DNA of 64,000 nucleotides, from positions 5,766,001 through 5,830,000 of the forward strand of contig NZ_JADWYI010000001.1 of the NCBI RefSeq assembly GCF_016904885.1, in the 5' to 3' direction. This stretch comes from Archangium primigenium (GTDB lineage Bacteria > Myxococcota > Myxococcia > Myxococcales > Myxococcaceae). Every line of letters begins with the position of its first letter. Within the stretch, counting starts at the first letter, position 1. The notes beneath the pieces are model-generated. The model made no database searches. It was not told where the DNA came from and was given only the letters and a program-made list of their open reading frames with translations. Both the position numbers and the translations under genes were made by a program. This document shows, one piece after another, positions 1 to 64,000 of the stretch.

Positions 1-1681
1 CGTCGTACTTCTCCTTGATGAGGCCGTTGTGGCTCCCGGCGATGTCCAGCACCATGGACAGCCAGCGGTAGGCCACCGCGTCGGCCTCGGCGTGGAAGCC
101 ATAGCGGCGCAGGCCCTCCACGGCGATGACCTGGTGGGGCGCCCAGCCGAACGGGTAGTCCCACTGCAGATCCTCGCCGCCCACGGCCTCGCGGGACGCG
201 CGGCTGCTGGCGGTGAGGCCGCCGGCGTGCAGGAAGCGCGGGAGCGCGGCGGCCACGCGCGTGGCCTCCTCGCGGCTCGCCCACCCCGTCCACAGGGGAT
301 AGAAGGTGGCGAGGCACTCGTAGGTGGAGCGGCGCCCGGCCACGAAGTCATGGTCGAAGAAGAGGCCCCGCTCGGCGTCCCAGAAGCGCGCGCGCATGGC
401 GCGGGCGCGGGCCCGGGCGGCGCGGGTGTAGCGGGTGGCGCGCACGCCGCCCTCGCCCTCCACGTGGCGCCAGAGCGTGGCCAGGTCCTGCTCGTACTGG
501 AACAGGAGCGAGTTGAGGCACACCGGCTCGTGGTGGTGGGTGGCGGTGCCGAAGCGGTGGCACATGTCCCAGCCGCTCTCGCGGATGGCCCGGTCATGGC
601 GGTGGAAGCCCGCGTCGTCCGGCCGCGCCTCGTCGTAGAAGTGCGACAGGTCCTCGGCGTCGGGGCCCGCGGCGTCGTCCTGGTAGCGCGACAGGCCGCC
701 CGGCGTGGCGCGCGGCCCCGTGCGGAACACCTCCTCCAGCTCCTGCTCGGCCACCCGGGCCACGCGCTTGAGCAGGCGCCGGTCCGAGCGCGCCTCGTGC
801 ACCGCCAGCGCCAGCCGCGGCATGAGCGGCGGCTGGGTGCGCGACAGGTGGTAGCTCAGGTTGGAGTTGGGGATCTTCCCGTAGTGCTCGATCTCGTAGA
901 GCTGGTTCTCCAGCATGTCGCGCGCCAGCTCGACGCGGCCGGAGGCCAGCGCGCCCCGGGCGTTGAAGTAGCTGTCCCAGCCGAACATCTGCACGAAGCG
1001 GCCGCCGGGGACGATGTAGGGCCGGGGCAGGTAGAGCATGCCGGGGGCGCGCATGAGGGCCGTCCAGTCCTCGGCGCTCCGGGGCCGGTGCAGGGGCACC
1101 ATCTCCAGGCCCCCCGCGCGCCGGGCCTCGGCCCGCAGCTTCTTGAGCGCCTGGCGGTCGCGCACGGGCACGTACACGCGCGAGACACCGGTGGGATCCT
1201 TCACCGGCATCACCTCGAGCGCCTTCTTGAGGTCCACCGCCCGGTCCGAGCGGCGCACGAGCCCGTCCCAGCCCCGGTCCAGCAGGCCCTTGAGCGCGGC
1301 GGTGCGCGTCTCCAGGAGCCGCTCCACGGGCAGGCCGTCCTCGTCCCCGCGCCCCTCCAGCACCCTCTCGGCGAGCACGTCCGCCGCGTGCGACAGGCGC
1401 TCCGGGCCGGCCAGCTCCAGCCGCACGCCGGGCCCCAGCTCCAGGTCCACCGCGAAGCGCAGGCCCGCCTCGCGCGCGAGCACCGCGTCACGCTGGGTGA
1501 GCCGACCATCGCCGTCCAGGTCCAGCGCCATCACGGTCTCGAAGGCCAGGCGCGCCGAGGCGGTGGTGACGGACAGGGGCGCGGGCGACACGCTCACCGG
1601 CGCCCGGGGCGTCTCCCGCGGCGCGGGCTCGGCGGCGGCCACGGCGGCCAGCACGCGCGAGGCGCCGGGAAGGGAAGTCAC
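1..1681 (-). CDS. GH37 trehalase with N-terminal EF-hand (3' end outside window)
   Basis: Alpha,alpha-trehalase of glycoside hydrolase family 37, splitting trehalose into two glucoses. Seen: the family signatures PGGRFVQMFGWDSYF (about residues 224-238) and LQWDYPFGWAP (about 505), ESGWDMCHRF carrying the probable catalytic acid Asp (about 367), and IKEKYD with the probable catalytic Glu at the window edge. Unusually, a canonical EF-hand loop DLDGDGRLTQRD lies at about residues 52-63, recalling the calcium-binding segment of fungal neutral trehalases. No clear signal peptide or lipobox is visible, so a cytoplasmic location is likely. The start is uncertain: GTG at 1681 is used, but the frame stays open to about 1913 and an ATG at 1531 lies just before the EF-hand. 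It is divergent from the next gene. Family call is sure; start is not. Confidence 0.92.
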   Translation of the reverse strand, partial: MTSLPGASRVLAAVAAAEPAPRETPRAPVSVSPAPLSVTTASARLAFETVMALDLDGDGRLTQRDAVLAREAGLRFAVDLELGPGVRLELAGPERLSHAADVLAERVLEGRGDEDGLPVERLLETRTAALKGLLDRGWDGLVRRSDRAVDLKKALEVMPVKDPTGVSRVYVPVRDRQALKKLRAEARRAGGLEMVPLHRPRSAEDWTALMRAPGMLYLPRPYIVPGGRFVQMFGWDSYFNARGALASGRVELARDMLENQLYEIEHYGKIPNSNLSYHLSRTQPPLMPRLALAVHEARSDRRLLKRVARVAEQELEEVFRTGPRATPGGLSRYQDDAAGPDAEDLSHFYDEARPDDAGFHRHDRAIRESGWDMCHRFGTATHHHEPVCLNSLLFQYEQDLATLWRHVEGEGGVRATRYTRAARARARAMRARFWDAERGLFFDHDFVAGRRSTYECLATFYPLWTGWASREEATRVAAALPRFLHAGGLTASSRASREAVGGEDLQWDYPFGWAPHQVIAVEGLRRYGFHAEADAVAYRWLSMVLDIAGSHNGLIKEKYD

Positions 1682-1792
1682 GGATTCGGAAGGGAGACGG
1701 GGGGAAGACGGCGTCCGATGGGGCACGTTCGACCTGTCGTTGTGAAAGCGATTCCAAAATACACGACTCGCCCGTGTCTCCCAATCCACAAT

Positions 1793-1802
1793 GACACGTG
1801 TC
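1793..1802. promoter_or_regulatory. Perfect 10-bp palindrome GACACGTGTC in divergent intergenic region
   Basis: GACACGTGTC is a perfect inverted repeat lying between the divergent trehalase and secreted-protein genes. Such a site could be an operator for one or both genes, but a 10-bp palindrome can arise by chance and no promoter elements could be assigned around it. Confidence 0.25.
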
Positions 1803-1965
1803 CATGGCCCGGCCGCTCGGCGGCTTCCAGGACACGCGCCCCCGTCAGGATGTTTGTATTCAAAGCGCCGGGAAGTTCCGGGGGGTGACACTTCCCGCGA
1901 GACAGGTGATGACTAGTTTGCCGTTCCCCGCTTCCCCCCTTCCCCCTCCGTTGGAGTCGCCTCCC

Positions 1966-3201
1966 ATGACATCCCTCGCCGTCCTTGGCCGCGGGGTGAG
2001 CGCGCTGGTGCTCACCACCCTGCTGCTGGCCCCCCCCGCGCATGCCACCACCCCCCTGGAGGACAACCGGCGCATCACCCTGGGCTACATCCAGCTCGCC
2101 TACGAATTGGGCGCGGTGGTGGACCCCACCCTCCAGCCCGGCGGCACGAGCACCGCGCGGCCGATCTGGTTCGTCTTCGCGCCCCACGCCTCGCGCACCG
2201 GGGGCCAGGGCATGCTCGCGGCCACCCAGGCCCGGCGGGCCATCGCCGCGGCCCGGGTCCAGCCGTCCCTGACGCTCACCCAGGCCCTCAACCGGCTGGA
2301 TCTCACGGGCACGGTGCGCGTCCTGGTGGAGTCGTTGTCGTTGGAGCTCATCCTCCGGGGCATGACGATCGACGGGGCGGCCTCGGTCGCCTCGCTCATC
2401 ACGGCCATGAATGGGGGCGCCCTGTCGGATCCCCGCACGCTCTTGGCCACGTCCCAGCGCCTGGCCGCGCTCTACTGGAGCGCCGCGGGCCCCCACCCGC
2501 TCGACCGGGCGGACGCGATCGCCCTCACCCTGGAGCGGCTGCTCAACGAGGGCAACCTCGCCATCTTCACGGACATTGGCGGCTCGGGGCAGGCCTACCT
2601 CGACTGGCGCCGGCGGCAGACGGGCCCGGTGACGCCCGAGGCCGTGCTCGCGGGCTTCACCCTGCCCCTGGCCGTGGAGGCCGAGGCCCGCGCCGCCCAC
2701 GCCTACGCCGTGGCGCACGCGGAGGACTCGCCCCGTCCCTTCCAGATTTCCCAGCTCTTCCCGACGCTGCACTACAAGAGCCTGCTGGTGGCGGCGTTCG
2801 CGCTCTATGAGGAGGCGCGGCTGGCGCCCACGCCCGCCCGGCGCGACGCGCTCATCGCCGTGGGCAACAACTACGTCGCCTGGCGCGAGCAGTACGACAT
2901 GGCCCAGCCCGTCTTCTCCCCGGGCACCGTTTTCCCGGGAGAGGTGTCGCGCCCCGGGGTGCTCCAGGCCCTCACCCCGCTGCTCAAGACGGAGTTCGGC
3001 ACCCAGACGTGGACCTACGCCGACTTCGCCTACAGCCGGCCGGATCCGGATGGCAGTCCGCTGACGTCTCCGCCCACGGAGTACAACTGGGCCGTCTTCT
3101 GGGATCGCTGGCTGGGCATCCTGTACGCCTTCGATCAGGCCTACACGGACCCCGCCGCGCTCTGGGTGATGCCCGACCCCATCGTGGACCCGCTGGGCTG
3201 A
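1966..3201 (+). CDS. Secreted protein of unknown function
   Basis: I do not recognise this 411-residue protein. ATG 1966 is preferred over upstream in-frame ATGs because GGAG lies about 10 bases upstream and the product then begins with a clean signal peptide: a hydrophobic stretch (VLTTLLLAPP) followed by an AHA-type cleavage site near residue 27. The mature part is soluble-looking, without further membrane segments, rich in Tyr, Trp and Pro toward the C-terminus and without a motif I can name. It is probably periplasmic or extracellular. It stands alone between the divergent trehalase and a hairpin just after its stop codon. Confidence 0.8.
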   Translation: MTSLAVLGRGVSALVLTTLLLAPPAHATTPLEDNRRITLGYIQLAYELGAVVDPTLQPGGTSTARPIWFVFAPHASRTGGQGMLAATQARRAIAAARVQPSLTLTQALNRLDLTGTVRVLVESLSLELILRGMTIDGAASVASLITAMNGGALSDPRTLLATSQRLAALYWSAAGPHPLDRADAIALTLERLLNEGNLAIFTDIGGSGQAYLDWRRRQTGPVTPEAVLAGFTLPLAVEAEARAAHAYAVAHAEDSPRPFQISQLFPTLHYKSLLVAAFALYEEARLAPTPARRDALIAVGNNYVAWREQYDMAQPVFSPGTVFPGEVSRPGVLQALTPLLKTEFGTQTWTYADFAYSRPDPDGSPLTSPPTEYNWAVFWDRWLGILYAFDQAYTDPAALWVMPDPIVDPLG

Positions 3202-3209
3202 AATTCCGA

Positions 3210-3238
3210 TCCGCTCGCCAGAAAACCGTGCGAGCGGA
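3210..3238 (+). terminator. Hairpin downstream of the secreted-protein gene
   Basis: Perfect 9-bp inverted repeat TCCGCTCGC / GCGAGCGGA with an 11-base loop, starting 9 bases after the stop codon. It lacks a T-run, as is usual in high-GC genomes, so its termination activity is inferred. Confidence 0.55.
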
Positions 3239-3358
3239 CGACGCATGTGTGGAGCGCGTGGCGTCCGGGCGTGGGAGCGTCCAGCCGCGAGCATCCCGGC
3301 CGGAGGTGGGGGGGGTGGGGAACTGGAGAAAGCCGTCAGGTCTGCTACCGTCTGCTTC

Positions 3359-3985
3359 ATGCTGGTGCCCCCGCCCCTCCCCTTCCGGTCCCTGCTGTCC
3401 GGCCTCGGTTGCGCGGCGCTCCTGTACGGAGCGCCCGAGGCCTGGAGCCTGGGGCCCGCCGTCTGGGTCCCCTATGGGGCGCTGGCGGTGACGATGGGCG
3501 CGCTGTGGCGCCACCGCTCCCGCAAGACGGGGGCGCGCCCGGCGCCGGTGGCCGCCGTGCCGGGACTGGCGCGGCTCGCGCAGGAGCCCCGGCGCCTGTC
3601 CCTCGCCTCCGTGCCGGCGGTGACGCCCGAGCCCCAGCGCTCGCTCGGCTCGCGGGTGAAGTTGTGGGTGGGCGGCGTGGGCTTCGTGGGCTGCGCGCTG
3701 TGGTGGCTCCTGCTCGGCGCCCTGCTCTTCATGCCGGATCCCGCGCCCGCGCTGGATGGCCTGTTCACGAGCAACTTCCTGCCGCTGGTGACGGTGTCGC
3801 TGCTGATGACGCTGCTCTTCGTCGTCGTGCTGCGCTCGGGGCTGCGCGGGCCGGCGGATCCGCTCGCCGCGGATCAGCACGGCCCCACCCGGCCGGGTGA
3901 CGCGTCCGTCCCCAGCCCCACCCGCCCCGAGCCGTCCCCCGCGGGCGGCAAGCGCGCCCACCTGCGGCTCGTGCGCGACTCCTAG
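3359..3985 (+). CDS. Membrane protein of unknown function
   Basis: A 208-residue protein with two hydrophobic stretches near the N-terminus (about residues 12-25 and 32-48), a basic Pro/Ala-rich linker, and two more membrane segments (about 102-125 and 138-162). The C-terminal tail is charged and Pro-rich, ending KRAHLRLVRDS. ATG 3359 is chosen because it begins MLVPPPLP directly before the first hydrophobic stretch. No convincing ribosome-binding site lies next to it, and the frame extends upstream to 3245. It is probably an inner-membrane protein; no function can be assigned. A hairpin overlaps the stop codon. Confidence 0.65.
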   Translation: MLVPPPLPFRSLLSGLGCAALLYGAPEAWSLGPAVWVPYGALAVTMGALWRHRSRKTGARPAPVAAVPGLARLAQEPRRLSLASVPAVTPEPQRSLGSRVKLWVGGVGFVGCALWWLLLGALLFMPDPAPALDGLFTSNFLPLVTVSLLMTLLFVVVLRSGLRGPADPLAADQHGPTRPGDASVPSPTRPEPSPAGGKRAHLRLVRDS

Positions 3986-4006
3986 TCCGCGCCCGCATGG
4001 GCGGAC
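3985..4006 (+). terminator. Hairpin overlapping the stop codon of the membrane-protein gene
   Basis: GTCC(GC)GCCC / GGGCGGAC forms an 8-bp stem with a 2-base bulge and a 4-base loop, beginning at the last base of the TAG stop. It is a plausible intrinsic terminator without a T-run. Confidence 0.4.
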
Positions 4007-4324
4007 GAGGTGCCCCGGAACACGGGGCTCTCGGAGAAGTCCTTTCCCTCACATCCTCATGGGTCTGGGTTGACCCGATGGGGTATGGCGTTACTCCGTC
4101 TGTCTGTCTTTGGGTGCACATCGCCTTCCGCTCGGAGGGTGATGGCTTCGGACAGACGCGAGGCGGCTGCCCATATTTCCATCCGCCATGCGTCAATCCC
4201 TCTCTCGAATCGGCTGGCACAACCTCTGCTGACAGGAAGTCTGGCAGCGGAGTGCGCCACCGCCGCGCGTGCCCGAGCGCGGGCGCGGTGCGTGGACCTC
4301 CGGCCCATTCACAGGAGCCCCATC
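4007..4324. other. Intergenic region upstream of the P450 gene
   Basis: About 320 bases without a convincing gene. The P450 frame stays open through it, but the translation has no P450 character. It ends with a good ribosome-binding site (AGGAG, 4313-4317). TTGACC at 4070-4075 resembles a -35 element but has no well-spaced -10. Nothing else was identified. Confidence 0.5.
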
Positions 4325-5566
4325 ATGTCGAGCGTCATGCCCCTGGTCCGCGAGGACCGCAACCTCCTCAGCCCCGAGAACCTGGCCCACCCCATCCCCC
4401 TCTACGCGGAGCTGCGCGAGGACGAGCCGGTGCACTGGTCTCCTCTGGTGAATGGCTGGATCCTCACCCGCCACGACGACGTGATGGCGTGTTTTCGTGA
4501 TCCGCGGATGAGCGCGGATCGCTTGAAGTTCTTCGAATACCAGATTCAGGGATTAGGGCCGGAGACGATCCGGGAGTTCATGGAAACCACGCGCAACCAG
4601 ATGGTGATGCGCGTGGGCCCCGAGCACGTCCGGTTGCGGCGGCAGACCGGGGCGGGATTCACCCCCCCCCGGCTGGACGCGATGTGTCCCGCCATCCACC
4701 AGACGCTGCGCCAGCTGCTCGAGCGCGTGCAGTCGCGGGGGCGGATGAACCTGGCGCAGGACATCGCCTACCACCTGCCCACGCTCGTCATCGCGGATCT
4801 GCTGGGCGTGCCGGTGGAGGATCGCGACCGCTTCCGGCGCTGGTCGGACAGGCTCGCCGACTTCGCCGCGCCCGCGGCGGGCACGAGCATGCTGGACACG
4901 GCGCGCCGGGCCAACCAGGCCATGATGGAGATGAGCGCCTACTTCCTGCCCCTGCTCGAGCAGCGGCGCGCCCACCCCACCCCGGACACGCTCAGCCTCA
5001 TGGTCCAGGCGCAGGAGCAGGGCCAGATGACGTCCGCGGAGCTGGTGGCCAACGCCATCCTCCTGCTGTTCGCCGGGCACACCACCACCACGGATCAGTT
5101 CAGCAACTTCGTGCATGACTTGCTCACCCACCCCGAGCAGCTCCAGCTCTTGCGCGAGCGGCCCGAGCTCATGCGCCTGGCGGTGGAGGAGAGCCTGCGC
5201 TTCCACCCCGCGGTGCCCTTCATCTTCCGCGTGGCGGTGGAGGACGTGGAGCTGCGCGGCCGGACGATCCGCGCCGGGGACGTGGTGTTCCTGGGCCTGG
5301 CGGCGGCCAACCGGGATCCCCGGGCCTTCCGCGACCCGGACCGCTTCGACATCACCCGGGACACCGCGAGCCCCCGCCACCTGGCGTTCGGCTTCGGGGC
5401 CCACCACTGCATGGGCGCGGGCCTGGCGCGGCGGGTGCTGGAGATCGGCGTGTCGCAGCTGCTCGAGCGGCTGCCGGGGCTGCGGCTGGACGAGTCGCGG
5501 CCCGTGCGCCTCAAGTGCCACAGCCTCAACTTCCGCGGCTTCGAGTCCCTGCCCGTGCGCTGGTGA
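4325..5566 (+). CDS. Cytochrome P450
   Basis: A 413-residue soluble bacterial P450 (haem-thiolate mono-oxygenase). Seen: the I-helix oxygen-activation motif AGHTTT (about residues 249-254), the ExxR motif in EESLRFHP (about 288), and the haem loop FGFGAHHCMGAGLARR with the Cys ligand near 361. The ATG at 4325 follows AGGAG by 7 bases; a second in-frame ATG lies five codons later. Its length matches class I bacterial P450s that take electrons from a separate ferredoxin. No ferredoxin, reductase or biosynthetic cluster adjoins it, so the substrate is unknown. It runs convergently with the response regulator. Confidence 0.95.
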   Translation: MSSVMPLVREDRNLLSPENLAHPIPLYAELREDEPVHWSPLVNGWILTRHDDVMACFRDPRMSADRLKFFEYQIQGLGPETIREFMETTRNQMVMRVGPEHVRLRRQTGAGFTPPRLDAMCPAIHQTLRQLLERVQSRGRMNLAQDIAYHLPTLVIADLLGVPVEDRDRFRRWSDRLADFAAPAAGTSMLDTARRANQAMMEMSAYFLPLLEQRRAHPTPDTLSLMVQAQEQGQMTSAELVANAILLLFAGHTTTTDQFSNFVHDLLTHPEQLQLLRERPELMRLAVEESLRFHPAVPFIFRVAVEDVELRGRTIRAGDVVFLGLAAANRDPRAFRDPDRFDITRDTASPRHLAFGFGAHHCMGAGLARRVLEIGVSQLLERLPGLRLDESRPVRLKCHSLNFRGFESLPVRW

Positions 5567-5582
5567 GCGCGCGCGGGCTCAC
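5563..5582. terminator. Small palindrome containing both convergent stop codons
   Basis: GTGAGC / GCTCAC with an 8-base loop. The TGA of the P450 and the opposite TGA of the response regulator both lie in the arms. It may act as a short bidirectional terminator, but a 6-bp stem is weak evidence. Confidence 0.35.
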
Positions 5583-6247
5583 ACGTCCACGAGGCCCGCG
5601 CGCACGGCGAGCACCACCGCCTCCACGTGCGAGTTGACGCCCATCTTGCGGTACAGGTGGGACAGGTGCGTGCGCACCGTGCGCCGCTCGAGCGTCATCA
5701 CCCGGCCCACCTCGGCGTTGGACAGGCCCTTGGCCACGTAGCGCAAGATCTCCAGCTCGGCGGGCGTCAGGCCCCAGGGGTTCTCGTCCCGGGGGGGCGC
5801 CTCGGCGTCCTGGCGCGCCTTGAGCGAGTGGAAGTAGTTCCAGAAGCGCCGGGCGATGAGCGGCTCGAGCACCGTGCCGCCCTCCATCACCTCGCGGATG
5901 CCCGAGCGGATCTTCTCCGGCCCCACCCGCTTGACCAGGTAGCCCGAGGCCCCCGCCTGGATGGCCTCGTACACCTTCTGCTCGTCCTCGAAGGACGTGA
6001 GGATGAGCACCGCCACGTCGGTGGCGCGCCGCTTGACCCGCCGCGTCACCTCGATGCCGTTCATGTCCGGCAGCTCCAGATCGAGCAGCACCAGGTCCGG
6101 GCGCTCCTGGACGATGGCCTCCACGGCCTCCTCGCCCGCCTGGGCGCTGCCCACCACCTCCAGCTCCTCGAAGGCGCCGAGCACCTTGAGGAGGTTGCGC
6201 AGGAGCGTGGGCTGATCCTCGACGACGAAGACGCGGGTGCGGTCCAT
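5579..6247 (-). CDS. NarL/FixJ-type response regulator
   Basis: A 222-residue two-component regulator. The receiver domain (about residues 4-120) has the acidic pocket VVEDQ, the phospho-acceptor Asp in LVLLDLELPD (about 56) and the conserved Lys in YLVKR. The C-terminal LuxR-type helix-turn-helix (LTPAELEILRYVAKGLSNAEVG, written here as LTPAELEIL...GLSNAEVG, about 155-215) binds DNA. It starts 8 bases after the pseudokinase gene and is probably co-transcribed with it. No histidine kinase adjoins it. The pseudokinase may supply signal input, but that is inference. Confidence 0.93.
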   Translation of the reverse strand: MDRTRVFVVEDQPTLLRNLLKVLGAFEELEVVGSAQAGEEAVEAIVQERPDLVLLDLELPDMNGIEVTRRVKRRATDVAVLILTSFEDEQKVYEAIQAGASGYLVKRVGPEKIRSGIREVMEGGTVLEPLIARRFWNYFHSLKARQDAEAPPRDENPWGLTPAELEILRYVAKGLSNAEVGRVMTLERRTVRTHLSHLYRKMGVNSHVEAVVLAVRAGLVDV

Positions 6248-6255
6248 GGACGGCC

Positions 6256-8388
6256 TCAGCGGCGGCGGGTCTCGGGGAAGATGGGCTCCAGGAGCCGGTG
6301 CTCTCCGCCCTGCACGTGCACCTCGAACACCTCGCGCAGGCGCGGCGTGCCCGTGGTCTCCACGACGACCTTGCGATCGCCCGCCTTCACCGGGAGGTTC
6401 ACCAGGGGCAGCGCGCGCTTGATGCGCACGCCGTCCACGTACACCCGCGCCGGGCGGTTGGCCCGGATGGTGAGCCAGGCCTGACTGGCCTTGGCGTCCT
6501 CCCGGGGGGTCTCCACGGGCACGGGCGGGGTCGGCTCGGGGCTGGGCGGCGGGGCGGCCGGCTCGCGCAGGTACTCGCGCACGGTCTCGCTCACGGCGGC
6601 GACCTTGGGATCCGGATCCTCCTCGCGGGTGCGCTGGACGAAGCGCCACATGCCGAAGGCGAAGCAGACGAGCCCCACCCCGGCCACGCTGCCCGCCACG
6701 GACATCATCCGGCGCCGACGCCGCGCGTCCTCCAGGAGGTTGCGCTCCTCGGTGAACAGCCGCCCGCCCCGGCCCCCGGCCGCGGGCACCTCCAGCTGGG
6801 AGGGCGCGGGCACGGCGGCGTAGTCCTCGGACGCCACGGACGCGGGCGGGGGCGCGGGCGGCGGCCGCGGACGCTGGCGCGCCACCGTCACCTCGATGCG
6901 ATCCGTGTCGCGCAGGTCGTCCGGATCCACCGGATGCGAGGACGCGGCCACCGGGGTGCCCGGCGCGGGCTTGGAGAAGTCCTCCACGAGCCGCAGGCGG
7001 GGATTCTTCCCGATGCGCGTGCCCTCGCCGCCCCCCGACAGGGACACCGGCGCGCGGCGCGTGGACTTGACGGGCGGGGCACCGGGCGGCGCCACCCACG
7101 TCTGCTCGTCGTCCTTGGGCGGGCCCTCGGGGCGCTCGGGCGCGCGGGCGACGACGCCGCGCTCCCCGCCGCGCTGGCGGCCGAAGTGGGTGACCTCCAC
7201 GCCCGGCGGCGCCGTGCCCACGGCGGTGCGATCGGGCTCGCCCGGGGTGATGATGTGGGTGGACTCGAGCACCTTCGCCGGGGGCGCCAGGGCGATGCCG
7301 GGCGGCGGGGTGTCCGGGAACATGGACGGGTGGTACTCCTCGAAGGCGGGCGGCGCGTCCATGGTGTCCGCGTCATTGGGCGCGGGGCTGAACGGCACGC
7401 GCGCCACCACGGACTTCTCCAGGGCGTCCGCGCGCAGCTGCGCCAGCGAGGACACCCCGGAGATGGGCGTGAGGGGGAACGCCTCGGCGAAGGGCACCGG
7501 CCCCGGCGTGGTGAGCGACACCCCGTTGGGCACCAGCTCGGTGATGAAGCGGCGCACGTCCTCGGCCCCGGGCAGGCCGCCCTGGTTGGACAGGAAGCCG
7601 CGCAGCGCCTGGGCCATCTCCGCGCACGAGCCGTAGCGCCGCGTGGGCGTGGCCTCCAGGGCGCGCAGGATGATGGGATCCAACTTCGCGTGCAGGCGCC
7701 GATCCAACCGGCTGGGCGGAGGCAGGGCCGCGCGGCGCGTGCTCACCCCGCCGCCGCCATCGCCGATGACGGCCTCGCGCAGGGTGAGCAGCTCGTAGGC
7801 GATGGCGCCGATGGAGTAGAGGTCCGAGAGCGACGTGGGCTCGCCGCCCTTGCCCACCTCGGGGGCGCGGTAGGCGCTGCGGCCCCGCGCGAAGGCCCGC
7901 TTGAGCTCCGGGACGGCCAGGAGCGCCTGCAGCGCCCCGAAGTCACACACGTGCGGGTGGCCGTCACGCGAGAGCAGCACGTTGGCCGGGGTGATGGCGC
8001 CGTGCACCACGCCCGCGCCATGCGCCAGGTCCACGGCATCGAGGATCTGGATGATGAGGCTGAGCGCCACGGACGGCGGGAGGATGACCTCCTTGGTGTT
8101 GAGCCGCTGCAGGGCCAGACCCAGGCTCGGGCCGTCCACCGCCTCGCGCACCACGGCCAGGCGGTTCTTCACGAAGCCCATGTCCAGCACGTGCACCACG
8201 CCCTCGGCCGACAGGGGGTTGAGCACGCCATAGGTGGCGGCGAGCGTGGTGGCGTAGCGCGTGTCCGACGTCTTCGCGGTGAAGAGCTTGATGACCACCG
8301 GGAGCCCCTCGGGCTCCTGGACGGCCTCGTACAACTCGGAGAGCTCTCCGGCCTCGGTGCGGCCGGTCAACCGGTAGGTGCTGCTCAT
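6256..8388 (-). CDS. Membrane-anchored Ser/Thr pseudokinase with PEGA-like C-terminus
   Basis: A 710-residue protein. The N-terminal 1-270 has the eukaryotic-like kinase fold with the ATP-anchoring Lys (PVVIKLF) and DFG (VCDFGAL), but the catalytic loop reads HGAITPAN instead of HRDxKPxN (about residues 126-133). The catalytic Asp and the following Lys are both replaced, and the Gly-rich loop is degenerate. A long Pro-rich linker leads to one membrane segment (about 558-580). A beta-rich PEGA-like domain (about 630-700, with RPARVYVDGVRI) would lie in the periplasm. ATG 8388 has GAGGA just upstream; an ATG at 8454 is possible but has none. It lies between lysR and the response regulator in a minus-strand operon. 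It probably acts as a scaffold or sensor rather than an active kinase. Confidence 0.85.
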   Translation of the reverse strand: MSSTYRLTGRTEAGELSELYEAVQEPEGLPVVIKLFTAKTSDTRYATTLAATYGVLNPLSAEGVVHVLDMGFVKNRLAVVREAVDGPSLGLALQRLNTKEVILPPSVALSLIIQILDAVDLAHGAGVVHGAITPANVLLSRDGHPHVCDFGALQALLAVPELKRAFARGRSAYRAPEVGKGGEPTSLSDLYSIGAIAYELLTLREAVIGDGGGGVSTRRAALPPPSRLDRRLHAKLDPIILRALEATPTRRYGSCAEMAQALRGFLSNQGGLPGAEDVRRFITELVPNGVSLTTPGPVPFAEAFPLTPISGVSSLAQLRADALEKSVVARVPFSPAPNDADTMDAPPAFEEYHPSMFPDTPPPGIALAPPAKVLESTHIITPGEPDRTAVGTAPPGVEVTHFGRQRGGERGVVARAPERPEGPPKDDEQTWVAPPGAPPVKSTRRAPVSLSGGGEGTRIGKNPRLRLVEDFSKPAPGTPVAASSHPVDPDDLRDTDRIEVTVARQRPRPPPAPPPASVASEDYAAVPAPSQLEVPAAGGRGGRLFTEERNLLEDARRRRRMMSVAGSVAGVGLVCFAFGMWRFVQRTREEDPDPKVAAVSETVREYLREPAAPPPSPEPTPPVPVETPREDAKASQAWLTIRANRPARVYVDGVRIKRALPLVNLPVKAGDRKVVVETTGTPRLREVFEVHVQGGEHRLLEPIFPETRRR

Positions 8389-8474
8389 CCCGTCCTCGGG
8401 TGCGGCGCGGCGATGGACGATGGGCGGCGAACGAGGGACTTCATGGGGGGCCATGAGCGTGCCACGTCGCCTCT

Positions 8475-9401
8475 TCACCCCGCAAGCGGGGAGCGCCGCA
8501 GCCCGTCGACGAGCAGCCGGGCGAACGGGGATAACCCGTCGAGGCGGCGCACGCACAGGGTAAGCTGGCGCCGGGCCCAGACGTCCTCCAGAGGGACGGC
8601 GCGCAGGCCGAGCGGGCGCCGCCAGCGCCGGGCGGCCGCCCCGGGCACCACCCCCACCCCGCCCCCGAGCGCCACCACCCGGCACACCTCCTCCACGCCC
8701 CGCGGGCGCAGCCGGTAGCGCGGCGGACGGCCAAGCCGAAGGGCCTGGGCCTCCAGCATCTCCTGGAGGGCGCTGCCCTCGGCGAGGCCGACGAGGGGCT
8801 CGTCCAGCACCTCGGCGAAGGCCACCGCGCGGCGCATCGCGAGGCGGTGCCCGGGCGCCATCACCACCGCGAGCCGGTCCTCCTGGAAGGCGAAGGTCTC
8901 CAGGCCGCCCAGGTCCACCGTGTCCGCCACGAGTCCCACCTCGACCCGGCCCTCCGCCACGGCCTGGACGATGTCCGGGCTGGGCCGCTCCTCCAGTTCC
9001 ACGTCCACGAGCGGATGCTGGGCGAGGAAGGCGCCGAGCGCTTCCGGGAGCGCGCCGGACAGGGCCGCCGTGTTGCACAACAGCCGCACGCGCCCCCGCA
9101 GCCCCTGGGCATGCAGGGCGATGGCGCCTTGGAGGTGCTCCACCTGGAGGAGCACCGCGCGGGCCTCGGGCACCAGGGCCTCGCCCGCCGACGTCAGCCG
9201 CACGCCCCGCCCCCGCCGCTCCAGCAGCGCCACCCCCCACCCGTCCTCCAGGCGGTGGATGCGCTCGCTCGCGGCGGCGAGGGACAGGTGCACCCGCCGG
9301 GCCCCCCGGGTGATGCTGCCCGTCTCGGCCACCGCGAGGAACAGCCGCAGGTCGGTCAGGTCCGTCAGCGCCCGGGAGAGCGCCTCCCGTGTCGGGCTCA
9401 T
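8475..9401 (-). CDS. LysR-family transcriptional regulator
   Basis: A 308-residue regulator with the family layout: an N-terminal winged helix-turn-helix (about residues 16-75, LRLFLAVAETGSITRGA) and a C-terminal effector-binding domain (about 100-300). Its ATG overlaps the stop of the dehydratase/mutase gene (ATGA), so the two are translationally coupled. LysR regulators are more often divergent from their targets, and here the gene sits inside the operon. The effector is not known; an aromatic precursor such as prephenate is a guess from context. Confidence 0.92.
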   Translation of the reverse strand: MSPTREALSRALTDLTDLRLFLAVAETGSITRGARRVHLSLAAASERIHRLEDGWGVALLERRGRGVRLTSAGEALVPEARAVLLQVEHLQGAIALHAQGLRGRVRLLCNTAALSGALPEALGAFLAQHPLVDVELEERPSPDIVQAVAEGRVEVGLVADTVDLGGLETFAFQEDRLAVVMAPGHRLAMRRAVAFAEVLDEPLVGLAEGSALQEMLEAQALRLGRPPRYRLRPRGVEEVCRVVALGGGVGVVPGAAARRWRRPLGLRAVPLEDVWARRQLTLCVRRLDGLSPFARLLVDGLRRSPLAG

Positions 9402-10681
9402 CGGGCCGGGCCGAGGGCGGCCAGGGCCTCCGCGAGGCGGTCACACTCGCCGGGGGTCAGGCCCGAGGCGGCGAGCTGCGCGCGGGTCTGGCGCCGCAGG
9501 GCGTCGGGCGCCAGGCCGCCGGGGACCCGGGGCACGAGCGTGGCGATGCGCGCGCTGATCCGCGCCAGGGCCGCGCGCAGGTCCTCGAGGGAATCCGCGG
9601 GCCCGTCCGTGCGGGGGGCACGCGCCTGCACCTGCTTGGCCGCGTCCATCTGGGCCTGGAAGAAGGCGGTGATGGCGGCGTCCGAGGGCGCGGGCAGGCC
9701 CAGGTCGCGCGCGGCCTGATGCACGTCACGGCGGGCGGCCTCCAGCACCCGGGCCTCCTGCTCGGGCACCTCCAGGGGCACACCCGCGCGCCGCTTGGCC
9801 TCGGCCACCCGCGGCATCAGCGCCAGGCGCTCGGCGGTCGCGACGAGCAGCGCGTCCACGGGCGTGGCGGTGGCCTCCCGGGCGCCCTCGCCCAGGTACC
9901 TCTCCCGCCACCGCGCCAGTGCCCCGCTCGCCTCCTGGGCCAGGAGCCACGTGTCCAGATCCGCGGCGAGCTCCGCGCGCGAGGCCTCCACGTAGAGCGC
10001 CACCGTGTCCTGGGTGAAGGGCCCCACCCGCTCGAGGCCCGTGAGGCCCTCGGCCCAGCGGGGGCCCTCGACGGTGTTGGTGAGCAGCGCGTCGGCCTGG
10101 CCCGAGACGAGGGCCTCGCGCACCGCGTTGCCGGGAATGGCGAGGATGCGCGCGTGCCGGAAGTGGGCGCGGGCCACGCGCTCCAGGTGGCCGCCGAGGT
10201 TCACCGCGAGCCGGAACTCGGGCCGGTCCAGCGCCTGGAGGGTGGCGAGCGGGGCCTCGGGACCCGTGGGCGCCGGGGCCCAGGCCGGACGCCGCAGGAG
10301 CACCAGGGCCCCGTTGCGCGCCACGGGCACCGTGTAGCGCCCCACCAGCGAGCGCTCGGGCCGGAGGGTGAGGCCGCTGGCGGCCAGGTCGAAGCGGTGG
10401 GCGGTGAGGTCCGCCACCAACCCGGGCCAGTGGAAGCGCACCCACTCCAGGCGGTAGCCGCGCTCGGCCGCGTAGGCATCCAGGAGCGCGGCGTCGAAGC
10501 CGGACACCCGGCCGTCCTCCCGCATCGAGGTGAAGGGCGGATAGTCGCCGCTGGTGCCCACGCGCAGGACGGGGGCCTCGCGCGCGGCGGGGGCCGTGGC
10601 CGAGGGGGTGGTGCACGCCGCGGCGAGGGCCAGCACCGCGCCCACGAGGACGGCACGGACACGAAGGACACAAGGAGCCAT
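9398..10681 (-). CDS. Lipoprotein: cyclohexadienyl dehydratase-chorismate mutase (AroQ-gamma) fusion
   Basis: A 427-residue fusion. A lipoprotein signal (LALAAACTT) leads into a type 3 solute-binding fold typical of periplasmic cyclohexadienyl dehydratase PheC (about residues 38-250; RVGTSGDYPPFT and GFDAALLDAYA). A helical domain at about 265-350 (LLVATAERLALMPRVAEAKR, then FFQAQMDAAKQVQ) has the pattern of secreted gamma-type AroQ chorismate mutases. Together they could turn chorismate into prephenate and then phenylpyruvate (or arogenate into phenylalanine) outside the cytoplasm. An extra helical tail (about 360-427) follows. ATG 10681 gives the lipoprotein signal. It is the first gene of the minus-strand operon. 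The dehydratase call rests on family resemblance; an amino-acid-binding role for that domain cannot be excluded. Confidence 0.82.
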   Translation of the reverse strand: MAPCVLRVRAVLVGAVLALAAACTTPSATAPAAREAPVLRVGTSGDYPPFTSMREDGRVSGFDAALLDAYAAERGYRLEWVRFHWPGLVADLTAHRFDLAASGLTLRPERSLVGRYTVPVARNGALVLLRRPAWAPAPTGPEAPLATLQALDRPEFRLAVNLGGHLERVARAHFRHARILAIPGNAVREALVSGQADALLTNTVEGPRWAEGLTGLERVGPFTQDTVALYVEASRAELAADLDTWLLAQEASGALARWRERYLGEGAREATATPVDALLVATAERLALMPRVAEAKRRAGVPLEVPEQEARVLEAARRDVHQAARDLGLPAPSDAAITAFFQAQMDAAKQVQARAPRTDGPADSLEDLRAALARISARIATLVPRVPGGLAPDALRRQTRAQLAASGLTPGECDRLAEALAALGPAR

Positions 10682-10775
10682 CCCGGGGACTCTGCCCCAA
10701 GCCTTCGGCGGAGGCGAAGTCCGTCTCCGGAACTTCCAGATTGTCCGGCGCGCCCTCCGGCGACAGCTTGGGGGC

Positions 10776-11522
10776 ATGGACTCCGCTCCGCTGCTGCTCG
10801 GGGCCGGCCTGCTCGCGGGGGCGATGAATGCCCTGGCGGGGGGCGGCTCCTTCCTCGCGCTGCCCGCGCTCGTGCTCGTCGGGGTGCCCTCCCTGGCCGC
10901 CAACGCCTCGAGCACCGTGGCGCTCTTTCCCGGCGGCCTGGCGAGCGCGTGGGCCTACCGGGAGGACCTCCGGCCCGTGGGTGGCGTCTCCCTCGGGAGG
11001 ATGCTGGGGGTGAGCGTGCTCGGGGGCCTGCTCGGCGCGACGCTGCTCTTGCTCACGCCCCAGCGGGCCTTCGATCAGGTGCTGCCATGGCTGCTGTTGT
11101 GGGCGACGCTCGTGTTCGCCGGGGGCCGGCGCGCGGGCGAGGCGCTGCGCCGCCGGGTGCGCGTCTCGCCCGGGGCGGTGCTCGGCCTCCAGTTCCTGCT
11201 CACCCTTTATGGCGGCTACTTCGTGGGCGGCGTGGGCATCATGATGATGGCGGTCTGGAGCCTCCTGAGTTCCTCCGGAGCGCACAACCTCAACCCGGCG
11301 CGGACGGTGCTGGTGGCCGCGACCGGCGCCAGCGCGGTGCTCTGCTTCATCGTCGCGGGCCGGGTGGCCTGGCCCCAGACACTGCTGCTCCTGAGCGGCG
11401 CGGTGGTGGGCGGCTACGGCGGGGCGCGGCTGGCCCGGCGGCTCTCGCCCCAGGTGCTCCGAGGCGGCATCCTCCTCGTCTCGACGCTGATGACCGTCGC
11501 CTTCTTCATGCGCGCGAAGTGA
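10776..11522 (+). CDS. TauE/SafE-family membrane permease
   Basis: A 248-residue inner-membrane protein with about seven to eight hydrophobic helices. The N-terminal LLAGAMNALAGGGSFLALPAL and the mid-protein GGYFVGGVGIMMM match the two repeated halves of TauE/SafE (COG0730) anion exporters, proposed to move sulfite, sulfoacetate or related organic anions. It is divergent from the dehydratase/mutase gene, with 94 bases between start codons, and convergent with the histidine kinase 5 bases downstream. The substrate cannot be told from sequence. Confidence 0.88.
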   Translation: MDSAPLLLGAGLLAGAMNALAGGGSFLALPALVLVGVPSLAANASSTVALFPGGLASAWAYREDLRPVGGVSLGRMLGVSVLGGLLGATLLLLTPQRAFDQVLPWLLLWATLVFAGGRRAGEALRRRVRVSPGAVLGLQFLLTLYGGYFVGGVGIMMMAVWSLLSSSGAHNLNPARTVLVAATGASAVLCFIVAGRVAWPQTLLLLSGAVVGGYGGARLARRLSPQVLRGGILLVSTLMTVAFFMRAK

Positions 11523-11527
11523 CGGCG

Positions 11528-13423
11528 CTACGGCGGGGGCGGCGCGCGGGGCAGACGGACGCGGAAGGTCGTCCCCGCCTTCGGATTCGACTCCACGCGG
11601 ATGTCGCCGCCGTGCGCGCGCACGATCTGATCCACGATGTACAGCCCCAGGCCCACGCTGCGGCTCGTGGGGTCCGTCCCCTCCACCGCGCGCTGCAGGG
11701 GCTGGAAGAGCCGGGGCAAGGCCTCGGCGGCGATGGGCGCGCCCCCATTGTGCACCTCCAGCACCATCGCCTCGTCCTGTCCCACCGAGCGCACCGTCAC
11801 CCGGCTGTGCGGGGGGCTGTACTTGAGCGCATTGGCGAGCAGGTTGCCCAACAGCTGCGCGATGCGGTCGCCGTCCCAGCTGCCCTGGCCGTCTCCGCTC
11901 ATCTCCAACCGCAACTCGCGCTCGGGATGCGTGGTCAGCAACTCGTCGAACACCGAGCGCACCAGGACGTGCAGGTCCCCGGGCACGCGCTCGACCTTGA
12001 GCCCACCGCCCAGCCGCGCCTGGGTGAAGTCGAGCAGGTCGCGCACCATGCGCACCGCGCGCTCGGTGCTCGCGTGCAGCCGCACGAGCGACTGGCGGGT
12101 GCGCTCCTCCAGATCCTCGCGGCGCAAGAGCAGCTGGAGCCCCAGGAGGATGGAGCTCAGGGGGTTGCGCAGATCGTGGCTGACGATGCCGATGAGGTAC
12201 TGCTCGAAGTCGCGGCGCGTGCGCTCCTCCTCGGCCAGGCGCTGGGCGGCGCGCCGCTGCCGCACCTGCTCCGTCACGTCCACCACGAGCGTGAGCAGGC
12301 CCTCGATCTCCCCCTCGGGTCCGCGCACCGGCTGGTAGGTGAAGTCGCACAGGTGCTCGTACGGCCCGCGGGTGCGGCCCGGCCCGATGCGCACGGGCGT
12401 CTCCCGGGCCACGAACGGCTCGCCCGTCTGGTTCACCCGGTCCAGCAGCTCGAAGAAGCCCTGGTCGGCCATGTCCGCGAAGGCGTTGCGTACGCCCTGC
12501 CCCATCACGTCGCGGTCCAGCATCCGCAGGTGCGCGGCGTTGGCCATCTGGAAGACATGCTCGGGGCCCTGGAGGTAGGCCACCCCCACGAGCGACTGGG
12601 CCGCCAGGGCGTCGAGCACCCCGGTCCGGGCCTGCTCGACGCGCCGGCGCTCCCGGAGCACCGCCTCGCGCGCACGCACCCACTCGGTCACGTCCATGGC
12701 CGCCACGAGCACGCCCGACACGGCCGCGGCATCGCTCCACCACGGCGCGTAGGTGACGTTGAAGTAGCACGTGCCCACCGAGCCATCCGCCTGCCGCACG
12801 GGCACGGAGACCTCCGGACCCACGTAGGGCCTGCCCGTGGCCATCACCTCGTGCAGCAGGGTGTCGAAGCCCTGGCTCACCAGCTCTGGCAGGGCCTCCA
12901 GGAGGGGCTTGCCCAGCAATTGCTCCCGGGGTCGGCCCCACACGCGCTGGGTCTCGGCGTTGAGCATCTCGAAGACGAGCGCGGGGCCCCGGAGGACGGC
13001 GATGGCCAGGGGGACGTGCTGGACGAGGGACTCGAGTTGGGCGCGCTCGGTCTCCTGGGCGACGCGCGCCTGGTGCCGCAGGACGTCCTGCGCGCGCGTG
13101 TGCGCCTCCACCGCCTCGGTGACGAGCCGGGCCACCAGGTCCGAGAGCCGCCGCTCCTCTTCCCGGGACACCGGGAGCTGTCGCTCGGCGATCACCTCGA
13201 GCACCACGTCGCGCAGCAGGTGGCACGCGCGCACCTGCTCGCTCAGCGCGACGCCGGGCCACGCGGCCTCGGGGGGCGCGCCCGCCTCTCCGCGCAGCGA
13301 GGCCCCGAGCCCCTCCAGGACGCGCGCGAGGGGAACGTCCGCATCCCGCGGGCGCACCCGCTCGCGCCATCGCCTCAGGATGTCGTCGCTTCGTTCCTCG
13401 AGCACTCTGGCCAACGGGCTCAT
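11528..13423 (-). CDS. Orphan PAS-domain sensor histidine kinase (soluble)
   Basis: A 631-residue histidine kinase without membrane segments. The N-terminal helical region (about residues 1-110, MSPLARVLEERSDDIL) resembles RsbRD-type sensor domains. Two PAS domains follow (about 125-255 and 265-390), then HisKA with the phospho-acceptor His in IVSHDLRNPLSS (about 414) and a HATPase_c domain with N, G1 (less typical) and G2 boxes (LLANALKYSPP, RSVGLGLYIV). The ATG at 13423 follows a G-rich ribosome-binding site. No partner regulator adjoins it. Its catalytic part closely resembles the last kinase module of the hybrid at 22468-25707. Confidence 0.93.
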   Translation of the reverse strand: MSPLARVLEERSDDILRRWRERVRPRDADVPLARVLEGLGASLRGEAGAPPEAAWPGVALSEQVRACHLLRDVVLEVIAERQLPVSREEERRLSDLVARLVTEAVEAHTRAQDVLRHQARVAQETERAQLESLVQHVPLAIAVLRGPALVFEMLNAETQRVWGRPREQLLGKPLLEALPELVSQGFDTLLHEVMATGRPYVGPEVSVPVRQADGSVGTCYFNVTYAPWWSDAAAVSGVLVAAMDVTEWVRAREAVLRERRRVEQARTGVLDALAAQSLVGVAYLQGPEHVFQMANAAHLRMLDRDVMGQGVRNAFADMADQGFFELLDRVNQTGEPFVARETPVRIGPGRTRGPYEHLCDFTYQPVRGPEGEIEGLLTLVVDVTEQVRQRRAAQRLAEEERTRRDFEQYLIGIVSHDLRNPLSSILLGLQLLLRREDLEERTRQSLVRLHASTERAVRMVRDLLDFTQARLGGGLKVERVPGDLHVLVRSVFDELLTTHPERELRLEMSGDGQGSWDGDRIAQLLGNLLANALKYSPPHSRVTVRSVGQDEAMVLEVHNGGAPIAAEALPRLFQPLQRAVEGTDPTSRSVGLGLYIVDQIVRAHGGDIRVESNPKAGTTFRVRLPRAPPPP

Positions 13424-13564
13424 GTCCCCCCCTTTTAGCGACTGGACGGCGCGGAGGGATCCCCCCTGCGATGGGACGGATTTTTCCCGCCTCCGCCCGG
13501 ATCTTCGTGAATCCACGCGCGGAGTGCGAGCCGGATGACGGTCCGCGATGTCAGACTGGGCGGC

Positions 13565-16027
13565 ATGCGACGTACCCGCGCCTCCCGGCTCGCCAGCACC
13601 GTCCTCCTGTTCCAGCTCGCCCAGGGCCCCGTGGCCCGTGCCGCCGACGAGCCCCCTCCCGCCGAGCCGCCCCCTGCCCAGGAGCCCTCCACCGAGGAGC
13701 CTCCGGCGCCTCCTCCCGAGCCGCCCCCGGCCGTGGCCACCGACGTCCCCCCGAGCACGGAGTTCCTGCCCGGCAACGTGGAGAACCCCGCGCTCGCGCT
13801 CGCGCTCGCCCAGGCCACCGAGCGCAGCGCGCCCGTGCTCGTGGTCAGCGGCGGCGTCAGTTTGGGCGCATACCAGGCCGGGGTGCTCTCCACGCTCGTG
13901 CGCTTCTGGAGCGTGGCCCGCCGCGAGGGCCATGGCCGGATTGGCGATCCCATGCCCCGCGTGTGGACGGGCGCCTCGGCGGGCGCGGTGAACGCCCTGC
14001 TCGGCGGGCTCGCCTCGTGTGACCTGGCCTTCGAGGCCCCCGAGTGGTCCCCCGAGAAGAGCCTCTTCTGGCGGGTCTGGGTGGACCGGCTGGACCTGGA
14101 GCCCCTGCTGCCGGAGAAGGATCCCCACCGGGGCGATCACCTCTTCAACGACGCCTACATGACGGAGACGCTCCAGGTCATCGCCACCGAGACCGCGGGC
14201 ACGCGCTTTCGCGACGCGTGCTCCTTCGCGCTGGGCCTCACCGCGACCAACCTCAAGGGCCGCGACGTGCCCTTCGGCTCCGGCATCCAGGAGTCACGCG
14301 CCTCGCTCAAGCGCGTCACCGAGAAGATCGTCGTCCAGGTGATGACCCACGGCGCAAAGGCGCCCACGGTGCGGCTGCCCTTCCTCCAGGGCACCCAGGG
14401 CCTCGCCCCGCCCTACATCCAGGTGGAGCGCGACGAATTGCGCTTCTACCCCGCCCTGAGCGCGGACCTGCCCGAGCGCACCACGGGCGGCCAGAGCGTG
14501 ACGCTGGAGGCGCTGCTGCGCACCCCCCAGGCCTCGGGCGCCTTCCCGCTCGCGTTCTCGCCCGTGGACGTCTCGGTGTCGTTCTTCGACGAGGTGCGCT
14601 GGTCGCCGCAGCAGTCGCTCAAGCTGGTGGACGGCGGCGTGCTCAACAACAACCCGCTGGACCTGGCGGTGCGGCTCGGCCGGCGCTGGGTGGAGCAGGT
14701 GGAGCCGCGCGCCCAGACGCTCGACGGCTCGCGCTTCCCCATCATCTACCTGGACCAGGACGTCGTCGACTGGCGGTGGGCGCCGCCGGAGGAGCGCGAG
14801 GAGCGGCTGCGCAGCCCCCTGGAGGCGACCTACCTGCGGCACCTGGGCAGCCTGCTCGCCGCGTCCCAGGACAGCGTGGTGCTGGACACCCTGGAGCACG
14901 ACCCCACCCTGTCCGGACGCATCAAGATTCCGCGGCGCGGCGCGGTGCTGCCCTCGGAGTTCCGCTTCGCGATGATGGGCTTCTTCGACCGGCGCTTCCG
15001 CGAGCACGACTTCTTCCGGGGCATGCACGACGCCATCCGGTTCCTCTCCACCCAGTTCTCCACCACGCGCACGGTGGAGGCCCTGGTGCCCGCCTCGGCC
15101 ATGGAGCTGCCGTGGGATCGCGAGGCGCGCGTGCGGCACGTGCTCGGCGTGGCCTCGGAGAAGTTCCGCTGCGTGGAGGACGGCGTGTGCGAGGGGACGT
15201 CGGACCTGGTGGAGCTGGGCCGGCTGCGCCAGGCGTCGGACGCGCTGACCCAGCGCGCGCGCATCGGCCGGCTGCGCGAGGACGACGTGGACGTGCTCCT
15301 GCGCGCGCTGAAGGACACGGGCTACCACTACAGCCCCGGGGTGATGGGCGTGACGCGCGCCAGCGGCACCCGCTCGGACTTCATGCCCGTGCGCGAGCGC
15401 GTGGGCCGGGCCTTCCATGATCTCGTCACCCGGCAGCAGGGCGCGCTGCGGCTCATCCTGCGGCCCGCGGGCGCCACCTTCCTGGACAAGTGGCTGACCT
15501 ACACGCCCCCGCACGGCGCCTTCACGCTGCAGTTGAGCCGGCAGAAGGGCGTGGGCGTGGGGTGGGAGGCGCCCCTGTTCGCCTTCGAGGATCGCGACCT
15601 GGAGGACCTGTTCGACCGGAGCGAGCTGCGCCTGGGCGTGGCGCTGTCGGGCTTCGGCGTGAGGGATCAGGATCAGCTCATCCCCGGCAGCACCCGGCTG
15701 CGCTGGGCCACGCTCGGGGCCTACGCGGACTGGGTGTCGGACCTGGATGGCTTCTCCGGCGCGCTGCCCTTGCTGGCGCTGGGCCCCTACGTGCGCGGAC
15801 GCGTGGGCGTGGGCGCCTCGGGCAGCTACCTGCGCGGCCCCGAGGAGTGGTCCGCCATGCTGCCCGAGGTGCGCCTGGGCCTGGATCTGTCCGAGGTGGT
15901 GGGCGTGCGCGTGGCGGTGCCGCTGTCCATGATCAACCGGCGCCAGGGCGAGGCCTGGCGCTCGTCGCGGCCCAAGATCTTCAAGGAGACGGCCGTGGGC
16001 GTGGAGGTGCTCTTCACCCGCTGGTGA
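13565..16027 (+). CDS. Secreted patatin-like phospholipase, possible outer-membrane tail
   Basis: An 820-residue protein with a signal peptide (about residues 1-27, ending VARA) and a Pro/Glu-rich linker (28-65). The patatin lipase domain has the oxyanion motif GGVSLGAYQAG (about 97-107), nucleophile GASAG (Ser near 139) and DGG in LVDGGVLNNNP (Asp near 358), a complete Ser-Asp dyad. The last ~170 residues have alternating hydrophobic/polar stretches with Gly, and the protein ends FTRW with a terminal aromatic residue, as outer-membrane barrel proteins do. A role as a cell-surface or exported lipase is therefore possible but not shown. It runs convergently with the NGLAF lipoprotein. Confidence 0.88.
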   Translation: MRRTRASRLASTVLLFQLAQGPVARAADEPPPAEPPPAQEPSTEEPPAPPPEPPPAVATDVPPSTEFLPGNVENPALALALAQATERSAPVLVVSGGVSLGAYQAGVLSTLVRFWSVARREGHGRIGDPMPRVWTGASAGAVNALLGGLASCDLAFEAPEWSPEKSLFWRVWVDRLDLEPLLPEKDPHRGDHLFNDAYMTETLQVIATETAGTRFRDACSFALGLTATNLKGRDVPFGSGIQESRASLKRVTEKIVVQVMTHGAKAPTVRLPFLQGTQGLAPPYIQVERDELRFYPALSADLPERTTGGQSVTLEALLRTPQASGAFPLAFSPVDVSVSFFDEVRWSPQQSLKLVDGGVLNNNPLDLAVRLGRRWVEQVEPRAQTLDGSRFPIIYLDQDVVDWRWAPPEEREERLRSPLEATYLRHLGSLLAASQDSVVLDTLEHDPTLSGRIKIPRRGAVLPSEFRFAMMGFFDRRFREHDFFRGMHDAIRFLSTQFSTTRTVEALVPASAMELPWDREARVRHVLGVASEKFRCVEDGVCEGTSDLVELGRLRQASDALTQRARIGRLREDDVDVLLRALKDTGYHYSPGVMGVTRASGTRSDFMPVRERVGRAFHDLVTRQQGALRLILRPAGATFLDKWLTYTPPHGAFTLQLSRQKGVGVGWEAPLFAFEDRDLEDLFDRSELRLGVALSGFGVRDQDQLIPGSTRLRWATLGAYADWVSDLDGFSGALPLLALGPYVRGRVGVGASGSYLRGPEEWSAMLPEVRLGLDLSEVVGVRVAVPLSMINRRQGEAWRSSRPKIFKETAVGVEVLFTRW

Positions 16028-16051
16028 GCGCCCCACCCGCCCCCGGGCGGC

Positions 16052-16942
16052 TCAGCACTTGCCGCAGTCCAGTCGGCAGGAGTCGGCGCGCTGATCCTTG
16101 CCGCACGACTCCGTGGACTGGCACACGCCATCGCCGCACGTGTAGACGTCCTGCGGGCGGATGCGCGTGGTGATCGTCCGGTAGCTCACGCCCTTGTAGG
16201 TGCAGCGCGCGAAGGCCGAGCCGGTGGCGTCCGGCTGGCAGATGGCGTGGCAGGTGCCCACGTGCTTGAGGGGCGGGCACGCGTGAGGCCCTCCCAGCGC
16301 GCAGGCGCGCGGGCTGCTCTGGGAAGGCGAGAACATGCCCTGATCATTGCCCACGAACAGGCCCTCCTGGGTGAAGAGGTTGCCGAAGAAGCACCCCTCC
16401 CGGATGGTGTGGCTGGCCTGCTCCCCGGCGCTCACGGGGATGGGGACACCCGGGGCGGTGGTGCCCCGCAGGGACACGAGCACCGAGGCGCCGTACTTGT
16501 TGGTGAGCGCCCCCAGGCACGCGCTCACGGTCTGCTGCTCCTCCAGCGTGATGGTGCCCCCCGAGGACCAGCCCGGCGCGAGGCCCAGGTTGCCCGCCCA
16601 CGCGTACGCCCGCCGTCCATCCCAGAAGTAGCGGTACTGCCCCTCGGGCACGGCGCAGCGCACCAGGTACTTCATGAAGGTGGCCGACTCCTCGGGGTGC
16701 TGGTTGAACCAGCCGAAGAAGTCCCGGTGGGCGAGGCCATTGAACGCCAGCCCGTTGAAGGCCAGTCCGTTGAAGGCCAGGCCATTGAACGCCAGCCCAT
16801 TGAACGCCAGCCCGTTGTCCTCCTCCAGTGCCTGACCGACCTCGCCCCAGGACCCGGAGTCCTCGGGTGCGCCGTCCTCTACCGGGCCACACCCCACGGC
16901 GAGCGACAACACGAACGCACCAGCGAGCCTCATCTTCTTCAT
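16052..16942 (-). CDS. Lipoprotein with NGLAF pentapeptide repeats
   Basis: A 296-residue lipoprotein. The signal peptide ends LSLAVGC, with Cys18 as the lipidated residue. Residues 43-72 are six consecutive NGLA[F/H] units, a feature I associate with myxobacterial lipoproteins carrying NGL-type repeats. A larger domain with scattered Cys follows (about 75-265). The C-terminal CGDGVCQSTESC...CGKC is a small cysteine-rich module of the kind seen in myxobacterial surface proteins. The ATG has an excellent AGGAGGT ribosome-binding site. The function is unknown; it is probably exposed in the periplasm or on the surface and stabilised by disulfides. Confidence 0.85.
   Translation of the reverse strand: MKKMRLAGAFVLSLAVGCGPVEDGAPEDSGSWGEVGQALEEDNGLAFNGLAFNGLAFNGLAFNGLAFNGLAHRDFFGWFNQHPEESATFMKYLVRCAVPEGQYRYFWDGRRAYAWAGNLGLAPGWSSGGTITLEEQQTVSACLGALTNKYGASVLVSLRGTTAPGVPIPVSAGEQASHTIREGCFFGNLFTQEGLFVGNDQGMFSPSQSSPRACALGGPHACPPLKHVGTCHAICQPDATGSAFARCTYKGVSYRTITTRIRPQDVYTCGDGVCQSTESCGKDQRADSCRLDCGKC
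16734..16817 (-). repeat. 15-bp tandem repeat encoding NGLAF
   Basis: Five full 15-bp units plus a partial sixth, in frame, encode the NGLAF repeats of the lipoprotein. Units differ only at wobble positions (for example ggc/ggg for Gly), so the peptide is conserved while the DNA drifts, which suggests selection on the protein repeat. Confidence 0.9.
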
Positions 16943-17186
16943 GGCCTACCTCCTGGGTGACGGGTGAACAGGGTGCGCCCAAGACTCCGGCCAGTGGGCA
17001 ACGTCACGCGTCAAAACTGGGGTTCCGGGGTTGACTCAGGTAGTGAGGAATTGAGGCTTTTGGGAGGGACTGTCGCCCGCTCGACGGTTCGCGCCGGGGC
17101 CCGGGCGGGAGCCCGGACGTCGAACGATGGACGGAGGACGGAGGCCTGGGTCCCGGGTGCATGGTGGCCCCCTCGGTGGACGTGGT

Positions 17187-18899
17187 ATGTCTGTGTGTCC
17201 CTTGTCTCCGAAACTCTCTCCGACCGCCCCGATCCCCGGCAGTCCGACGACGCCGGATCCCCTGCACGGCAGCTTCCGCAGCTCGCGCAACCGGGCCCAC
17301 GCCGAGGACGCCGAGCGCCGAGCCCGGAGCCTCTTCGCGGACACCCAGGTCACGCGGCTGCTCGAGGCGCCCCCGGCCCGCCCCACCCACGTGTCCCGGG
17401 CGCGCGACATCTTCGTCAACCGCAACCTGCGCATGTCGGGCATCGAGCTGGTCGGCTTCGACATGGACTACACGCTGGCCATCTACCACATGCGCCGGCT
17501 CGAGCAGCTCGCCTATGACATGACGCTCGCCAAGCTCATCTGCGAGCGCGGCTACCCGTCCGTCATCGGCCACCTGCAGTACGACCACCACTTCGTCATG
17601 CGCGGGCTCGCCGTGGACAAGACCAACGGCAACCTGTTGAAGATGGATCGCTTCGGCTACGTGGGTCGGGCGTGGCACGGCCTGCGGCCCCTGCAGCGCG
17701 AGACCTGGCACGCGCTCTACCGCAACCAGCGCGTGCGGCTGAAGGATCCGCGCTTCGCGTGGATCGACACGCTCTTCGCCCTGCCCGAGGCGTGGCTGTT
17801 CGCGGGCATCATCGAGCTGCTCGAGTCGCTCGGGCAGCGCGTGGACTACGGCCGGCTGTACGACGACATCCGCGACGCCATCGACGCCGTGCACCGCGAC
17901 AACTCGCTCAAGCGCGAGGTGCGCAAGGATCTGCCGCGCTACATCTTCCAGGATCCGGAGCTGGGCCCGGCGCTGCACAAGCTGCGCTCGGGGGGCAAGC
18001 GGCTGTTCCTGTTGACCAACTCCGCGTGGGACTACACGGACGCGGTGATGCGCTACCTCTTGGACGGCCAGACGCCGGAGTACGCGAGCTGGCGCAACTA
18101 CTTCGACTACGTGGTGACGCTGGCGGCCAAGCCCGCCTTCTTCGCCGAGCAGCGGCCCTTCCTGGAGCTGGAGGTGGCCGGCCCCGGCGAGGAGGCCCAG
18201 GTGCTGGGCGAGGCCACGAGCCTGGAGCGCGGCAAGGTGTACCAGGGCGGCAACCTGCGGCAGTTCGAGCAGTTCACCCGCCGCGCGGGCGAGTGCATCC
18301 TCTACGTGGGCGACCACATCTACGGCGACATCCTCAAGTCCAAGAAGACGTCGCTGTGGCGCACGTGCATGGTGGTGCAGGAGATCGAGGACGAGCTCAC
18401 CTACACGGAAGGCCAGCGCGAGCGCATCTCGGAGCTGAGCGAGGTGGAGCTCACGCGCGAGCGGCTGGACGAGGCGGTGGCGGACCACAAGGGCCAGCTC
18501 AACGCCCTGGACCGCAAGCTGGAGCGCGGAGGGCTCACGCCCGAGGCGCTGGCGGAGGTGGAGGAGGAGCGGCGGCGGGTGAAGGCGGAGCTGGACAAGC
18601 TGCGCTGGGCGCTGCGCGAGGCCACGGACATCGCCGACACGCTGGAGCGCGAGGTGGAGGAAGGCTTCAACCCGTACTGGGGCCTGCTCTTCAAGGAAGG
18701 CAGCGAGAACAGCCGCTTCGGCGAGCAGGTGGAGCGCTACGCGTGCCTGTACACGAGCCGGGTGTCCAACTTCCTCTATGACTCGCCCTTGCAGTACTAC
18801 CGCTCGCCGCGCGACCTGATGCCCCACGAGCAGGCCGGAGCCTGGAGCGCGAAGCTGTCCCCCGAGGGCAGCGAGAGCCCCGCCCCGGGTGACGGCTGA
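17187..18899 (+). CDS. HAD-superfamily 5'-nucleotidase (HAD-IG)
   Basis: A 570-residue enzyme of the HAD-IG 5'-nucleotidase family, related to cytosolic purine 5'-nucleotidase, expected to dephosphorylate nucleoside monophosphates in the cytoplasm. Seen: HAD motif I DMDYTLAIY (about residue 91), motif II LFLLTNSAWDYTD with the conserved Thr/Ser, and a late acidic motif YVGDHIYGDILKSKK. An insertion of about 100 residues (about 395-490) is strongly charged and helical, likely a coiled coil. ATG 17187 is taken as start, but upstream context is weak and the first ~70 residues are poorly structured, so a later start is possible. It is a monocistronic gene, convergent with the next. Confidence 0.88.
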   Translation: MSVCPLSPKLSPTAPIPGSPTTPDPLHGSFRSSRNRAHAEDAERRARSLFADTQVTRLLEAPPARPTHVSRARDIFVNRNLRMSGIELVGFDMDYTLAIYHMRRLEQLAYDMTLAKLICERGYPSVIGHLQYDHHFVMRGLAVDKTNGNLLKMDRFGYVGRAWHGLRPLQRETWHALYRNQRVRLKDPRFAWIDTLFALPEAWLFAGIIELLESLGQRVDYGRLYDDIRDAIDAVHRDNSLKREVRKDLPRYIFQDPELGPALHKLRSGGKRLFLLTNSAWDYTDAVMRYLLDGQTPEYASWRNYFDYVVTLAAKPAFFAEQRPFLELEVAGPGEEAQVLGEATSLERGKVYQGGNLRQFEQFTRRAGECILYVGDHIYGDILKSKKTSLWRTCMVVQEIEDELTYTEGQRERISELSEVELTRERLDEAVADHKGQLNALDRKLERGGLTPEALAEVEEERRRVKAELDKLRWALREATDIADTLEREVEEGFNPYWGLLFKEGSENSRFGEQVERYACLYTSRVSNFLYDSPLQYYRSPRDLMPHEQAGAWSAKLSPEGSESPAPGDG

Positions 18900-18920
18900 G
18901 CCGCGCCGGGCCCCTCGCCT

Positions 18921-19664
18921 TCAGGGCGTGACGGAGCGCCGCTCGGGCTTCTTCGCGCGCACGGGCACGTAGCACTTGCCCTGGTGCTCGGCGGTCTCCT
19001 GGCAAGGGGGCTTCTCTGGTGTCTCGATCCAACAGCCCCCGCGAATTTCCACGGAGCCGCCGCCTACACAGGGAGGTTTCATCTGCTCGGCAAAGGCGAC
19101 CGCGGGCATGGGGTAGCCGATGACGGGGCCGCCCTCTGCCAGGTCGCTCCAGAGCGTGGAGGGGATTCGCGAGCTCTCGGACACGAGCGTTCCTCCAGTC
19201 GAGGGGTCCAGGACACGGGGCCAGAACACCAGGAACACGAGCAGGAGCGCGCCCGCCGCGAGCGCGCCCGTCCTCAGGTGTCTCCAGCCTTGGAGTCCGC
19301 GACGTGAGGGGGACTGGGTGAACGCCTCGTTCGCCTCCCGCTGGTCCTCGATGCTGGCCACCGCCCCCGCGAGCCGGATGAAGCCCAGGTTCATGTCGCT
19401 GAGGGCCCGGGCACTCGCCGGAGGCGGGCACTCCAGTTCCGTGGCGAGGAAGGGCGGACTGCGTTGGGAGACGACACGCACGCTCCAGTCGCCGCGCGGC
19501 GTCCAGGTGCCCTGGGCCTCCGGCACGAGCACGAGCGCGGGACGGCCCGTGTCCACGTGGCGCGCGGCGTAGAGCTGACCGTCGGACTCGTCGAAGTCCG
19601 GGTAGCGCCTGTCGAGGAAATACGGCCCGAGTCTGCAACCCGTCCAATCGCGGCTGTCGCCCAT
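18921..19664 (-). CDS. Single-pass membrane protein, copy A of a duplicated gene
   Basis: A 247-residue protein, nearly identical to the gene at 21157-21900. The cytoplasmic N-terminus (about 1-125, starting MGDSRDWTGCRLG) is followed by one membrane helix (about 132-150). A periplasmic tail carries six Cys in a CxGG...GGCW...PPC...GKCYVPV pattern. That tail resembles the C-termini of many myxobacterial membrane Ser/Thr kinases, but no kinase domain is present, so this may be a kinase-derived sensor half. The function is unknown. ATG 19664 has AAGGGGA upstream. Upstream of it lies a short scar matching the 3' end of the histidine kinase at 22468. Confidence 0.85.
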   Translation of the reverse strand: MGDSRDWTGCRLGPYFLDRRYPDFDESDGQLYAARHVDTGRPALVLVPEAQGTWTPRGDWSVRVVSQRSPPFLATELECPPPASARALSDMNLGFIRLAGAVASIEDQREANEAFTQSPSRRGLQGWRHLRTGALAAGALLLVFLVFWPRVLDPSTGGTLVSESSRIPSTLWSDLAEGGPVIGYPMPAVAFAEQMKPPCVGGGSVEIRGGCWIETPEKPPCQETAEHQGKCYVPVRAKKPERRSVTP

Positions 19665-19722
19665 GTGTCCCCTTCCACGAGGTGAGGGGGCGCAGCCTAC
19701 TGCGGACGTCACGTGAGGAGAA

Positions 19723-19772
19723 CAGCCGCGACAGGGGGGACACCGGGTGTCAGCGCCGCCGGGGCAGGCGCA
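19723..19772. repeat. 50-bp duplicate of the 3' end of the downstream histidine-kinase gene
   Basis: These 50 bases match 22441-22490 with only two differences. Read on the minus strand they contain the last codons (RLPRRR) and stop of the hybrid histidine kinase at 22468 plus its 3' flank, with no kinase gene attached. It is a duplication scar next to the copy A membrane-protein gene. Confidence 0.85.
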
Positions 19773-19798
19773 TTACGGTCCACGTAACTGGGGCAAGC

Positions 19799-20587
19799 TC
19801 ACGACCCCGGGGGCGGGCTGTCGAGGCCCCTTAGCTGTTCCTCGGCCATCTCGCGGTACAGCGGCACGACCTCCACGGCGAGCACGTCACGCATCTGCTG
19901 GCGGGCGCCTTCGGGATTCCCAGCGTCCCGAAGGCTCGTCATCCGGTACATCGAGCGGAGGAACCGGCTTTGGGCCTTCCGGAAGCGAGCGAGGACAATC
20001 CCCATCAGGGCCTCGGCGCCTTCCGGGCTCTTCAGGGCCTCTTCCGTCTCGGTCTCGCTGATAGCTGCCGTGGGGGCGGTCTGACGAACAAGGGCGCGCA
20101 AGTCGTCGGTGATTTCCAGGGGGTGACCCTGCTGGATGCGTTGCACGAGAACGGCGAGTTGTTGCCGGTCGTGAAGGTCCGGATTGATCCGCCCGGTTGC
20201 GAGCACCTCGGCAAGTCCCGTCAATTCGTCCAGCAGGATTTCGGCCTGCTCCCGGTAGAGGGGGACAACCTCCACGGAGAGCAGGTCACGAATGACTTGC
20301 TGTGCACCGTTCAGGTCCCCTTTCTCTTGAAGTTCCTCCACCCGGTCTCGGGTCCTGCCAAGTCGCCGCGACCCCTCCAGGATGCGCTGGCGAATCTCTC
20401 TTAACAGCGTCGTTGCCGTGGGCAGACTGCGCAGCGCATCTTCCGCGTCCTGTTGGCTGATGGCCACCTCTTGGGCGCTCGTGAGCAATAGGGCTCGGGC
20501 ATCATCCGAAACCTCCAGGGGCTCATTGCGTTCTAGGACCCTTCGAGCCAAATCCCGAAGGCGGTTCCAGTTGATTTCGTCGGACAC
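19799..20587 (-). CDS. Protein with two tandem DUSAM (DUF2379-type) repeats
   Basis: A 262-residue helical protein made of two copies of a ~125-residue unit. Unit 1 has RRVLERNEPLEVSDDARALL and AVEVVPLYRE-like text (SVEVVPLYREQAE); unit 2 repeats QQGHPLEITDDLRALV and AVEVVPLYREMAE. This is the DUSAM domain, of unknown function and largely confined to myxobacteria. GTG 20587 gives the family-like start MSDEINWNRLRDLARR with GAGG upstream. ATG 20602, overlapping the previous stop as ATGA, is the alternative. It is coupled to the upstream lipoprotein gene. It has no signal peptide, so it is cytoplasmic. A partner or immunity role for the lipoprotein is only a hypothesis. Confidence 0.83.
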   Translation of the reverse strand: MSDEINWNRLRDLARRVLERNEPLEVSDDARALLLTSAQEVAISQQDAEDALRSLPTATTLLREIRQRILEGSRRLGRTRDRVEELQEKGDLNGAQQVIRDLLSVEVVPLYREQAEILLDELTGLAEVLATGRINPDLHDRQQLAVLVQRIQQGHPLEITDDLRALVRQTAPTAAISETETEEALKSPEGAEALMGIVLARFRKAQSRFLRSMYRMTSLRDAGNPEGARQQMRDVLAVEVVPLYREMAEEQLRGLDSPPPGS

Positions 20588-20598
20588 GATTCCTCGCC

Positions 20599-21063
20599 TC
20601 ATTTCCGGGCTTTGCACATCTTGTCGGGCCATTCTTGCTGCCCCTCACACAAGCGCATGCAGTCGTGGCAATTGCCCGTCCATCTACGATCCTGGCACCG
20701 GTTGAAGTTGCGGATGCAGTTCTGTTTCCACTCGGGCAAGGACGCGTTGTTGGAGTAGTCGTCATCGTCAGCATCGGCGCGCACAGCCCTGAGCACCTGA
20801 TCAACCTCGGATGGCGTGGCTCCACAAGCGCCCACCGGGTCTTGAGGGTGCTTCTTGATGCAACAGGTCATTGTTGAGTCACCTGGGCGGCAGTCCACCG
20901 TGGCCGCTTGCGCCAGGATCATGGGACGGCTCGACGTGTAGGTATTGGTGACATACATGCCACCGGAGAAGGCGTAATGCGCCCTACCAGCCGCGCAACC
21001 GGACGTGAGGACCCCCCAAAGCAGGGCCCCGATAACGTAGAGACAGGAAGTCGAGCTTTCCAT
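20599..21063 (-). CDS. Cysteine-rich lipoprotein, possible small toxin
   Basis: A 154-residue protein. The lipoprotein signal LLWGVLTSGC (Cys near residue 23) precedes a short linker and a compact Cys-rich region (eight or more Cys) ending in CIRNFNRCQDRRWTG-NCHDCMRLCEG and EWPDKMC. This WTGNC...CEGQ.EWP ending reminds me of C-termini of polymorphic toxins in myxobacteria and RHS proteins, but I cannot name the domain. ATG 21063 is the start that gives the lipobox; a longer frame begins at 21117. It is followed by and coupled to the DUSAM gene, and the pair lies between the two copies of the membrane-protein gene. A SitA-like toxin with a partner gene is possible. Confidence 0.68.
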   Translation of the reverse strand: MESSTSCLYVIGALLWGVLTSGCAAGRAHYAFSGGMYVTNTYTSSRPMILAQAATVDCRPGDSTMTCCIKKHPQDPVGACGATPSEVDQVLRAVRADADDDDYSNNASLPEWKQNCIRNFNRCQDRRWTGNCHDCMRLCEGQQEWPDKMCKARK

Positions 21064-21156
21064 GCTTACAAGGCTAGACCAGTTAATTAGGGGAGGCCAG
21101 CCGGAGCCAGGGCGCAAGGGCCTGGCCGCCGCTCTCCGTGCGCACTGGGGGAGGTG

Positions 21157-21900
21157 TCAGGGCGTGACGGAGCGCCGCTCGGGCTTCTTCGCGCGCACGG
21201 GCACGTAGCACTTGCCCTCATGCTCGGCGAAGTCTCCGCAGGGGGGCTCCTGTCGGAGTTCAGCCCAACAGCCCCCTCGAACCTCCACGTAGCCGCCGGT
21301 TCCACAGGGAGGTTTCATCTGCTCGGGATATGCGACCGGAGGCATGGGATAGCCAACGACGGCCCCCCGCTCCGCTTGGTCGGTCCAGACCGTGGGTTGG
21401 GTTCGCGGGCTCTCGGACAAGAGCGGTTCTCCAGTCGAGGGAGCCAGGACACGAGGCCAGAGCACCAGGAGCACCAGCAGGAGCGCGCCCGCCACGAGCG
21501 CGCCCGTCCTCAGGTATCTCCAGCCTTGGAGTCCACGAAGTGAGGGGGCTTGGGTAAACGCCTCATTCGCCTCCCGCTGGTCCTCGACACTCGCCACCGC
21601 CCCCGCGAGCCGGATGAAGCCCAGGTTCATGTCACTGAGGGCTCGGGCACTCGCCGGAGGCGGGCACTCCAGCTCCGTGGCGAGGAAGGGCGGCGTGCTC
21701 TGGGAGACGACACGCACGCTCCAGTCGCCGCGCGGCGTCCAGGTGCCCTGGGCCTCCGGCACGAGCACAAGCGCGGGGCGGCCCGTGTCCGCGTGGCGCG
21801 CGGCGTAGAGCTGGCCGTCGGACTCGTCGAAGTCCGGGTAGCGCCTGTCGAGGAAATACTGCCCGAGTCTGCAACCCGTCCAATCGCGACTGTCGCCCAT
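21157..21900 (-). CDS. Single-pass membrane protein, copy B of a duplicated gene
   Basis: A 247-residue paralogue of the gene at 18921-19664, the same length and nearly identical for the first ~125 residues and the last ~15 (APVRAKKPERRSVTP-like ending VPVRAKKPERRSVTP). Differences concentrate in the periplasmic part (about 155-215), where SESSRIPSTLWSD becomes SESPRTQPTVWTD. The membrane helix is at about 132-150, followed by the same Cys pattern (PPC...GGCW...PPC...GKCY). Upstream sequence is also duplicated for about 90 bases. The function is unknown. Divergence in the outer part alone suggests selection for different ligands or simply relaxed constraint. Confidence 0.85.
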   Translation of the reverse strand: MGDSRDWTGCRLGQYFLDRRYPDFDESDGQLYAARHADTGRPALVLVPEAQGTWTPRGDWSVRVVSQSTPPFLATELECPPPASARALSDMNLGFIRLAGAVASVEDQREANEAFTQAPSLRGLQGWRYLRTGALVAGALLLVLLVLWPRVLAPSTGEPLLSESPRTQPTVWTDQAERGAVVGYPMPPVAYPEQMKPPCGTGGYVEVRGGCWAELRQEPPCGDFAEHEGKCYVPVRAKKPERRSVTP

Positions 21901-22018
21901 GTGTCCCCTTCCAAGAGGTGAGGGGGCGAATCCTACTGCGGACGTCACGTGAGGAGAACAGCCACGACAGGGGGACGCCGGAATGGGCTCGCCCTGACGG
22001 CGGAGGCCCATCCGTCCC

Positions 22019-22336
22019 TCAGAAGTCCTGTGGGTCGGTCCATTCGAAGTCTTCCTCTCGCCAATCCTGGCGAGAGTTCAGCCTGTCACCCAGTCTCGTG
22101 AGGAGATCCTGGAGGGCCTCTCCTTCTGTCCGTCCGAGTCCTGCCTCTCCGTCGGAAACACCCTGGTCATTCCGTACACTCACATTGGCCACCGCGAGGA
22201 ATCCTCCGGAGGCATCCTCGAGAACCTTGATCTTGTATTTGGTCCAGGGAACACCGCGCATGTCGCGGATCTCGAAGACGTTGACCACCCGGGAGATGCT
22301 CGTGGCACACCGCAGGTTGATTGCCCTCCAATCCAT
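22019..22336 (-). CDS. Small cytoplasmic protein of unknown function
   Basis: A 105-residue protein, MDWRAINLRC at the start and an acidic, Trp-containing end (DWREEDFEWTDPQDF). The middle (YKIKVLEDASGGFLAVANV, then EALQDLLTRL) has a strand-strand-helix pattern. GGAGA lies 8 bases before ATG 22336. It has no signal peptide or membrane segment, and I do not recognise the family. It lies alone between the hybrid kinase and copy B of the membrane protein. Its codon usage is less GC-biased than neighbouring housekeeping genes, in keeping with an accessory island. Confidence 0.65.
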   Translation of the reverse strand: MDWRAINLRCATSISRVVNVFEIRDMRGVPWTKYKIKVLEDASGGFLAVANVSVRNDQGVSDGEAGLGRTEGEALQDLLTRLGDRLNSRQDWREEDFEWTDPQDF

Positions 22337-22440
22337 CTGAGTTCTCCCTTCTGCTTTGACTGCTCCGCTAGGTGCTCGCACGGCTCGAGTGGAGTGAGGA
22401 GGCGACCCTCCTCAACTCGCCCTTGCCCAGGTGAGAAGAG

Positions 22441-22490
22441 CAGCCGCGACAGGGGGGACACCGGGCGTCAGCGCCGTCGGGGCAGGCGCA
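22441..22490. repeat. Source copy of the 50-bp kinase-end repeat
   Basis: Covers the last eight codons region and 3' flank of the hybrid histidine kinase; matches 19723-19772 with two differences. A partial copy of the flank (GTGAGGAGAACAGCC-like text) also precedes copy B near 21950. Confidence 0.8.
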
Positions 22491-25400
22491 CGGTGAAGAC
22501 GGTGCCCTCGTCCTTGGAGGAGGACACGGTGATGCGTCCTCCATGCGCCTCCACGATGCTCCGGACGATGTAGAGCCCCAACCCCACGCTGCGACCCTGC
22601 TTGTCCACCTCGGCGGTGCCGCGCTGCATCGGCTCGAAGAGGCGCACGCGCAGGTCCTCCGGAATGGGCTCGCCCTGGTTGGCGACGCTCAGGCTCATCC
22701 CCCCGCCCTCCGCGCGCGTGCGCACCCGCACGACACTGTCCTCGGGACTGTACTTGAGGGCGTTGACCACCAGGTTCTGCACCACCTGGGCGAGCCGGTC
22801 CGGGTCCCACTCTCCCCTCCCCTCGCCCTCGTGCCGCACCTCCAGTTGGCGCGTGGGATGGGCCGCCTCCACCTCCTCCAGCACACCCCGCGTCAGCTCG
22901 TGCAGGTCCGCCGCCCGGGGCACGATGGGAATGCCGCCGCCGAGCCGCGCCTGGGTGAAGTCCAGGAGGTCCTTCACCATGCGCGTGGCGCGCTCGGCGC
23001 TGGACTGGATGCGCAGGAGGGCCCGCGTGGCGCGCTCGTCCAGCACCTCGCGCCGGGTGAGCGCCGTGGTGCCCAGGAGGATGGCGCTCAGGGGGTTGCG
23101 CAAGTCGTGGCTGACGATGCCGATGAGCTGCTGCTCGAAGTCCGCGCGCGTGCGCAGCTCCGTCTCGGTCTGCTTGCGCGCGGTGATGTCCAGGACGACG
23201 CCCGCCAGCACCCTGCGTCCCCGCGCATCGCGCAGCCGCCGGCCCCGGCACTCCAGCCAGCGCGGTGCCGGGGCGTCCGGCGCCAGGACACGGAAGGCCG
23301 CGAAGAACACCCCGTCACGCGTGTCGGACAGGGACTCGGCCATCGCCTGGAGGACCTGCTCGCGCTGCTCGGGGTGCACGCGCGCGAGCGCCTCGTCCAG
23401 GGTCGAGGGCGCACCCTCCGGGAGCCCCAGCAGCCCCGACACCCGCGCATCCACCCGGATGCTCCGCGTGTCGGGCTCGAACTCCCAGAGTCCCGTGCCC
23501 GAGGCCTCCAGCACCTGCCGCAGTTGCTCCAGCAGGCGCTCGCGCTCGGTCCGCGCCTGGGAGGTCCGCACCAGGATCTCCACGCGCGCCAGCAGCTCCC
23601 GGGCCGCGAAGGGCTTGGTCAGGTAGTCGTCCACGCCGGACTGGAGACCCTCCACCGTGGCTTCCTCGCCCGCGCGCGCGGAGACGAGCAGGATGGGGAC
23701 CGGCGCCGTGCGGGGATCCGCCCGGAGCGCGCGTACCAGGGCGAAGCCATCCAGGCCGGGCATCATCACGTCCGACACCACCACGTCCGGAGGCCGGGCC
23801 CGCGCCGCGTCGAGCGCGGCCTGGCCGTCCGCCACGGCCTCCACGGTGAAGCGGCTCGACAGGAGCCGGGCCATGTACTCGCGCATGTCCGCGTTGTCGT
23901 CCGCCAGGAGCACGTGGCCGTGGGTCGCCTCGGCGCGGGGGCGCGCCTCGGGGGCGTGCGCCAACCACTGCTCGGCCTCATGCACGAAGGCCGCCGGGCC
24001 CTGGGCGGGTGAGCGCCGCCGGCTCGGGTCTGGCGCGAAGGCCGCCGCGGGCCGCCCGGTGGGCAGCCACACCCGGAACGTACTGCCCTCCCCCGGCACG
24101 CTCTCCACCGTCACGTCGCCGCCCTGCAGCCGCGCCAGCTCGCGCACCAGGGACAAGCCAATGCCGCTGCCCTCGTCACTGCGGCCCCGGGCGTCCCGCA
24201 CCCGGTGGAAGCGCTCGAAGATGCGCGTCCGCTCCTCCGCGGGAATGCCCGTGCCCGTGTCCCGCACGGACAGCGCCACGCCCCCCTCGCGCTCGCGCAG
24301 GCTCACGGCGATCTCCCCCTGGAGCGTGAACTTGAAGGCGTTGGAGACGAGGTTGAGCACGACCTTTTCCCACATGTCCGGGTCCACCCAGACGGGTCCG
24401 GACAAGGGCGGGCAGTCCACCACCAGGCGCAGGCCCGCCGTGGCCATCACCGAGTCGAAGGCCCCCGCCAGGCCCGAGGTGAGCGCCGCCAGCTCCGTGG
24501 GCTCCTGGCGGGGCACGGCGGAGGTCGCCCCCAGGCGGCTGAAGTCCAGCAGGGTGTTGACGAGCTTGAGCAGCCGCAGCGCGTTGCGGTGCACGCGCTC
24601 CAGCTCCACCCCGCCGAGGGCCCGCTCGGGCGAGGCGAGTGCGTTCTCGGTGGGCCCGAGCAGGAGCGTCAGCGGCGTGCGGAACTCGTGGCTCACGTTG
24701 GAGAAGAAGGCCGTCTTGGCCTGGTCCAGCGCGGCGAGCGCCTCGGCGCGCTGCTTCTCCTGCTCGTGGGTGAGGGCGCGCACCGCGTCGGCGGCGAGCT
24801 GGCTGGCGAGCAGTTGGAGGAAGTCGCGAGAGGCCTCGTCCAGGGGCAGCCGGGGACTGAGCCCCACCGCGAGCACGGCGTCCGGTATGTCGCCCTCGAG
24901 CGTCAGGGGCAGGAGCAGCGCGGCGCGCACCGGCTCCGGCCAGGGTCCCGCCCGGAGCCCCTCGGGCAGCGCGACCTGACGGGCCTCGCCCGAGCGCAGC
25001 ACGTCCCCCAGGGGCCAGGGGGACGCCTCCACCACGTCCAGGGCCTCCGCCGTCAGGCCCGCGCGCAAGAGCAGCTGGGGACCGGAGTCCTCCGCGCGGT
25101 AGAGCAGCGCGAAGGGCACGTCCGCGCCGTTGCGCTCGAGCACCTCCTGGGCGCCGAGCAGGACGGCCCGGAGCGTCTGGGCGGACGCGACGCGGATGGA
25201 CAGCTCGCGCAGCGTCTTGAAGCGCCGCTCGCCGAGCACCTGCCGGGTCGTCTCGGTCACGAAGTCGAAGACGCCGACGACCTGGCCGTGCTCGTCGCGC
25301 AGGGGCGTATAGGCGAAGGTGAAGTAGGCCTCCTCCACGAAGCCCTGGCGGTTCATGAAGTAGGGCTGGTTCTCCTGGTACACCGCGCGCCCCGTGCCCA

Positions 25401-25707
25401 TTACCCCGTCGAACAGGGGGTGCAGCGCGTCCCAGAGCTCCGCGAAGACCTCGCGCGCGGGCACCCCGAGGCCGCCGGGATGCTTGGCCCCGTAGATGGG
25501 GAGCATGCCGTCGTTGTAGAGCACGACGAGGTCGGGGCCCCAGAAGAAGGCCGTCGGGGTCGGCGAGGCGAGCATCAGGCCCACCGCGGAGCGCAGGGCG
25601 GGCGGCCAGGTCTCCACGGGCCCCAGGGTCGTGCGGCTCCAGTCCAGGGCCCGCAGGATCGCGCCCGTCTCGCCGCCCCCCACCAGCACCTGCTCCCGCT
25701 CGCTCAC
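22468..25707 (-). CDS. Hybrid histidine kinase with two kinase modules and a central receiver
   Basis: A 1079-residue soluble sensor. Order: PAS-like sensor (about 10-165), GAF-like region (about 170-310), first HisKA (SHEFRTPLT, His near 338) and HATPase (GTGIPAEERTRIFERFHRV). A receiver domain follows (about 605-725, phospho-acceptor Asp in VVSDVMMPGLDG near 645), then a PAS domain (about 735-850), second HisKA (VSHDLRNPLSA, His near 867) and second HATPase (SVGLGLYIV). Two kinase modules around one receiver suggest an internal phosphorelay. The GTG start has AAGGAG 8 bases upstream and overlaps the reconstructed stop of the preceding kinase as GTGA. The last module is similar to the orphan kinase at 11528-13423. 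No output regulator adjoins it. Confidence 0.92.
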   Translation of the reverse strand: MSEREQVLVGGGETGAILRALDWSRTTLGPVETWPPALRSAVGLMLASPTPTAFFWGPDLVVLYNDGMLPIYGAKHPGGLGVPAREVFAELWDALHPLFDGVMGTGRAVYQENQPYFMNRQGFVEEAYFTFAYTPLRDEHGQVVGVFDFVTETTRQVLGERRFKTLRELSIRVASAQTLRAVLLGAQEVLERNGADVPFALLYRAEDSGPQLLLRAGLTAEALDVVEASPWPLGDVLRSGEARQVALPEGLRAGPWPEPVRAALLLPLTLEGDIPDAVLAVGLSPRLPLDEASRDFLQLLASQLAADAVRALTHEQEKQRAEALAALDQAKTAFFSNVSHEFRTPLTLLLGPTENALASPERALGGVELERVHRNALRLLKLVNTLLDFSRLGATSAVPRQEPTELAALTSGLAGAFDSVMATAGLRLVVDCPPLSGPVWVDPDMWEKVVLNLVSNAFKFTLQGEIAVSLREREGGVALSVRDTGTGIPAEERTRIFERFHRVRDARGRSDEGSGIGLSLVRELARLQGGDVTVESVPGEGSTFRVWLPTGRPAAAFAPDPSRRRSPAQGPAAFVHEAEQWLAHAPEARPRAEATHGHVLLADDNADMREYMARLLSSRFTVEAVADGQAALDAARARPPDVVVSDVMMPGLDGFALVRALRADPRTAPVPILLVSARAGEEATVEGLQSGVDDYLTKPFAARELLARVEILVRTSQARTERERLLEQLRQVLEASGTGLWEFEPDTRSIRVDARVSGLLGLPEGAPSTLDEALARVHPEQREQVLQAMAESLSDTRDGVFFAAFRVLAPDAPAPRWLECRGRRLRDARGRRVLAGVVLDITARKQTETELRTRADFEQQLIGIVSHDLRNPLSAILLGTTALTRREVLDERATRALLRIQSSAERATRMVKDLLDFTQARLGGGIPIVPRAADLHELTRGVLEEVEAAHPTRQLEVRHEGEGRGEWDPDRLAQVVQNLVVNALKYSPEDSVVRVRTRAEGGGMSLSVANQGEPIPEDLRVRLFEPMQRGTAEVDKQGRSVGLGLYIVRSIVEAHGGRITVSSSKDEGTVFTVRLPRRR

Positions 25708-28678
25708 GACCCGTCTCCTTTCGCTGTGTCCGGGGGGGCGGCAGGGGCAGCCTCACGGTGAACGTGGCCCCCCCACCGGGTGTGTCGCCGACCTCCAGGG
25801 TGCCGCCATGCGCCTCCGCCACGCGCCGCGACACCCACAGCCCCAGGCCAAGCCCCCCGTAGCGTCGCGCGGACTCGGCCCGTGCGAAGCGCTGGAAGAT
25901 GCGCTCGCGCTGCTCGGGTTTCACCCCGATGCCATGGTCCACCACCTCCAGGACGGCCCATGCGCCCTCGCGCCGCAGCCGCACCGCCACGGGCCTGCCC
26001 GGGCCATACCGAATGGCATTGGACAGGAGGTGGCGCACGAGCTGGCCCAGGCGCGGCGCGTCGAAGTCCCCCACCAGTCCCGGCGCCAGCGCGAGCACGA
26101 GCGCGCAGTCCCGCCGCGTGAGCTCCTCGCGCGAGCGGCCCGCCTCGTCGGCCACGATCGCCGCCAGCTCCACCCGCCCGCGCTGGGGCTGGAGCTGGCC
26201 GGTGGCCAGCTGCGACACGTCCAGCATCTCCTCCACGAGCGCCGCCAGCCGCTGGGTCTGCCGCTGCATGGCGAGCAGCCGCTCGGCCGAGTCCGCATAG
26301 ACGTCGGCCGGCAGCGCGCGCGCGTGGGTCTCCAGTTGCAAGCGCAGGACGGTGAGGGGCGTCTTGAGCTCGTGACTGGCCACGGAGAGGAAGTCGTCGC
26401 GGGACTGCACGGCCTCCTCCAGGCCCGACTGCCGTGCCTGGTGCGCGATGGCCTCCCGGCGTACCCGCGCCAGCTCCAGGTGCGAGCGCACCCGGGCGAG
26501 CAGCTCACGCGCGCTGAAGGGCTTGACGAGGTAGTCGTCCGCGCCCGCCTCCAATCCCTCCACGGCGGCCTCCTCGCCCGCGCGCGCCGACAGCAGCAGG
26601 AAGGGCACGCCCTGCAGCGCGGCGCTCGCGCGCACCTCACGCAGGAGGCCAAAGCCCCCAAGCCGGGGCATCATCACGTCCGAGACGATGAGGTCCGGAG
26701 CGTGGGCCCGGGCGGACTCGAGCGCCGCGAGCCCGTCCTCCGCCGGCTCCACCTCGAAGCCGGGCGCGAGAATGCCCGTCACGTAGGCGCGCATGTCCGC
26801 GTTGTCGTCCACGACAAGGACGCGCGCACGAGGGCCCGGCGTGGAAGCCGGGGCCGGGGCCTCCTGCCCGCGCAACCACCCCTGGGCTTCCTCGACATAG
26901 GGCGCCGCGCGCGTGCCCGTGTCGCTCCCGTCCACGCCCTCGTGGACCCGCTCGCGCGGCAGATGCTCGGAGCCCAGGGGGACTCGCACGGTGAAGGTGC
27001 TGCCCTCGCCCAGGACGCTGTGCGCCGAGGCGGCCCCGCCGTGCAACCGCGCCAGCTCTTGCACCAGAGCGAGCCCGATGCCACTGCCCTCGTGGCTGCG
27101 CGCCCGCGCGCCTTCCACCCGGTGGAAGCGCTCGAAGAGGTGCGACAGCGCGGACTCGGGGATGCCCGTGCCCGTGTCTCGCACCCGGAGCACGGCGTGG
27201 CCGGACTCCTCGCGCAGGCAGACGGTGAGGCCTCCCTCGAAGGTGTACTTGAGCGCGTTGGACAGCAGGTTGAAGACAATCTTCTCCCACGCCTCGCGGT
27301 CCACCCAGACAGGCGAGGACAAGGGCGGACAGTCCACCGTGAGCACGAGCCCCGCGCGCCGGGCCGCGGACTCGAAGTGGCTCACCAGCTCGGCGGTGTA
27401 CGAGGACAGCTCCGTGGGCCGGTAGGCCACCTGGGCGCGGCCGGCCTCCAGGCGGCTGAAGTCCAGCAGGCTGTTGACCAGCTTGAAGAGGCGCGTGGCA
27501 TTGCGCTGCACGAGCGACAGGCGCTCGCGCTGCTCGGGCGGCAGGCGCCCCGGGCCCTCGGACAGCGCGTCCTCCAGGGGCCCGAGCATGAGGGTCAGCG
27601 GCGTGCGGAACTCGTGGCTCACATTGGAGAAGAAGGCCGTCTTGGAGCGGTCCAGCTCGGCGAGCGCCTCGGCGCGCTTCTTCTCCTCCTCGAGCGCCCG
27701 GACGCGCATCACGTCCGCGACCACCTGACGCGAGAGCAACTGGAGGAAATCGCGATAGGGCGCGTCCAGGGGCAACCGGGGGCTGAGTCCCGTCACCAGC
27801 ACCGCATCCGGCGCCCCACCGCCCGTGAGCGACAGGCGCACGAGCAGCGCGCGGCGGGTGGGCTCCGGCCAGGGCCTCGCGGCGATCACTCCCCCACGGG
27901 CCTCCACGTCCTCGACGAGCCGCGCCTCGCTCGAGCCCAGGACCTCCGCGAGCGGCCAGGGCGAGGCGCCTTCCCCGAGCGCTACCTCCCGGGGCGCCGC
28001 GGGGCTGCCCTCCTCCACTCCGGTGTGGAGCAGGAGCCGGGCCCGGTCTTCCTTCACCGCGTAGAGCAGCGCGAAGGGCACGTCCGCGCTGTTCTGGGCG
28101 AGCACCTCGCTGGCCGCGCTCAGCACGCCCTGCACATCCGTGGCCCTGGCGGTGCGGATGGACAGCTCGCGCACGGCGTTGAAGCGCCGCGCGCCGAGCA
28201 CCTGGCGGGTCGTCTCCGTCACGATGGTGAAGATGCCCGCCAGTTCGCCCCGCTCATCGCGCGTGGGCACGAAGGACCAAGAGAAGTAGCACTCTTCCAG
28301 GAATCCCTGGCGCGAGAGGAAGATGAGGCCGTCCTGGATGTACGCGGCGATCGGGCGGGTGCGGGCGCTTTCGAGCAGGGGCGCGAGGGTGTCCCAGGTC
28401 TCGGCGAAGACGCGCTCCACCGTCTGGCCCAGGGCCCAGGGGTGTTTGTCCCCGATGAACGGCCGGTAGGCGGTGTTGTAGAGGAGGACGCGCCCGGCGG
28501 ACTCCGACCCCCAATACAGGCAGATGGGATAGGGCGAGGCGAGCATCGTGCTGACCGAGACGCGCAAGGCGGCGGACCAGCCCTCCACGGGCCCCAGCGG
28601 CGTCCGGCTCCAGTCCATGGAGCGCATGAACTCGCCCATCTCCCCTCCGCCCGCGAGGATTCGCTCCTGCTCGGTCAT
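25704..28678 (-). CDS. Hybrid double histidine kinase with probable frameshift near its 3' end
   Basis: A sensor of about 990 residues, paralogous to the next gene: PAS-like (about 10-165), GAF-like (about 170-330), HisKA 1 (SHEFRTPLTLM, His near 355), HATPase, receiver (about 630-750, Asp near 666 in IVSDVMMPRLGG), HisKA 2 (SHELKTPLTVL, His near 768) and HATPase (GLGLGLWVSRRV). Directly after the natural kinase ending FTVRLPLPPP the frame reads on for ~490 nonsense residues, to 24176, out of frame through the next gene. One extra base in the G7 run at 25732-25738 would instead give PDTAKGDGS and a stop overlapping the next start. ATG 28678 (MTEQERILAGGG) has TAGGA 8 bases upstream; ATG 28684 is also possible. 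The end given here assumes the frameshift. Confidence 0.8.
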
Positions 28679-28971
28679 GGGCATTTCCTACGCCGGCCCT
28701 GGGTGCCGCGGAGTTGGGAGTCGGTGGGGCACGAGCTCAGGTGGGGCCTCCTCTACCAGGAAGGTTATAACGTCGGGTCTTGGATGCATCCGCGAGGGGA
28801 AACTCCCGGGTACCTCCGCCAAGGATTCCGCGCACGCCCGCTCGCCGACACGGCACCGGGACTCCCCGCTCAGAAACCATCCGAGGGAATCAACTTCATG
28901 GAGGGGGGGGTGCTCCTTGGGAAGGTCCCACGTGATCTGCTGGAGAGGAAGGCAATCTGCCGGGGTTCGAG
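28679..28971. other. Degraded intergenic sequence upstream of the hybrid kinases
   Basis: About 290 bases, less GC-rich than the surroundings, without a supportable gene. Open frames here give no recognisable protein. Together with the fragment just beyond it, this looks like eroded coding sequence. The promoter for the kinase pair presumably lies here but could not be placed. Confidence 0.5.
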
Positions 28972-29086
28972 GGAGCGCCGCTCGGGCTTCTTCGCGCGCA
29001 CGGGCGCGTAACACGTGCCCTCGTACTCGGCGGTCTCCCGGCGAGGAGGGTCCTGTCGGGTCTCGACCCAACATCCCCCTCCGTGT
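28972..29086 (-). pseudogene. C-terminal fragment, third copy of the duplicated membrane-protein gene
   Basis: On the minus strand this encodes GGGCWVETRQDPPRRETAEY, then EGTCYAPVRAKKPERRS. That matches the last ~38 residues of the membrane proteins at 18921 and 21157, but with no start, no membrane helix and no N-terminal domain. After RRS the frame diverges from the usual VTP stop. The Cys of the PPC motif is lost (PPRRET). The fragment ends exactly where the methyltransferase gene stops. It is a remnant of a third copy lying upstream of the kinase pair. Confidence 0.8.
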
Positions 29087-29884
29087 CTAACGAGGCGCGA
29101 GCGCGGCGGCGCGGCCCCAGATGAGCGAGGTGTAGCGCGAGCCGGGCTCGGCCTGGAGGCCGAGCTTCTTCAAGTCCTCCGAGTGCTTGGAGCCCTTCAC
29201 CACCACCCAGCGCCGGGCCACGCGGCGGGCCTCCTCGAGGACGTCGGGGGTGAGGGGGGCGTGCTCGGCGTAGCGGCGGAGCATCTCGAAGGCGGGCTGG
29301 GCCTTCTTGGGCTTCTCGAACATGGGGTCGAAGCAGACGACGTCGAAGGAGCCCGAGGGCAGCGCGCGCAGGTACGCGTGGGCGTCGGCGTGCAGGGATT
29401 CGATCCGGCAGGAGGCGGGGCCGGAGTCGTAGGCGGCGAGCCCTTGGGACACGATGGCGAACAGGGGGAGGCTCTTCTCCAGGGCCACCACCCTGCCCTC
29501 CGGACCCACGGCGAGCGAGGCCACCAGGGCGTCCTGGCCCAGGCCCAGGGTGCAGTCGAGGACCTGGTCCCCGGGACGCATCTCGCTCACGCGCAGGAGG
29601 GCGTCATCGCGCTGACCCTCGCTCAGCCGCATGCGGCGCAGGTGGGCCATGCCGGGGTTGAAGGAGAAGGCGCCCTCGGCGTCGGCGAGTGTCACGCCCT
29701 CGTGCTCGAAGACGAGCAGGGCCTCGGCGACGGACTGGAGCAAGGCGCCCAGGGGCTGCTTCTTGCGGCGCGGGACGAACGGCAGGCCCAGGGCGCGCGC
29801 GGCCTCGCGGGCCTGGCGCACGAGGGACTCGTCGGGCTGGCCGCTGGTGGTGACGCCCAGGGGGAGGCGCGGAGGAGCCGTCAT
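29087..29884 (-). CDS. RsmJ-like SAM-dependent methyltransferase
   Basis: A 265-residue class I methyltransferase. After an N-terminal region (about 1-90) with FVPRRKK and an FNPGMAHLRRMRL motif come the SAM-binding strand VLDCTLGLGQDALVAS (about 107-122), the acidic loop VVALEKS, and VVCFDPMFEKPKKA. The DPMF motif and layout resemble RsmJ, the 16S rRNA guanine-1516 N2-methyltransferase, and related proteins. The ATG overlaps the stop of the TOPRIM gene (ATGA), so it is translated with the ATPase-TOPRIM pair. That may be accidental operon membership or reflect a three-gene unit. The RNA target is inferred. Confidence 0.82.
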   Translation of the reverse strand: MTAPPRLPLGVTTSGQPDESLVRQAREAARALGLPFVPRRKKQPLGALLQSVAEALLVFEHEGVTLADAEGAFSFNPGMAHLRRMRLSEGQRDDALLRVSEMRPGDQVLDCTLGLGQDALVASLAVGPEGRVVALEKSLPLFAIVSQGLAAYDSGPASCRIESLHADAHAYLRALPSGSFDVVCFDPMFEKPKKAQPAFEMLRRYAEHAPLTPDVLEEARRVARRWVVVKGSKHSEDLKKLGLQAEPGSRYTSLIWGRAAALAPR

Positions 29885-30540
29885 GCGACGAAGAGACGCT
29901 GGAACCAGGAGACGAAGGCCAATGCCTGGGGTGAGTCGTGGCCGAGCAGACGGGCCGTGAGCGCGGTGCCGAAGGGGAGTCCTGGGTCCGTCTGCCACGC
30001 CAGCCACGTGTGGATGCGGCCCTTGATCTGGTCCTTCTGCGCGAGGGCTCCACCCAGTGACCGCGCCTTCACCGTGGCCTCCTCCGCGTAGGCCCAGCAG
30101 GGATCGTTCGCGGGCACCAGATTGCCCAGGAAGTCTTCCAGAATCCCCGGCTGCTGGTTGTCGGGCATGAGCCAGATGCCCAGCCGAGAGAGCTTGAGAT
30201 CCGGGCGAGGGAGAATATCGACCACGGTCCCCTCAGAGGCCGGAGACACCGGTAGGTCGATTCTCAAGTGCGAGAAGCAGTCCCGGAGCTGCTGCCACCG
30301 TGGCTTCACATCAAGGTCCGCATCGAGCACCAGACCCATGCGCGAGAGGCTCTTGGCGCCGGTGGACAGGTTGGCCGAATCGAGCAGTTTGCTCACCCCC
30401 TGCATGTCCTCGACGTGCGGTCGAGTCGACCTGGCGTCGTCCCAGTCGTAGCCATGCCGCTTCATCAGCCCCAGGAGCGCGTGCTTGTCATCGGGTCCCT
30501 CGACCATCAGCCGGTAGGGGCTGTTCTTCGGGGGTGGCAT
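29881..30540 (-). CDS. TOPRIM-type protein (DUF3226-like), partner of the AAA ATPase
   Basis: A 219-residue protein. YRLMVEGPDDKHALLGLM (about residues 8-25) holds the TOPRIM Glu, and MGLVLDADLDVKP (about 66-78) holds the DxD pair; both are needed for metal-dependent nuclease or topoisomerase-type chemistry. The layout matches DUF3226 proteins, small TOPRIM partners of ABC-type ATPases. The start overlaps the ATPase stop (TAATG), so the two are translationally coupled. A split version of OLD-type nuclease systems, with the ATPase as sensor and this as effector, is the likely reading. The end overlaps the methyltransferase start. Confidence 0.8.
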   Translation of the reverse strand: MPPPKNSPYRLMVEGPDDKHALLGLMKRHGYDWDDARSTRPHVEDMQGVSKLLDSANLSTGAKSLSRMGLVLDADLDVKPRWQQLRDCFSHLRIDLPVSPASEGTVVDILPRPDLKLSRLGIWLMPDNQQPGILEDFLGNLVPANDPCWAYAEEATVKARSLGGALAQKDQIKGRIHTWLAWQTDPGLPFGTALTARLLGHDSPQALAFVSWFQRLFVA

Positions 30541-31625
30541 TACCGCACCTCGACCTGATGACGGGCGGCGGAGAGGATCTCGTCGGCCGAGTAGCGGATG
30601 CTGGCCGCGGCGCCCTTCTCGATGCGGTGGAGCGAGATGTCGTTCCGCACGTCCGGCTCGCTCTCGTAGAGGCCCGCGAGCGCCTGGATGCAGTCGAGGC
30701 TGTGACTGGTGGCGAAGACCTGGACGTTCAACCGCCGGGCGGTCTCGACCACGAGCTTCCACATCTTCACCATGACCGAGTAGTGAAGGCCCGTATCGAT
30801 CTCATCGATGAGAAGGTAGCCGCCCTCCGACTCGACGAGATTCAAAATCAAGAAGAGAAGACGCGAGATTCCCTCGCCCATACTGCCAAGAGGGAAGCGT
30901 CGATCCGATTGTCGGAGTTTGACGAACATCCCAACCGGGCCTCGACCCGAACTGGAGAGCCAGGCCAGCCGCTCGATATCGGGTTGGATGATCTGAAGTG
31001 CCTCGATTGCCTTGGGCTCCTCCGGTGTCAACATCACCGTGTCCCACATCCACCCAAGAACCTGCGGAGGGACAGGACGCGTTCCGATGAAGTACACCGC
31101 CGAGGTATCGAACGCGTCGTTCTCCGACGGCGGCGACATGAATGCGAGTTGTGGTGGACGACGTGATTCGGAAAGTTCGAGCGGAAGGCTGAACCTGCGA
31201 GACCCAGGTTGAGATGTCACCGTGACTTCAATGGTCGACATCCCCGAACTCAACCCGTGAGGAGCCGGAATCGCCCCAACGCTCGCAATGGAGCAAGACG
31301 TCGAAATGGGGCCAGGCACGAGTTCGCCTTCGAGAGTGAACGTGGCTCCAACCGAGGTCTGACCACCACGAAACAACTGTCCTAGATCAAGGTACGTCTC
31401 GTCGTTGTCTTCGCCCCGAGAGGGAGGCATGTATTCGCCTCGACGTCTCGGGCCTTTCGTGAGGACAACGGGCTCAGTCCGGGCGAGCAGCAGAATCTCG
31501 ATCGCCTCCAGCACCGACGTCTTCCCCGCGTTGTTCTCCCCCACCAGCAGGTTGACGCGCGTCAACCCCTCCATCGACAGCGAGGAGAGGTTGCGGAATC
31601 CGGTGACGTTCAGGGACTTCAGCAT
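30540..31625 (-). CDS. AAA/ABC-type ATPase of an OLD-like defence pair
   Basis: A 361-residue SMC/RecF-like ATPase: Walker A GENNAGKTS (about 23-31), an N-terminal MLKSLNVTGFRNL typical of AAA15/AAA21 and OLD families, a signature-like LGSMGEGISRLLFL, Walker B GGYLLIDEIDTGLH (about 265-278) and the H-loop FATSHS. No nuclease domain is fused to it; the TOPRIM activity sits in the next, coupled gene. Similar ATPase-TOPRIM pairs are phage-defence modules. Codon use is noticeably less GC-biased than in the flanking diguanylate cyclase (stretches such as TTCAAAATCAAGAAGAGAAG), consistent with horizontal acquisition. Start ATG 31625 has no strong ribosome-binding site. Confidence 0.88.
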   Translation of the reverse strand: MLKSLNVTGFRNLSSLSMEGLTRVNLLVGENNAGKTSVLEAIEILLLARTEPVVLTKGPRRRGEYMPPSRGEDNDETYLDLGQLFRGGQTSVGATFTLEGELVPGPISTSCSIASVGAIPAPHGLSSGMSTIEVTVTSQPGSRRFSLPLELSESRRPPQLAFMSPPSENDAFDTSAVYFIGTRPVPPQVLGWMWDTVMLTPEEPKAIEALQIIQPDIERLAWLSSSGRGPVGMFVKLRQSDRRFPLGSMGEGISRLLFLILNLVESEGGYLLIDEIDTGLHYSVMVKMWKLVVETARRLNVQVFATSHSLDCIQALAGLYESEPDVRNDISLHRIEKGAAASIRYSADEILSAARHQVEVR

Positions 31626-31681
31626 GGGCACCCACGAGGATACGGCACGCCGCCGCCCCTCGTGAGTTTTTCGGCCCCGCC

Positions 31682-33838
31682 CTACCCCTCGGCGACCTGG
31701 AGCTTGCGACCGCCCTGGGCCTCGGCGACGGTGACCGACTGGTTCCGGCCGTGGCGCTTGGCGTAGTACAGGCACTGGTCCGCCTGCTCCACCAGCACCA
31801 GCTTGTCCACGCCGTGGTCCGGCGCCGTGGCGATGCCCAGGGACAGCGTGACCTTGAGCGGGCCCATCTCCGTCTGGAACACCTCGGCCTTGATGGCCTC
31901 GCGGATGCGCTCGGCGATGACCTTGGCGCCCTTGGGATCCGTCTCCGGCATGAGGATGGCGAACTCCTCGCCGCCGTAGCGCGCGACGATGTCCGTGTCC
32001 CGCGCCTGCTCCTTGAGGATGCGCGCCACGCCCTTGAGCACCTGGTCGCCCGTGAGGTGGCCGTAGGTGTCGTTGACGCTCTTGAAGTGGTCCACGTCCG
32101 TGAGCACCAGCGAGCACTTGCGCCCGTAGCGCCGCGAGTGCGCCAGCATCTCGTCCGCCTTCGACTGGAAGGTGCGGTTGTTGTACAGGCCCGTCATGCC
32201 GTCCGTGGTGGCCATGCGCTCCATCTGCTCGTAGAGCTGGGCGCGCAACACGGCCTGCGCCGCCTGGATGGCGATGACCTCCAGCATGCGCAGCACGTCA
32301 TGGTCCAGGGCCGTCTTGCGCCGCGAGCCCGCCACCAGCGTGCCGAGAATGCGGTCGCCCGCGGTGAGCGGGAAGATCTTCAGCGCCGCGAGCCCGCGCA
32401 CCTGGGTCTCCTCGTCGAAGATGACCTGGCGGTCCATGGCCTTCAGGTCGCGGCCGGGCAGGGGCGCGCCGTAGCGCACCACGTTGGCGACCAGGCCGTT
32501 GTTGTCCGGGAACGTCCAGCCCTCGAGCGCCTTGCCCGGCGCGCTCACGCCCAGCATGCGCGCCACCTTGTGCACGCGCTTGCCGTCCTGCTCGCTCACG
32601 ATGGTGACGGCGCTGAAGTCCAGGCCCGCGAGCTGCCGCGCGCTCTCCAGCACCGCGAGGAACACCTGCTCGGGGTTGCCCGCGCGGTTGAGCTCCTCGA
32701 TGGCGCGGAAGAACCGGTCCTTCTCGTCGCGCGTCTTGCGGATGTACGTCATCACCCGCTCCACCTCGATGGAGCGCAGCACCTCGGCGGCGATGGTGGT
32801 GAGCAGCTTCTCGTCGTCGTCGGAGAAGGGGTTGTGCGCGAGGCGGTCGGCCACGAGCACGCCGCGCACCAGGCCCCCGCCCTCGATGATGGGCACGGCC
32901 AGCACCGCGCCCACGCCGGGCGAGCTGCCGTCGTACCAGGTCACGCCCTTGAGCCCGAGCGCCGAGTGCATGCGCACCGGGGCGCGGCGCTTGAGCACGC
33001 CGCCCAGCACGCCCTCGCCCGCGGTGAAGCGCTCGCGCTGCACTCGCTCGGAGGCGCTGCGGCAGTCATACAGCTTGAGCCCCTTGTCGTCCGAGGTGAG
33101 CAGGAAGGCCGCGCAGGTGTTCGTCTTGAGCGCCGTCTCGGCGATCTCCAGGGCGGCGCCCACCGCGCCCTCGATCTCCTTCACCGACGCGAGCAGCCAC
33201 TTCTCCTGCTCCTTCTCGTCCGGGGGGTTGTCGTGGGTGCCGGAGTTCACCAGGCGGAACGTGCGGGCGCGCTCCTCCACTTCCTTGATGCGCTTGTCCA
33301 CGGCGGCGCTCTCGGCGCGGCGGGCGGCGGCGATGCGCGCGGCGAGCACCAGGTGGTTGAGCCCGGCGAACAGCGACAGGAAGGAGGCGTGGGTGAGGAA
33401 CGTGCCCAGGCCGCGCGCCGGGCCCCGGAAGACGAGCAGCGCGTCGAAGGCGAGCGCCACGCCGAGCAGCACCAGGCTCGCCGTGCGGGGCAGGAAGGCC
33501 ACCAGGCACGCCATGAGCAGGTAGACGAGCGGATAGGCGGCATCCCCCGCGAGCGCCACCACGAGGAACGCCGAGGCGAGGAACACCGCGCCCAGCTCCA
33601 CGTCGTCGCGCAGGTAGAGCGGCGCGCCCACGGCCTCGCGGGTGAAGCGGCGCCAGCCCATGACGCCCAGGCCCGCGAGCAGGAAGAGCACGAGGCCGGC
33701 CTCGGTCCAGCCCAGCGCGTGCAGTCCGACGAAGCCGCCGCGCGCCAGGTGCGAGAAGGCGCACAGCACGGAGGCCGCGGGCACGGCCCGCACCAGGAAG
33801 CGCGTCAGCTTGGAGACGGCGGAGAGGGGCGAGGGCAT
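31682..33838 (-). CDS. Membrane-bound GAF-GGDEF diguanylate cyclase
   Basis: A 718-residue protein making cyclic di-GMP. The N-terminus has several hydrophobic helices (about residues 12-180) and a short coiled coil. Two GAF domains follow (about 225-370 and 385-545). The GGDEF domain (about 560-700) has MATTDGMTGLYNNRTF, an intact active site YGGEEF (about 621-625) and an inhibitory site RDTD five residues before it, so feedback inhibition is expected. It starts 5 bases after ftsB and is likely co-transcribed with it. This class of GAF-GGDEF protein is common in myxobacteria. The signal sensed is unknown. Confidence 0.94.
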   Translation of the reverse strand: MPSPLSAVSKLTRFLVRAVPAASVLCAFSHLARGGFVGLHALGWTEAGLVLFLLAGLGVMGWRRFTREAVGAPLYLRDDVELGAVFLASAFLVVALAGDAAYPLVYLLMACLVAFLPRTASLVLLGVALAFDALLVFRGPARGLGTFLTHASFLSLFAGLNHLVLAARIAAARRAESAAVDKRIKEVEERARTFRLVNSGTHDNPPDEKEQEKWLLASVKEIEGAVGAALEIAETALKTNTCAAFLLTSDDKGLKLYDCRSASERVQRERFTAGEGVLGGVLKRRAPVRMHSALGLKGVTWYDGSSPGVGAVLAVPIIEGGGLVRGVLVADRLAHNPFSDDDEKLLTTIAAEVLRSIEVERVMTYIRKTRDEKDRFFRAIEELNRAGNPEQVFLAVLESARQLAGLDFSAVTIVSEQDGKRVHKVARMLGVSAPGKALEGWTFPDNNGLVANVVRYGAPLPGRDLKAMDRQVIFDEETQVRGLAALKIFPLTAGDRILGTLVAGSRRKTALDHDVLRMLEVIAIQAAQAVLRAQLYEQMERMATTDGMTGLYNNRTFQSKADEMLAHSRRYGRKCSLVLTDVDHFKSVNDTYGHLTGDQVLKGVARILKEQARDTDIVARYGGEEFAILMPETDPKGAKVIAERIREAIKAEVFQTEMGPLKVTLSLGIATAPDHGVDKLVLVEQADQCLYYAKRHGRNQSVTVAEAQGGRKLQVAEG

Positions 33839-33843
33839 GGGGT

Positions 33844-34119
33844 CTACTCCAGGTGGAAGACGAGCTCGCCGGGTTTGATGAAGCCCAACTCCTCGCGCGC
33901 CGCGCGCTCGAGCGCCGCGGGGTCGTCGCGCAGGGCGTTGATCTCCCGCAGCAGCCGCTCGTTCTGCTCGGCGATGCCGCGGTTGCGCACGTGCAGGGAG
34001 TCCACGTCCTGACGCAGGCTCAGGTAGCGGCGGAAGCCCTTGGCGTCCGCGGCCGAGACCAGCGTGAGGAGCGCGGCCACGCATGCCGCAACCGCCAGGA
34101 GCTTTCGCCGCACCGTCAT
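33844..34119 (-). CDS. ftsB: FtsB/DivIC-family septum formation initiator
   Basis: A 91-residue bitopic protein: a short cytoplasmic start (MTVRRK), one membrane helix (about 7-25), then a periplasmic coiled coil (RQDVDSLHVRNRGIAEQNER) and the conserved tail REELGFIKPGELVFHLE typical of FtsB. It would join FtsL and FtsQ in the divisome. ATG 34119 gives the usual length; no obvious ribosome-binding site precedes it. It directly precedes the diguanylate cyclase on the same strand. Confidence 0.9.
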   Translation of the reverse strand: MTVRRKLLAVAACVAALLTLVSAADAKGFRRYLSLRQDVDSLHVRNRGIAEQNERLLREINALRDDPAALERAAREELGFIKPGELVFHLE

Positions 34120-34186
34120 GAGTGCGCGGCAAGGTACCAGCGACGACCCGGGCGGCAAGAAATCCGCTCCAGGGCTGTAGCGCCTC

Positions 34187-34223
34187 GGAGCACCTCTTGG
34201 AGCACCTCTTGGAGCACCCCCTT
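34187..34223. repeat. 12-bp direct repeat in the ftsB promoter region
   Basis: GGAGCACCTCTT occurs twice in perfect tandem, followed by a third degenerate unit GGAGCACCCCCTT. It lies between the divergent ftsB and AsmA-like genes, about 70 bases upstream of ftsB, where direct repeats may bind a regulator. Function is inferred. Confidence 0.6.
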
Positions 34224-34321
34224 GGCCCGAGGGACTTTCCTGCGCAGGACACTCGCGGCACGGGGGCCCGCCGCGGCGCGCCCGTCCTGCGAGCATGGGC
34301 GCGGATCCCCCACCCACGACC

Positions 34322-36178
34322 ATGCACCCCGCTCCCCCCTCCCCTCTTCCGCACCGTGCCTGGGCGCGCTGGCGCCGGCCCTTGTTCTGGGGGGTCGTGG
34401 CGCTGCTCGTGCTGGAGCTCGTCTACATCGCGATGCTCGCCACGGGGGGACTGGCGTGGTTGCTCAACCGCCTCATCCCCGACACGCGCCTGGGCTGGAG
34501 CAAGGCCACCAGCGTGGTGCCCGGGCGCATCCACCTGGAGAACTTCTTCCTGCACAATTTCGCCCAGGGCGGAGGCGACTGGCGGATCGAGCTCGACCGG
34601 GCGGAGGTGAACGTGTCCCTCCACGCCCTGTTCCTCCAGCGCTTCGAGACGGAGTCGCTGGAGGTCCACGGCATCAAGGCGCGCATCCACAGCGTCTCCA
34701 CCGAGCCCGAGCAGGACCCGGCGCGCCCCCAGGCCGAAGGCGCGGAGAAAGAGGAGCCGGGCGGGTGGAGGATCCGGCTGCGGGAGGTGCGGGTGCACGA
34801 CGTTCACGCGTTCATCTGGAACCAGGCGCGGCTCACGGGCATGCAGGAGGTCCAGGGCGGGCTGGACGTGCAGCCCGGCAAGCGCATCGTCCTGGAGGAC
34901 ATCCGGCTGCGGCTCGGTCCGGGCGAGCTGTTCCTCATGGAGGACGCGATCGCGCGGGTGGAGCGCGGTGAGGCGAGCGCCCGGCTCGAGGCGCGCTACC
35001 GGGGCACGGAGGGCATCGATCTCATCGCGGGCCTCACGGGCGGACGGCTCCAGGTGAGCGCCACCGTGCCCGCCGTCAGCTCGCTGCAGCACCTGGTGCC
35101 CCGCTTCGAGGGGCTCTCGCCCGAGGGGGGCGCGGGCCGGGTGGAGGTGGACCTGCACGTGAAGGACGGTCGGCTCGCGCCGGGCACGGTCATCCGCGGC
35201 CAGGGCGAGCCCTTCACGCTGCCCGTGGGGCCCTTGCGGCTGCATGCCCCGTGGAACCTGCTCGCGGACGTGCACACCCGCGAGGATGGCGAGGATCGGC
35301 TGGGGCTGAAGTTCACCATGGGGCCGGTGCGCATGGAGGGCGGCAAGGCACCGGGCCAGGTCCTGGAGACCCCGGAGGTGCGCCTGTTGATGGGGGCGAA
35401 GTCCCCGCGCCTGGGTGAGGCCCTGCCCGACGTGCACATGAGCCTGAGCGCGGCGCGCAGCAACCCCGTGGAGCTGCGCATGCTCAACGGCTGGCTGGGC
35501 CCCTCCTTCCAGGTGGAGTCCGGCCAGGCCTTCGTGAAGGCCTCCTCCCGCGCCAACCCCGAGGACGGCGGCGGCGAGGGCCACCTGAACGTGGACACCC
35601 AGGGGTTCCGGGCCCGGTGGAGCGGCGCGCGCATCACCGGACGCCTGCTGCTCGACGTGGACGCACACAAGCTGGCCTTCAACCAGGAGCGGGTGACGCT
35701 GCATGGCAGCCGGATGCTCCTGCGCGGGGTGGCCGTCCACACCGAGAAGGACAGCGAGCGCGACTGGGATGGAACGCTCGTCTTCCCCGAGGCCACCCTG
35801 GGCCTGTCGTCCCCGCCCTCCTTCCGGGGGCGCTTCACGGGCAGCTTCTCCAACGCGGCGCCGCTCGTGGCCCTGCTCACGCAGCAGGGCGCCTTTCCCC
35901 ACTTCTTCTCCCCGCTGCTGCGGGCCGAGAACCTTCAAATCTCCGGCGGGGTGACCCTGGGCAAGGACGGGGCCGTGTTCGACACGCTGCGCGCCAAGGC
36001 GGAGGGCCTCGAGGTGCGCGGCCAGGCCCGGAGCGTGAACGGCGCGACCTCGGCGCTCCTGCTGGTGAAGCTCGGCATCCTCTCCGTGGGGGTGGAGGTG
36101 GTCCCCGGGGACACGAACATCCACCTGGTCCTGCCCGAGCGTTGGTACACGCGCCGCACGGGGGAAGTCCTCCCCTGA
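34322..36178 (+). CDS. AsmA/DUF748-like periplasmic protein anchored in the inner membrane
   Basis: A 618-residue protein with one N-terminal membrane helix (about 22-45) and a long beta-rich remainder. Repeating text such as GRIHLENFFLHNF, AEVNVSLHALFL and ESLEVHGIKARI is typical of AsmA-like proteins, which bridge the periplasm in lipid transport or outer-membrane homeostasis. No nucleotide-binding or catalytic motif is visible. ATG 34322 begins MHPAPPSPL and is preferred over 34295 because the extra residues are Pro-rich and unlike a signal. It is divergent from ftsB and convergent with the TlpA-like gene 3 bases away. The family call comes from overall pattern, so the role is tentative. 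Confidence 0.68.
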   Translation: MHPAPPSPLPHRAWARWRRPLFWGVVALLVLELVYIAMLATGGLAWLLNRLIPDTRLGWSKATSVVPGRIHLENFFLHNFAQGGGDWRIELDRAEVNVSLHALFLQRFETESLEVHGIKARIHSVSTEPEQDPARPQAEGAEKEEPGGWRIRLREVRVHDVHAFIWNQARLTGMQEVQGGLDVQPGKRIVLEDIRLRLGPGELFLMEDAIARVERGEASARLEARYRGTEGIDLIAGLTGGRLQVSATVPAVSSLQHLVPRFEGLSPEGGAGRVEVDLHVKDGRLAPGTVIRGQGEPFTLPVGPLRLHAPWNLLADVHTREDGEDRLGLKFTMGPVRMEGGKAPGQVLETPEVRLLMGAKSPRLGEALPDVHMSLSAARSNPVELRMLNGWLGPSFQVESGQAFVKASSRANPEDGGGEGHLNVDTQGFRARWSGARITGRLLLDVDAHKLAFNQERVTLHGSRMLLRGVAVHTEKDSERDWDGTLVFPEATLGLSSPPSFRGRFTGSFSNAAPLVALLTQQGAFPHFFSPLLRAENLQISGGVTLGKDGAVFDTLRAKAEGLEVRGQARSVNGATSALLLVKLGILSVGVEVVPGDTNIHLVLPERWYTRRTGEVLP

Positions 36179-36181
36179 GGC

Positions 36182-36709
36182 TCAGCGGCGCAGCAGGGTC
36201 TGGACGGCGTCGGACAGCGCGCCGTGGCCCGCCATGCCCTGCCACGCTCCGGCCACCCGGCCCTCCTTGTCCAGGAGGAAGGTGGCGGGCAAGGCGGGGA
36301 TGAGGCCGTAGGCACTCTGGCCCTGCTGCAGGGCGGGGTTGGACACCAGGAGGGGGACGCCCGCGGGGGCGTAGTCCTGGGCGAAGGGGGCCAGCGTGCG
36401 CGGGCCGTCGAGATCCAGTCCCACCAGCACCACCCGGAGGCCCTGGGGGCCGAGCTCCTTCTGGAGCGCCTCGAGCGTGGGCAACTGCGCGAGCGAGGGG
36501 AAGCTCCAGGTGGCGAAGAAGGACACCAGCACCACGCGGCCGGGCAGCTCGCGCCAGTCGTACGGGGTGGGCCCCACGGCGGGCAGCACCAGGGCACGCA
36601 GGTAGGGGGACGCGGTGCCGGTGAGCCGGGGCGCCTCGGGCTCCCGGTGGCAGCCCGCGAGCGCCAGCAACAGGACCCCCACGCGCGCCAGCGCCCGCCC
36701 GCGGCTCAT
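36182..36709 (-). CDS. TlpA-like thioredoxin-fold lipoprotein lacking the active-site cysteines
   Basis: A 175-residue lipoprotein (signal ending LLLALAGC) with a thioredoxin fold: GRVVLVSFFATWSFPS, LRVVLVGLDLDG and the cis-Pro segment PALPATFLLDKEG. Where TlpA/ResA proteins have WCxxC, this has WSFPS, so both redox cysteines are Ser and thiol chemistry is not possible in the usual way. It may bind or sense something instead. The start ATG overlaps the stop of the Fur-type gene (ATGA), so both are expressed together, which suggests a metal- or redox-related role. Confidence 0.85.
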   Translation of the reverse strand: MSRGRALARVGVLLLALAGCHREPEAPRLTGTASPYLRALVLPAVGPTPYDWRELPGRVVLVSFFATWSFPSLAQLPTLEALQKELGPQGLRVVLVGLDLDGPRTLAPFAQDYAPAGVPLLVSNPALQQGQSAYGLIPALPATFLLDKEGRVAGAWQGMAGHGALSDAVQTLLRR

Positions 36710-37161
36710 GCCTCGCTCTTGGCCTTGCCCAGGCGCTGGCAGTTGCGGCACAGCCCGTAGAGTTCCATCTTGTGCGACGTCACGGTGAAGCCGTGCCGGC
36801 GCGCCACCACTTCCTGCATCTGCTCGATGCGCTCGTCCTCGAACTCGACGATGGTGCCGCAGTGGGTGCAGATGAGGTGATCGTGGTGGTGGCGACCCAC
36901 GGCCGCCTCATAGCGCGTCTGCCCGTCCCCGAAATTGCGAGCGTGGGCCAATCCACACTCCCCGAGCAATTTCATGGTCCGGTACACCGTGGCCACGGAA
37001 ACCTTGGCATCCTGCTCTCGCACCTTGTTCCACAGTTCCTCGACGGACAGGTGCCCGCCGACGGAGAAGAAGGTGTCGATGATGAGGCTGCGCTGGCGCG
37101 TGCTCTTCAGCCCGTGCTGCGCCATGTAGTGCTGCAGCACCTCGTCCATGTTCCGATTCAC
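36706..37161 (-). CDS. Fur-family metal-responsive regulator
   Basis: A 151-residue repressor of the Fur/Zur/PerR family. The N-terminal winged helix (KSTRQRSLIIDTFFS, then VSVATVYRTMKLL) is followed by the metal-binding GRHHHDHLICTHCG and a second CxxC in GLCRNC, the structural zinc site. Which metal it senses cannot be told; HHHDH is shared by several subfamilies. GTG 37161 has AGGAGG 10 bases upstream; ATG 37149 is the alternative. It is co-transcribed with the TlpA-like lipoprotein. A divergent gene begins about 215 bases away. Confidence 0.92.
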   Translation of the reverse strand: MNRNMDEVLQHYMAQHGLKSTRQRSLIIDTFFSVGGHLSVEELWNKVREQDAKVSVATVYRTMKLLGECGLAHARNFGDGQTRYEAAVGRHHHDHLICTHCGTIVEFEDERIEQMQEVVARRHGFTVTSHKMELYGLCRNCQRLGKAKSEA

Positions 37162-37376
37162 AGCTCGCCTGCCTCCTGGCCCGCTCCCCTGTCCTGCCGG
37201 GCCAGCGTGCGTCCACCGGGAGAGCGTGCGGGATGCACGGGCCCCGGTCCAGATGTACTACCGACTTGCACCCGCCTCTGGCTGTTTAGATTGAGGCCTG
37301 TCGGATTCATTGACACCCGTCCGCCAGCGAAGATAGAGGCACCCGGCCTCGTAAACGAGCATTTTTCCGCGATTTC

Positions 37377-38585
37377 ATGAACCGTCACTGGCAGAGACAA
37401 CGGCAACCCGATGACGTCCCCACCCCCGTGGCGGTGGCCGTCTCCGACTACTGCCGGCGAGCCCAATCGCCTGCAACCCCCTCCGAGGTCCGCGAGGCCC
37501 TCGCCCTGCTGACCGAGGCCGACGACTTCCGCGTCCGCGGTTTGACGGACGCGGAGCCCGGCGCCACGCCCCTGGGGCCCTTCGCCGTGGTGGACGTGCT
37601 CCACGGCACGGCCCCGGCGACCGCCGCGACCCGGCAGGCCTGTGGGTACTACGAGGTGGTGCGGGAGTTGGCCCGCGTCCATGAGGAGAAGCGCCCGCCC
37701 GCGCCTCCCGTGGCCGACGTGCCGACCTTCGCCGTGCCCCCGGCCCGGCAGGCCGCCCCCCCACCCCTCAACGTGCATGCCCGCCGGGAGACCGAGCCGG
37801 CGGCCGAGACCGTCCAGTCGCGCATCGCGCCGCGCAAGCGGCAGGCCACCGCCGAGCCACCGCCCGAGGAGCTGGATCAGGACGGGCCGAGCTTCCTGCG
37901 GCGCGACCTGCCCAAGCCACGCGGCCGCTTCACCCGTCTGGAGGCGCCCAAGTCGAGCTTCCAGGAGCTCACGCGCGCGGGCGGCAAGGAAGTCCTCGAG
38001 GCCCTGCTGGAGTCCAACGAGAACCGCTTCGCACTGCACAAGGCCGTGGAGCAGCAGTACAACGGGCCGCGCGGGGAGCTGACGCTCGGGGAGATGGAGT
38101 CGGTGCTCAAGGAGCACGGGCTGCTGTCCGCCCTGGAGGAGCGCGAGCACGCGGCCATCCTGGCCTCGTTCACCGAGCACCGCGGCGCGTCCGGCCGGGT
38201 GGGTTGGGCGCTGGGCCTGAGCCCGCCGGAGCTCAAGCAGCTCGAGGCCAAGCTCGGCATCTCCGAGCAGGTGGAGGCCGTGCGCGAGCGCTTCCGCCGC
38301 GAGGCCCTCACCGGCCGCCACCTCACCCAGAAGCTGGATCTGCTCGGGCGCGACAAGTACCTGGTGGACCTCGGCATCAAGAAGCGCTTCTCCGACATGC
38401 TGCGCCGCGAGCTGGAAGTCATGGTGCGCGAGGAAGGCCCCGACGTGGCCTCGATCAGCGCCCTCTGCGAGGCGATCGCCCGCAAGCACGGGGCGCCCTC
38501 CGAGCTCGTCTCGCGCGCCCTCGAGCGCCTGGGCGTGGCGCCGGCGCACCTCAAGGGCACGCTCCCTCCCTCCTCCACATCCTAG
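37377..38585 (+). CDS. Cytoplasmic protein of unknown function, helical C-terminus
   Basis: A 402-residue protein. The N-terminal ~85 residues (DDVPTPVAVAVSDYCRRAQS) form one small domain. A Pro/Ala/Arg-rich linker (about 100-175) follows, then a helical C-terminal domain (about 190-395) in which GRVGWALGLSPPELKQLEAK and RHLTQKLDLLGRDKYLVDLG look like helix-turn-helix-type segments. That might be a DNA-binding or protein-interaction module, but I do not recognise the family. It is followed 17 bases later by the FmdB gene and is probably co-transcribed with it. A weak promoter candidate (TTGCAC / TAGATT, 15-base spacer) lies about 85-110 bases upstream. Confidence 0.75.
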   Translation: MNRHWQRQRQPDDVPTPVAVAVSDYCRRAQSPATPSEVREALALLTEADDFRVRGLTDAEPGATPLGPFAVVDVLHGTAPATAATRQACGYYEVVRELARVHEEKRPPAPPVADVPTFAVPPARQAAPPPLNVHARRETEPAAETVQSRIAPRKRQATAEPPPEELDQDGPSFLRRDLPKPRGRFTRLEAPKSSFQELTRAGGKEVLEALLESNENRFALHKAVEQQYNGPRGELTLGEMESVLKEHGLLSALEEREHAAILASFTEHRGASGRVGWALGLSPPELKQLEAKLGISEQVEAVRERFRREALTGRHLTQKLDLLGRDKYLVDLGIKKRFSDMLRRELEVMVREEGPDVASISALCEAIARKHGAPSELVSRALERLGVAPAHLKGTLPPSSTS

Positions 38586-38602
38586 AAAGAGGCCCCAGTC
38601 CC

Positions 38603-38971
38603 ATGCCCATCTACGAATACAGCTGCAGCTCCTGTGGAAAGACGATCGACGTCCTGCAGAAGATCAGCGATCCCACGCCGGAGAAGTGCACCGCGTGCGG
38701 CGCCCAGGCGTCACTCAGCCGCGTGGTGAGCCGCTCGAGCTTCCACCTCAAGGGCGGCGGTTGGTACAAGGACCTCTACGGCTCCACCAACACGTCCGGC
38801 TCCAGCGGGGGCTCGTCGTCCTCGGGCTCGTCCGGCTCCGGCACCAGCACCAGCACGGGCGCGTCCGGCTCCAGCGACACGTCGTCCGCGTCGTCGTCCT
38901 CGTCCACGCCGAGCACCTCCAGCGGCACGACGAGCAGCACGCCGGCCGCGCCGGCCGCCGCCAAGAGCTGA
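38603..38971 (+). CDS. FmdB-family zinc-ribbon protein with Ser/Gly/Thr-rich tail
   Basis: A 122-residue protein. Residues 1-60 are an FmdB-type zinc ribbon: MPIYEYSCSSCGKTIDVLQK with CxxC at 8-11 and CTACG at about 31-35. The second half (about 64-122) is almost only Ser, Gly, Thr, Ala and Pro and likely disordered. FmdB-like ribbons are regulatory or housekeeping small proteins of uncertain role. It starts 17 bases after the upstream gene stops. Confidence 0.88.
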   Translation: MPIYEYSCSSCGKTIDVLQKISDPTPEKCTACGAQASLSRVVSRSSFHLKGGGWYKDLYGSTNTSGSSGGSSSSGSSGSGTSTSTGASGSSDTSSASSSSSTPSTSSGTTSSTPAAPAAAKS

Positions 38972-39019
38972 GCGGCGGAAAAGTCGCGAGGGGGGAGCGC
39001 CAGGGGGAGACTGGGCCAC

Positions 39020-39220
39020 GTGCCCTTTCCCCCGTCCAAGCGTCCCCCCCGTCGCTGTGTGCTCTGTGACCATCCGGAGCTGACCGATGCCCGTGGCAAG
39101 GGCCGGTTCCTGCTCGTCCCCGATCCCGAGGGCCGCGGCCCCATCTGTCCACCGGTGAAGGGTTGTGGCGAGCAGCGGCGGCGCCTGGACGACAACGCGT
39201 CCCCCCCGCCCGCCGCCTGA
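39020..39220 (+). CDS. Small protein with paired cysteines (possible zinc finger)
   Basis: A 66-residue frame beginning with GTG at 39020, with GGGGGAG about 11 bases upstream. It has CVLC near residue 13 and CPPVKGC near 43, spaced so that four Cys could bind one zinc. The ends are basic and Pro-rich. It lies between two genes on the same strand with no competing frame. It may be a genuine small zinc-binding protein, but short GC-rich frames also arise by chance. Confidence 0.5.
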   Translation: MPFPPSKRPPRRCVLCDHPELTDARGKGRFLLVPDPEGRGPICPPVKGCGEQRRRLDDNASPPPAA

Positions 39221-39268
39221 GTTAAGGAGGCGCCTTGCCGCGCGATCCCGCGCGAGAGGACCGTCTCC

Positions 39269-39862
39269 ATGCTCGTTCCCGTACTGCTCGCCTCGTTGTT
39301 CGCCCTCACCCCCGTGGAGTCCGCGCCGTCCGCCGCGGATCCCTCCGTCTCCTTCGCCCGGACGTGGGAAGGCCGCCAGGCGCGGCTGCTCGAGGGACTG
39401 GAGCTGGCGGCCACCTTCAAGCCCTCGGAGACCCCGGCCCTGCGCCTCACGGACGCCACGCGTCTGGGGCTCATGGACGCTCCCCTGCCCCTGGACACCG
39501 GCGGCGGCGTGAGCAGCGACCTGCGGCCGGTGCTCTCGCTGGCGCTCGGCCTGATCCTCGGCTTTGGCCTCGGGCACATCGTGGCCGGGGACACCAACGG
39601 CTTCATCCTCTTCCTGGTGGTGGACGTGGCCATCATCGTCGCCAGCAGCGTGCTGCACTACGCCCTGGGCGGCATCTTCTGGGGCATCGGCGGCCTGGCC
39701 CTGCTCGTCTCGCACGTCATCCAGGGCATCGACGCCTACCAGACGGCGGGCGGCGCTCGCATCGTCGAGGCCACGCGCCGGCGCGCCATCCTCGTGGCGG
39801 ACACCTCCAACGGCCGGGACGCGCCGCTCGTCTCCACGCGGGCCTTCGGCTTCGCCTTCTAG
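39269..39862 (+). CDS. Membrane protein of unknown function
   Basis: A 197-residue protein with a signal peptide (about 1-20) and a soluble part (21-85), followed by two or three hydrophobic helices (about 88-155) containing GLILGFGLGHIVAGDTNGF and VSHVIQGIDAYQ. The C-terminal ~35 residues are soluble. The GLGHIxxG pattern occurs in short conserved membrane proteins of unknown role in Deltaproteobacteria. It is followed 6 bases later by a lipoprotein gene on the same strand, so the two probably form an envelope operon. Confidence 0.75.
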   Translation: MLVPVLLASLFALTPVESAPSAADPSVSFARTWEGRQARLLEGLELAATFKPSETPALRLTDATRLGLMDAPLPLDTGGGVSSDLRPVLSLALGLILGFGLGHIVAGDTNGFILFLVVDVAIIVASSVLHYALGGIFWGIGGLALLVSHVIQGIDAYQTAGGARIVEATRRRAILVADTSNGRDAPLVSTRAFGFAF

Positions 39863-39868
39863 GACGGG

Positions 39869-40621
39869 GTGCCCCGCGTGAAACGACTCCTCGTCCTGTC
39901 CCTCACCCTGCTGCTGGCCGCCGGCTGCGCGAGCCAGACGAAGCTCAGCGCGGAGGACCGCTCGTCGTTGGATCGGGATCTGACCACGGGCCCGGCGGCG
40001 GTGCGCTACCTGAAGGTCTCCAGCTACGTCACCCCCTTCTTCGGGGATGGCTCCAAGCGGCTGCTCACGCCCTACCCGCCCGAGGAGGTGCGGTTGCTCA
40101 ACGACACCAAGGGCCAGCCCCTCAACCCCGGGCCCATCCAGACGCTGGTGCCCGCGGGCACCCAGGTGCGGGTGCTCAAGGTGGAGTTCCCCACCTCCTG
40201 GGCCATCGCCGAGCGGGTGCTGTACTCCCCGCGCACCCAGCCCTGGGTGTACCTCCAGGTGGAGGGCGCGCCGGCCGGCTCGCCCATCATCCTCGTGCTG
40301 CCGCCCCGGCTGGACACGCGGGAGGACGTGCGCGCGGAGCTGGACCGGCACCTGCTGGTGCAGGACCCGGCACCCCGGCTGGGCAAGTTCGCGGCGCGCT
40401 TCCGGGAAGCCCTCCAGCAGAAGCGTGTCCTGGAGGGCATGCCCGAGGCCGCGCTGGAGCTGTCCTGGGGCGCGCCGGAGACCATCCGCCGCACGCTGGA
40501 CGGCCCTCGGGTGAATCAGGAGTGGGTGTACCCGGGCGGCAAGCGCCGGGTGTTCCTCACCGACGGCGTGGTGACGCGCATCGATGAGGGCGCGGGCGCC
40601 ACCGAGGCCCCCGCGAAGTAG
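39869..40621 (+). CDS. Lipoprotein of unknown function
   Basis: A 250-residue lipoprotein. The signal ends LTLLLAAGC, with Cys20 predicted to be lipidated (counting from GTG 39869). The rest is soluble, with conserved-looking GPAAVRYLKVSSYVTPFFGD and TRIDEG. GTG 39869 has AGGA four bases upstream; GTG 39878 (MKRLLVLS) also gives a good signal peptide. It follows the membrane protein by 6 bases. No catalytic motif is visible. It ends before a strong bidirectional hairpin. Confidence 0.75.
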   Translation: MPRVKRLLVLSLTLLLAAGCASQTKLSAEDRSSLDRDLTTGPAAVRYLKVSSYVTPFFGDGSKRLLTPYPPEEVRLLNDTKGQPLNPGPIQTLVPAGTQVRVLKVEFPTSWAIAERVLYSPRTQPWVYLQVEGAPAGSPIILVLPPRLDTREDVRAELDRHLLVQDPAPRLGKFAARFREALQQKRVLEGMPEAALELSWGAPETIRRTLDGPRVNQEWVYPGGKRRVFLTDGVVTRIDEGAGATEAPAK

Positions 40622-40637
40622 GCCCCCTCACGGGACG

Positions 40638-40670
40638 CCGCCCCGCCCTTCTCAGACGGAGGCGGGGCGG
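40638..40670. terminator. Strong bidirectional hairpin between convergent genes
   Basis: Perfect 10-bp inverted repeat CCGCCCCGCC / GGCGGGGCGG with a 13-base loop, between the lipoprotein and the oppositely oriented sugar dehydrogenase. Suits both transcripts. Confidence 0.8.
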
Positions 40671-40684
40671 TGTCTCGGGGTGCC

Positions 40685-42013
40685 TCAGGGCTTCACGGCC
40701 ACGCGCCAGATCGTGTTGCTCGAGTCGTCCGCCACCAGCAGCGAGCCGTCGGGCAGCGCGAGCACGCCCACCGGGCGGCCATACACCTTGGCGGCGGCGC
40801 GGTCGGCGATGAAGCCGGTGAGGAAGTCCTCGGGTGCGCCGCTGGGACGGCCGTCCTTGAAGGGCACGAAGACGACCTTGTAGCCGACGATCTCCGAGCG
40901 GTTCCACGAGCCGTGCTGCCCGATGAAGGCGCCGCCGCGGTACTTCTCCGGGAAGGCCTGGCCCTTGTAGAAGGCGAGCCCCAGGGACGCGGTGTGCGAG
41001 CCCAGCGCCACGTCCGGCACCAGGGTCTTCTGCACCAGGTCGGGCCGCTGGCCGGCGAGCCGGGGATCCTCGTTCGGGCCGAAGTAGGCGAAGGGCCAGC
41101 CGTAGAAGCCCCCTTCCTTCACGCCCGTGAGGTAGTCGGGCACCAGGTCATCGCCCAGCTTGTCGCGCTCGTTGACCACGGTCCACAGCGTGGAGGTGCC
41201 CGGGGCCCAGTCCATGCCCACGGGGTTGCGCAGGCCGCTCGCGTAGATGCGCTCGCCCGAGCCGTCCGGGTTGATCTCCAGGATGTCCGCCCGGCGGATC
41301 TCGTTGTCCAGGCCGTGCTCGGCCACGTTGCTGCCCGAGCCCACCGAGACGTAGATCTTCGAGCCGTCGGCGTTGGCCAGCAGGTTGCGCGTCCAGTGGT
41401 TGTTGTACCCCCCGGCCGGCAGGGTGAGGATCTTCTCGCCCGCGGCGCGCACGGACAGCTGCGTGGCGTCGTAGGGGTAGCGCCAGACGCCGTCGGTGTT
41501 GGCGACGTAGAAGCGATCCTGGAGCAGCAGCATGCCCAGGGGCTGGTGGAGATCCTTCAGGAAGGTCTCGCGCACCTCGGGCGTGCCGTCGCCGTTGGCG
41601 TCGCGCAGGAGGGTGATCCGGTTGGCGCTCGCGCCGATGCGCTGGGAGGCGGCCTTGCCGGACGCCTGGGCCTTCTGGAGGTCCTCCTTGCTCTTGGGCT
41701 CGGTGTTCGACTCGGCCACGAGCACGTCGCCGTTGGGCAGCACGTAGAGCCAGCGGGGGTTCTGGAAGCCATCCGCGTACTTCGTCACCACGAAGCCCTC
41801 GGGAGCCACGGGCGTCTGGCCATCAGGCCAGCCGATGACCTCGCTGTAGTTCTGCACGTCGTGGCTCGTGTCGGGCGCGGGCAGCGCCGGGGGCGGCGTG
41901 GCCGGCGGCGTCCCACCCGGCGTCGGGTTCGGCGTGGCCGGATCGTGCGCGCAAGCCGCCATCAGGGACGCGGCGGAGACACCGAGCAGGGCCTTCTTCA
42001 ACATCGTCGTCAT
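40685..42013 (-). CDS. PQQ-dependent sugar dehydrogenase-like lipoprotein (sorbosone dehydrogenase family)
   Basis: A 442-residue secreted beta-propeller. The signal ends AASLMAACAH (lipoprotein). A Pro-rich linker (about 25-48) precedes the propeller, with typical strings PRWLYVLPNGDVLVAESN, DLHQPLGMLLLQDRFYVAN, GLRNPVGMDWAP, EGGFYGWPFAYFG and VPFKDGRPSG. This pattern matches soluble aldose/sorbosone dehydrogenases that use pyrroloquinoline quinone in the periplasm. The sugar substrate is unknown. ATG 42013 has AGAGG five bases upstream; ATG 42004 is possible. No PQQ-synthesis genes are in the window. Confidence 0.9.
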   Translation of the reverse strand: MTTMLKKALLGVSAASLMAACAHDPATPNPTPGGTPPATPPPALPAPDTSHDVQNYSEVIGWPDGQTPVAPEGFVVTKYADGFQNPRWLYVLPNGDVLVAESNTEPKSKEDLQKAQASGKAASQRIGASANRITLLRDANGDGTPEVRETFLKDLHQPLGMLLLQDRFYVANTDGVWRYPYDATQLSVRAAGEKILTLPAGGYNNHWTRNLLANADGSKIYVSVGSGSNVAEHGLDNEIRRADILEINPDGSGERIYASGLRNPVGMDWAPGTSTLWTVVNERDKLGDDLVPDYLTGVKEGGFYGWPFAYFGPNEDPRLAGQRPDLVQKTLVPDVALGSHTASLGLAFYKGQAFPEKYRGGAFIGQHGSWNRSEIVGYKVVFVPFKDGRPSGAPEDFLTGFIADRAAAKVYGRPVGVLALPDGSLLVADDSSNTIWRVAVKP

Positions 42014-42128
42014 GGCAGCCTCTGGGATGGGAGAGGGCCCTGCCTTAACAACGTCCTCCCCGGAGCAGAGGCGACGAACGCGGGGGGTGTTGACTTCTGG
42101 CTGCCCGAGCCGCCGGGCGCGCGAGGGC

Positions 42129-43223
42129 TCAGGCCTCCGGGTCCGGGAGGAGACGTTCCGTGGTGCTCAGGCCCGGCACGTAGTGCGCGGGGAAGTAGCG
42201 CAGGTTGCCCTGGAGCGAGGTGATGAGCTCGAACCAGTCGCGCTTGTCCTCCGGTGCGAGGCACGCCCGCTCGAGAATGCGCTGGTTGAAGCGCGGCATG
42301 AAGGTATTGCGCACGCGCTCCAGGCCGTTGAGGCCGGTGAAGTGCGCGTCGATGGTGGCCTCGAGCCGCTCGCGCGGCACGTTCTGGAAGGCCCGCATCC
42401 GCGGCAGCACGTGCAGGGACATGGCGCGCTCCTGCCGCTTGGTGAGGGTGTCGGACAGGGTGTAGCGCACCATGACGTGCTGCAGGCCGTGGTGCAGGGC
42501 CTCGTACAGGGCGCTGGTGTGCTTGCGCCGCTCGACGAGGCCATGGGTGCACGCGGCCATCATCCGCGACACCGCCATGTGCCGGTTCTCGTCCACCGTG
42601 TGCAGGTGGGACAGGCGCGCGAGCGCCGAGGCCCCCGCGTCCACCGTCTCCACCTGGGTCTCGAAGGCCTTGCCCAGGTGGTTCACGATGCCGCGCCCCA
42701 GGTAGTAGGACGCCACGAAGTCCGCGCCGAAGCGCTCGCACAGGAAGCGCAGCGTGCGCCGGGACACGAGGTAGGGCCGCAGCGGCTTGACGGGCATGCG
42801 CAGGCCCTCGACCCCGTGGCGCCGCGTGAGCACGGCCCGCACCCGCTCGAACGCCGCGATGTGGTCCTCCTCCTCGTCCGCCTCCAGCCGGAGCAGCCCC
42901 GCCACGTCCGCGTCCACGCCGTCGAGGAAGTCCGCCACGGCCCGGTTGGCGGCCACGACGAAGCGCTCGCCGTCGCTGATGCGGTAGTACATCAGCATGT
43001 AGATCCAGTGGTTGAGCGCGAGCCGCTGCTCCTCGTCGTAGAGCGCCCACCACGGGGTATGGAAGCCCAGGCTCAGCGGCTCGGGGACGAGCGGCCGATC
43101 CCACGCCGTGTCCTCCCAACGGGCGCCCTCCAGGAAGTCCACCAGCCCGGGACCCCGGGGGCCCGCGAGCCGACGCTTCGCGAAGGCGCGCAACTGCCGG
43201 AGCTCACTCGTGACGAAGTCCAT
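42129..43223 (-). CDS. AurF-like diiron oxygenase
   Basis: A 364-residue helical protein. Its metal ligands fit the p-aminobenzoate N-oxygenase AurF family: EEEDHIAAFE (about residues 115-124, ExxH) and HTVDENRH (about 205-212), with the H-x3-E-x2-H spacing of AurF. It would use a diiron centre and O2 to oxidise a small molecule, often an amine. ATG 43223 has AGGAGG seven bases upstream. The tail TERLLPDPEA lacks a known targeting signal. It is close to the PHP gene on the same strand (24 bases), so they may be co-expressed. The substrate is unknown. Confidence 0.82.
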   Translation of the reverse strand: MDFVTSELRQLRAFAKRRLAGPRGPGLVDFLEGARWEDTAWDRPLVPEPLSLGFHTPWWALYDEEQRLALNHWIYMLMYYRISDGERFVVAANRAVADFLDGVDADVAGLLRLEADEEEDHIAAFERVRAVLTRRHGVEGLRMPVKPLRPYLVSRRTLRFLCERFGADFVASYYLGRGIVNHLGKAFETQVETVDAGASALARLSHLHTVDENRHMAVSRMMAACTHGLVERRKHTSALYEALHHGLQHVMVRYTLSDTLTKRQERAMSLHVLPRMRAFQNVPRERLEATIDAHFTGLNGLERVRNTFMPRFNQRILERACLAPEDKRDWFELITSLQGNLRYFPAHYVPGLSTTERLLPDPEA

Positions 43224-43247
43224 GGGCAACCCTCCTGGACCTGGAGT

Positions 43248-43985
43248 CTACCGGCGCCGCCGACCTCCACCACCCCCGCCGCCCCGCCGCTTGGAGGCCG
43301 CGGCCCGCGCCGCCTGCGCCTCGCCCGGACGGGTGAGCCGGGGCAGCTCGCCCGCCATGACGGCATGGAAGTCCCCGGCGAGCAGCGCCGCCACGAGCTC
43401 CTCCTGCGTCTTGACCGGCTTCTTGAAGAAGGTGGCGCCATAGCCCACCTCGTCCACGGTGGCGCGCGCGTCACTGCCGCCCGTGCAGGGGACCTTGAGC
43501 GTCTCGGCGGCCTCCACGGCCAGGTCGTTCGCCGTCTGCTTCACCCGGGCGTTGTAGCCCTCCACCGCGCACACCAGACCGCCGAGCGTGCGCACGTAGT
43601 CCATGGCCGGGTGGTGGGAGTCGCGGTCGTACGGCCGGGCGGCGACGATGGCCGCGCCCAGCGAGCGCACCTTGGGCAGACACTCGGCGGCGCTCCAGGG
43701 CTTCTCCCGGTTGCTGCCCCAGAGCTGCACCGGCTCGGGCGCGCGTTCCGGATTCGGGAAGAAGCACAGGTACTGGCCCCGGTCGGTGACGAGCTCCAGC
43801 CCGACGAAGACCTTCACCTTGGCCTTGGCGCCAATCTCGAACAGCTCGTCGCAGCCGTCCTGGGTGTTGGTCTCCGTGAAGGCGACTCCGTCCAGGCCGA
43901 ACATGGCGGCGCGATCCAGGACCGCGCGAGGGTCCAGATCGCAGTCCTTGGACAGATACGAGTGCGCGTGCAGATCGATGAGCAT
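43248..43985 (-). CDS. PHP-domain metal-dependent phosphoesterase
   Basis: A 245-residue PHP protein. Seen: the motif I metal ligands DLHAHSYLSKD at the N-terminus, motif II around VAFTETN, VFVGLELVTDRGQY, and GGSDARATVDEVG near 167-179. The last motif usually reads GSDAH; here His is Arg, so one metal ligand may be missing. PHP proteins hydrolyse phosphomonoesters or nucleic-acid ends in the cytoplasm. The C-terminus is an unusual Gly-Arg tail (KRRGGGGGGGRRRR) that could bind nucleic acid. Confidence 0.85.
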   Translation of the reverse strand: MLIDLHAHSYLSKDCDLDPRAVLDRAAMFGLDGVAFTETNTQDGCDELFEIGAKAKVKVFVGLELVTDRGQYLCFFPNPERAPEPVQLWGSNREKPWSAAECLPKVRSLGAAIVAARPYDRDSHHPAMDYVRTLGGLVCAVEGYNARVKQTANDLAVEAAETLKVPCTGGSDARATVDEVGYGATFFKKPVKTQEELVAALLAGDFHAVMAGELPRLTRPGEAQAARAAASKRRGGGGGGGRRRR

Positions 43986-44051
43986 GAGCGCCGCTCCCTA
44001 ACAGGCTCCCGTGGGAGCTGTCGAGCCTCGGCGCTGCCCCGGACCCGCGAA

Positions 44052-44327
44052 TCAGGCGAACGCGTAGCCCTGGATGCCCGACTGCTTCACCTGGGTGTTG
44101 CGCTCCTCGTGGGTGCGGATGAGGTAGCCCATCAGCATCAGCGACGAGGTGTTCTCCAGGACGCGCGAAGGGTCCTTGGAGATGAGGTTCGCGCTGTAGT
44201 TGAGGAAGAACTGGGCGAGATCCTCCCCAGCTTCCTTCACGATCAGCGCGTTGAGCGCGGCGGGATCCATCGTGCGAATCTCGTTGATGAAGTCGACCGC
44301 CAGATCCTTCTTGGTCTTCACGTCCAT
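44052..44327 (-). CDS. Small conserved-looking protein of unknown function
   Basis: A 91-residue helical protein, MDVKTKKDLAVDFINEIRTM at the start, with AGEDLAQFFLNYSANLIS and LMGYLIRTHEERNTQVK. AAGGGGG lies seven bases before ATG 44327, so it is very likely expressed. It has no signal peptide or membrane segment. I cannot place it in a family. It is divergent from the small gene at 44542. Confidence 0.72.
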   Translation of the reverse strand: MDVKTKKDLAVDFINEIRTMDPAALNALIVKEAGEDLAQFFLNYSANLISKDPSRVLENTSSLMLMGYLIRTHEERNTQVKQSGIQGYAFA

Positions 44328-44541
44328 GATTGTGCCCCCTTCGCCCATCCCCAACCCGCCCGAAGGCCCCTCCCTCGGGCGTCACATCCAATGACTCCTG
44401 GAATCTAGCCATGCCCTCCCGGGCGGGAACCCCCGGGATCACGCCTGCCTGCTTCCGGGTCAGGTTTTTTGACACCCAGGAACAGCGCGCGGTAACCTTC
44501 CGCACACTGAGTTACAAATCACCCTCAAGGAGTGGAAGGCG

Positions 44542-44748
44542 ATGTTCACGGGCGTGAAGGTGTTCTCCGCGACGAAGGCCAAGGAGCGCGAGGAGTTGGG
44601 CGAGAACGTGACCCGCTGGCTCAAGAGCAACGCGGATCTGGAGATCGTCGACCGCGTGGTCTGCCAGTCGAGTGACAACGAGTTCCACTGCTACACGCTG
44701 GTGCTCTTCTACCGGCACAAGTCCCAGGCCGTCGCCGCCCAGCCGTAG
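44542..44748 (+). CDS. Small cytoplasmic protein of unknown function
   Basis: A 68-residue protein (MFTGVKVFSATKAKEREELG, then WLKSNADLEIVDRVVCQSSD and FHCYTLVLFY) with a helix-strand-strand pattern and two Cys. AAGGAG lies about 12 bases upstream of ATG 44542. A GC-rich hairpin follows the stop. I do not recognise the family. Confidence 0.7.
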   Translation: MFTGVKVFSATKAKEREELGENVTRWLKSNADLEIVDRVVCQSSDNEFHCYTLVLFYRHKSQAVAAQP

Positions 44749-44757
44749 GATCACCGG

Positions 44758-44804
44758 CCCCCCTCTCCTCCCTTCTTTAGATAGAGGGGGAAGATAGAGG
44801 GGGG
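44758..44804 (+). terminator. Hairpin after the small gene, with duplicated right arm
   Basis: CCCCCCTCT pairs perfectly with AGAGGGGGG at 44796-44804, and almost as well with AGAGGGGG at 44783-44790, so two alternative hairpins are possible. Plausible terminator separating the small gene from the glgE operon. Confidence 0.55.
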
Positions 44805-45110
44805 AGCCGTTGCCTCGAGGCCCGTGGAGAGTGAGTTCCTCCTCCCGCGTGTGGCCCGGGCGCCCCTCCCGCAATCCCCTCCCCCGCTCCAGCGGCTGAC
44901 GAGCCACCTCGTGACCCTCGCACGCTCGGCCGCCCACGCGCCGGGGCGTGGGGCGACGCGAAGTGCGTGGCGCGGGTGTGCACCTCGCCCGCCCATCCCT
45001 ACCGTTCACCCTTGAACAGGCGGAACGCTTGGAGCGTCCATCTTCAACGCCTGGTGAAAGTCAGCGTCGGCATTCCGGCGCGGAGACCTATAAGGGGCCG
45101 CCTTCAATCT
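44805..45110. other. Leader region of the glgE operon
   Basis: About 300 bases without a supportable gene. The glgE frame stays open back to 44967, but the extra residues are unlike GlgE. TATAAG at 45089-45094 could be a -10 element but has no convincing -35. I see no riboswitch-like structure. Confidence 0.5.
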
Positions 45111-47123
45111 ATGAGCGAGCGAATCGAGCGAATCGGAAGCACGGTCATCGAGAATGTCCGGCCGCAGTTGGATGCGGGCCGCTGGCCCGTGAAGCGGGTG
45201 GAGGGAGAGACCTTCACCGTCCAGGCGGACATCTTCAAGGAAGGTCACGATGTCCTGGTGGCCGTGGTGCGCTGGCGGCAGTCCGCGCCGCGCGGCCTGG
45301 CGACGGAGTGGGCCGAGGTGCCCATGTCCTCGCCCCGGGGCAACGACCTGTGGGAAGGCAGCTTCCCCCTGACGAGCAATGGCCGTTACGAATACACGGT
45401 GGAAGCCTGGCCGGACTTCTTCGCCACCTGGGTGACGGAGATCAAGCGCAAGGTGGACGTGGGGCGCGACGTGCGCAGCGAGCTCTTGGAAGGCGCCGCC
45501 ATGCTCCGGGCCCACGCGGAGCGCGCGCGCCAGGACGGCCACCCGGAGGACGCCGAGCGCATGCTCAAGGCGGCCACCCTCTTCGACCAGGGCATGAGCC
45601 CCAACGCCATCGCCGCGGCGATGGAGCCGGAGCTCAAGCGCGTGGCGTCGCGGTACGCGGACCGCTCGGTGGCCGCGCGCTATGAGCGCGTGCTCGAGGT
45701 CTTCGTGGACCGCGAGAAGGCGCGCTTTGGCTCGTGGTACGAGTTCTTCCCGCGCTCGGCGCTGCGCGACGGCCGCACGCACGCGACGCTCAAGGACGCG
45801 GAGAAGTGGCTGCCCTACGTGCAGTCCATGGGCTTCGACGTCATCTACCTGCCGCCCGTGCACCCCATTGGCATCAAGGCGCGCAAGGGCAAGAACAACA
45901 GCCTCACCCCGGGTCCGGACGACGTGGGCAGCCCCTGGGCCATCGGCGGCCCCGAGGGCGGCCACAAGGCCATCCACCCCCAGCTCGGCACGCTGGAGGA
46001 CTTCGCGCGCTTCGTGAAGGAGGCCAACGCCCAGGGCATCGAGATCGCCATGGACCTGGCGTACCAGTGCTCGCCGGACCACCCCTACGTGAAGGAACAC
46101 CCCGAGTGGTTCCTCCACCGCCCCGACGGCACCATCAAGACGGCGGAGAACCCGCCCAAGCGCTACGAGGACATCGTCAACTTCGACTGGCTGGGCCCGG
46201 GCCGCGACACGCTCTGGCCGGAGCTCAAGTCGGTGGTGATGCACTGGGTGGAGCTGGGCGTGCGCATCTTCCGCGTGGACAACCCGCATACCAAGCCCAT
46301 GCAGTTCTGGGCGTGGATGATCCGCGAGGTGCAGACCGAGCGGCCCGACGTCGTCTTCCTGTCCGAGGCCTTCACCCGGCCCAAGGTGATGAAGGCGCTG
46401 GCGAAGCTCGGCTTCTCCCAGTCCTACAGCTACTTCACCTGGCGCAACTTCAAGGGCGAGATGCAGGAGTACCTGGAGGAGGTCACCCAGCCGCCGGTGT
46501 CCGACTTCATGCGCGTCAACCTCTGGCCCAACACGCCGGACATCCTCCCGGAGTTCCTCCAGAGGAGCGGCCCGCCGGGCTTCAAGCTGCGCGCCGCCAT
46601 GGCCGCCACGCTCTCCAGCGTGTGGGGCATGTACTGCGGCTACGAGTTCTGCGACGGCACGCCCCTGGCGCCCGGCAAGGAGGAGTACCGCGACTCGGAG
46701 AAGTACGAGCTCAAGGCGTGGAACCCGGACCAGCCGGGCCACATCCGCGACTACATCGCGACGCTCAATGGCATCCGCCAGCGCCACCGCGCCTTCCAGC
46801 TCTACGACAACCTGCGCTTCCACCCCTCGGAGAACGAGCAGGTGATGTTCTACTCCAAGCGCACGCCGGACGGCCTGAGCCAGGTGCTCGTGGCGGTGAG
46901 CTTCGACCCGTACAACGCGCAGGACTCGGTGCTGTACGTGCCCCTGGAGGAGCTGGGCATCCAGCCGGATGAGACGTACCAGGTGCACGAGCTCATCTCC
47001 GACACGCGCGGCCTCTGGCAGGGTCCCACCGCGCAGGTGCGGCTCACGCCGGATCAGCCCGCGGCCATCTGGGCCATCTACCGTTTCCGTCGCTCCGAGC
47101 AAGCATTCGACTACTACGAATAG
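45111..47123 (+). CDS. glgE: Maltosyltransferase GlgE (alpha-1,4-glucan:maltose-1-phosphate)
   Basis: A 670-residue GH13_3 enzyme that adds maltosyl units from maltose-1-phosphate to linear alpha-1,4-glucan, releasing phosphate. An N-terminal beta domain (about 1-190) includes RWPVKRVEGETFTVQADIF. The (beta/alpha)8 barrel carries YLPPVHPIG, the nucleophile Asp in IFRVDNPHTKP (about 388) and the acid/base Glu in FLSEAFTRPKVM (about 418). These positions correspond to those of the Streptomyces enzyme. ATG 45111 gives the usual length. It is the first gene of a tight operon with treS, mak and glgB. Confidence 0.96.
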   Translation: MSERIERIGSTVIENVRPQLDAGRWPVKRVEGETFTVQADIFKEGHDVLVAVVRWRQSAPRGLATEWAEVPMSSPRGNDLWEGSFPLTSNGRYEYTVEAWPDFFATWVTEIKRKVDVGRDVRSELLEGAAMLRAHAERARQDGHPEDAERMLKAATLFDQGMSPNAIAAAMEPELKRVASRYADRSVAARYERVLEVFVDREKARFGSWYEFFPRSALRDGRTHATLKDAEKWLPYVQSMGFDVIYLPPVHPIGIKARKGKNNSLTPGPDDVGSPWAIGGPEGGHKAIHPQLGTLEDFARFVKEANAQGIEIAMDLAYQCSPDHPYVKEHPEWFLHRPDGTIKTAENPPKRYEDIVNFDWLGPGRDTLWPELKSVVMHWVELGVRIFRVDNPHTKPMQFWAWMIREVQTERPDVVFLSEAFTRPKVMKALAKLGFSQSYSYFTWRNFKGEMQEYLEEVTQPPVSDFMRVNLWPNTPDILPEFLQRSGPPGFKLRAAMAATLSSVWGMYCGYEFCDGTPLAPGKEEYRDSEKYELKAWNPDQPGHIRDYIATLNGIRQRHRAFQLYDNLRFHPSENEQVMFYSKRTPDGLSQVLVAVSFDPYNAQDSVLYVPLEELGIQPDETYQVHELISDTRGLWQGPTAQVRLTPDQPAAIWAIYRFRRSEQAFDYYE

Positions 47124-47141
47124 GCCAGGTTCTCCCACGCT

Positions 47142-48803
47142 ATGACCACCCAGACGGATCCGCTCTGGTACAAGAAGGCAGTCATCTACGAACTCCACAT
47201 CCGCGCGTTCCACGACTCCAACGGGGACGGGCACGGAGACATCCCAGGTCTCATCGAGAAGCTGCCCTACCTGCAGGACCTGGGTGTCACCTGTTTGTGG
47301 ATCCTGCCGCACTACCCCTCGCCCTTGAGGGATGACGGCTACGACATCGCGGACTTCTACGCGGTGCACCCGGACTACGGCACGCTCGCGGACTTCCAGC
47401 GCCTGGTGGACGAGGCCCACAAGCGCGACATCCGCATCCTGAGCGAGCTCGTCGTCAACCACACGAGTGACCAGCACGCCTGGTTCCAGGAAGCGCGGCG
47501 GGATCCCAAGAGCCCCAAGCGCGACTACTACGTCTGGAGCGACACGGACGACAAGTACAAGGAAGCGCGCATCATCTTCACGGACACCGAGCGCTCCAAC
47601 TGGACGTGGGATCCGGTGGCCAAGCAGTACTTCTGGCACCGCTTCTTCAGCCACCAGCCGGACCTCAACTACGACAACCCCGAGGTCCAGGAGGCCATGC
47701 TGGACGTCATGCGCTTCTGGCTGAACATGGGCGTGGACGGCTTTCGCTGCGACGCCGTGCCCTACCTGTTCGAGCGCGAGGGGACCAACTGCGAGAACCT
47801 CGCGGAGACGCACGTCTTCCTCAAGAAGCTGCGCAAGACGATCGACGCCGAGTACCCGGACAAGATGCTGCTCGCCGAGGCCAACCAGTGGCCCGCGGAC
47901 GTGCGCGTCTATTTCGGTGACGGCGACGAGTTCAACATGGGCTTCCACTTCCCCGTGATGCCCCGCCTGTTCATGGCGGTGCGCCGCGAGGATAGGACGC
48001 CCATCGTGGAGATCCTCCAGCAGACGCCGGACATCCCGGAGAGCTGCCAGTGGGCCATCTTCCTGCGCAACCACGACGAGCTCACGCTCGAGATGGTGAC
48101 GGACGAGGACCGGGACTACATGTACCGGGAGTACGCCACGGATCCGCGCATGCGCATCAACCTGGGCATCCGGCGGCGGCTCGCGCCGCTCATGGACAAC
48201 GGGCGGCGGCGCATCGAGCTGATGCACAGCCTCCTGTTCACCCTGCCCGGCACCCCCGTCATGTACTACGGGGACGAGATCGGCATGGGGGACAACATCT
48301 ACCTGGGCGATCGCAACGGCGTGCGCACGCCCATGCAGTGGACGAGCGATCGCAACGCGGGCTTCTCGCGCGCGGACAACGCGCGGCTGTACGCGCCCGT
48401 CATCGGCGACCCCGTCTACGGCTACCAGAGCATCAACGTGGAGGCCCAGGAGCGCACGCGCTCGTCGCTGCTCAGCTGGGTCAAGCGCCTCATCCGCGTG
48501 CGCCAGCGCTACCCCGCCTTCGCCATGGGCAAGCTGCGCTGGCTCAACCCGGACAACCGCAAGGTGCTCGCCTTCATGCGCGAGCACGAGGGCCAGTCCA
48601 TCCTCATCGTCTGCAACCTGTCGCGCTTCGCCCAGCCCGCGGTGCTGGACATGCGGGATTGGGAGGGCCAGGTGCCCATCGAGCTGATGGGCGAGACGCC
48701 CTTCCCGATGATCTCCCACCTGCCCTACCAGCTCACGCTGGGGCCCTACATGTTCCTGTGGTTCCGCCTCGAGAAACTCGCTCCCGGGAGGGGAATGCCA
48801 TGA
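47142..48803 (+). CDS. treS: Trehalose synthase (trehalose/maltose isomerase) TreS
   Basis: A 553-residue GH13_16 enzyme interconverting trehalose and maltose. Seen: the barrel start [29 protein letters not shown], nucleophile Asp in [11 protein letters not shown] (about 203), Glu in LLAEANQWP (about 245) and transition-state Asp in FLRNHDELT (about 311). The length fits a TreS without a fused maltokinase; the kinase is the next gene. Its stop overlaps the mak start (ATGA). It starts 18 bases after glgE. Confidence 0.96.
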
Positions 48804-50137
48804 CGGCACCGATCGATCTGACGAAGCTCCCGGACTTCCTGCGCAGCCAGCGGTGGTTCGCGGGCAAGGCCTGGCCCATCAAGTCCGTGTCCACCCTGGA
48901 CAACGCCACCGTGGAGCTGCCCGGCGGACGCACCTTCACCCTGGCCGTGCTGGAGGTCATCTACGAGCTGGGCTCGCCCGAGCGCTACCTCCTGCCCGTG
49001 CTGCCCTCGGACGACGGCGTCAAGGACGCCTTCGAGGACCCCGAGGTCCTGCGCGCCCTGTTCCAGCTCATCCGCGAGAAGCGCGAGGTGCCGAGCGCCT
49101 CGGGCAAGCTCGTGGGCGAGTGGCTCGACACGGCCGAGGGGCTGGTCGCCCTGCCCTCGCCGGTGCCGGTGCGCCGGCTCCAGGTGGAGCAGAGCAACAC
49201 GTCCATCGTGGTGGCCGAGAAGCTCATCCTCAAGGTCATCCGCAAGCTGGAGCCCGGCATCAACCCCGAGTACGAGGTGGGCCGTTTCCTGGCGACCCGG
49301 ACGTCCTTTCGCGCCACCCCCACCCTGCTCGGCGCGCTCCAGTCCGAGGGGCCCGCGGGCGCCACGCTCGCCGTGGTGAATCGCTTCATTCCGGACGTGG
49401 TGGACGGCTGGCGCTACACGCTGGAGTCCTTCCGCCGGGGCCCGGCGCTCGACGCGGCCTTCGTCGGGGACGTGCGCCGGCTGGGCCAGCGGCTGGGGGA
49501 GCTGCACCACGCGCTCGCCTCCAGCACGGATGATCCGGCGTTCACCCCCGAGCCCCTGCTCGCCGAGGATCTGCAGCGCTGGAGCGCCTCCATCATGGGG
49601 GAGATGGGTGTGACGCTCAGCCAGGCGGCGCGCCACACGCCCGCGCTGGAGGACCGGCGCGAGGATCTGCTCGGCCACGTGCGGCAGCTCGCGCACGTGC
49701 CGCCCTCGGGCCAGAAGATCCGCATCCACGGCGACCTGCACCTGGGCCAGGTGCTGCGCTCGGAGGGGGACTGGCTCATCTTCGACTTCGAGGGCGAGCC
49801 GGGCCGCACCTTCGCCCAGCGTCGGGAGAAGTACTCGGCGCTCCGGGACGTGGCGGGCATGCTGCGCTCCTTCGACTACGCGGAGGCCACGGTGCGGCTG
49901 GAGGGGCAGGCCGAGGGCGAGCGGCTGCAGCCCGCGCGTCAGGCGTTCCTCGAGGGCTACCGCGCCGCCACCCAGGGCGCGCCCTTCCTGCCCCAGGACG
50001 AGGCGACCTTCAGCGCGATGCTGGGCGCCTTCGAGCTGGAGAAGATGCTCTACGAAGTGCGCTACGAGCTACAGAACCGGCCGGACTGGGTGCGTATCCC
50101 CGTCCAGGCCCTCATGAGAATGGAGGTCCGCAAGTGA
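48800..50137 (+). CDS. mak: Maltokinase (maltose to maltose-1-phosphate)
   Basis: A 445-residue kinase with an aminoglycoside-phosphotransferase-like fold. [20 protein letters not shown] starts a cap domain typical of Mak ([11 protein letters not shown]). The catalytic loop [13 protein letters not shown] (about 311-323) and metal-binding [12 protein letters not shown] (about 331-342) are complete. It makes the GlgE donor maltose-1-phosphate from ATP and maltose. Start and stop overlap treS (ATGA) and glgB (GTGA), indicating coupled translation. Confidence 0.94.
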
Positions 50138-52335
50138 AGAAGCCGACGGATCGTCAGCAGATCGACGCCGAGCTGCAGCAGATCGTGGAGCTGCGGCACG
50201 GCGAGCCCCACCGCGTGCTGGGCATCCACCCGGACGGGGACGGCGTGGTGGTGCGCACCTACCGCCCCGACGCGGTCTCCATCCACGTGCTGCCCGAGTT
50301 CGGCGGCCGCATCCCCATGACGCAGCGCCAGAACGGCGTCTTCGAGGCGCGCATCAACGGCCGCCAGGACACCTTCAACTACCAGGTGGAGGTGGAGTAC
50401 CCCGGCAAGAAGACGTTCACCCTGCGCGACCCCTACAGCTTCCTGCCCACGCTGGGCGACATGGACCTGTACTACGCGGGCGAGGGCCGCCACGAGGCGC
50501 TGTGGAAGCGCATGGGCGCGCGGCCCGTGCACCACAACGGCATCAGCGGCGTGGCCTTCTCCGTGTGGGCCCCCACCGCCCAGAGCGTGAGCGTGGTGGG
50601 TGACTTCAACAGCTGGGACGGGCGGCTGCACACCATGCGGCGCATGGGCGCCTCGGGCATCTGGGAGCTGTTCATCCCCGAGGTGGGCGAGGGCACGCGC
50701 TACAAGTTCGAGATCCGCGCGGGCCAGGGCGGCCAGCGGCTGCTCAAGTCCGACCCCTTCGCCTTCCGCACGGAGGTGCCCCCCGCCACGGCCTCCGTGG
50801 TGCACGACCTCAACCACTTCCAGTGGTCGGACGAGGGCTGGATGCGCGAGCGCTCCACCCAGGACGTGCACCGCAAGCCGTGGAGCGTCTACGAGGTGCA
50901 CCTGGCCTCGTGGCGGCGCGTGGTGGAGGACGGGGACCGCTCGCTCACCTACCGCGAGATGGCGCACGCGCTCGCCGACTACGTGAAGCAGACGGGCTTC
51001 ACCCACGTGGAGCTGATGCCCGTGTCCGAGCACCCCTTCGGCGGCTCCTGGGGCTACCAGGTGGGCAACTACTACGCGCCCACCGCGCGCTTCGGCCACC
51101 CGGACGACTTCCGCTACCTCGTCAACCACCTGCACGCGCAGGGCATCGGCATCATCCTCGACTGGGTGCCCGGCCACTTCCCGCGCGACGCGCACGCCCT
51201 GGGCCAGTTCGACGGCACGGCGCTCTACGAGCACGCGGATCCGCGCCAGGGCTCGCAGCCGGACTGGGGCACCTACGTCTTCAACTTCGGCCGCAACGAG
51301 GTGCGCAACTTCCTCATCGCCAACGCCCTCTTCTGGTTCGAGGAGTACCACCTGGACGGCCTGCGCGTGGACGCGGTGGCCTCCATGCTCTACCTCGACT
51401 ACAGCCGCAAGCACGGCGAGTGGGTGCCCAACCGCTGGGGTGGCCGCGAGAACGAGGAAGCCATCGCGTTCATGCGCGAGCTCAACGACAAGGTGCGCGC
51501 CAAGTACCCCGGCGCGGTGATGATCGCCGAGGAGTCCACCGCGTGGCCCAAGGTGAGCCAGCCCACCCAGGAGGGCGGCCTCGGCTTCCACTTCAAGTGG
51601 AACATGGGCTGGATGCACGACACGCTGAAGTACTTCAGCAAGGATCCCATCTACCGCCAGCACCACCACAGCCAGCTCACGTTCGGCCTGCTCTACGCCT
51701 TCAGCGAGCACTTCATGCTGCCGCTGAGCCACGACGAGGTGGTGCACGGCAAGGGCTCGCTCATCAACAAGATGCCGGGGGATGCGTGGCAGAAGCGCGC
51801 CAATCTCCGCGCGCTGCTCGCGTGGATGTGGGCCCACCCGGGCAAGAAGCTGCTCTTCATGGGCGGGGAGTTCGGCCAGCCGGCCGAGTGGAACAACGAC
51901 AAGAGCCTCGACTGGCACCTGCTCCAGGACAAGGGACACGCCGGCATCCAGGCGCTGGTGGGGGACCTCAACCGGCTCTACCGCGCCCACCCCGCCCTGT
52001 ACGACGCGGACCACGAGCCCATGGGCTTCCAGTGGCTGCAGCCGGACGCGGCGGACAACAACGTGCTGGCCTTCGTGCGCCGCTCGCACCAGCCGGGCGG
52101 CCACGTGGTGTGCGTGGCCAACCTGTCGCCCGTGGCCCGCGAGGGCTACCGCGTGGGCTTCCCCCGGCACGGCGGCTACGTGGAGCTGCTCAACACGGAC
52201 GCGGAGGGCTACGCCGGCTCGGGCCTGGGCAATCACGGCTACGTCCAGACCGAGCCCCAGGGGTGGGACGGCCAGGACGCCTCGGCGCTGCTGACCCTGC
52301 CGCCCCTGTCCGTGCTCTGGTTCACGCCGGGGTAG
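50134..52335 (+). CDS. glgB: 1,4-alpha-glucan branching enzyme GlgB
   Basis: A 733-residue GH13_9 enzyme introducing alpha-1,6 branches. An N-terminal CBM48-type domain pair (about 15-215, with VWAPTAQSVSVVGDFNSWDG) precedes the barrel, with nucleophile Asp in LRVDAVASMLYLDYSR (about 412), Glu in MIAEESTAWP (about 466) and Asp in LPLSHDEVVHGKGS (about 533). Numbering is close to E. coli GlgB. The GTG start overlaps the mak stop. It completes the GlgE route by branching the linear glucan. Confidence 0.97.
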   Translation: MKKPTDRQQIDAELQQIVELRHGEPHRVLGIHPDGDGVVVRTYRPDAVSIHVLPEFGGRIPMTQRQNGVFEARINGRQDTFNYQVEVEYPGKKTFTLRDPYSFLPTLGDMDLYYAGEGRHEALWKRMGARPVHHNGISGVAFSVWAPTAQSVSVVGDFNSWDGRLHTMRRMGASGIWELFIPEVGEGTRYKFEIRAGQGGQRLLKSDPFAFRTEVPPATASVVHDLNHFQWSDEGWMRERSTQDVHRKPWSVYEVHLASWRRVVEDGDRSLTYREMAHALADYVKQTGFTHVELMPVSEHPFGGSWGYQVGNYYAPTARFGHPDDFRYLVNHLHAQGIGIILDWVPGHFPRDAHALGQFDGTALYEHADPRQGSQPDWGTYVFNFGRNEVRNFLIANALFWFEEYHLDGLRVDAVASMLYLDYSRKHGEWVPNRWGGRENEEAIAFMRELNDKVRAKYPGAVMIAEESTAWPKVSQPTQEGGLGFHFKWNMGWMHDTLKYFSKDPIYRQHHHSQLTFGLLYAFSEHFMLPLSHDEVVHGKGSLINKMPGDAWQKRANLRALLAWMWAHPGKKLLFMGGEFGQPAEWNNDKSLDWHLLQDKGHAGIQALVGDLNRLYRAHPALYDADHEPMGFQWLQPDAADNNVLAFVRRSHQPGGHVVCVANLSPVAREGYRVGFPRHGGYVELLNTDAEGYAGSGLGNHGYVQTEPQGWDGQDASALLTLPPLSVLWFTPG

Positions 52336-52433
52336 GTCCCAGGCCCGCGCTCGCTCCCCCGCCCGCTCGTGGTTGTCCCGGCGGCGGGGGATGCGAACGG
52401 TTGGGGGACCACACCAGCAGTGGAGGACCCCAC

Positions 52434-52926
52434 ATGGCGACGGCGGCGACCCTGACGGCGATGCAAGGGCAGTTGGCCCACCACTCGGCCCTGCCCCTCC
52501 GGGCCACCTTGAGCTCGGTGATGCTCTACCACGGCATCGGGAAGCTGCGGCCCAAGGGCCTGGAGGAGACCACCCACGTCTTCGACAAGCTGGGCATCAC
52601 CCCGGCCCGTCCCTGGGCACTCGCCACCGGCTGGACCGAGGTGGGCGTGGGCGTGCTGTCCTTGCTGGGCATCGGCACCCGGGTGGCCGCGCTCGCGGTG
52701 CTGGTGACGCAGGCGGTGGCGATCGCCAAGGTGCATGGCCCCAACGGCTTCGACAGCCGTCAGGGCGGCTACGAGTACAACCTGGCGCTCATCGCCACGG
52801 CGCTGGGCCTGCTGCTCGGTGGCCCCGGGGGCCTGTCCGTGCAACAGGCCGTCGTGCCCTCGCGCGCGCGCTGGACGCCGCCCTGGCGCCGCGCCACGAG
52901 CCGCCGCCGCGCCCTCTTGTCCCTGC

Positions 52927-52937
<11 letters not shown>
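52434..52937 (+). CDS. DoxX-family membrane protein
   Basis: A 167-residue protein with about four hydrophobic segments. RATLSSVMLYHGIGKL with LGITPARPWALATGWTE and VLSLLGIGTRVAAL match the DoxX/SURF4 pattern. The product is an inner-membrane protein, possibly redox-linked; the role is not clear. TGGAGGA precedes ATG 52434 by six bases. The 3' end overlaps the convergent acyltransferase gene by 11 bases. The C-terminus is Arg-rich (PPWRRATSRRRALL). Confidence 0.86.
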
Positions 52938-53970
<1,033 letters not shown>

Positions 53971-54239
53971 GCCCCGCTCCCAGGTGGGGGCCGTTCCACG
54001 GACCGTGAAGCCGCGAAGCAACCGCCCCCAATCAATTCAGCAGTGCTGGATTATTACCCTCCACTTGGCACGAAGCGAAAGAAGTTTTGCAACGAACGAA
54101 GATTAAAAAGGCTTTCCCTGTCTTCCAGAGAACGAAGAGTTGCCCCGCTGTCGTGGTGGGCTGTCATGCAAGCGACCGTCCAAGGCCTTTGGAATCATAC
54201 CTTCGTGCTCTGGCGGTGCGTCTCGGAGGGCCGTAAAAC
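53971..54239. other. A/T-rich upstream region of the second pseudokinase
   Basis: About 270 bases with no gene; 54040-54130 is distinctly A-rich (for example GAAGATTAAAAAGG) against a very GC-rich background. The downstream gene has GGAGGG nine bases before its ATG. The region probably holds the promoter and could be bound by a nucleoid protein or regulator. Confidence 0.5.
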
Positions 54240-56117
54240 ATGACGCCCATGAGCCAGGTTCGCTATCAGTTGCTGGGTCCCCTCATCCCGGGTGAGGGCA
54301 CCCGGCCGTCCCTCGCCCTGGCCCTCGAGCAGGGCGCGCCCCCCGTCCCGGTGGTGGTGGTGTGGGCGCCGACCGAGGTCGCCCAGGACGCCATGATGCT
54401 GGCGCGGCTCCAGAAGGAGACGGAGCGCGCGGTGGTGTTCGAGCACCCCCACATCCTGCGCGTGCACGGCCTGGTGACGCTGGATGGCCGGGTGGCGCGT
54501 GTCACCGAGTACGCCGACGGTGAGCCGCTGCGTCACGTGCTGGATGTGTGCCCGCGGCTGCCCCCCCCCTTCGCCGCGCTGATCGCCGCGGACGTGGCCA
54601 TGGGTGTGCACTACGCCCACGTGGCGGGCAACGATGACGGCACGCCCTTCGTCCACGCGGATCTGCGGCCGGAGACCATCATGGTCTCCTTCCACGGCGT
54701 GGTGAAGGTGTCCGGCTACGGCGCGCTGAGCGTCGCGCCTCGCGAGGGCAATGGCCGCCGCGTGCGCAACCGCCGCCTGTACAGCGCCCCCGAGCAGCTC
54801 ATGGGCGGACGCGAGGCCTCGTCGGTCCCCACGGACGTGTTCCTCCTGGGCCTCTTGCTGCACGAGTGCCTCTCCGGGCGCAAGCCGTTCCAGGACTCCA
54901 TCGATCCGGACAAGGCCATCCTCTCGCGGCCCCTGCCACCCTTGCCCGAGGAAGTGCCGCTGCCCTTCAACGAGGTCATCCGCCGCGCCACGGCCAAGCG
55001 CGCCAAGGAGCGCTACGCGAGCGCGCTGGCGTTCCGCGAGGCGCTGGTGGCCATCGTGGGCGAGCTGCCCACGCCCACCGCCCTCGCCGAGTTCCTCGCC
55101 AAGCAGCTGCCGCGCGACACCGAGACGCGGCGCGCACGCCGGGCGATGATCGATCAGGGCATCGTCGAGCTGACGCACCCGGCGCCCTCGGCGGCGCTCG
55201 TGGCCGCGCCGATGCCGGTGGCCGCGCCCGCCGCCCCGGCTCCCACTCCAGCGCCCGCCCCGGCGCCCGTCGTCGAGGCCGCGCCCGCGCCCCGGTTCGA
55301 GGCGGCCTCGGTGCTGCCCACGCCCCTGCCGCCCACGCCGGGCATCGAGGTGCCGCCCGCCGCCACCGCCCAGCCCCAGGGCGAGCCCGTGCCGGTGACG
55401 GGGCCGCTCGTGCCCGGCATGCTGGTGACGCCGCCCGCCGCGCCCGCGCCGGCCAGACGCTCGCGCCGCGCCTCCACGGCCCTCATCAGCGCGGTGGGTG
55501 TCGGGCTGCTGGTGAGCGCCGTGGGCCTCATCTGGACCATCCGGGGCCGGCCCGCACTGTCGGTGACGGATGACACGGGCGCGCCGGTGGACATCACCGC
55601 GCCGGTGCTCATCGTCGAGGAGCCCGTGGACGCGGGCGTGCCGCCGCCCACGGTGCAGCCCAAGACGGGCAGCGCGGTGCCGGTGGTGCCCGCGGCCACG
55701 GTGCCGCCCACGCTCGTGGAGCTGATGGTGAGCCCCGACGTGGCCATCGCCATCGACGGCCGGAACATGGGCCACACGCCCTTGCAGGTGCCGCTGCCGC
55801 CGGGCCGTCACATGGTGACGCTCGTGGACGAGGCCAAGGGCCTGCGCACCGCGCGGCTCATCGACGTGCGGCAGACGACGGAGAAGGTGACGTTCAACAT
55901 CAAGCTCACCATGGGCTCGGTGCTCATCCAGGCGCCCGCGGGCGCCCAGGTGTCCCTGGATGGCCGGGCGCTGGGCACCGCGCCGGTGGTGGATCAGACG
56001 ATCTTCGAGGGCGAGCACCGCCTGCGCGTCACCCAGGACGACGCCGTCTGGGAGCGCGACTTCGTGCTCACCGGCGAGCAGCGCCTGGTCTTCACCGCGG
56101 ACATCATCGGGGAGTAG
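54240..56117 (+). CDS. Membrane-anchored Ser/Thr pseudokinase with two PEGA domains
   Basis: A 625-residue protein. The N-terminal kinase-like domain (about 1-290) keeps the HRD-type Asp in FVHADLRPETIM (about 137-148). The DFG is replaced by SGYG (about 157), the VAIK lysine by VVVVWAP, and the Gly loop is absent, so ATP binding and catalysis are unlikely. A Pro/Ala linker (about 310-410) leads to one membrane segment (about 413-436). Two periplasmic PEGA domains follow (about 495-560, AIAIDGRNMGHTPLQV; and 562-625, VSLDGRALGTAPV). ATG 54240 has a good GGAGGG site; ATG 54249 is also possible. It is monocistronic with a hairpin after it. Likely a sensor or scaffold. Confidence 0.86.
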   Translation: MTPMSQVRYQLLGPLIPGEGTRPSLALALEQGAPPVPVVVVWAPTEVAQDAMMLARLQKETERAVVFEHPHILRVHGLVTLDGRVARVTEYADGEPLRHVLDVCPRLPPPFAALIAADVAMGVHYAHVAGNDDGTPFVHADLRPETIMVSFHGVVKVSGYGALSVAPREGNGRRVRNRRLYSAPEQLMGGREASSVPTDVFLLGLLLHECLSGRKPFQDSIDPDKAILSRPLPPLPEEVPLPFNEVIRRATAKRAKERYASALAFREALVAIVGELPTPTALAEFLAKQLPRDTETRRARRAMIDQGIVELTHPAPSAALVAAPMPVAAPAAPAPTPAPAPAPVVEAAPAPRFEAASVLPTPLPPTPGIEVPPAATAQPQGEPVPVTGPLVPGMLVTPPAAPAPARRSRRASTALISAVGVGLLVSAVGLIWTIRGRPALSVTDDTGAPVDITAPVLIVEEPVDAGVPPPTVQPKTGSAVPVVPAATVPPTLVELMVSPDVAIAIDGRNMGHTPLQVPLPPGRHMVTLVDEAKGLRTARLIDVRQTTEKVTFNIKLTMGSVLIQAPAGAQVSLDGRALGTAPVVDQTIFEGEHRLRVTQDDAVWERDFVLTGEQRLVFTADIIGE

Positions 56118-56119
56118 GC

Positions 56120-56150
56120 GGTGAAGGGGGCGCGCCCCGCCCTCTTCACC
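56120..56150. terminator. Bidirectional hairpin after the pseudokinase
   Basis: GGTGAAGGGGGCG pairs with CGCCCTCTTCACC over 13 positions with one G-T wobble and a 5-base loop, between convergent genes. Confidence 0.75.
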
Positions 56151-56167
56151 CCACCGATGACCCGTGC

Positions 56168-58204
56168 TCAGGCCAACTGTCTGGCCAGCCCGACGCGCAG
56201 CAGCGACTCGACGTGCGCGCGTGTTTCCGCGTCCAGGATGAACACGTGGGTGCCCCGCGTCCCGCGCGTGAGCAGCACCCGGTAGACGTTGCGCAACTTG
56301 GCCAGGGCCTCGGCTTCACTCGTGCGCACGTCCCGCTTGAAGGTCTTGTCCTTGTTCTTGGAGAGGTCCGCGACCCACCGGTCCGTGCGCCAGACGAGAT
56401 CCTCGCCCCAGATCACGCCCACGTGATCGAACTCGAAGCCCTGCACCGAGTAGATGGAGCCCACCTGCTCGTAATAGGCATCCTCGTTGGCCCAGCGGTA
56501 ATACTGATTGTCCAGGGGCTTGCGCCCCTGTCCCGTCTTCTCGATCCAGGGCGCGCTCCAATCCCCGAAGCGCTTGTCCTTCACGTCGTGCACGAGGCGG
56601 GTGGCGCCCGTCCCCACCGGGGACCATGACCAGCAGTACCCCGCGATGATCCGGCAGCGGTAGTTCTGGTGCTGGAGCGTGCGCAGCCGCCGATCCATTC
56701 GTGCCATGTCGGTCTCGACCGTGACCTCGTACTCCTCGCGCGTCTTCCAGGAGAGGTCGGCCTGCGGCGAGAAGCCCAACAGCATGTCGACCCATTGGAC
56801 GTAGCCATCGCTGCCTCCACACCGGAACTGAATGTCCAGCTCCAGCTCGACGAGCCGCACGCCCATGCGCTTCGCGGCCTCGCGCACGACATCCGAGTGA
56901 CCGATCTCCCCCGCGCGCACCGCCTGGTGGTCATCGAGGAAGAAGGCCGTGACATGGCTCGCGCTGATGACCTCCTCGATCATCGGCGTGTCGGAGAGGT
57001 GGCGAATGGTGCCATTCGGGAACTTCAAGCGCCGGAACTCCCACAGCCGATGCGCCTCGTCGGCGACCGTCAGGTCGAGGACCTGTCCTTGACGTGCTCC
57101 CGCCTTGGCGACCTCCGAGAAGGTGCAGAAGAGCTCGTCCACGGGGAGCTCCTTCTTGAAGCGCGCGCCTTGGAGCTGCTTGTGCAGGTTCGCCGCGAAC
57201 GCGAGGGTCTTGCCCTGGAGGTTGGTCTGAAAGGCCTGGGAACCCGTCGCATGAATCACCCGCCAGCTCTTGCGCGCGCCATGGGCCAGGAGTTGAAGGG
57301 CGAGGACACTCTTTCCCGTCCCCGGCCCGCCCTTGATCAACACCACCGTGCGCGTGCCATGGGCGCGGCCCTCCTCCACGGCGGTGATGATTCGCAGGTA
57401 GGCCTGCCGCTGCACATCGAGAAGCCGCCACTCGAACTCGCCATGAATCGTCTGAACGACCATGTCGAGCAACTTCTCCGAGGGGCGTGGACGCCCGGTG
57501 GCGATGAGGTGCGCCGCCCGGGTCCCCTCGCCGTGTCCGAGCTGCTCCTGAAGCCATTGCGCGAACCGCCCCAGCTCCCGCTTCATGAACAGGGGATATT
57601 CGCGAGCGAGATCCCCGAAGGCGTCTGGATCCCTCAACAAGGCGATGGCGCGGACATCCTCCATCGCATGGAGCCAGACGCAACCCGTGATGTGGACGCC
57701 CTCCTGCACGAACGCGGAGTGGTAGTAGCGCAGGTAGTCGACGTAGCCCTTGACCTGGGCGGAGGGATGACGGCGGCTGTCATTCATGACGACCACCTCC
57801 TCGCGCCAGGGAGATTTGCCCACACTCGTCCACTGCTTGAGTTCGACAACCACGGCCGCGGGCGCGCCCTCGGGCTCGCGCCCCGTCAACACCGCGTCAC
57901 AGCGGCGTCCGCCCATGGGCATCCACAGTTCGACGAAGATCTCCGAGCGGCACAGGCGCTCGTCGCGGAGGACCTCCGCCAACGCGCGCAGGGAGTGCTT
58001 CCACGACTGCTGCTCACCACTCGAAGGGGCCTCGCCTTCGATGACCTCGAATCGCTTCTTCAGCAGACCGGGAAGCGTGCCCGCGTCCACGTCCTCGAGG
58101 AATCGAGGAATCGGTGCTCGGTAGAGATGAGGTGTCCCGACGCGCGACAGCGAGGCGGCTGTGTCCTCACTGTCCGCGACGCCAGGAAGAAGGTCCGAGG
58201 GCAT
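56168..58204 (-). CDS. PD-(D/E)xK nuclease fused to a DUF2075 superfamily 1 helicase
   Basis: A 678-residue fusion. The N-terminal ~190 residues have a restriction-enzyme-like core: Asp in RRCDAVLTG (about 102) and ELK in AVVVELKQW (about 120). A helicase follows: Walker A IKGGPGTGKSVLA (about 288-300), Walker B LTVADEAHRLW (about 380), and late motifs YSVQGFEFDHVGVIWG and NVYRVLLTRGTRGTHVF. This is the DUF2075/helicase architecture often seen in mobile defence genes. Single-gene nuclease-helicase phage defence (for example Nhi in staphylococci) is a known analogue but not a demonstrated homologue. Codon use is less GC-biased than neighbours. ATG 58204 is preferred; a longer frame reaches 58270. 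Confidence 0.88.
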   Translation of the reverse strand: MPSDLLPGVADSEDTAASLSRVGTPHLYRAPIPRFLEDVDAGTLPGLLKKRFEVIEGEAPSSGEQQSWKHSLRALAEVLRDERLCRSEIFVELWMPMGGRRCDAVLTGREPEGAPAAVVVELKQWTSVGKSPWREEVVVMNDSRRHPSAQVKGYVDYLRYYHSAFVQEGVHITGCVWLHAMEDVRAIALLRDPDAFGDLAREYPLFMKRELGRFAQWLQEQLGHGEGTRAAHLIATGRPRPSEKLLDMVVQTIHGEFEWRLLDVQRQAYLRIITAVEEGRAHGTRTVVLIKGGPGTGKSVLALQLLAHGARKSWRVIHATGSQAFQTNLQGKTLAFAANLHKQLQGARFKKELPVDELFCTFSEVAKAGARQGQVLDLTVADEAHRLWEFRRLKFPNGTIRHLSDTPMIEEVISASHVTAFFLDDHQAVRAGEIGHSDVVREAAKRMGVRLVELELDIQFRCGGSDGYVQWVDMLLGFSPQADLSWKTREEYEVTVETDMARMDRRLRTLQHQNYRCRIIAGYCWSWSPVGTGATRLVHDVKDKRFGDWSAPWIEKTGQGRKPLDNQYYRWANEDAYYEQVGSIYSVQGFEFDHVGVIWGEDLVWRTDRWVADLSKNKDKTFKRDVRTSEAEALAKLRNVYRVLLTRGTRGTHVFILDAETRAHVESLLRVGLARQLA

Positions 58205-58292
58205 GGGACGAATGTAGCTGAACCCCGGGCGTGAGGCGGCCTGGGAGAGGACCCCCCACGGTGGGAACACGAGACGAGACCCACGGGCAGGG

Positions 58293-59261
58293 CTACAGCA
58301 GTCCGTCCAGCACGGACTGCCACAGCAGCTCGCCCGCCGTCTCGTAGGCGCGCTCGGGGTCCACCAGCGGCAGGGACAGGCGGGGCGTGTGTGCCAGCCG
58401 CTCGTCCACCACCACCCGGGGGGCCTGCTCGCGGAGCAGATTCACCAGCGCCCGCATGTTGTCGAACGCCGACAGCTCCCGCCTCGCCCCCAGGCCCGCG
58501 AAGTCCGTGTCCCGGGTGAAGGACAGCCACAGCCCCTCCCCATAGGCCCACAGGAAGGGGTGGACGTCGTCCTCGCGCACCGTCACCTCGCGCGTCCGGG
58601 GGCGGCGGTTGAAGCCGTCCTTGACGATCTCCGTCTCGGTGCGCGTCGTGGCGACGAGCCGCTTGCCCGGCAGGAGCAGGCGCACGTCCTCCCAGCGCAC
58701 CTCCCGGCGCTCGCCCCGCTCCCCTTCCAGCGCCAGCCCCGTGGGCCCCACGGAGAAGCGCCGCACCCCCAGGGGCGTGGCCAGGCGCGACAGCAGCTCG
58801 CCGCTCACCACCGCGAAGCCCTCGGCCCGCAGCGAGTCCCGCACCCGGCGCGCCTCGGGCAGCGGCATCCGCGCCAGCACCACGGGCGGCGGTTTGCCGA
58901 GCCGCAACCGGAGATCCACGAGCCCCATGCGCAACGTCCGCCCCAACCGGCCCAGGGCCTCCTCGTCCTCCAGGGACGGCACCCGCATCAGCGCCAGCAG
59001 GCCGGTGCTCAAGGTGAAGGACTCGGTCCGCACGGGCACCGGGGCGGGCTCGGCCACCGGCGGAGGAGGCGGCGGCGCGGACGTCGGCTCGAGACGGGCC
59101 CGCAGCTCGGCCACCTCGCGCCGGGCCTGCTCCAACTGGCGCTCCAGGGACTCGCGCTCCCGCGCGTAGTGCGCCCGCAGCTTCGTCAGGGCCTCCTTCG
59201 ACTGGCGCAGCTCCACCTGGGTGCGCTCCAGCCGGTCTCGCAGCTCTCGCGTCTCGCTCAT
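58293..59261 (-). CDS. Coiled-coil protein of unknown function
   Basis: A 322-residue protein. Residues 1-60 form a strong heptad coiled coil (LERTQVELRQSKEALTKL, ARERESLERQLEQARREV). A Pro-rich linker (about 62-80) follows, then a globular domain (about 85-322) with VRWEDVRLLLPGKRLVATTR and FLWAYGEGLWLSFTR. I do not recognise the family. It starts 5 bases after the LysE gene ends and is co-transcribed with it. Confidence 0.75.
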   Translation of the reverse strand: MSETRELRDRLERTQVELRQSKEALTKLRAHYARERESLERQLEQARREVAELRARLEPTSAPPPPPPVAEPAPVPVRTESFTLSTGLLALMRVPSLEDEEALGRLGRTLRMGLVDLRLRLGKPPPVVLARMPLPEARRVRDSLRAEGFAVVSGELLSRLATPLGVRRFSVGPTGLALEGERGERREVRWEDVRLLLPGKRLVATTRTETEIVKDGFNRRPRTREVTVREDDVHPFLWAYGEGLWLSFTRDTDFAGLGARRELSAFDNMRALVNLLREQAPRVVVDERLAHTPRLSLPLVDPERAYETAGELLWQSVLDGLL

Positions 59262-59266
59262 GGGCG

Positions 59267-59899
59267 TCAGCGCCGCGTCAGGGCCAGCCGCGCCCCGAAC
59301 GCGATGAACACGCACCCCGTCAGCCGATCCATGCCCCGCACCACCGCGGGCCGCTTGAGGGTCCGGCCCAGCGGCACCGCCGCGCCAATCAACGCCAGGC
59401 CCCAGAGCAGGCCCAGGCCCACGTGGATGACCGCCAGGAGGAACGTGTAGCCCGCGACCGGAACGCCCTCCGGCACGAACTGGGGCAGGAGCGTGACGTA
59501 GAACACGCCGACCTTGGGGTTGAGCAGGTTGGTGAACAGCCCCCGGCGCAGCCAGTCCCTCGCGCCCGTGGCCCCCGCCGCGCGCTCCGTGCCGGCGACG
59601 TCCAGGCCCGTGCGGGGTTCGCGAATCAACCCGATGCCCAGCCAGACGAGGTACGCGGCCCCGGCCCACTTGAGCCCGGTGAAGGCGACCTCCGAGGCGG
59701 CCAGCAGCGCGCCCAGTCCCAAGGCCACCAGGGCCCCCCACACGAGGCAGCCCAGTCCGATGCCCAGCGCCGCGAAGGCCGCGCGCCGGGGCCCCTCCAG
59801 GGTCGCGGTGCGCAGCACCATCACCGTGTCGACGCCCGGGGTGATGGTCAGCACGCCCGCGGCGAACAGGTACGTCAGCAGGGATTGGGTGATCGTCAT
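59267..59899 (-). CDS. LysE/RhtB-family amino-acid exporter
   Basis: A 210-residue inner-membrane protein with about six helices. LTITPGVDTVMVLRTATLEG, GAAYLVWLGIGLIR and FTNLLNPKVGVFYVTLLPQF are hallmarks of the RhtB/LysE exporter family. GGAG lies seven bases before ATG 59899. The exported solute is unknown. It is the first gene of a two-gene minus-strand operon with the coiled-coil protein. Confidence 0.92.
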   Translation of the reverse strand: MTITQSLLTYLFAAGVLTITPGVDTVMVLRTATLEGPRRAAFAALGIGLGCLVWGALVALGLGALLAASEVAFTGLKWAGAAYLVWLGIGLIREPRTGLDVAGTERAAGATGARDWLRRGLFTNLLNPKVGVFYVTLLPQFVPEGVPVAGYTFLLAVIHVGLGLLWGLALIGAAVPLGRTLKRPAVVRGMDRLTGCVFIAFGARLALTRR

Positions 59900-59995
59900 G
59901 GCGCGCTCCAGTCCCTCGCCACTATGCCCCTGGCGACTCCCGCCGGAAAGCCAGGTGCTAACGTCCCCGAGCGTCATCGCCTGGAGGGGAAGCAC

Positions 59996-60913
59996 ATGCG
60001 CCGTGTCCCGCTGCTCGTCGCCGTCGCCATCACCCTGCTGAGTGCGAGCACGCCCGTGCGCGCGCAGGACGACCATGCCCACACCGAATCCATCGCCCTC
60101 GCGGGAGGCGCGGACTGGCGCTCCCTGGCCCAGGACTGGCTCATCCTGCCGGAGGGGAGCCAGACGCTGGCGGGCAACCTGCGCTTCCTCACCGCCGAGG
60201 GGGGCCTGGGGGAAGGGCCGCTGCGCTTCACGGACGTGCTCCTGGTGGACGTGAACGGGCGGATGGCGGTGGGCGGCCGGAGCGAGGTGTTCGGCGGGCT
60301 CACGCTCTTGCCCAAGCAGCCCAGCCGCACGGGCGAGGTGGTCTGGCAAGGCGTCCAGCTGGGCGGGCGCGTGGGCCTCGGCGAGCGCTACGCGGCGTCC
60401 CTGCGGGCGCAGGTGGGCCCCACGCTCGCGCACACGGGCAACTGGCTGATGGCCGAGCTGGCCATGGAGGGCCGCAAGAGCCTGCACGAGACGCTGGTGC
60501 TGCAGGGGCTGGTGGGCGCGAGCGCCACGGGGCTGCGCCTGGACGACGGCGCGCGGCGGCTCGGCTTTGGCGAGGTGGTGGCGGACGGGACGCTCATCTT
60601 CCGCGAGCCTCGGGGCATGGTGGCCATGTGGCTGGGCACGCAGCTGCGCTTCCCCGTGGGCCGGTTCGCCTCGCCGGGCAGCGCGCGGGACGCGCTCGAT
60701 CCCCAGACCCGCGTGCAGTTCCGCCTGGGCGGCGTGCTGTCCTACATCGACGAATGGGACATCTTCGCCGAGTTCTCCGTGTCGGACCGGGGCGAGCTGA
60801 GCAATCCCTCCACCACCCTGCCCATCCTCGATGGGGGCTTTGATCAGACGACCCTGACCCTGGGCCTGACCCGGCGCTTCCACCGCGAGGACAGCCGACG
60901 GCGGTCGCGGTAG
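59996..60913 (+). CDS. Outer-membrane-like beta-barrel protein
   Basis: A 305-residue protein with a signal peptide (about 1-23, ending VRAQ). The rest alternates polar and hydrophobic residues with Gly and aromatic residues at strand ends (QLGGRVGLGERYAASLRAQV, VRFRLGG-like RVQFRLGGVLSYIDEWDI, TTLTLGLTRRFHRE). This is the pattern of small outer-membrane barrels. The C-terminus is basic rather than ending in Phe. GGAGGGGA precedes ATG 59996 by five bases. It is directly followed by the toxin-like gene (3 bases apart), but a shared role is not evident. Confidence 0.75.
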   Translation: MRRVPLLVAVAITLLSASTPVRAQDDHAHTESIALAGGADWRSLAQDWLILPEGSQTLAGNLRFLTAEGGLGEGPLRFTDVLLVDVNGRMAVGGRSEVFGGLTLLPKQPSRTGEVVWQGVQLGGRVGLGERYAASLRAQVGPTLAHTGNWLMAELAMEGRKSLHETLVLQGLVGASATGLRLDDGARRLGFGEVVADGTLIFREPRGMVAMWLGTQLRFPVGRFASPGSARDALDPQTRVQFRLGGVLSYIDEWDIFAEFSVSDRGELSNPSTTLPILDGGFDQTTLTLGLTRRFHREDSRRRSR

Positions 60914-60916
60914 CCC

Positions 60917-61717
60917 ATGTGCCCTCCAGGTCTCCGACGCCTGCTCCTCCTGTGTGGAGCCCTGATCCAAGCCGCGTGTGCCTTCCCCATGCCCCATCGG
61001 GGTGGGCCCGGCATGCGGCCCGTGGGACGCTCTCCAGGCGTGACGTCTCGCTACGAGCAATCCTGCGCACTCCATCCCGCCTGTGCGACTCCCTCGCTCA
61101 GCGGAGAACTGGTCGCCCCGGCGGTCTTGAACACCACGGTCAAGGTGGTGCAGACGGTGCGTGGCGTGCTGACCTTGAAGGACTTCCTGGACGAACAGGA
61201 AGTGGCCCAGGTCGAGGACATCCTCGTGCAATGCGCCAGGGACGCGGATTTTCAGGTCAACGAGCGAGAGTATGGTCGGGGCAAGGTCCCGGACGACAAC
61301 GAGTGTGAACGGGTCGTTCGTCACGACCGGGATGGTGGCGAGGTGACGCGTGCCATGGAACTCGGGACGATGAAGCACGCGGAAGCTTTCGCGTGTGTCG
61401 AACGGCGTCTGGGCCCGCGATTTCCCGAGCATCTGAGCCGGGAACCTCGTTACGGCAGGAGCCCCTCCACGGGCGGGTATGCGCTCAGCGATAGGAAGAA
61501 AGACTCGCTCGTGCCGGACATCGTCCTGCATTTCATGCGCGATGCGAACAGGATCCAACGCCTCTACGACTTCTACTTTCCCTGCACTCGCCAGAAAAAG
61601 AGCAATCCCCTGGGCGAGGCGGAACAAACGCTTCGAGACAAGCTGGGGAAGTACGAACGGCTTCCGGGCGCGCACCCTCGATCCCTCGTCACCCCCCAGC
61701 TGGGAATCAGCCGATGA
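60917..61717 (+). CDS. Lipoprotein toxin-like protein with degenerate PD-(D/E)xK nuclease-like domain
   Basis: A 266-residue protein. The lipoprotein signal ends GALIQAACAF (Cys21). A ~55-residue linker (22-75) precedes a C-terminal domain (about 78-255) with ELGTMKHAEAFACVERRLG, LVPDIVLHFM and IQRLYDFYFPCTRQKK. I associate PDxV...YDFKFPC with nuclease-type polymorphic toxins in myxobacteria and RHS proteins. Here the expected Lys is Tyr (DFYFPC), so catalysis may be lost or altered. It overlaps the DUF3396 gene (ATGA), as a toxin overlaps its immunity gene. Outer-membrane lipoprotein exchange toxins of the SitA type are the likely relatives. The start (ATG 60917) gives the lipobox. Confidence 0.74.
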   Translation: MCPPGLRRLLLLCGALIQAACAFPMPHRGGPGMRPVGRSPGVTSRYEQSCALHPACATPSLSGELVAPAVLNTTVKVVQTVRGVLTLKDFLDEQEVAQVEDILVQCARDADFQVNEREYGRGKVPDDNECERVVRHDRDGGEVTRAMELGTMKHAEAFACVERRLGPRFPEHLSREPRYGRSPSTGGYALSDRKKDSLVPDIVLHFMRDANRIQRLYDFYFPCTRQKKSNPLGEAEQTLRDKLGKYERLPGAHPRSLVTPQLGISR

Positions 61718-62685
61718 GCCACCCATGGCCCGTCATCCGCCATGTCTCCGCACGGGATCCCGGACGACTGGTCGTACGTGAGGTCATCCGGCTCGTGCTG
61801 TACCTGCCATGCGATCACGTGGAAATCGCCGGCCAGGTGAGCCAGGTTTTCGAGACGTATCTGCGGTCCGTGAGCGGCCATCCCCTCCCCTTCTCCGAAT
61901 ACTCTCTGGGAGGGGACACGACCCCGCTGAGAGCGGACGGTTGGACGCGGATTCGCGACGCCCTGTCGCCTCCTCGAGGAGAACGCTTCCTGGAGGACGA
62001 GGACGACGAGGCGTATGTCGATCGCCGGGTGAAGGCCGGGTTCCAACGGATGGTTCAGCTGTCGAGCCTGGACGCGGGCGTCAGTGGCTTCGGCTTCTTC
62101 TATTGGGCCCGGCTCCCATGGCGCGAGCCCGTGGAGGATGAGGTCAGTCTACTGAGCCTGTCCTGGCCCACGGAGTACCTCGCGGCGCAGGGGTCCGAGC
62201 ACCTGCGAACACTGCTGATTCAATTGGCCTCCCTGCTGCCATTTTCCTCGGGGCATGCGGGCCTCGCGTTCTCCTCTCCGAACCTCCAGGGACCTCCGCT
62301 GGAACGGGTCCGCGACGAGGCGCTCCGCTACCCAGGCGTCGAGGTCACGCACGGGCAGCGCTTCCTCGGGGCCTGGATCGACGGCATCCATTGGCTCAAC
62401 TTCCTGGGTCCCGACGCCTTGAAGGCCCAAGGTGGCATCGAGGCCCTGCGCTCCAAGCTGCGGGCGCCGGAGACGCTCCTCCAGGAGATGCCCGGGGGCG
62501 GGGCCCTCGTGACCTTGGGCGCCGAGCCCGAGGCGGGAGACCTGGCCCAGGGGCAACGGCTGCCCGCGTACCGAGAACTGGCGCATGTCCTGGACGCCAC
62601 ATTGCTTCCCTGTCCACCCCAGCTCACCTGGCGAGGGTGGTTGCCCGAAGAACCCCGTCGCTGGTGGCGGCGATTCCTCGACTGA
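61714..62685 (+). CDS. DUF3396 type VI immunity-like protein
   Basis: A 323-residue cytoplasmic protein. The region EYLAAQGSEHLRTLLIQLAS, then SGHAGLAFSSPNLQG and GIHWLNFLGPDALKAQGGIE matches DUF3396, found in immunity proteins of nuclease effectors (for example the TsiV-type partners of VRR-NUC effectors). Trp/Arg-rich segments near the end (RRWWRRFLD) are unusual. ATG 61714 overlaps the upstream stop, so translation is coupled. It is probably the protector against the neighbouring toxin-like lipoprotein; this is inferred from family and context. Confidence 0.82.
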   Translation: MSHPWPVIRHVSARDPGRLVVREVIRLVLYLPCDHVEIAGQVSQVFETYLRSVSGHPLPFSEYSLGGDTTPLRADGWTRIRDALSPPRGERFLEDEDDEAYVDRRVKAGFQRMVQLSSLDAGVSGFGFFYWARLPWREPVEDEVSLLSLSWPTEYLAAQGSEHLRTLLIQLASLLPFSSGHAGLAFSSPNLQGPPLERVRDEALRYPGVEVTHGQRFLGAWIDGIHWLNFLGPDALKAQGGIEALRSKLRAPETLLQEMPGGGALVTLGAEPEAGDLAQGQRLPAYRELAHVLDATLLPCPPQLTWRGWLPEEPRRWWRRFLD

Positions 62686-62741
62686 GGCCACCCGGAGACT
62701 CGTGCGATGGTGCGGCCTCCTATCCCTGGGAGGCTCTCCGC

Positions 62742-63992
62742 ATGCGCTGTCGTTCCGCCGTTCCGCTGCTCCTGCTGTCGTGGTGGCTGTGCTGGCTTCC
62801 CGGTGCCCGCGCCGCCGAGCTCACCGTGTGGCATGGCTACCGGGCCTCCGAGCGCGCCGCGCTGGAGAAGGTCGTCGCCACGTTCAACGCGGCCCAGGGC
62901 GACAAGGGCACGCGCGTGAAGCTGCTCGCGATTCCCTCGGACGCCTTCACCGACAAGATCTCCGCCACCCTGCCCCGCGGCACCGGCCCGGACGTGTTCG
63001 TCTTCCCGCAGGATCGGCTCGGCGGCTGGGTGGAGGGCGGCAACCTGCTCGAGCCGCTCGATTTCTTCCTCGAGCCCGCCGTGCGCGGGCGCTACGTGCC
63101 CGGCACCCTGGAGGCCCTCACCTACCGCGGCACCGTCTACGCCCTGCCCCTGGACTTCAAGTCCATCACGATGCTGTACAACAAGAAGCTGCTGCCCACG
63201 CCGCCGCGCTCCACGGGCGAATTGCTCAAGGCGTGCAAGACGCTGGGCGCGAGCCCCGCGGGCCAGGGCGGCGTGTGCCTCGCCTACCCGTACACGGACT
63301 TCTACTACCACGCGGCCTTGATGCAGGCCTTTGGCGGGCGCGTGTTCGACCCCGGCCCCAAGGTGCGCCTGGACGCGCCGGAGAACGTCAAGTCGCTCGA
63401 GTTCCTGCTCAAGTGGACGGCGCAGAAGGGACTGCTCCCGGCCGAGCCCTCCACCGCGCTCGTCACCTCGCTCTTCAACGAGGGCAAGGCCGCCATCGTC
63501 TTCTCCGGGCCGTGGTTCATCGGGGAGATCGCCCCGGGCGTGGACTACGGGCTCGCGCCGCTGCCCACCGTGGACGAGGCGGGCGGCAAGCCCATGCGGC
63601 CCTGGCTCACCGTGGAGGGCGTGGCCATCTCCTCGAGCTCCAAGCACAAGGACGCCGCGTTCGCCTTCCTCGCCTACCTCACCGGGCCCGAGGGCGCGCG
63701 GGTCATGGCCCTGGAGGGTCGGCAGAACCCGGCGCTCGCCCAGGTGTACGAGGATCCGGCGGTGGCGAAGGATCCCGTGCTGTCGGCCATCCGCGAGCAG
63801 GCGCGCACGGCGGTGGCCATGCCCAACCTGCCGGAGATGACCATGGTCTGGGGCCCGGCGACGTCGGCCATGAACGCCGTGTCCCACAAGCTCTCCCCCC
63901 CCAAGGCCGCCCTGGAGGAGGCCCAGCGCACGGTGCAGAAGGAAGTGAAGGCCCTGCGGCGGGGCACCGTGGAGGCCGCGCCCAAGCCCTGA
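62742..63992 (+). CDS. Sugar ABC transporter substrate-binding protein (MalE-type)
   Basis: A 416-residue extracytoplasmic solute-binding protein, family 1. The signal peptide ends LPGARAAE (about residue 25). AELTVWHGYRASERAALEK, GPDVFVFPQDRLGGWVEGGN, YALPLDFKSITMLYNKKLLP and GKAAIVFSGPWFIGEIAPGV are typical of maltose/maltodextrin-binding proteins. GGGAGG precedes ATG 62742 by about nine bases. Permease and ATPase genes are expected just beyond the right edge. With the GlgE operon and trehalase it fits alpha-glucan or trehalose use, but the sugar is not proven. Confidence 0.93.
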   Translation: MRCRSAVPLLLLSWWLCWLPGARAAELTVWHGYRASERAALEKVVATFNAAQGDKGTRVKLLAIPSDAFTDKISATLPRGTGPDVFVFPQDRLGGWVEGGNLLEPLDFFLEPAVRGRYVPGTLEALTYRGTVYALPLDFKSITMLYNKKLLPTPPRSTGELLKACKTLGASPAGQGGVCLAYPYTDFYYHAALMQAFGGRVFDPGPKVRLDAPENVKSLEFLLKWTAQKGLLPAEPSTALVTSLFNEGKAAIVFSGPWFIGEIAPGVDYGLAPLPTVDEAGGKPMRPWLTVEGVAISSSSKHKDAAFAFLAYLTGPEGARVMALEGRQNPALAQVYEDPAVAKDPVLSAIREQARTAVAMPNLPEMTMVWGPATSAMNAVSHKLSPPKAALEEAQRTVQKEVKALRRGTVEAAPKP

Positions 63993-64000
63993 GGGCCGGG

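What the first reader, a model, noticed from the sequence alone, without database searches (positions are those of the whole stretch)
56168..58204. Solitary PD-(D/E)xK nuclease-helicase fusion
One gene has a nuclease core (D...ELK) joined to a DUF2075 helicase with complete Walker motifs, and atypical codon use. This fits a one-gene antiviral system comparable to known nuclease-helicase immunity proteins.
Basis: partly seen in the sequence, partly recalled or inferred. Interest (0 to 1): 0.6.

Follow-up and report, generated by a model that had tools for sequence, protein, structure and literature searches.

The report
Lone nuclease-helicase fusion, likely anti-phage
A myxobacterium carries a rare, mobile gene whose protein joins a DNA-cutting domain to a DNA-unwinding motor; related genes often sit among virus-defence genes, many beside a small nucleotide-hydrolysing enzyme that this copy lacks.

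Summary
The gene is real and exactly placed (56168-58204, minus strand, 678 aa). Residues ~26-240 have a PD-(D/E)xK nuclease core: E92, D103, E121, K123 are kept in 29 of 29 aligned rows; the fold match is modest (best Z 7.2). Residues 285-658 are the Schlafen-group-3 SF1 helicase (E 1.7e-73). Codon use is only mildly low: 17 of 110 sampled genes are as low.

The family is patchy (5 of 195 phylum genomes, 2 of 4 in the genus). DNA shared with four relatives' 20 kb stretches lies only inside the gene. Relatives occur on plasmids, viral contigs, and beside an integrase.

New here: 13 of 28 family loci hold a MazG-like gene, 10 within 0.6 kb, including both 49%-identical myxobacterial relatives. 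No such gene was found in the window genome or its two closest copies: a solitary version of an often two-gene module. Catalogued PDC-S41 and Nhi/AbiO are only distant relatives.

Defence is the likeliest role (0.65), untested. Bolder: the nuclease domain resembles the linker domain of animal Schlafens.

The parts
56168..58204 (-). PD-(D/E)xK nuclease + SLFN-g3 (DUF2075) SF1 helicase fusion gene, 678 aa
   Evidence: ORF and translation; Pfam
57485..58129 (-). N-terminal PD-(D/E)xK nuclease domain, residues 26-240
   Evidence: model of residues 25-240, mean pLDDT 79.5, pTM 0.81; VIA-align rows; alignments
57989..58006 (-). SWKHSL motif, residues 67-72 (W68 and S71 invariant in 11 rows)
   Evidence: position comparable to the SWADL motif of Schlafen linker domains (inferred from range ends and passages)
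57929..57931 (-). E92, first acidic residue of the nuclease core
   Evidence: 29 of 29
57896..57898 (-). D103, metal-binding Asp of the nuclease core
   Evidence: 29 of 29
57836..57844 (-). E121-L122-K123, ExK motif
   Evidence: E and K in 29 of 29
57743..57757 (-). Q150-xxx-Y154, RecB/Cas4-like motif (name recalled)
   Evidence: Q in 28 of 29, Y in 27 of 29
56231..57352 (-). SF1 helicase domain PF09848, residues 285-658
   Evidence: E 1.7e-73, full profile
57308..57331 (-). Walker A GGPGTGKS, residues 292-299
   Evidence: G292, G293, P294, G295, G297, K298 invariant in 11 rows
57050..57061 (-). Walker B DEAH, residues 382-385
   Evidence: invariant in 11 rows

Best explanation
A horizontally acquired, solitary anti-phage effector. 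The Schlafen-group-3 SF1 motor binds foreign DNA in an unusual state (ends, forks or single strands made during phage replication), moves along it with ATP and feeds it to the fused PD-(D/E)xK domain, which cuts it; either phage DNA is destroyed or the cell is lost with the phage. In much of the family a neighbouring MazG-like enzyme, which by family (recalled) hydrolyses nucleoside triphosphates, would change the nucleotide pool during the attack or set the trigger level; the window's clade acts without it. Shown: domains, invariant catalytic residues, purifying selection, patchy presence, similarity to relatives confined to the gene, MazG linkage, and restriction or mobile-element genes near several relatives. 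Inferred: DNA as substrate, the trigger, the order of events, the role of MazG, and defence itself.
For: Nuclease core residues kept in 29 of 29 rows and low dN/dS in both halves. Patchiness: full-length matches in 5 of 96 genomes of the family (14 of 96 with any match) and 5 of 195 of the phylum at E <= 1e-30. The G034, G053, G018 and G039 stretches share DNA with the window's stretch only inside the gene, and in G034 the best matches of the two window neighbours lie megabases away. Relatives: 21 plasmid records with at least 80% coverage; 5 contigs of a viral collection, one with the gene between head genes and portal/terminase genes and two more with tail genes in the same stretch (L036, L042, L043); one chromosomal copy beside an integrase (L024); one beside a PDDEXK_4 nuclease and a protein matching PDC-M60C over its first ~125 residues (L023). 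Of 17 of the 21 plasmid records opened, 15 carry annotation, and all 15 have within 6-8 kb at least one gene annotated as restriction/endonuclease, DNA methylase, cas, DUF3883, DUF3578, DUF262 or nucleotide pyrophosphohydrolase, a broad list read without a control. MazG linkage in 13 of 28 loci; this MazG subfamily is rare, 6 copies in 96 genomes, 2 of them directly 3' of this nuclease-helicase. Nhi and AbiO profiles match the helicase half. In the window a candidate defence pair, PDC-M20A/B, lies 2.7 kb away, but see against.
Against: No activity has been measured. The PDC-M20 pair near the gene is an expanded family here (12 and 18 matches in this genome, up to 26 and 39 in G032) and only a candidate itself; the adjacent kinase-like gene matches PD-T4-6 kinase models (117.6 bits) but such kinases are common (58-122 matches to it per genome in 8 genomes). 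There is no tRNA in the window, and I saw no integrase near the gene. Codon use is only mildly low. No PADLOC model covers the protein in full; PDC-S41, itself only a candidate, scores 78.5 bits against 714 and 679 for L025 and L027. Plasmid neighbourhoods had no matched control. One close copy (G053) has an in-frame TAG between the two domains. The MazG profile was trained on 6 of its 14 hits, MazG linkage is not clustered on the tree, and 15 of 28 loci show no MazG.
Confidence: 0.65

Rival explanations
1. Selfish or inter-element function: a cargo gene of plasmids, phages and integrative elements that excludes competing elements (superinfection or plasmid exclusion) rather than serving the host. 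Same chemistry, different beneficiary.
For: 21 plasmid records with at least 80% coverage and viral-collection contigs with the gene among structural genes; G039 copy beside an integrase.
Against: Around the window copy and the G034 copy I recognised no plasmid, phage or integrase genes; this rests on reading translations, with PADLOC run on ten window ORFs and no mobile-element library run there.
Confidence: 0.2
2. DNA repair or recombination enzyme (RecB/AddB- or Dna2-like end processing) acting on the host chromosome.
For: D...ExK...QxxxY arrangement and SF1 helicase resemble RecB/Dna2-type enzymes (recalled); Dna2 and RecD2 are among the fold matches of the helicase half.
Against: No match at E <= 1e-30 in 190 of 195 phylum genomes, no shared flanks, frequent on mobile elements.
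Confidence: 0.08
3. RNA- or tRNA-cutting, Schlafen-like abortive effector: the helicase half senses nucleic acid and the nuclease cuts RNA.
For: The helicase is the Schlafen group 3 domain, and the whole model aligns, loosely and in the same order, with SLFN11.
Against: No Schlafen core (AlbA_2-type) domain was found by Pfam; the nuclease is of the PD-(D/E)xK type, whose fold matches are mostly DNA nucleases (functions recalled), though Can2/Card1 among them may act on other nucleic acids (recalled).
Confidence: 0.07

Closest known systems
PDC-S41 (PADLOC phage-defence candidate, single gene)
   Same: Same order of domains: PD-(D/E)xK core (E, D, E, K kept in 4 of 4 aligned rows) plus SLFN-g3 helicase (L025).
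   Different: Window protein scores 78.5 bits in 3 stretches, against 714 and 679 bits for L025 and L027 (the other three of five loci of this type, L026, L028, L029, were placed by similarity, not by PADLOC); separated by a 100/100 branch; 0 of 5 such loci has the MazG gene.
Nhi (nuclease-helicase immunity, Staphylococcus epidermidis) and AbiO (Lactococcus, recalled)
   Same: Single protein; helicase halves are homologous by profile. Nhi is reported to be activated by phage single-stranded-DNA-binding protein (passages of PMC10732053).
   Different: No profile match over the nuclease half; the Nhi paper itself is not held and no AbiO paper was sought.
GIY-YIG + SLFN-g3 helicase fusions (L057, L058, L059, L060)
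   Same: Same helicase family (Pfam E 2e-58 to 1.1e-87), same partners in places (MazG 3' of L058; DUF3578 5' of L059).
   Different: GIY-YIG nuclease instead of PD-(D/E)xK: over the Pfam cut-off in L057 and L058, just under it in L059, weak in L060.
Animal Schlafen group II/III proteins (SLFN11, SLFN12, SLFN14)
   Same: Homologous helicase family by Pfam name and weak profile match (SLFN11 E 0.0055); linker/middle domain similar in predicted fold to the nuclease domain, in the same order along the chain.
   Different: Schlafens have an N-terminal RNase core (passages of PMC12215978 and PMC9482658); no sequence-level match of the linker was found.
Bacterial Schlafens with anti-phage activity (a 2025 preprint cited in PMC12839542; passages only)
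   Same: The name Schlafen.
   Different: As described in those passages they are Schlafen-family RNases, a different domain from the helicase here; the preprint itself was not seen.

Membership tests
PF09848 SLFN-g3 helicase family | Match over the Pfam gathering score (24 bits) across the domain | tested here: met
   248.3 bits, profile 1-354 of 354
PD-(D/E)xK nuclease superfamily | Acidic residue, Asp and (D/E)xK placed on the strands of the core | tested here: met
   E92, D103, E121, K123 in 29 of 29; secondary structure of the domain model
PD-(D/E)xK nuclease superfamily | Fold match to solved members | tested here: inconclusive
   29 of the 31 listed rows with Z 5.0-7.2 are such nucleases or XisH-type relatives (assigned from titles and recall), the other 2 are Schlafens; but all Z are below 8, Foldseek alone gives nothing at E <= 0.001, and Pfam finds no nuclease family for the window's domain (NERD in 3 of 11 members, best E 0.035)
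PDC-S41 | Full-length match to the PADLOC model | tested here: not met
   78.5 bits in 3 stretches against 679-714 for L027/L025
Nhi | Profile match over nuclease and helicase halves | tested here: not met
   17.3 bits, residues 269-344 only
Nhi | Demonstrated anti-phage activity | not testable with these tools
   no experiment
MazG + nuclease-helicase module (this report) | MazG-like gene next to the nuclease-helicase | tested here: not met
   No match at E <= 1e-10 in G000, G034 or G053; no PF12643 match at E <= 0.001 in G000 or the 19 other genomes searched (G053 not among them)
Schlafen linker domain | Homology of the nuclease domain to the linker/SWADL domain | tested here: inconclusive
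   SLFN12 387-542 Z 7.1, rmsd 3.7, 125 aligned; SLFN14 401-555 Z 6.5, rmsd 3.7, 126 aligned; no sequence match

The most novel reading that the evidence does not exclude
The prokaryotic PD-(D/E)xK-SLFN helicase protein is the source of the linker-plus-helicase part of animal Schlafens: the Schlafen linker domain, whose SWADL motif has no known function, would be a remodelled PD-(D/E)xK nuclease domain. In prokaryotes the same effector would be a modular, often MazG-paired defence system that exchanges its nuclease head (PD-(D/E)xK or GIY-YIG) and can drop its MazG partner, as in the window.
Probability: 0.3. Interest if true: 0.8.

Novelty: new variant of a known kind. Interest (0 to 1): 0.5.

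Why it matters
It would add a widely scattered branch, not covered in full by any PADLOC model, to the nuclease-helicase defence proteins; point to a recurring partner, a MazG-like nucleotide hydrolase (0 of 6 such proteins match a PADLOC model); and offer a natural comparison of partner-linked and solitary versions within one bacterial family. If the Schlafen link holds, it also gives an origin, and a testable role, for the SWADL/linker domain of human SLFN11, SLFN12 and SLFN14.

Tried and rejected
Codon use as evidence of foreign origin: weak, 17 of 110 genes are as low; an earlier, cruder comparison inside the window (8 of 32 ORFs lower) included wrong-frame ORFs and was dropped. Membership in PDC-S41, Nhi or AbiO: rejected on profile coverage. 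Flanking repeats or tRNA as marks of an insertion: no tRNA in the window; only short, imperfect repeats, most likely chance. Empty-site test: not possible in the usual form, because in G034 the best matches of the two flanking genes are megabases apart; the place is a break in gene order. MazG linkage as one ancestral trait: the tree needs 8 changes for its 10 MazG-labelled rows (7 forced by starred branches), no fewer than shuffled labels (225 of 500 as low); that tree has 8 open forks and 11 rows of odd composition. 'Lost in the window's clade' is therefore an inference from G018 and G039 being the next rows by path, in an unresolved part of the tree. Sequence-level link of the nuclease domain to Schlafen linkers: not found (the hits are mostly armadillo-repeat and designed proteins, judged spurious). 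Foldseek alone with the domain model gave nothing at E <= 0.001. Paper searches (open PubMed Central only): DUF2075 + phage + defense 0; DUF2075 5, none on defence by title; PDC-S41 0; Schlafen + phage defense + bacterial + nuclease 4; Nhi 1; DUF3883 1; PADLOC candidates 4; Schlafen + prokaryotic terms 10; MazG + anti-phage + nuclease + helicase 5, none about this pairing by title or abstract start; Schlafen + SWADL 1. Of the papers I saw passages only, of PMC6299218, PMC12839542, PMC3710099, PMC11514479, PMC12215978, PMC8875196, PMC10732053 and, by DOI, PMC9482658. Subscription journals and preprints were not searchable, so nothing is claimed to be absent from print beyond these searches.

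Full report
WHAT IS THERE. The finding's coordinates are exact: a 678-residue ORF on the minus strand, 58204 to 56168. Upstream on the same strand, ending at 58293, is an uncharacterised gene (P0003); downstream and convergent is a kinase-like gene with a long tail, 54240-56117 (P0004; PADLOC kinase models match its N-terminal half). PADLOC on ten window ORFs between 48050 and 63989 also finds full-length or nearly full-length matches to the two-gene candidate PDC-M20 at 60917-61717 (PDC-M20A, 233 bits) and 61714-62685 (PDC-M20B, 375.7 bits), 2.7 kb from the gene on the other strand with other genes between. That family is expanded in these bacteria: 18 PDC-M20B and 12 PDC-M20A matches in this genome, 8-39 and 5-26 in six others, so its nearness says little. 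There is no tRNA in the window.

DOMAINS. Pfam gives the Schlafen group 3 SF1 helicase over residues 285-658 (E 1.7e-73, full profile). No family model covers the N-terminal half of the window protein. An alignment of 11 full-length relatives at 26-78% identity shows invariant W68, S71, E92, R101, D103, E121-L-K123-Q-W125, H146-P147, Q150 and Y154. In a set of 29 rows E92, D103, E121 and K123 are kept in 29 of 29, Q150 in 28 and Y154 in 27. That set includes 4 rows of the PDC-S41 type; it leaves out the interrupted G053 copy, the broken-frame L049 and L052, the near-duplicate L056, the PDC-S41-type L026, the partly fetched L012, L015, L017 and L018, and the GIY-YIG fusions. The full-length model is poor (mean pLDDT 66.3, pTM 0.49), the domain model better (79.5, 0.81, with the other four models between 51.9 and 67.7). 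Its elements, strand 64-70, strand 76-85, strand 91-99, helix 123-141, strand 147-154 (add 24 for gene numbering), put D103 and E121/K123 where a PD-(D/E)xK core has them. VIA-align gives Can2 (Z 7.2, rmsd 4.3, 136 aligned), VC1899, Kpn2I, BstEII, EndoMS, McrBC, Shedu and Card1; every Z is below 8, so the fold match alone is modest and the case rests on the conserved residues together with it.

SELECTION AND CODON USE. Against the G034 orthologue dN and dS are 0.142 and 0.930, and both halves are constrained. GC3 is 0.857; a sample of 110 genes from ten 20 kb stretches of the same genome has mean 0.919 and SD 0.063, with 17 as low or lower.

DISTRIBUTION. With the protein as query, 14 of 96 genomes of the taxonomic family match, but only 5 over the full length: G000, G034 (80%), G053 (78%, one in-frame TAG), G018 and G039 (49%). 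The other 9 are short C-terminal matches; the proteins behind them look like a second subfamily, of which two of two scanned fit PDC-S41 in nearly full length. In the genus 2 of 4 have the gene. Over the phylum it is 5 of 195 at E <= 1e-30. G053 is the genome of Pyxidicoccus caerfyrddinensis, judged from the shared contig length. tblastn finds 39 plasmid records, 21 with at least 80% coverage, from Actinomycetota, Bacteroidota, Bacillota, Pseudomonadota, a cyanobacterium and Archaea (phyla partly recalled), and 4 phage records, 3 with such coverage.

MOBILITY. blastn between the 20 kb around the window gene and those around the four relatives aligns only stretches inside the gene; for G034 the similarity runs from window 56194 to 58138, for G053 from 56199 to 58143. 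In G034 the gene is at 1.447 Mb while the best matches of the window's two neighbours are at 8.198 and 6.512 Mb. The G039 copy lies beside an integrase (phrog_1, E 9.7e-20), and the L036 copy between head genes and portal/terminase genes of a viral contig.

THE MAZG PARTNER. A profile built from six MazG-like neighbours was run over the ORFs of 28 loci of this architecture. The loci differ in length, and some end close to the gene on one side (L037, L043), so misses are not equally firm; L033 and L056 look like the same region. It hits 13 of 28: within 0.6 kb of the gene in L023, L024, L031, L032, L036, L037, L042, L047, L049 and L055 (L049's helicase gene is in broken frames); one gene away in L044; several kb away in L030 and L046, the latter beside an HNH gene. 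Five of the 13 were training sequences (L031, L032, L036, L044, L055); the other eight were not. It hits 1 of 4 GIY-YIG-type loci (L058, also a training sequence), 0 of 5 PDC-S41-type loci, and 0 of 10 other 20 kb stretches of G000. Five of five of these proteins that were scanned with Pfam are MazG-like, PF12643, over the cut-off (L032, L036, L044; L023, L024). Searched over 96 genomes with an alignment that includes the G018 and G039 copies, this subfamily has 6 copies in 5 genomes at E <= 1e-10, none in G000, G034 or G053; two lie immediately 3' of the nuclease-helicase, in G018 and G039. Of the other four, two lie beside a gene whose product carries HNH_2 (L079, L080) and two beside a gene that looks alike (L077, and L078 where the open frame is only 131 aa, not scanned). 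On the tree the closest rows to the window pair by path are G018 and G039, both MazG-linked, but linkage changes at least 7-8 times and is not clustered.

OTHER NEIGHBOURS. Of 21 long plasmid matches I opened 17; two have no annotation (L045, L047). Five Streptomyces loci have a DUF3883 gene next to the helicase gene (L033, L048, L050, L051, L056), and L052 has a longer DUF3883 protein; DUF3883 has been described as a novel restriction-enzyme domain (passage of PMC3710099). DUF3578 proteins with weak matches to restriction-enzyme models precede L031 (PD-(D/E)xK type) and L059 (GIY-YIG type). No matched control was made for these plasmid neighbourhoods.

RELATION TO KNOWN SYSTEMS. PDC-S41 is the nearest catalogued candidate but fits another subfamily (714 and 679 bits; window 78.5). 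Nhi and AbiO match the helicase half only. Nhi, Hna, Hachiman and AbpAB are described as responding to phage single-stranded-DNA-binding protein (passages of PMC10732053), which suggests the trigger proposed here; that is analogy, not evidence.

SCHLAFEN LINK. The full model's third Foldseek match is human SLFN11 (E 4.6e-4), and VIA-align places model residues 31-590 on SLFN11 404-888 (Z 9.7, but rmsd 15.9, so only loosely). The nuclease domain alone matches SLFN12 387-542 (Z 7.1, rmsd 3.7, 125 aligned), a Schlafen without helicase (recalled), and SLFN14 401-555 (Z 6.5). SLFN11's linker is residues 354-576 with the SWAVDL motif at 444-449 (passages of PMC9482658); the motif's function is called unknown (passage of PMC8875196). 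Counting from the aligned start (404 to 31-33), 444 falls near residue 71-73, a few residues from the bacterial SWxxSL at 67-72. This uses range ends only, not a residue alignment; S67 is Ala in G034, G018 and G039; and no sequence match was found. In the passages I saw, the structural analogy between Schlafens and restriction enzymes concerns the RNase core, not the linker (PMC12215978). It is a lead with about 0.3 probability.

VERDICT. A real, intact, apparently mobile nuclease-helicase gene, probably defensive; a solitary version of a family that often carries a MazG-like partner. New variant of a known kind.

Noticed in passing
L023:10994-11320 (+), L024:15386-15706 (-); also L031, L032, L036, L037, L042, L047, L049, L055: MazG-like pyrophosphohydrolase genes within 0.6 kb of the nuclease-helicase; 6 of 6 MazG proteins scanned (one of them from the GIY-YIG locus L058) match no PADLOC model.
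   Followed up: yes
L077, L078, L079, L080 (genomes G067, G041, G040, G039): The remaining four copies of the same MazG subfamily in 96 genomes: two sit beside an HNH_2 nuclease gene, two beside a similar-looking gene; a possible second MazG-nuclease pair.
   Followed up: partly
L057:2395-4248, L058:2506-4245, L059:2488-4134, L060:2374-4131: GIY-YIG-type nuclease (over the cut-off in two, weaker in two) fused to the same SLFN-g3 helicase on lactobacillus and Paenibacillus plasmids, one followed by a MazG gene: exchange of nuclease heads on one motor.
   Followed up: partly
window 57485-58129 (nuclease domain): Predicted fold resembles the linker/middle domain of human SLFN12 and SLFN14; the SWxxSL motif lies about where the Schlafen SWADL motif would fall.
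   Followed up: partly
L022 (G053) at 9657-9659; same copy in L019: The Pyxidicoccus caerfyrddinensis copy has a TAG codon between nuclease and helicase halves, while both halves stay similar to the window protein: decay, sequencing error or a split gene.
   Followed up: partly
L023:11207-14743 (-) and 7667-8602 (-): Beside the G018 copy: a large WD40 protein whose first ~125 residues match PDC-M60C, and a PDDEXK_4 nuclease, which looks like a defence island.
   Followed up: partly
window 60917-62685 (+): Two adjacent genes match the two-gene PADLOC candidate PDC-M20A/B over nearly the whole models. The family is strikingly expanded in these myxobacteria: 8 to 39 PDC-M20B matches per genome in seven genomes, none in 14 control genomes, which is odd for a defence system and more like a lineage-specific paralogous family.
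   Followed up: partly
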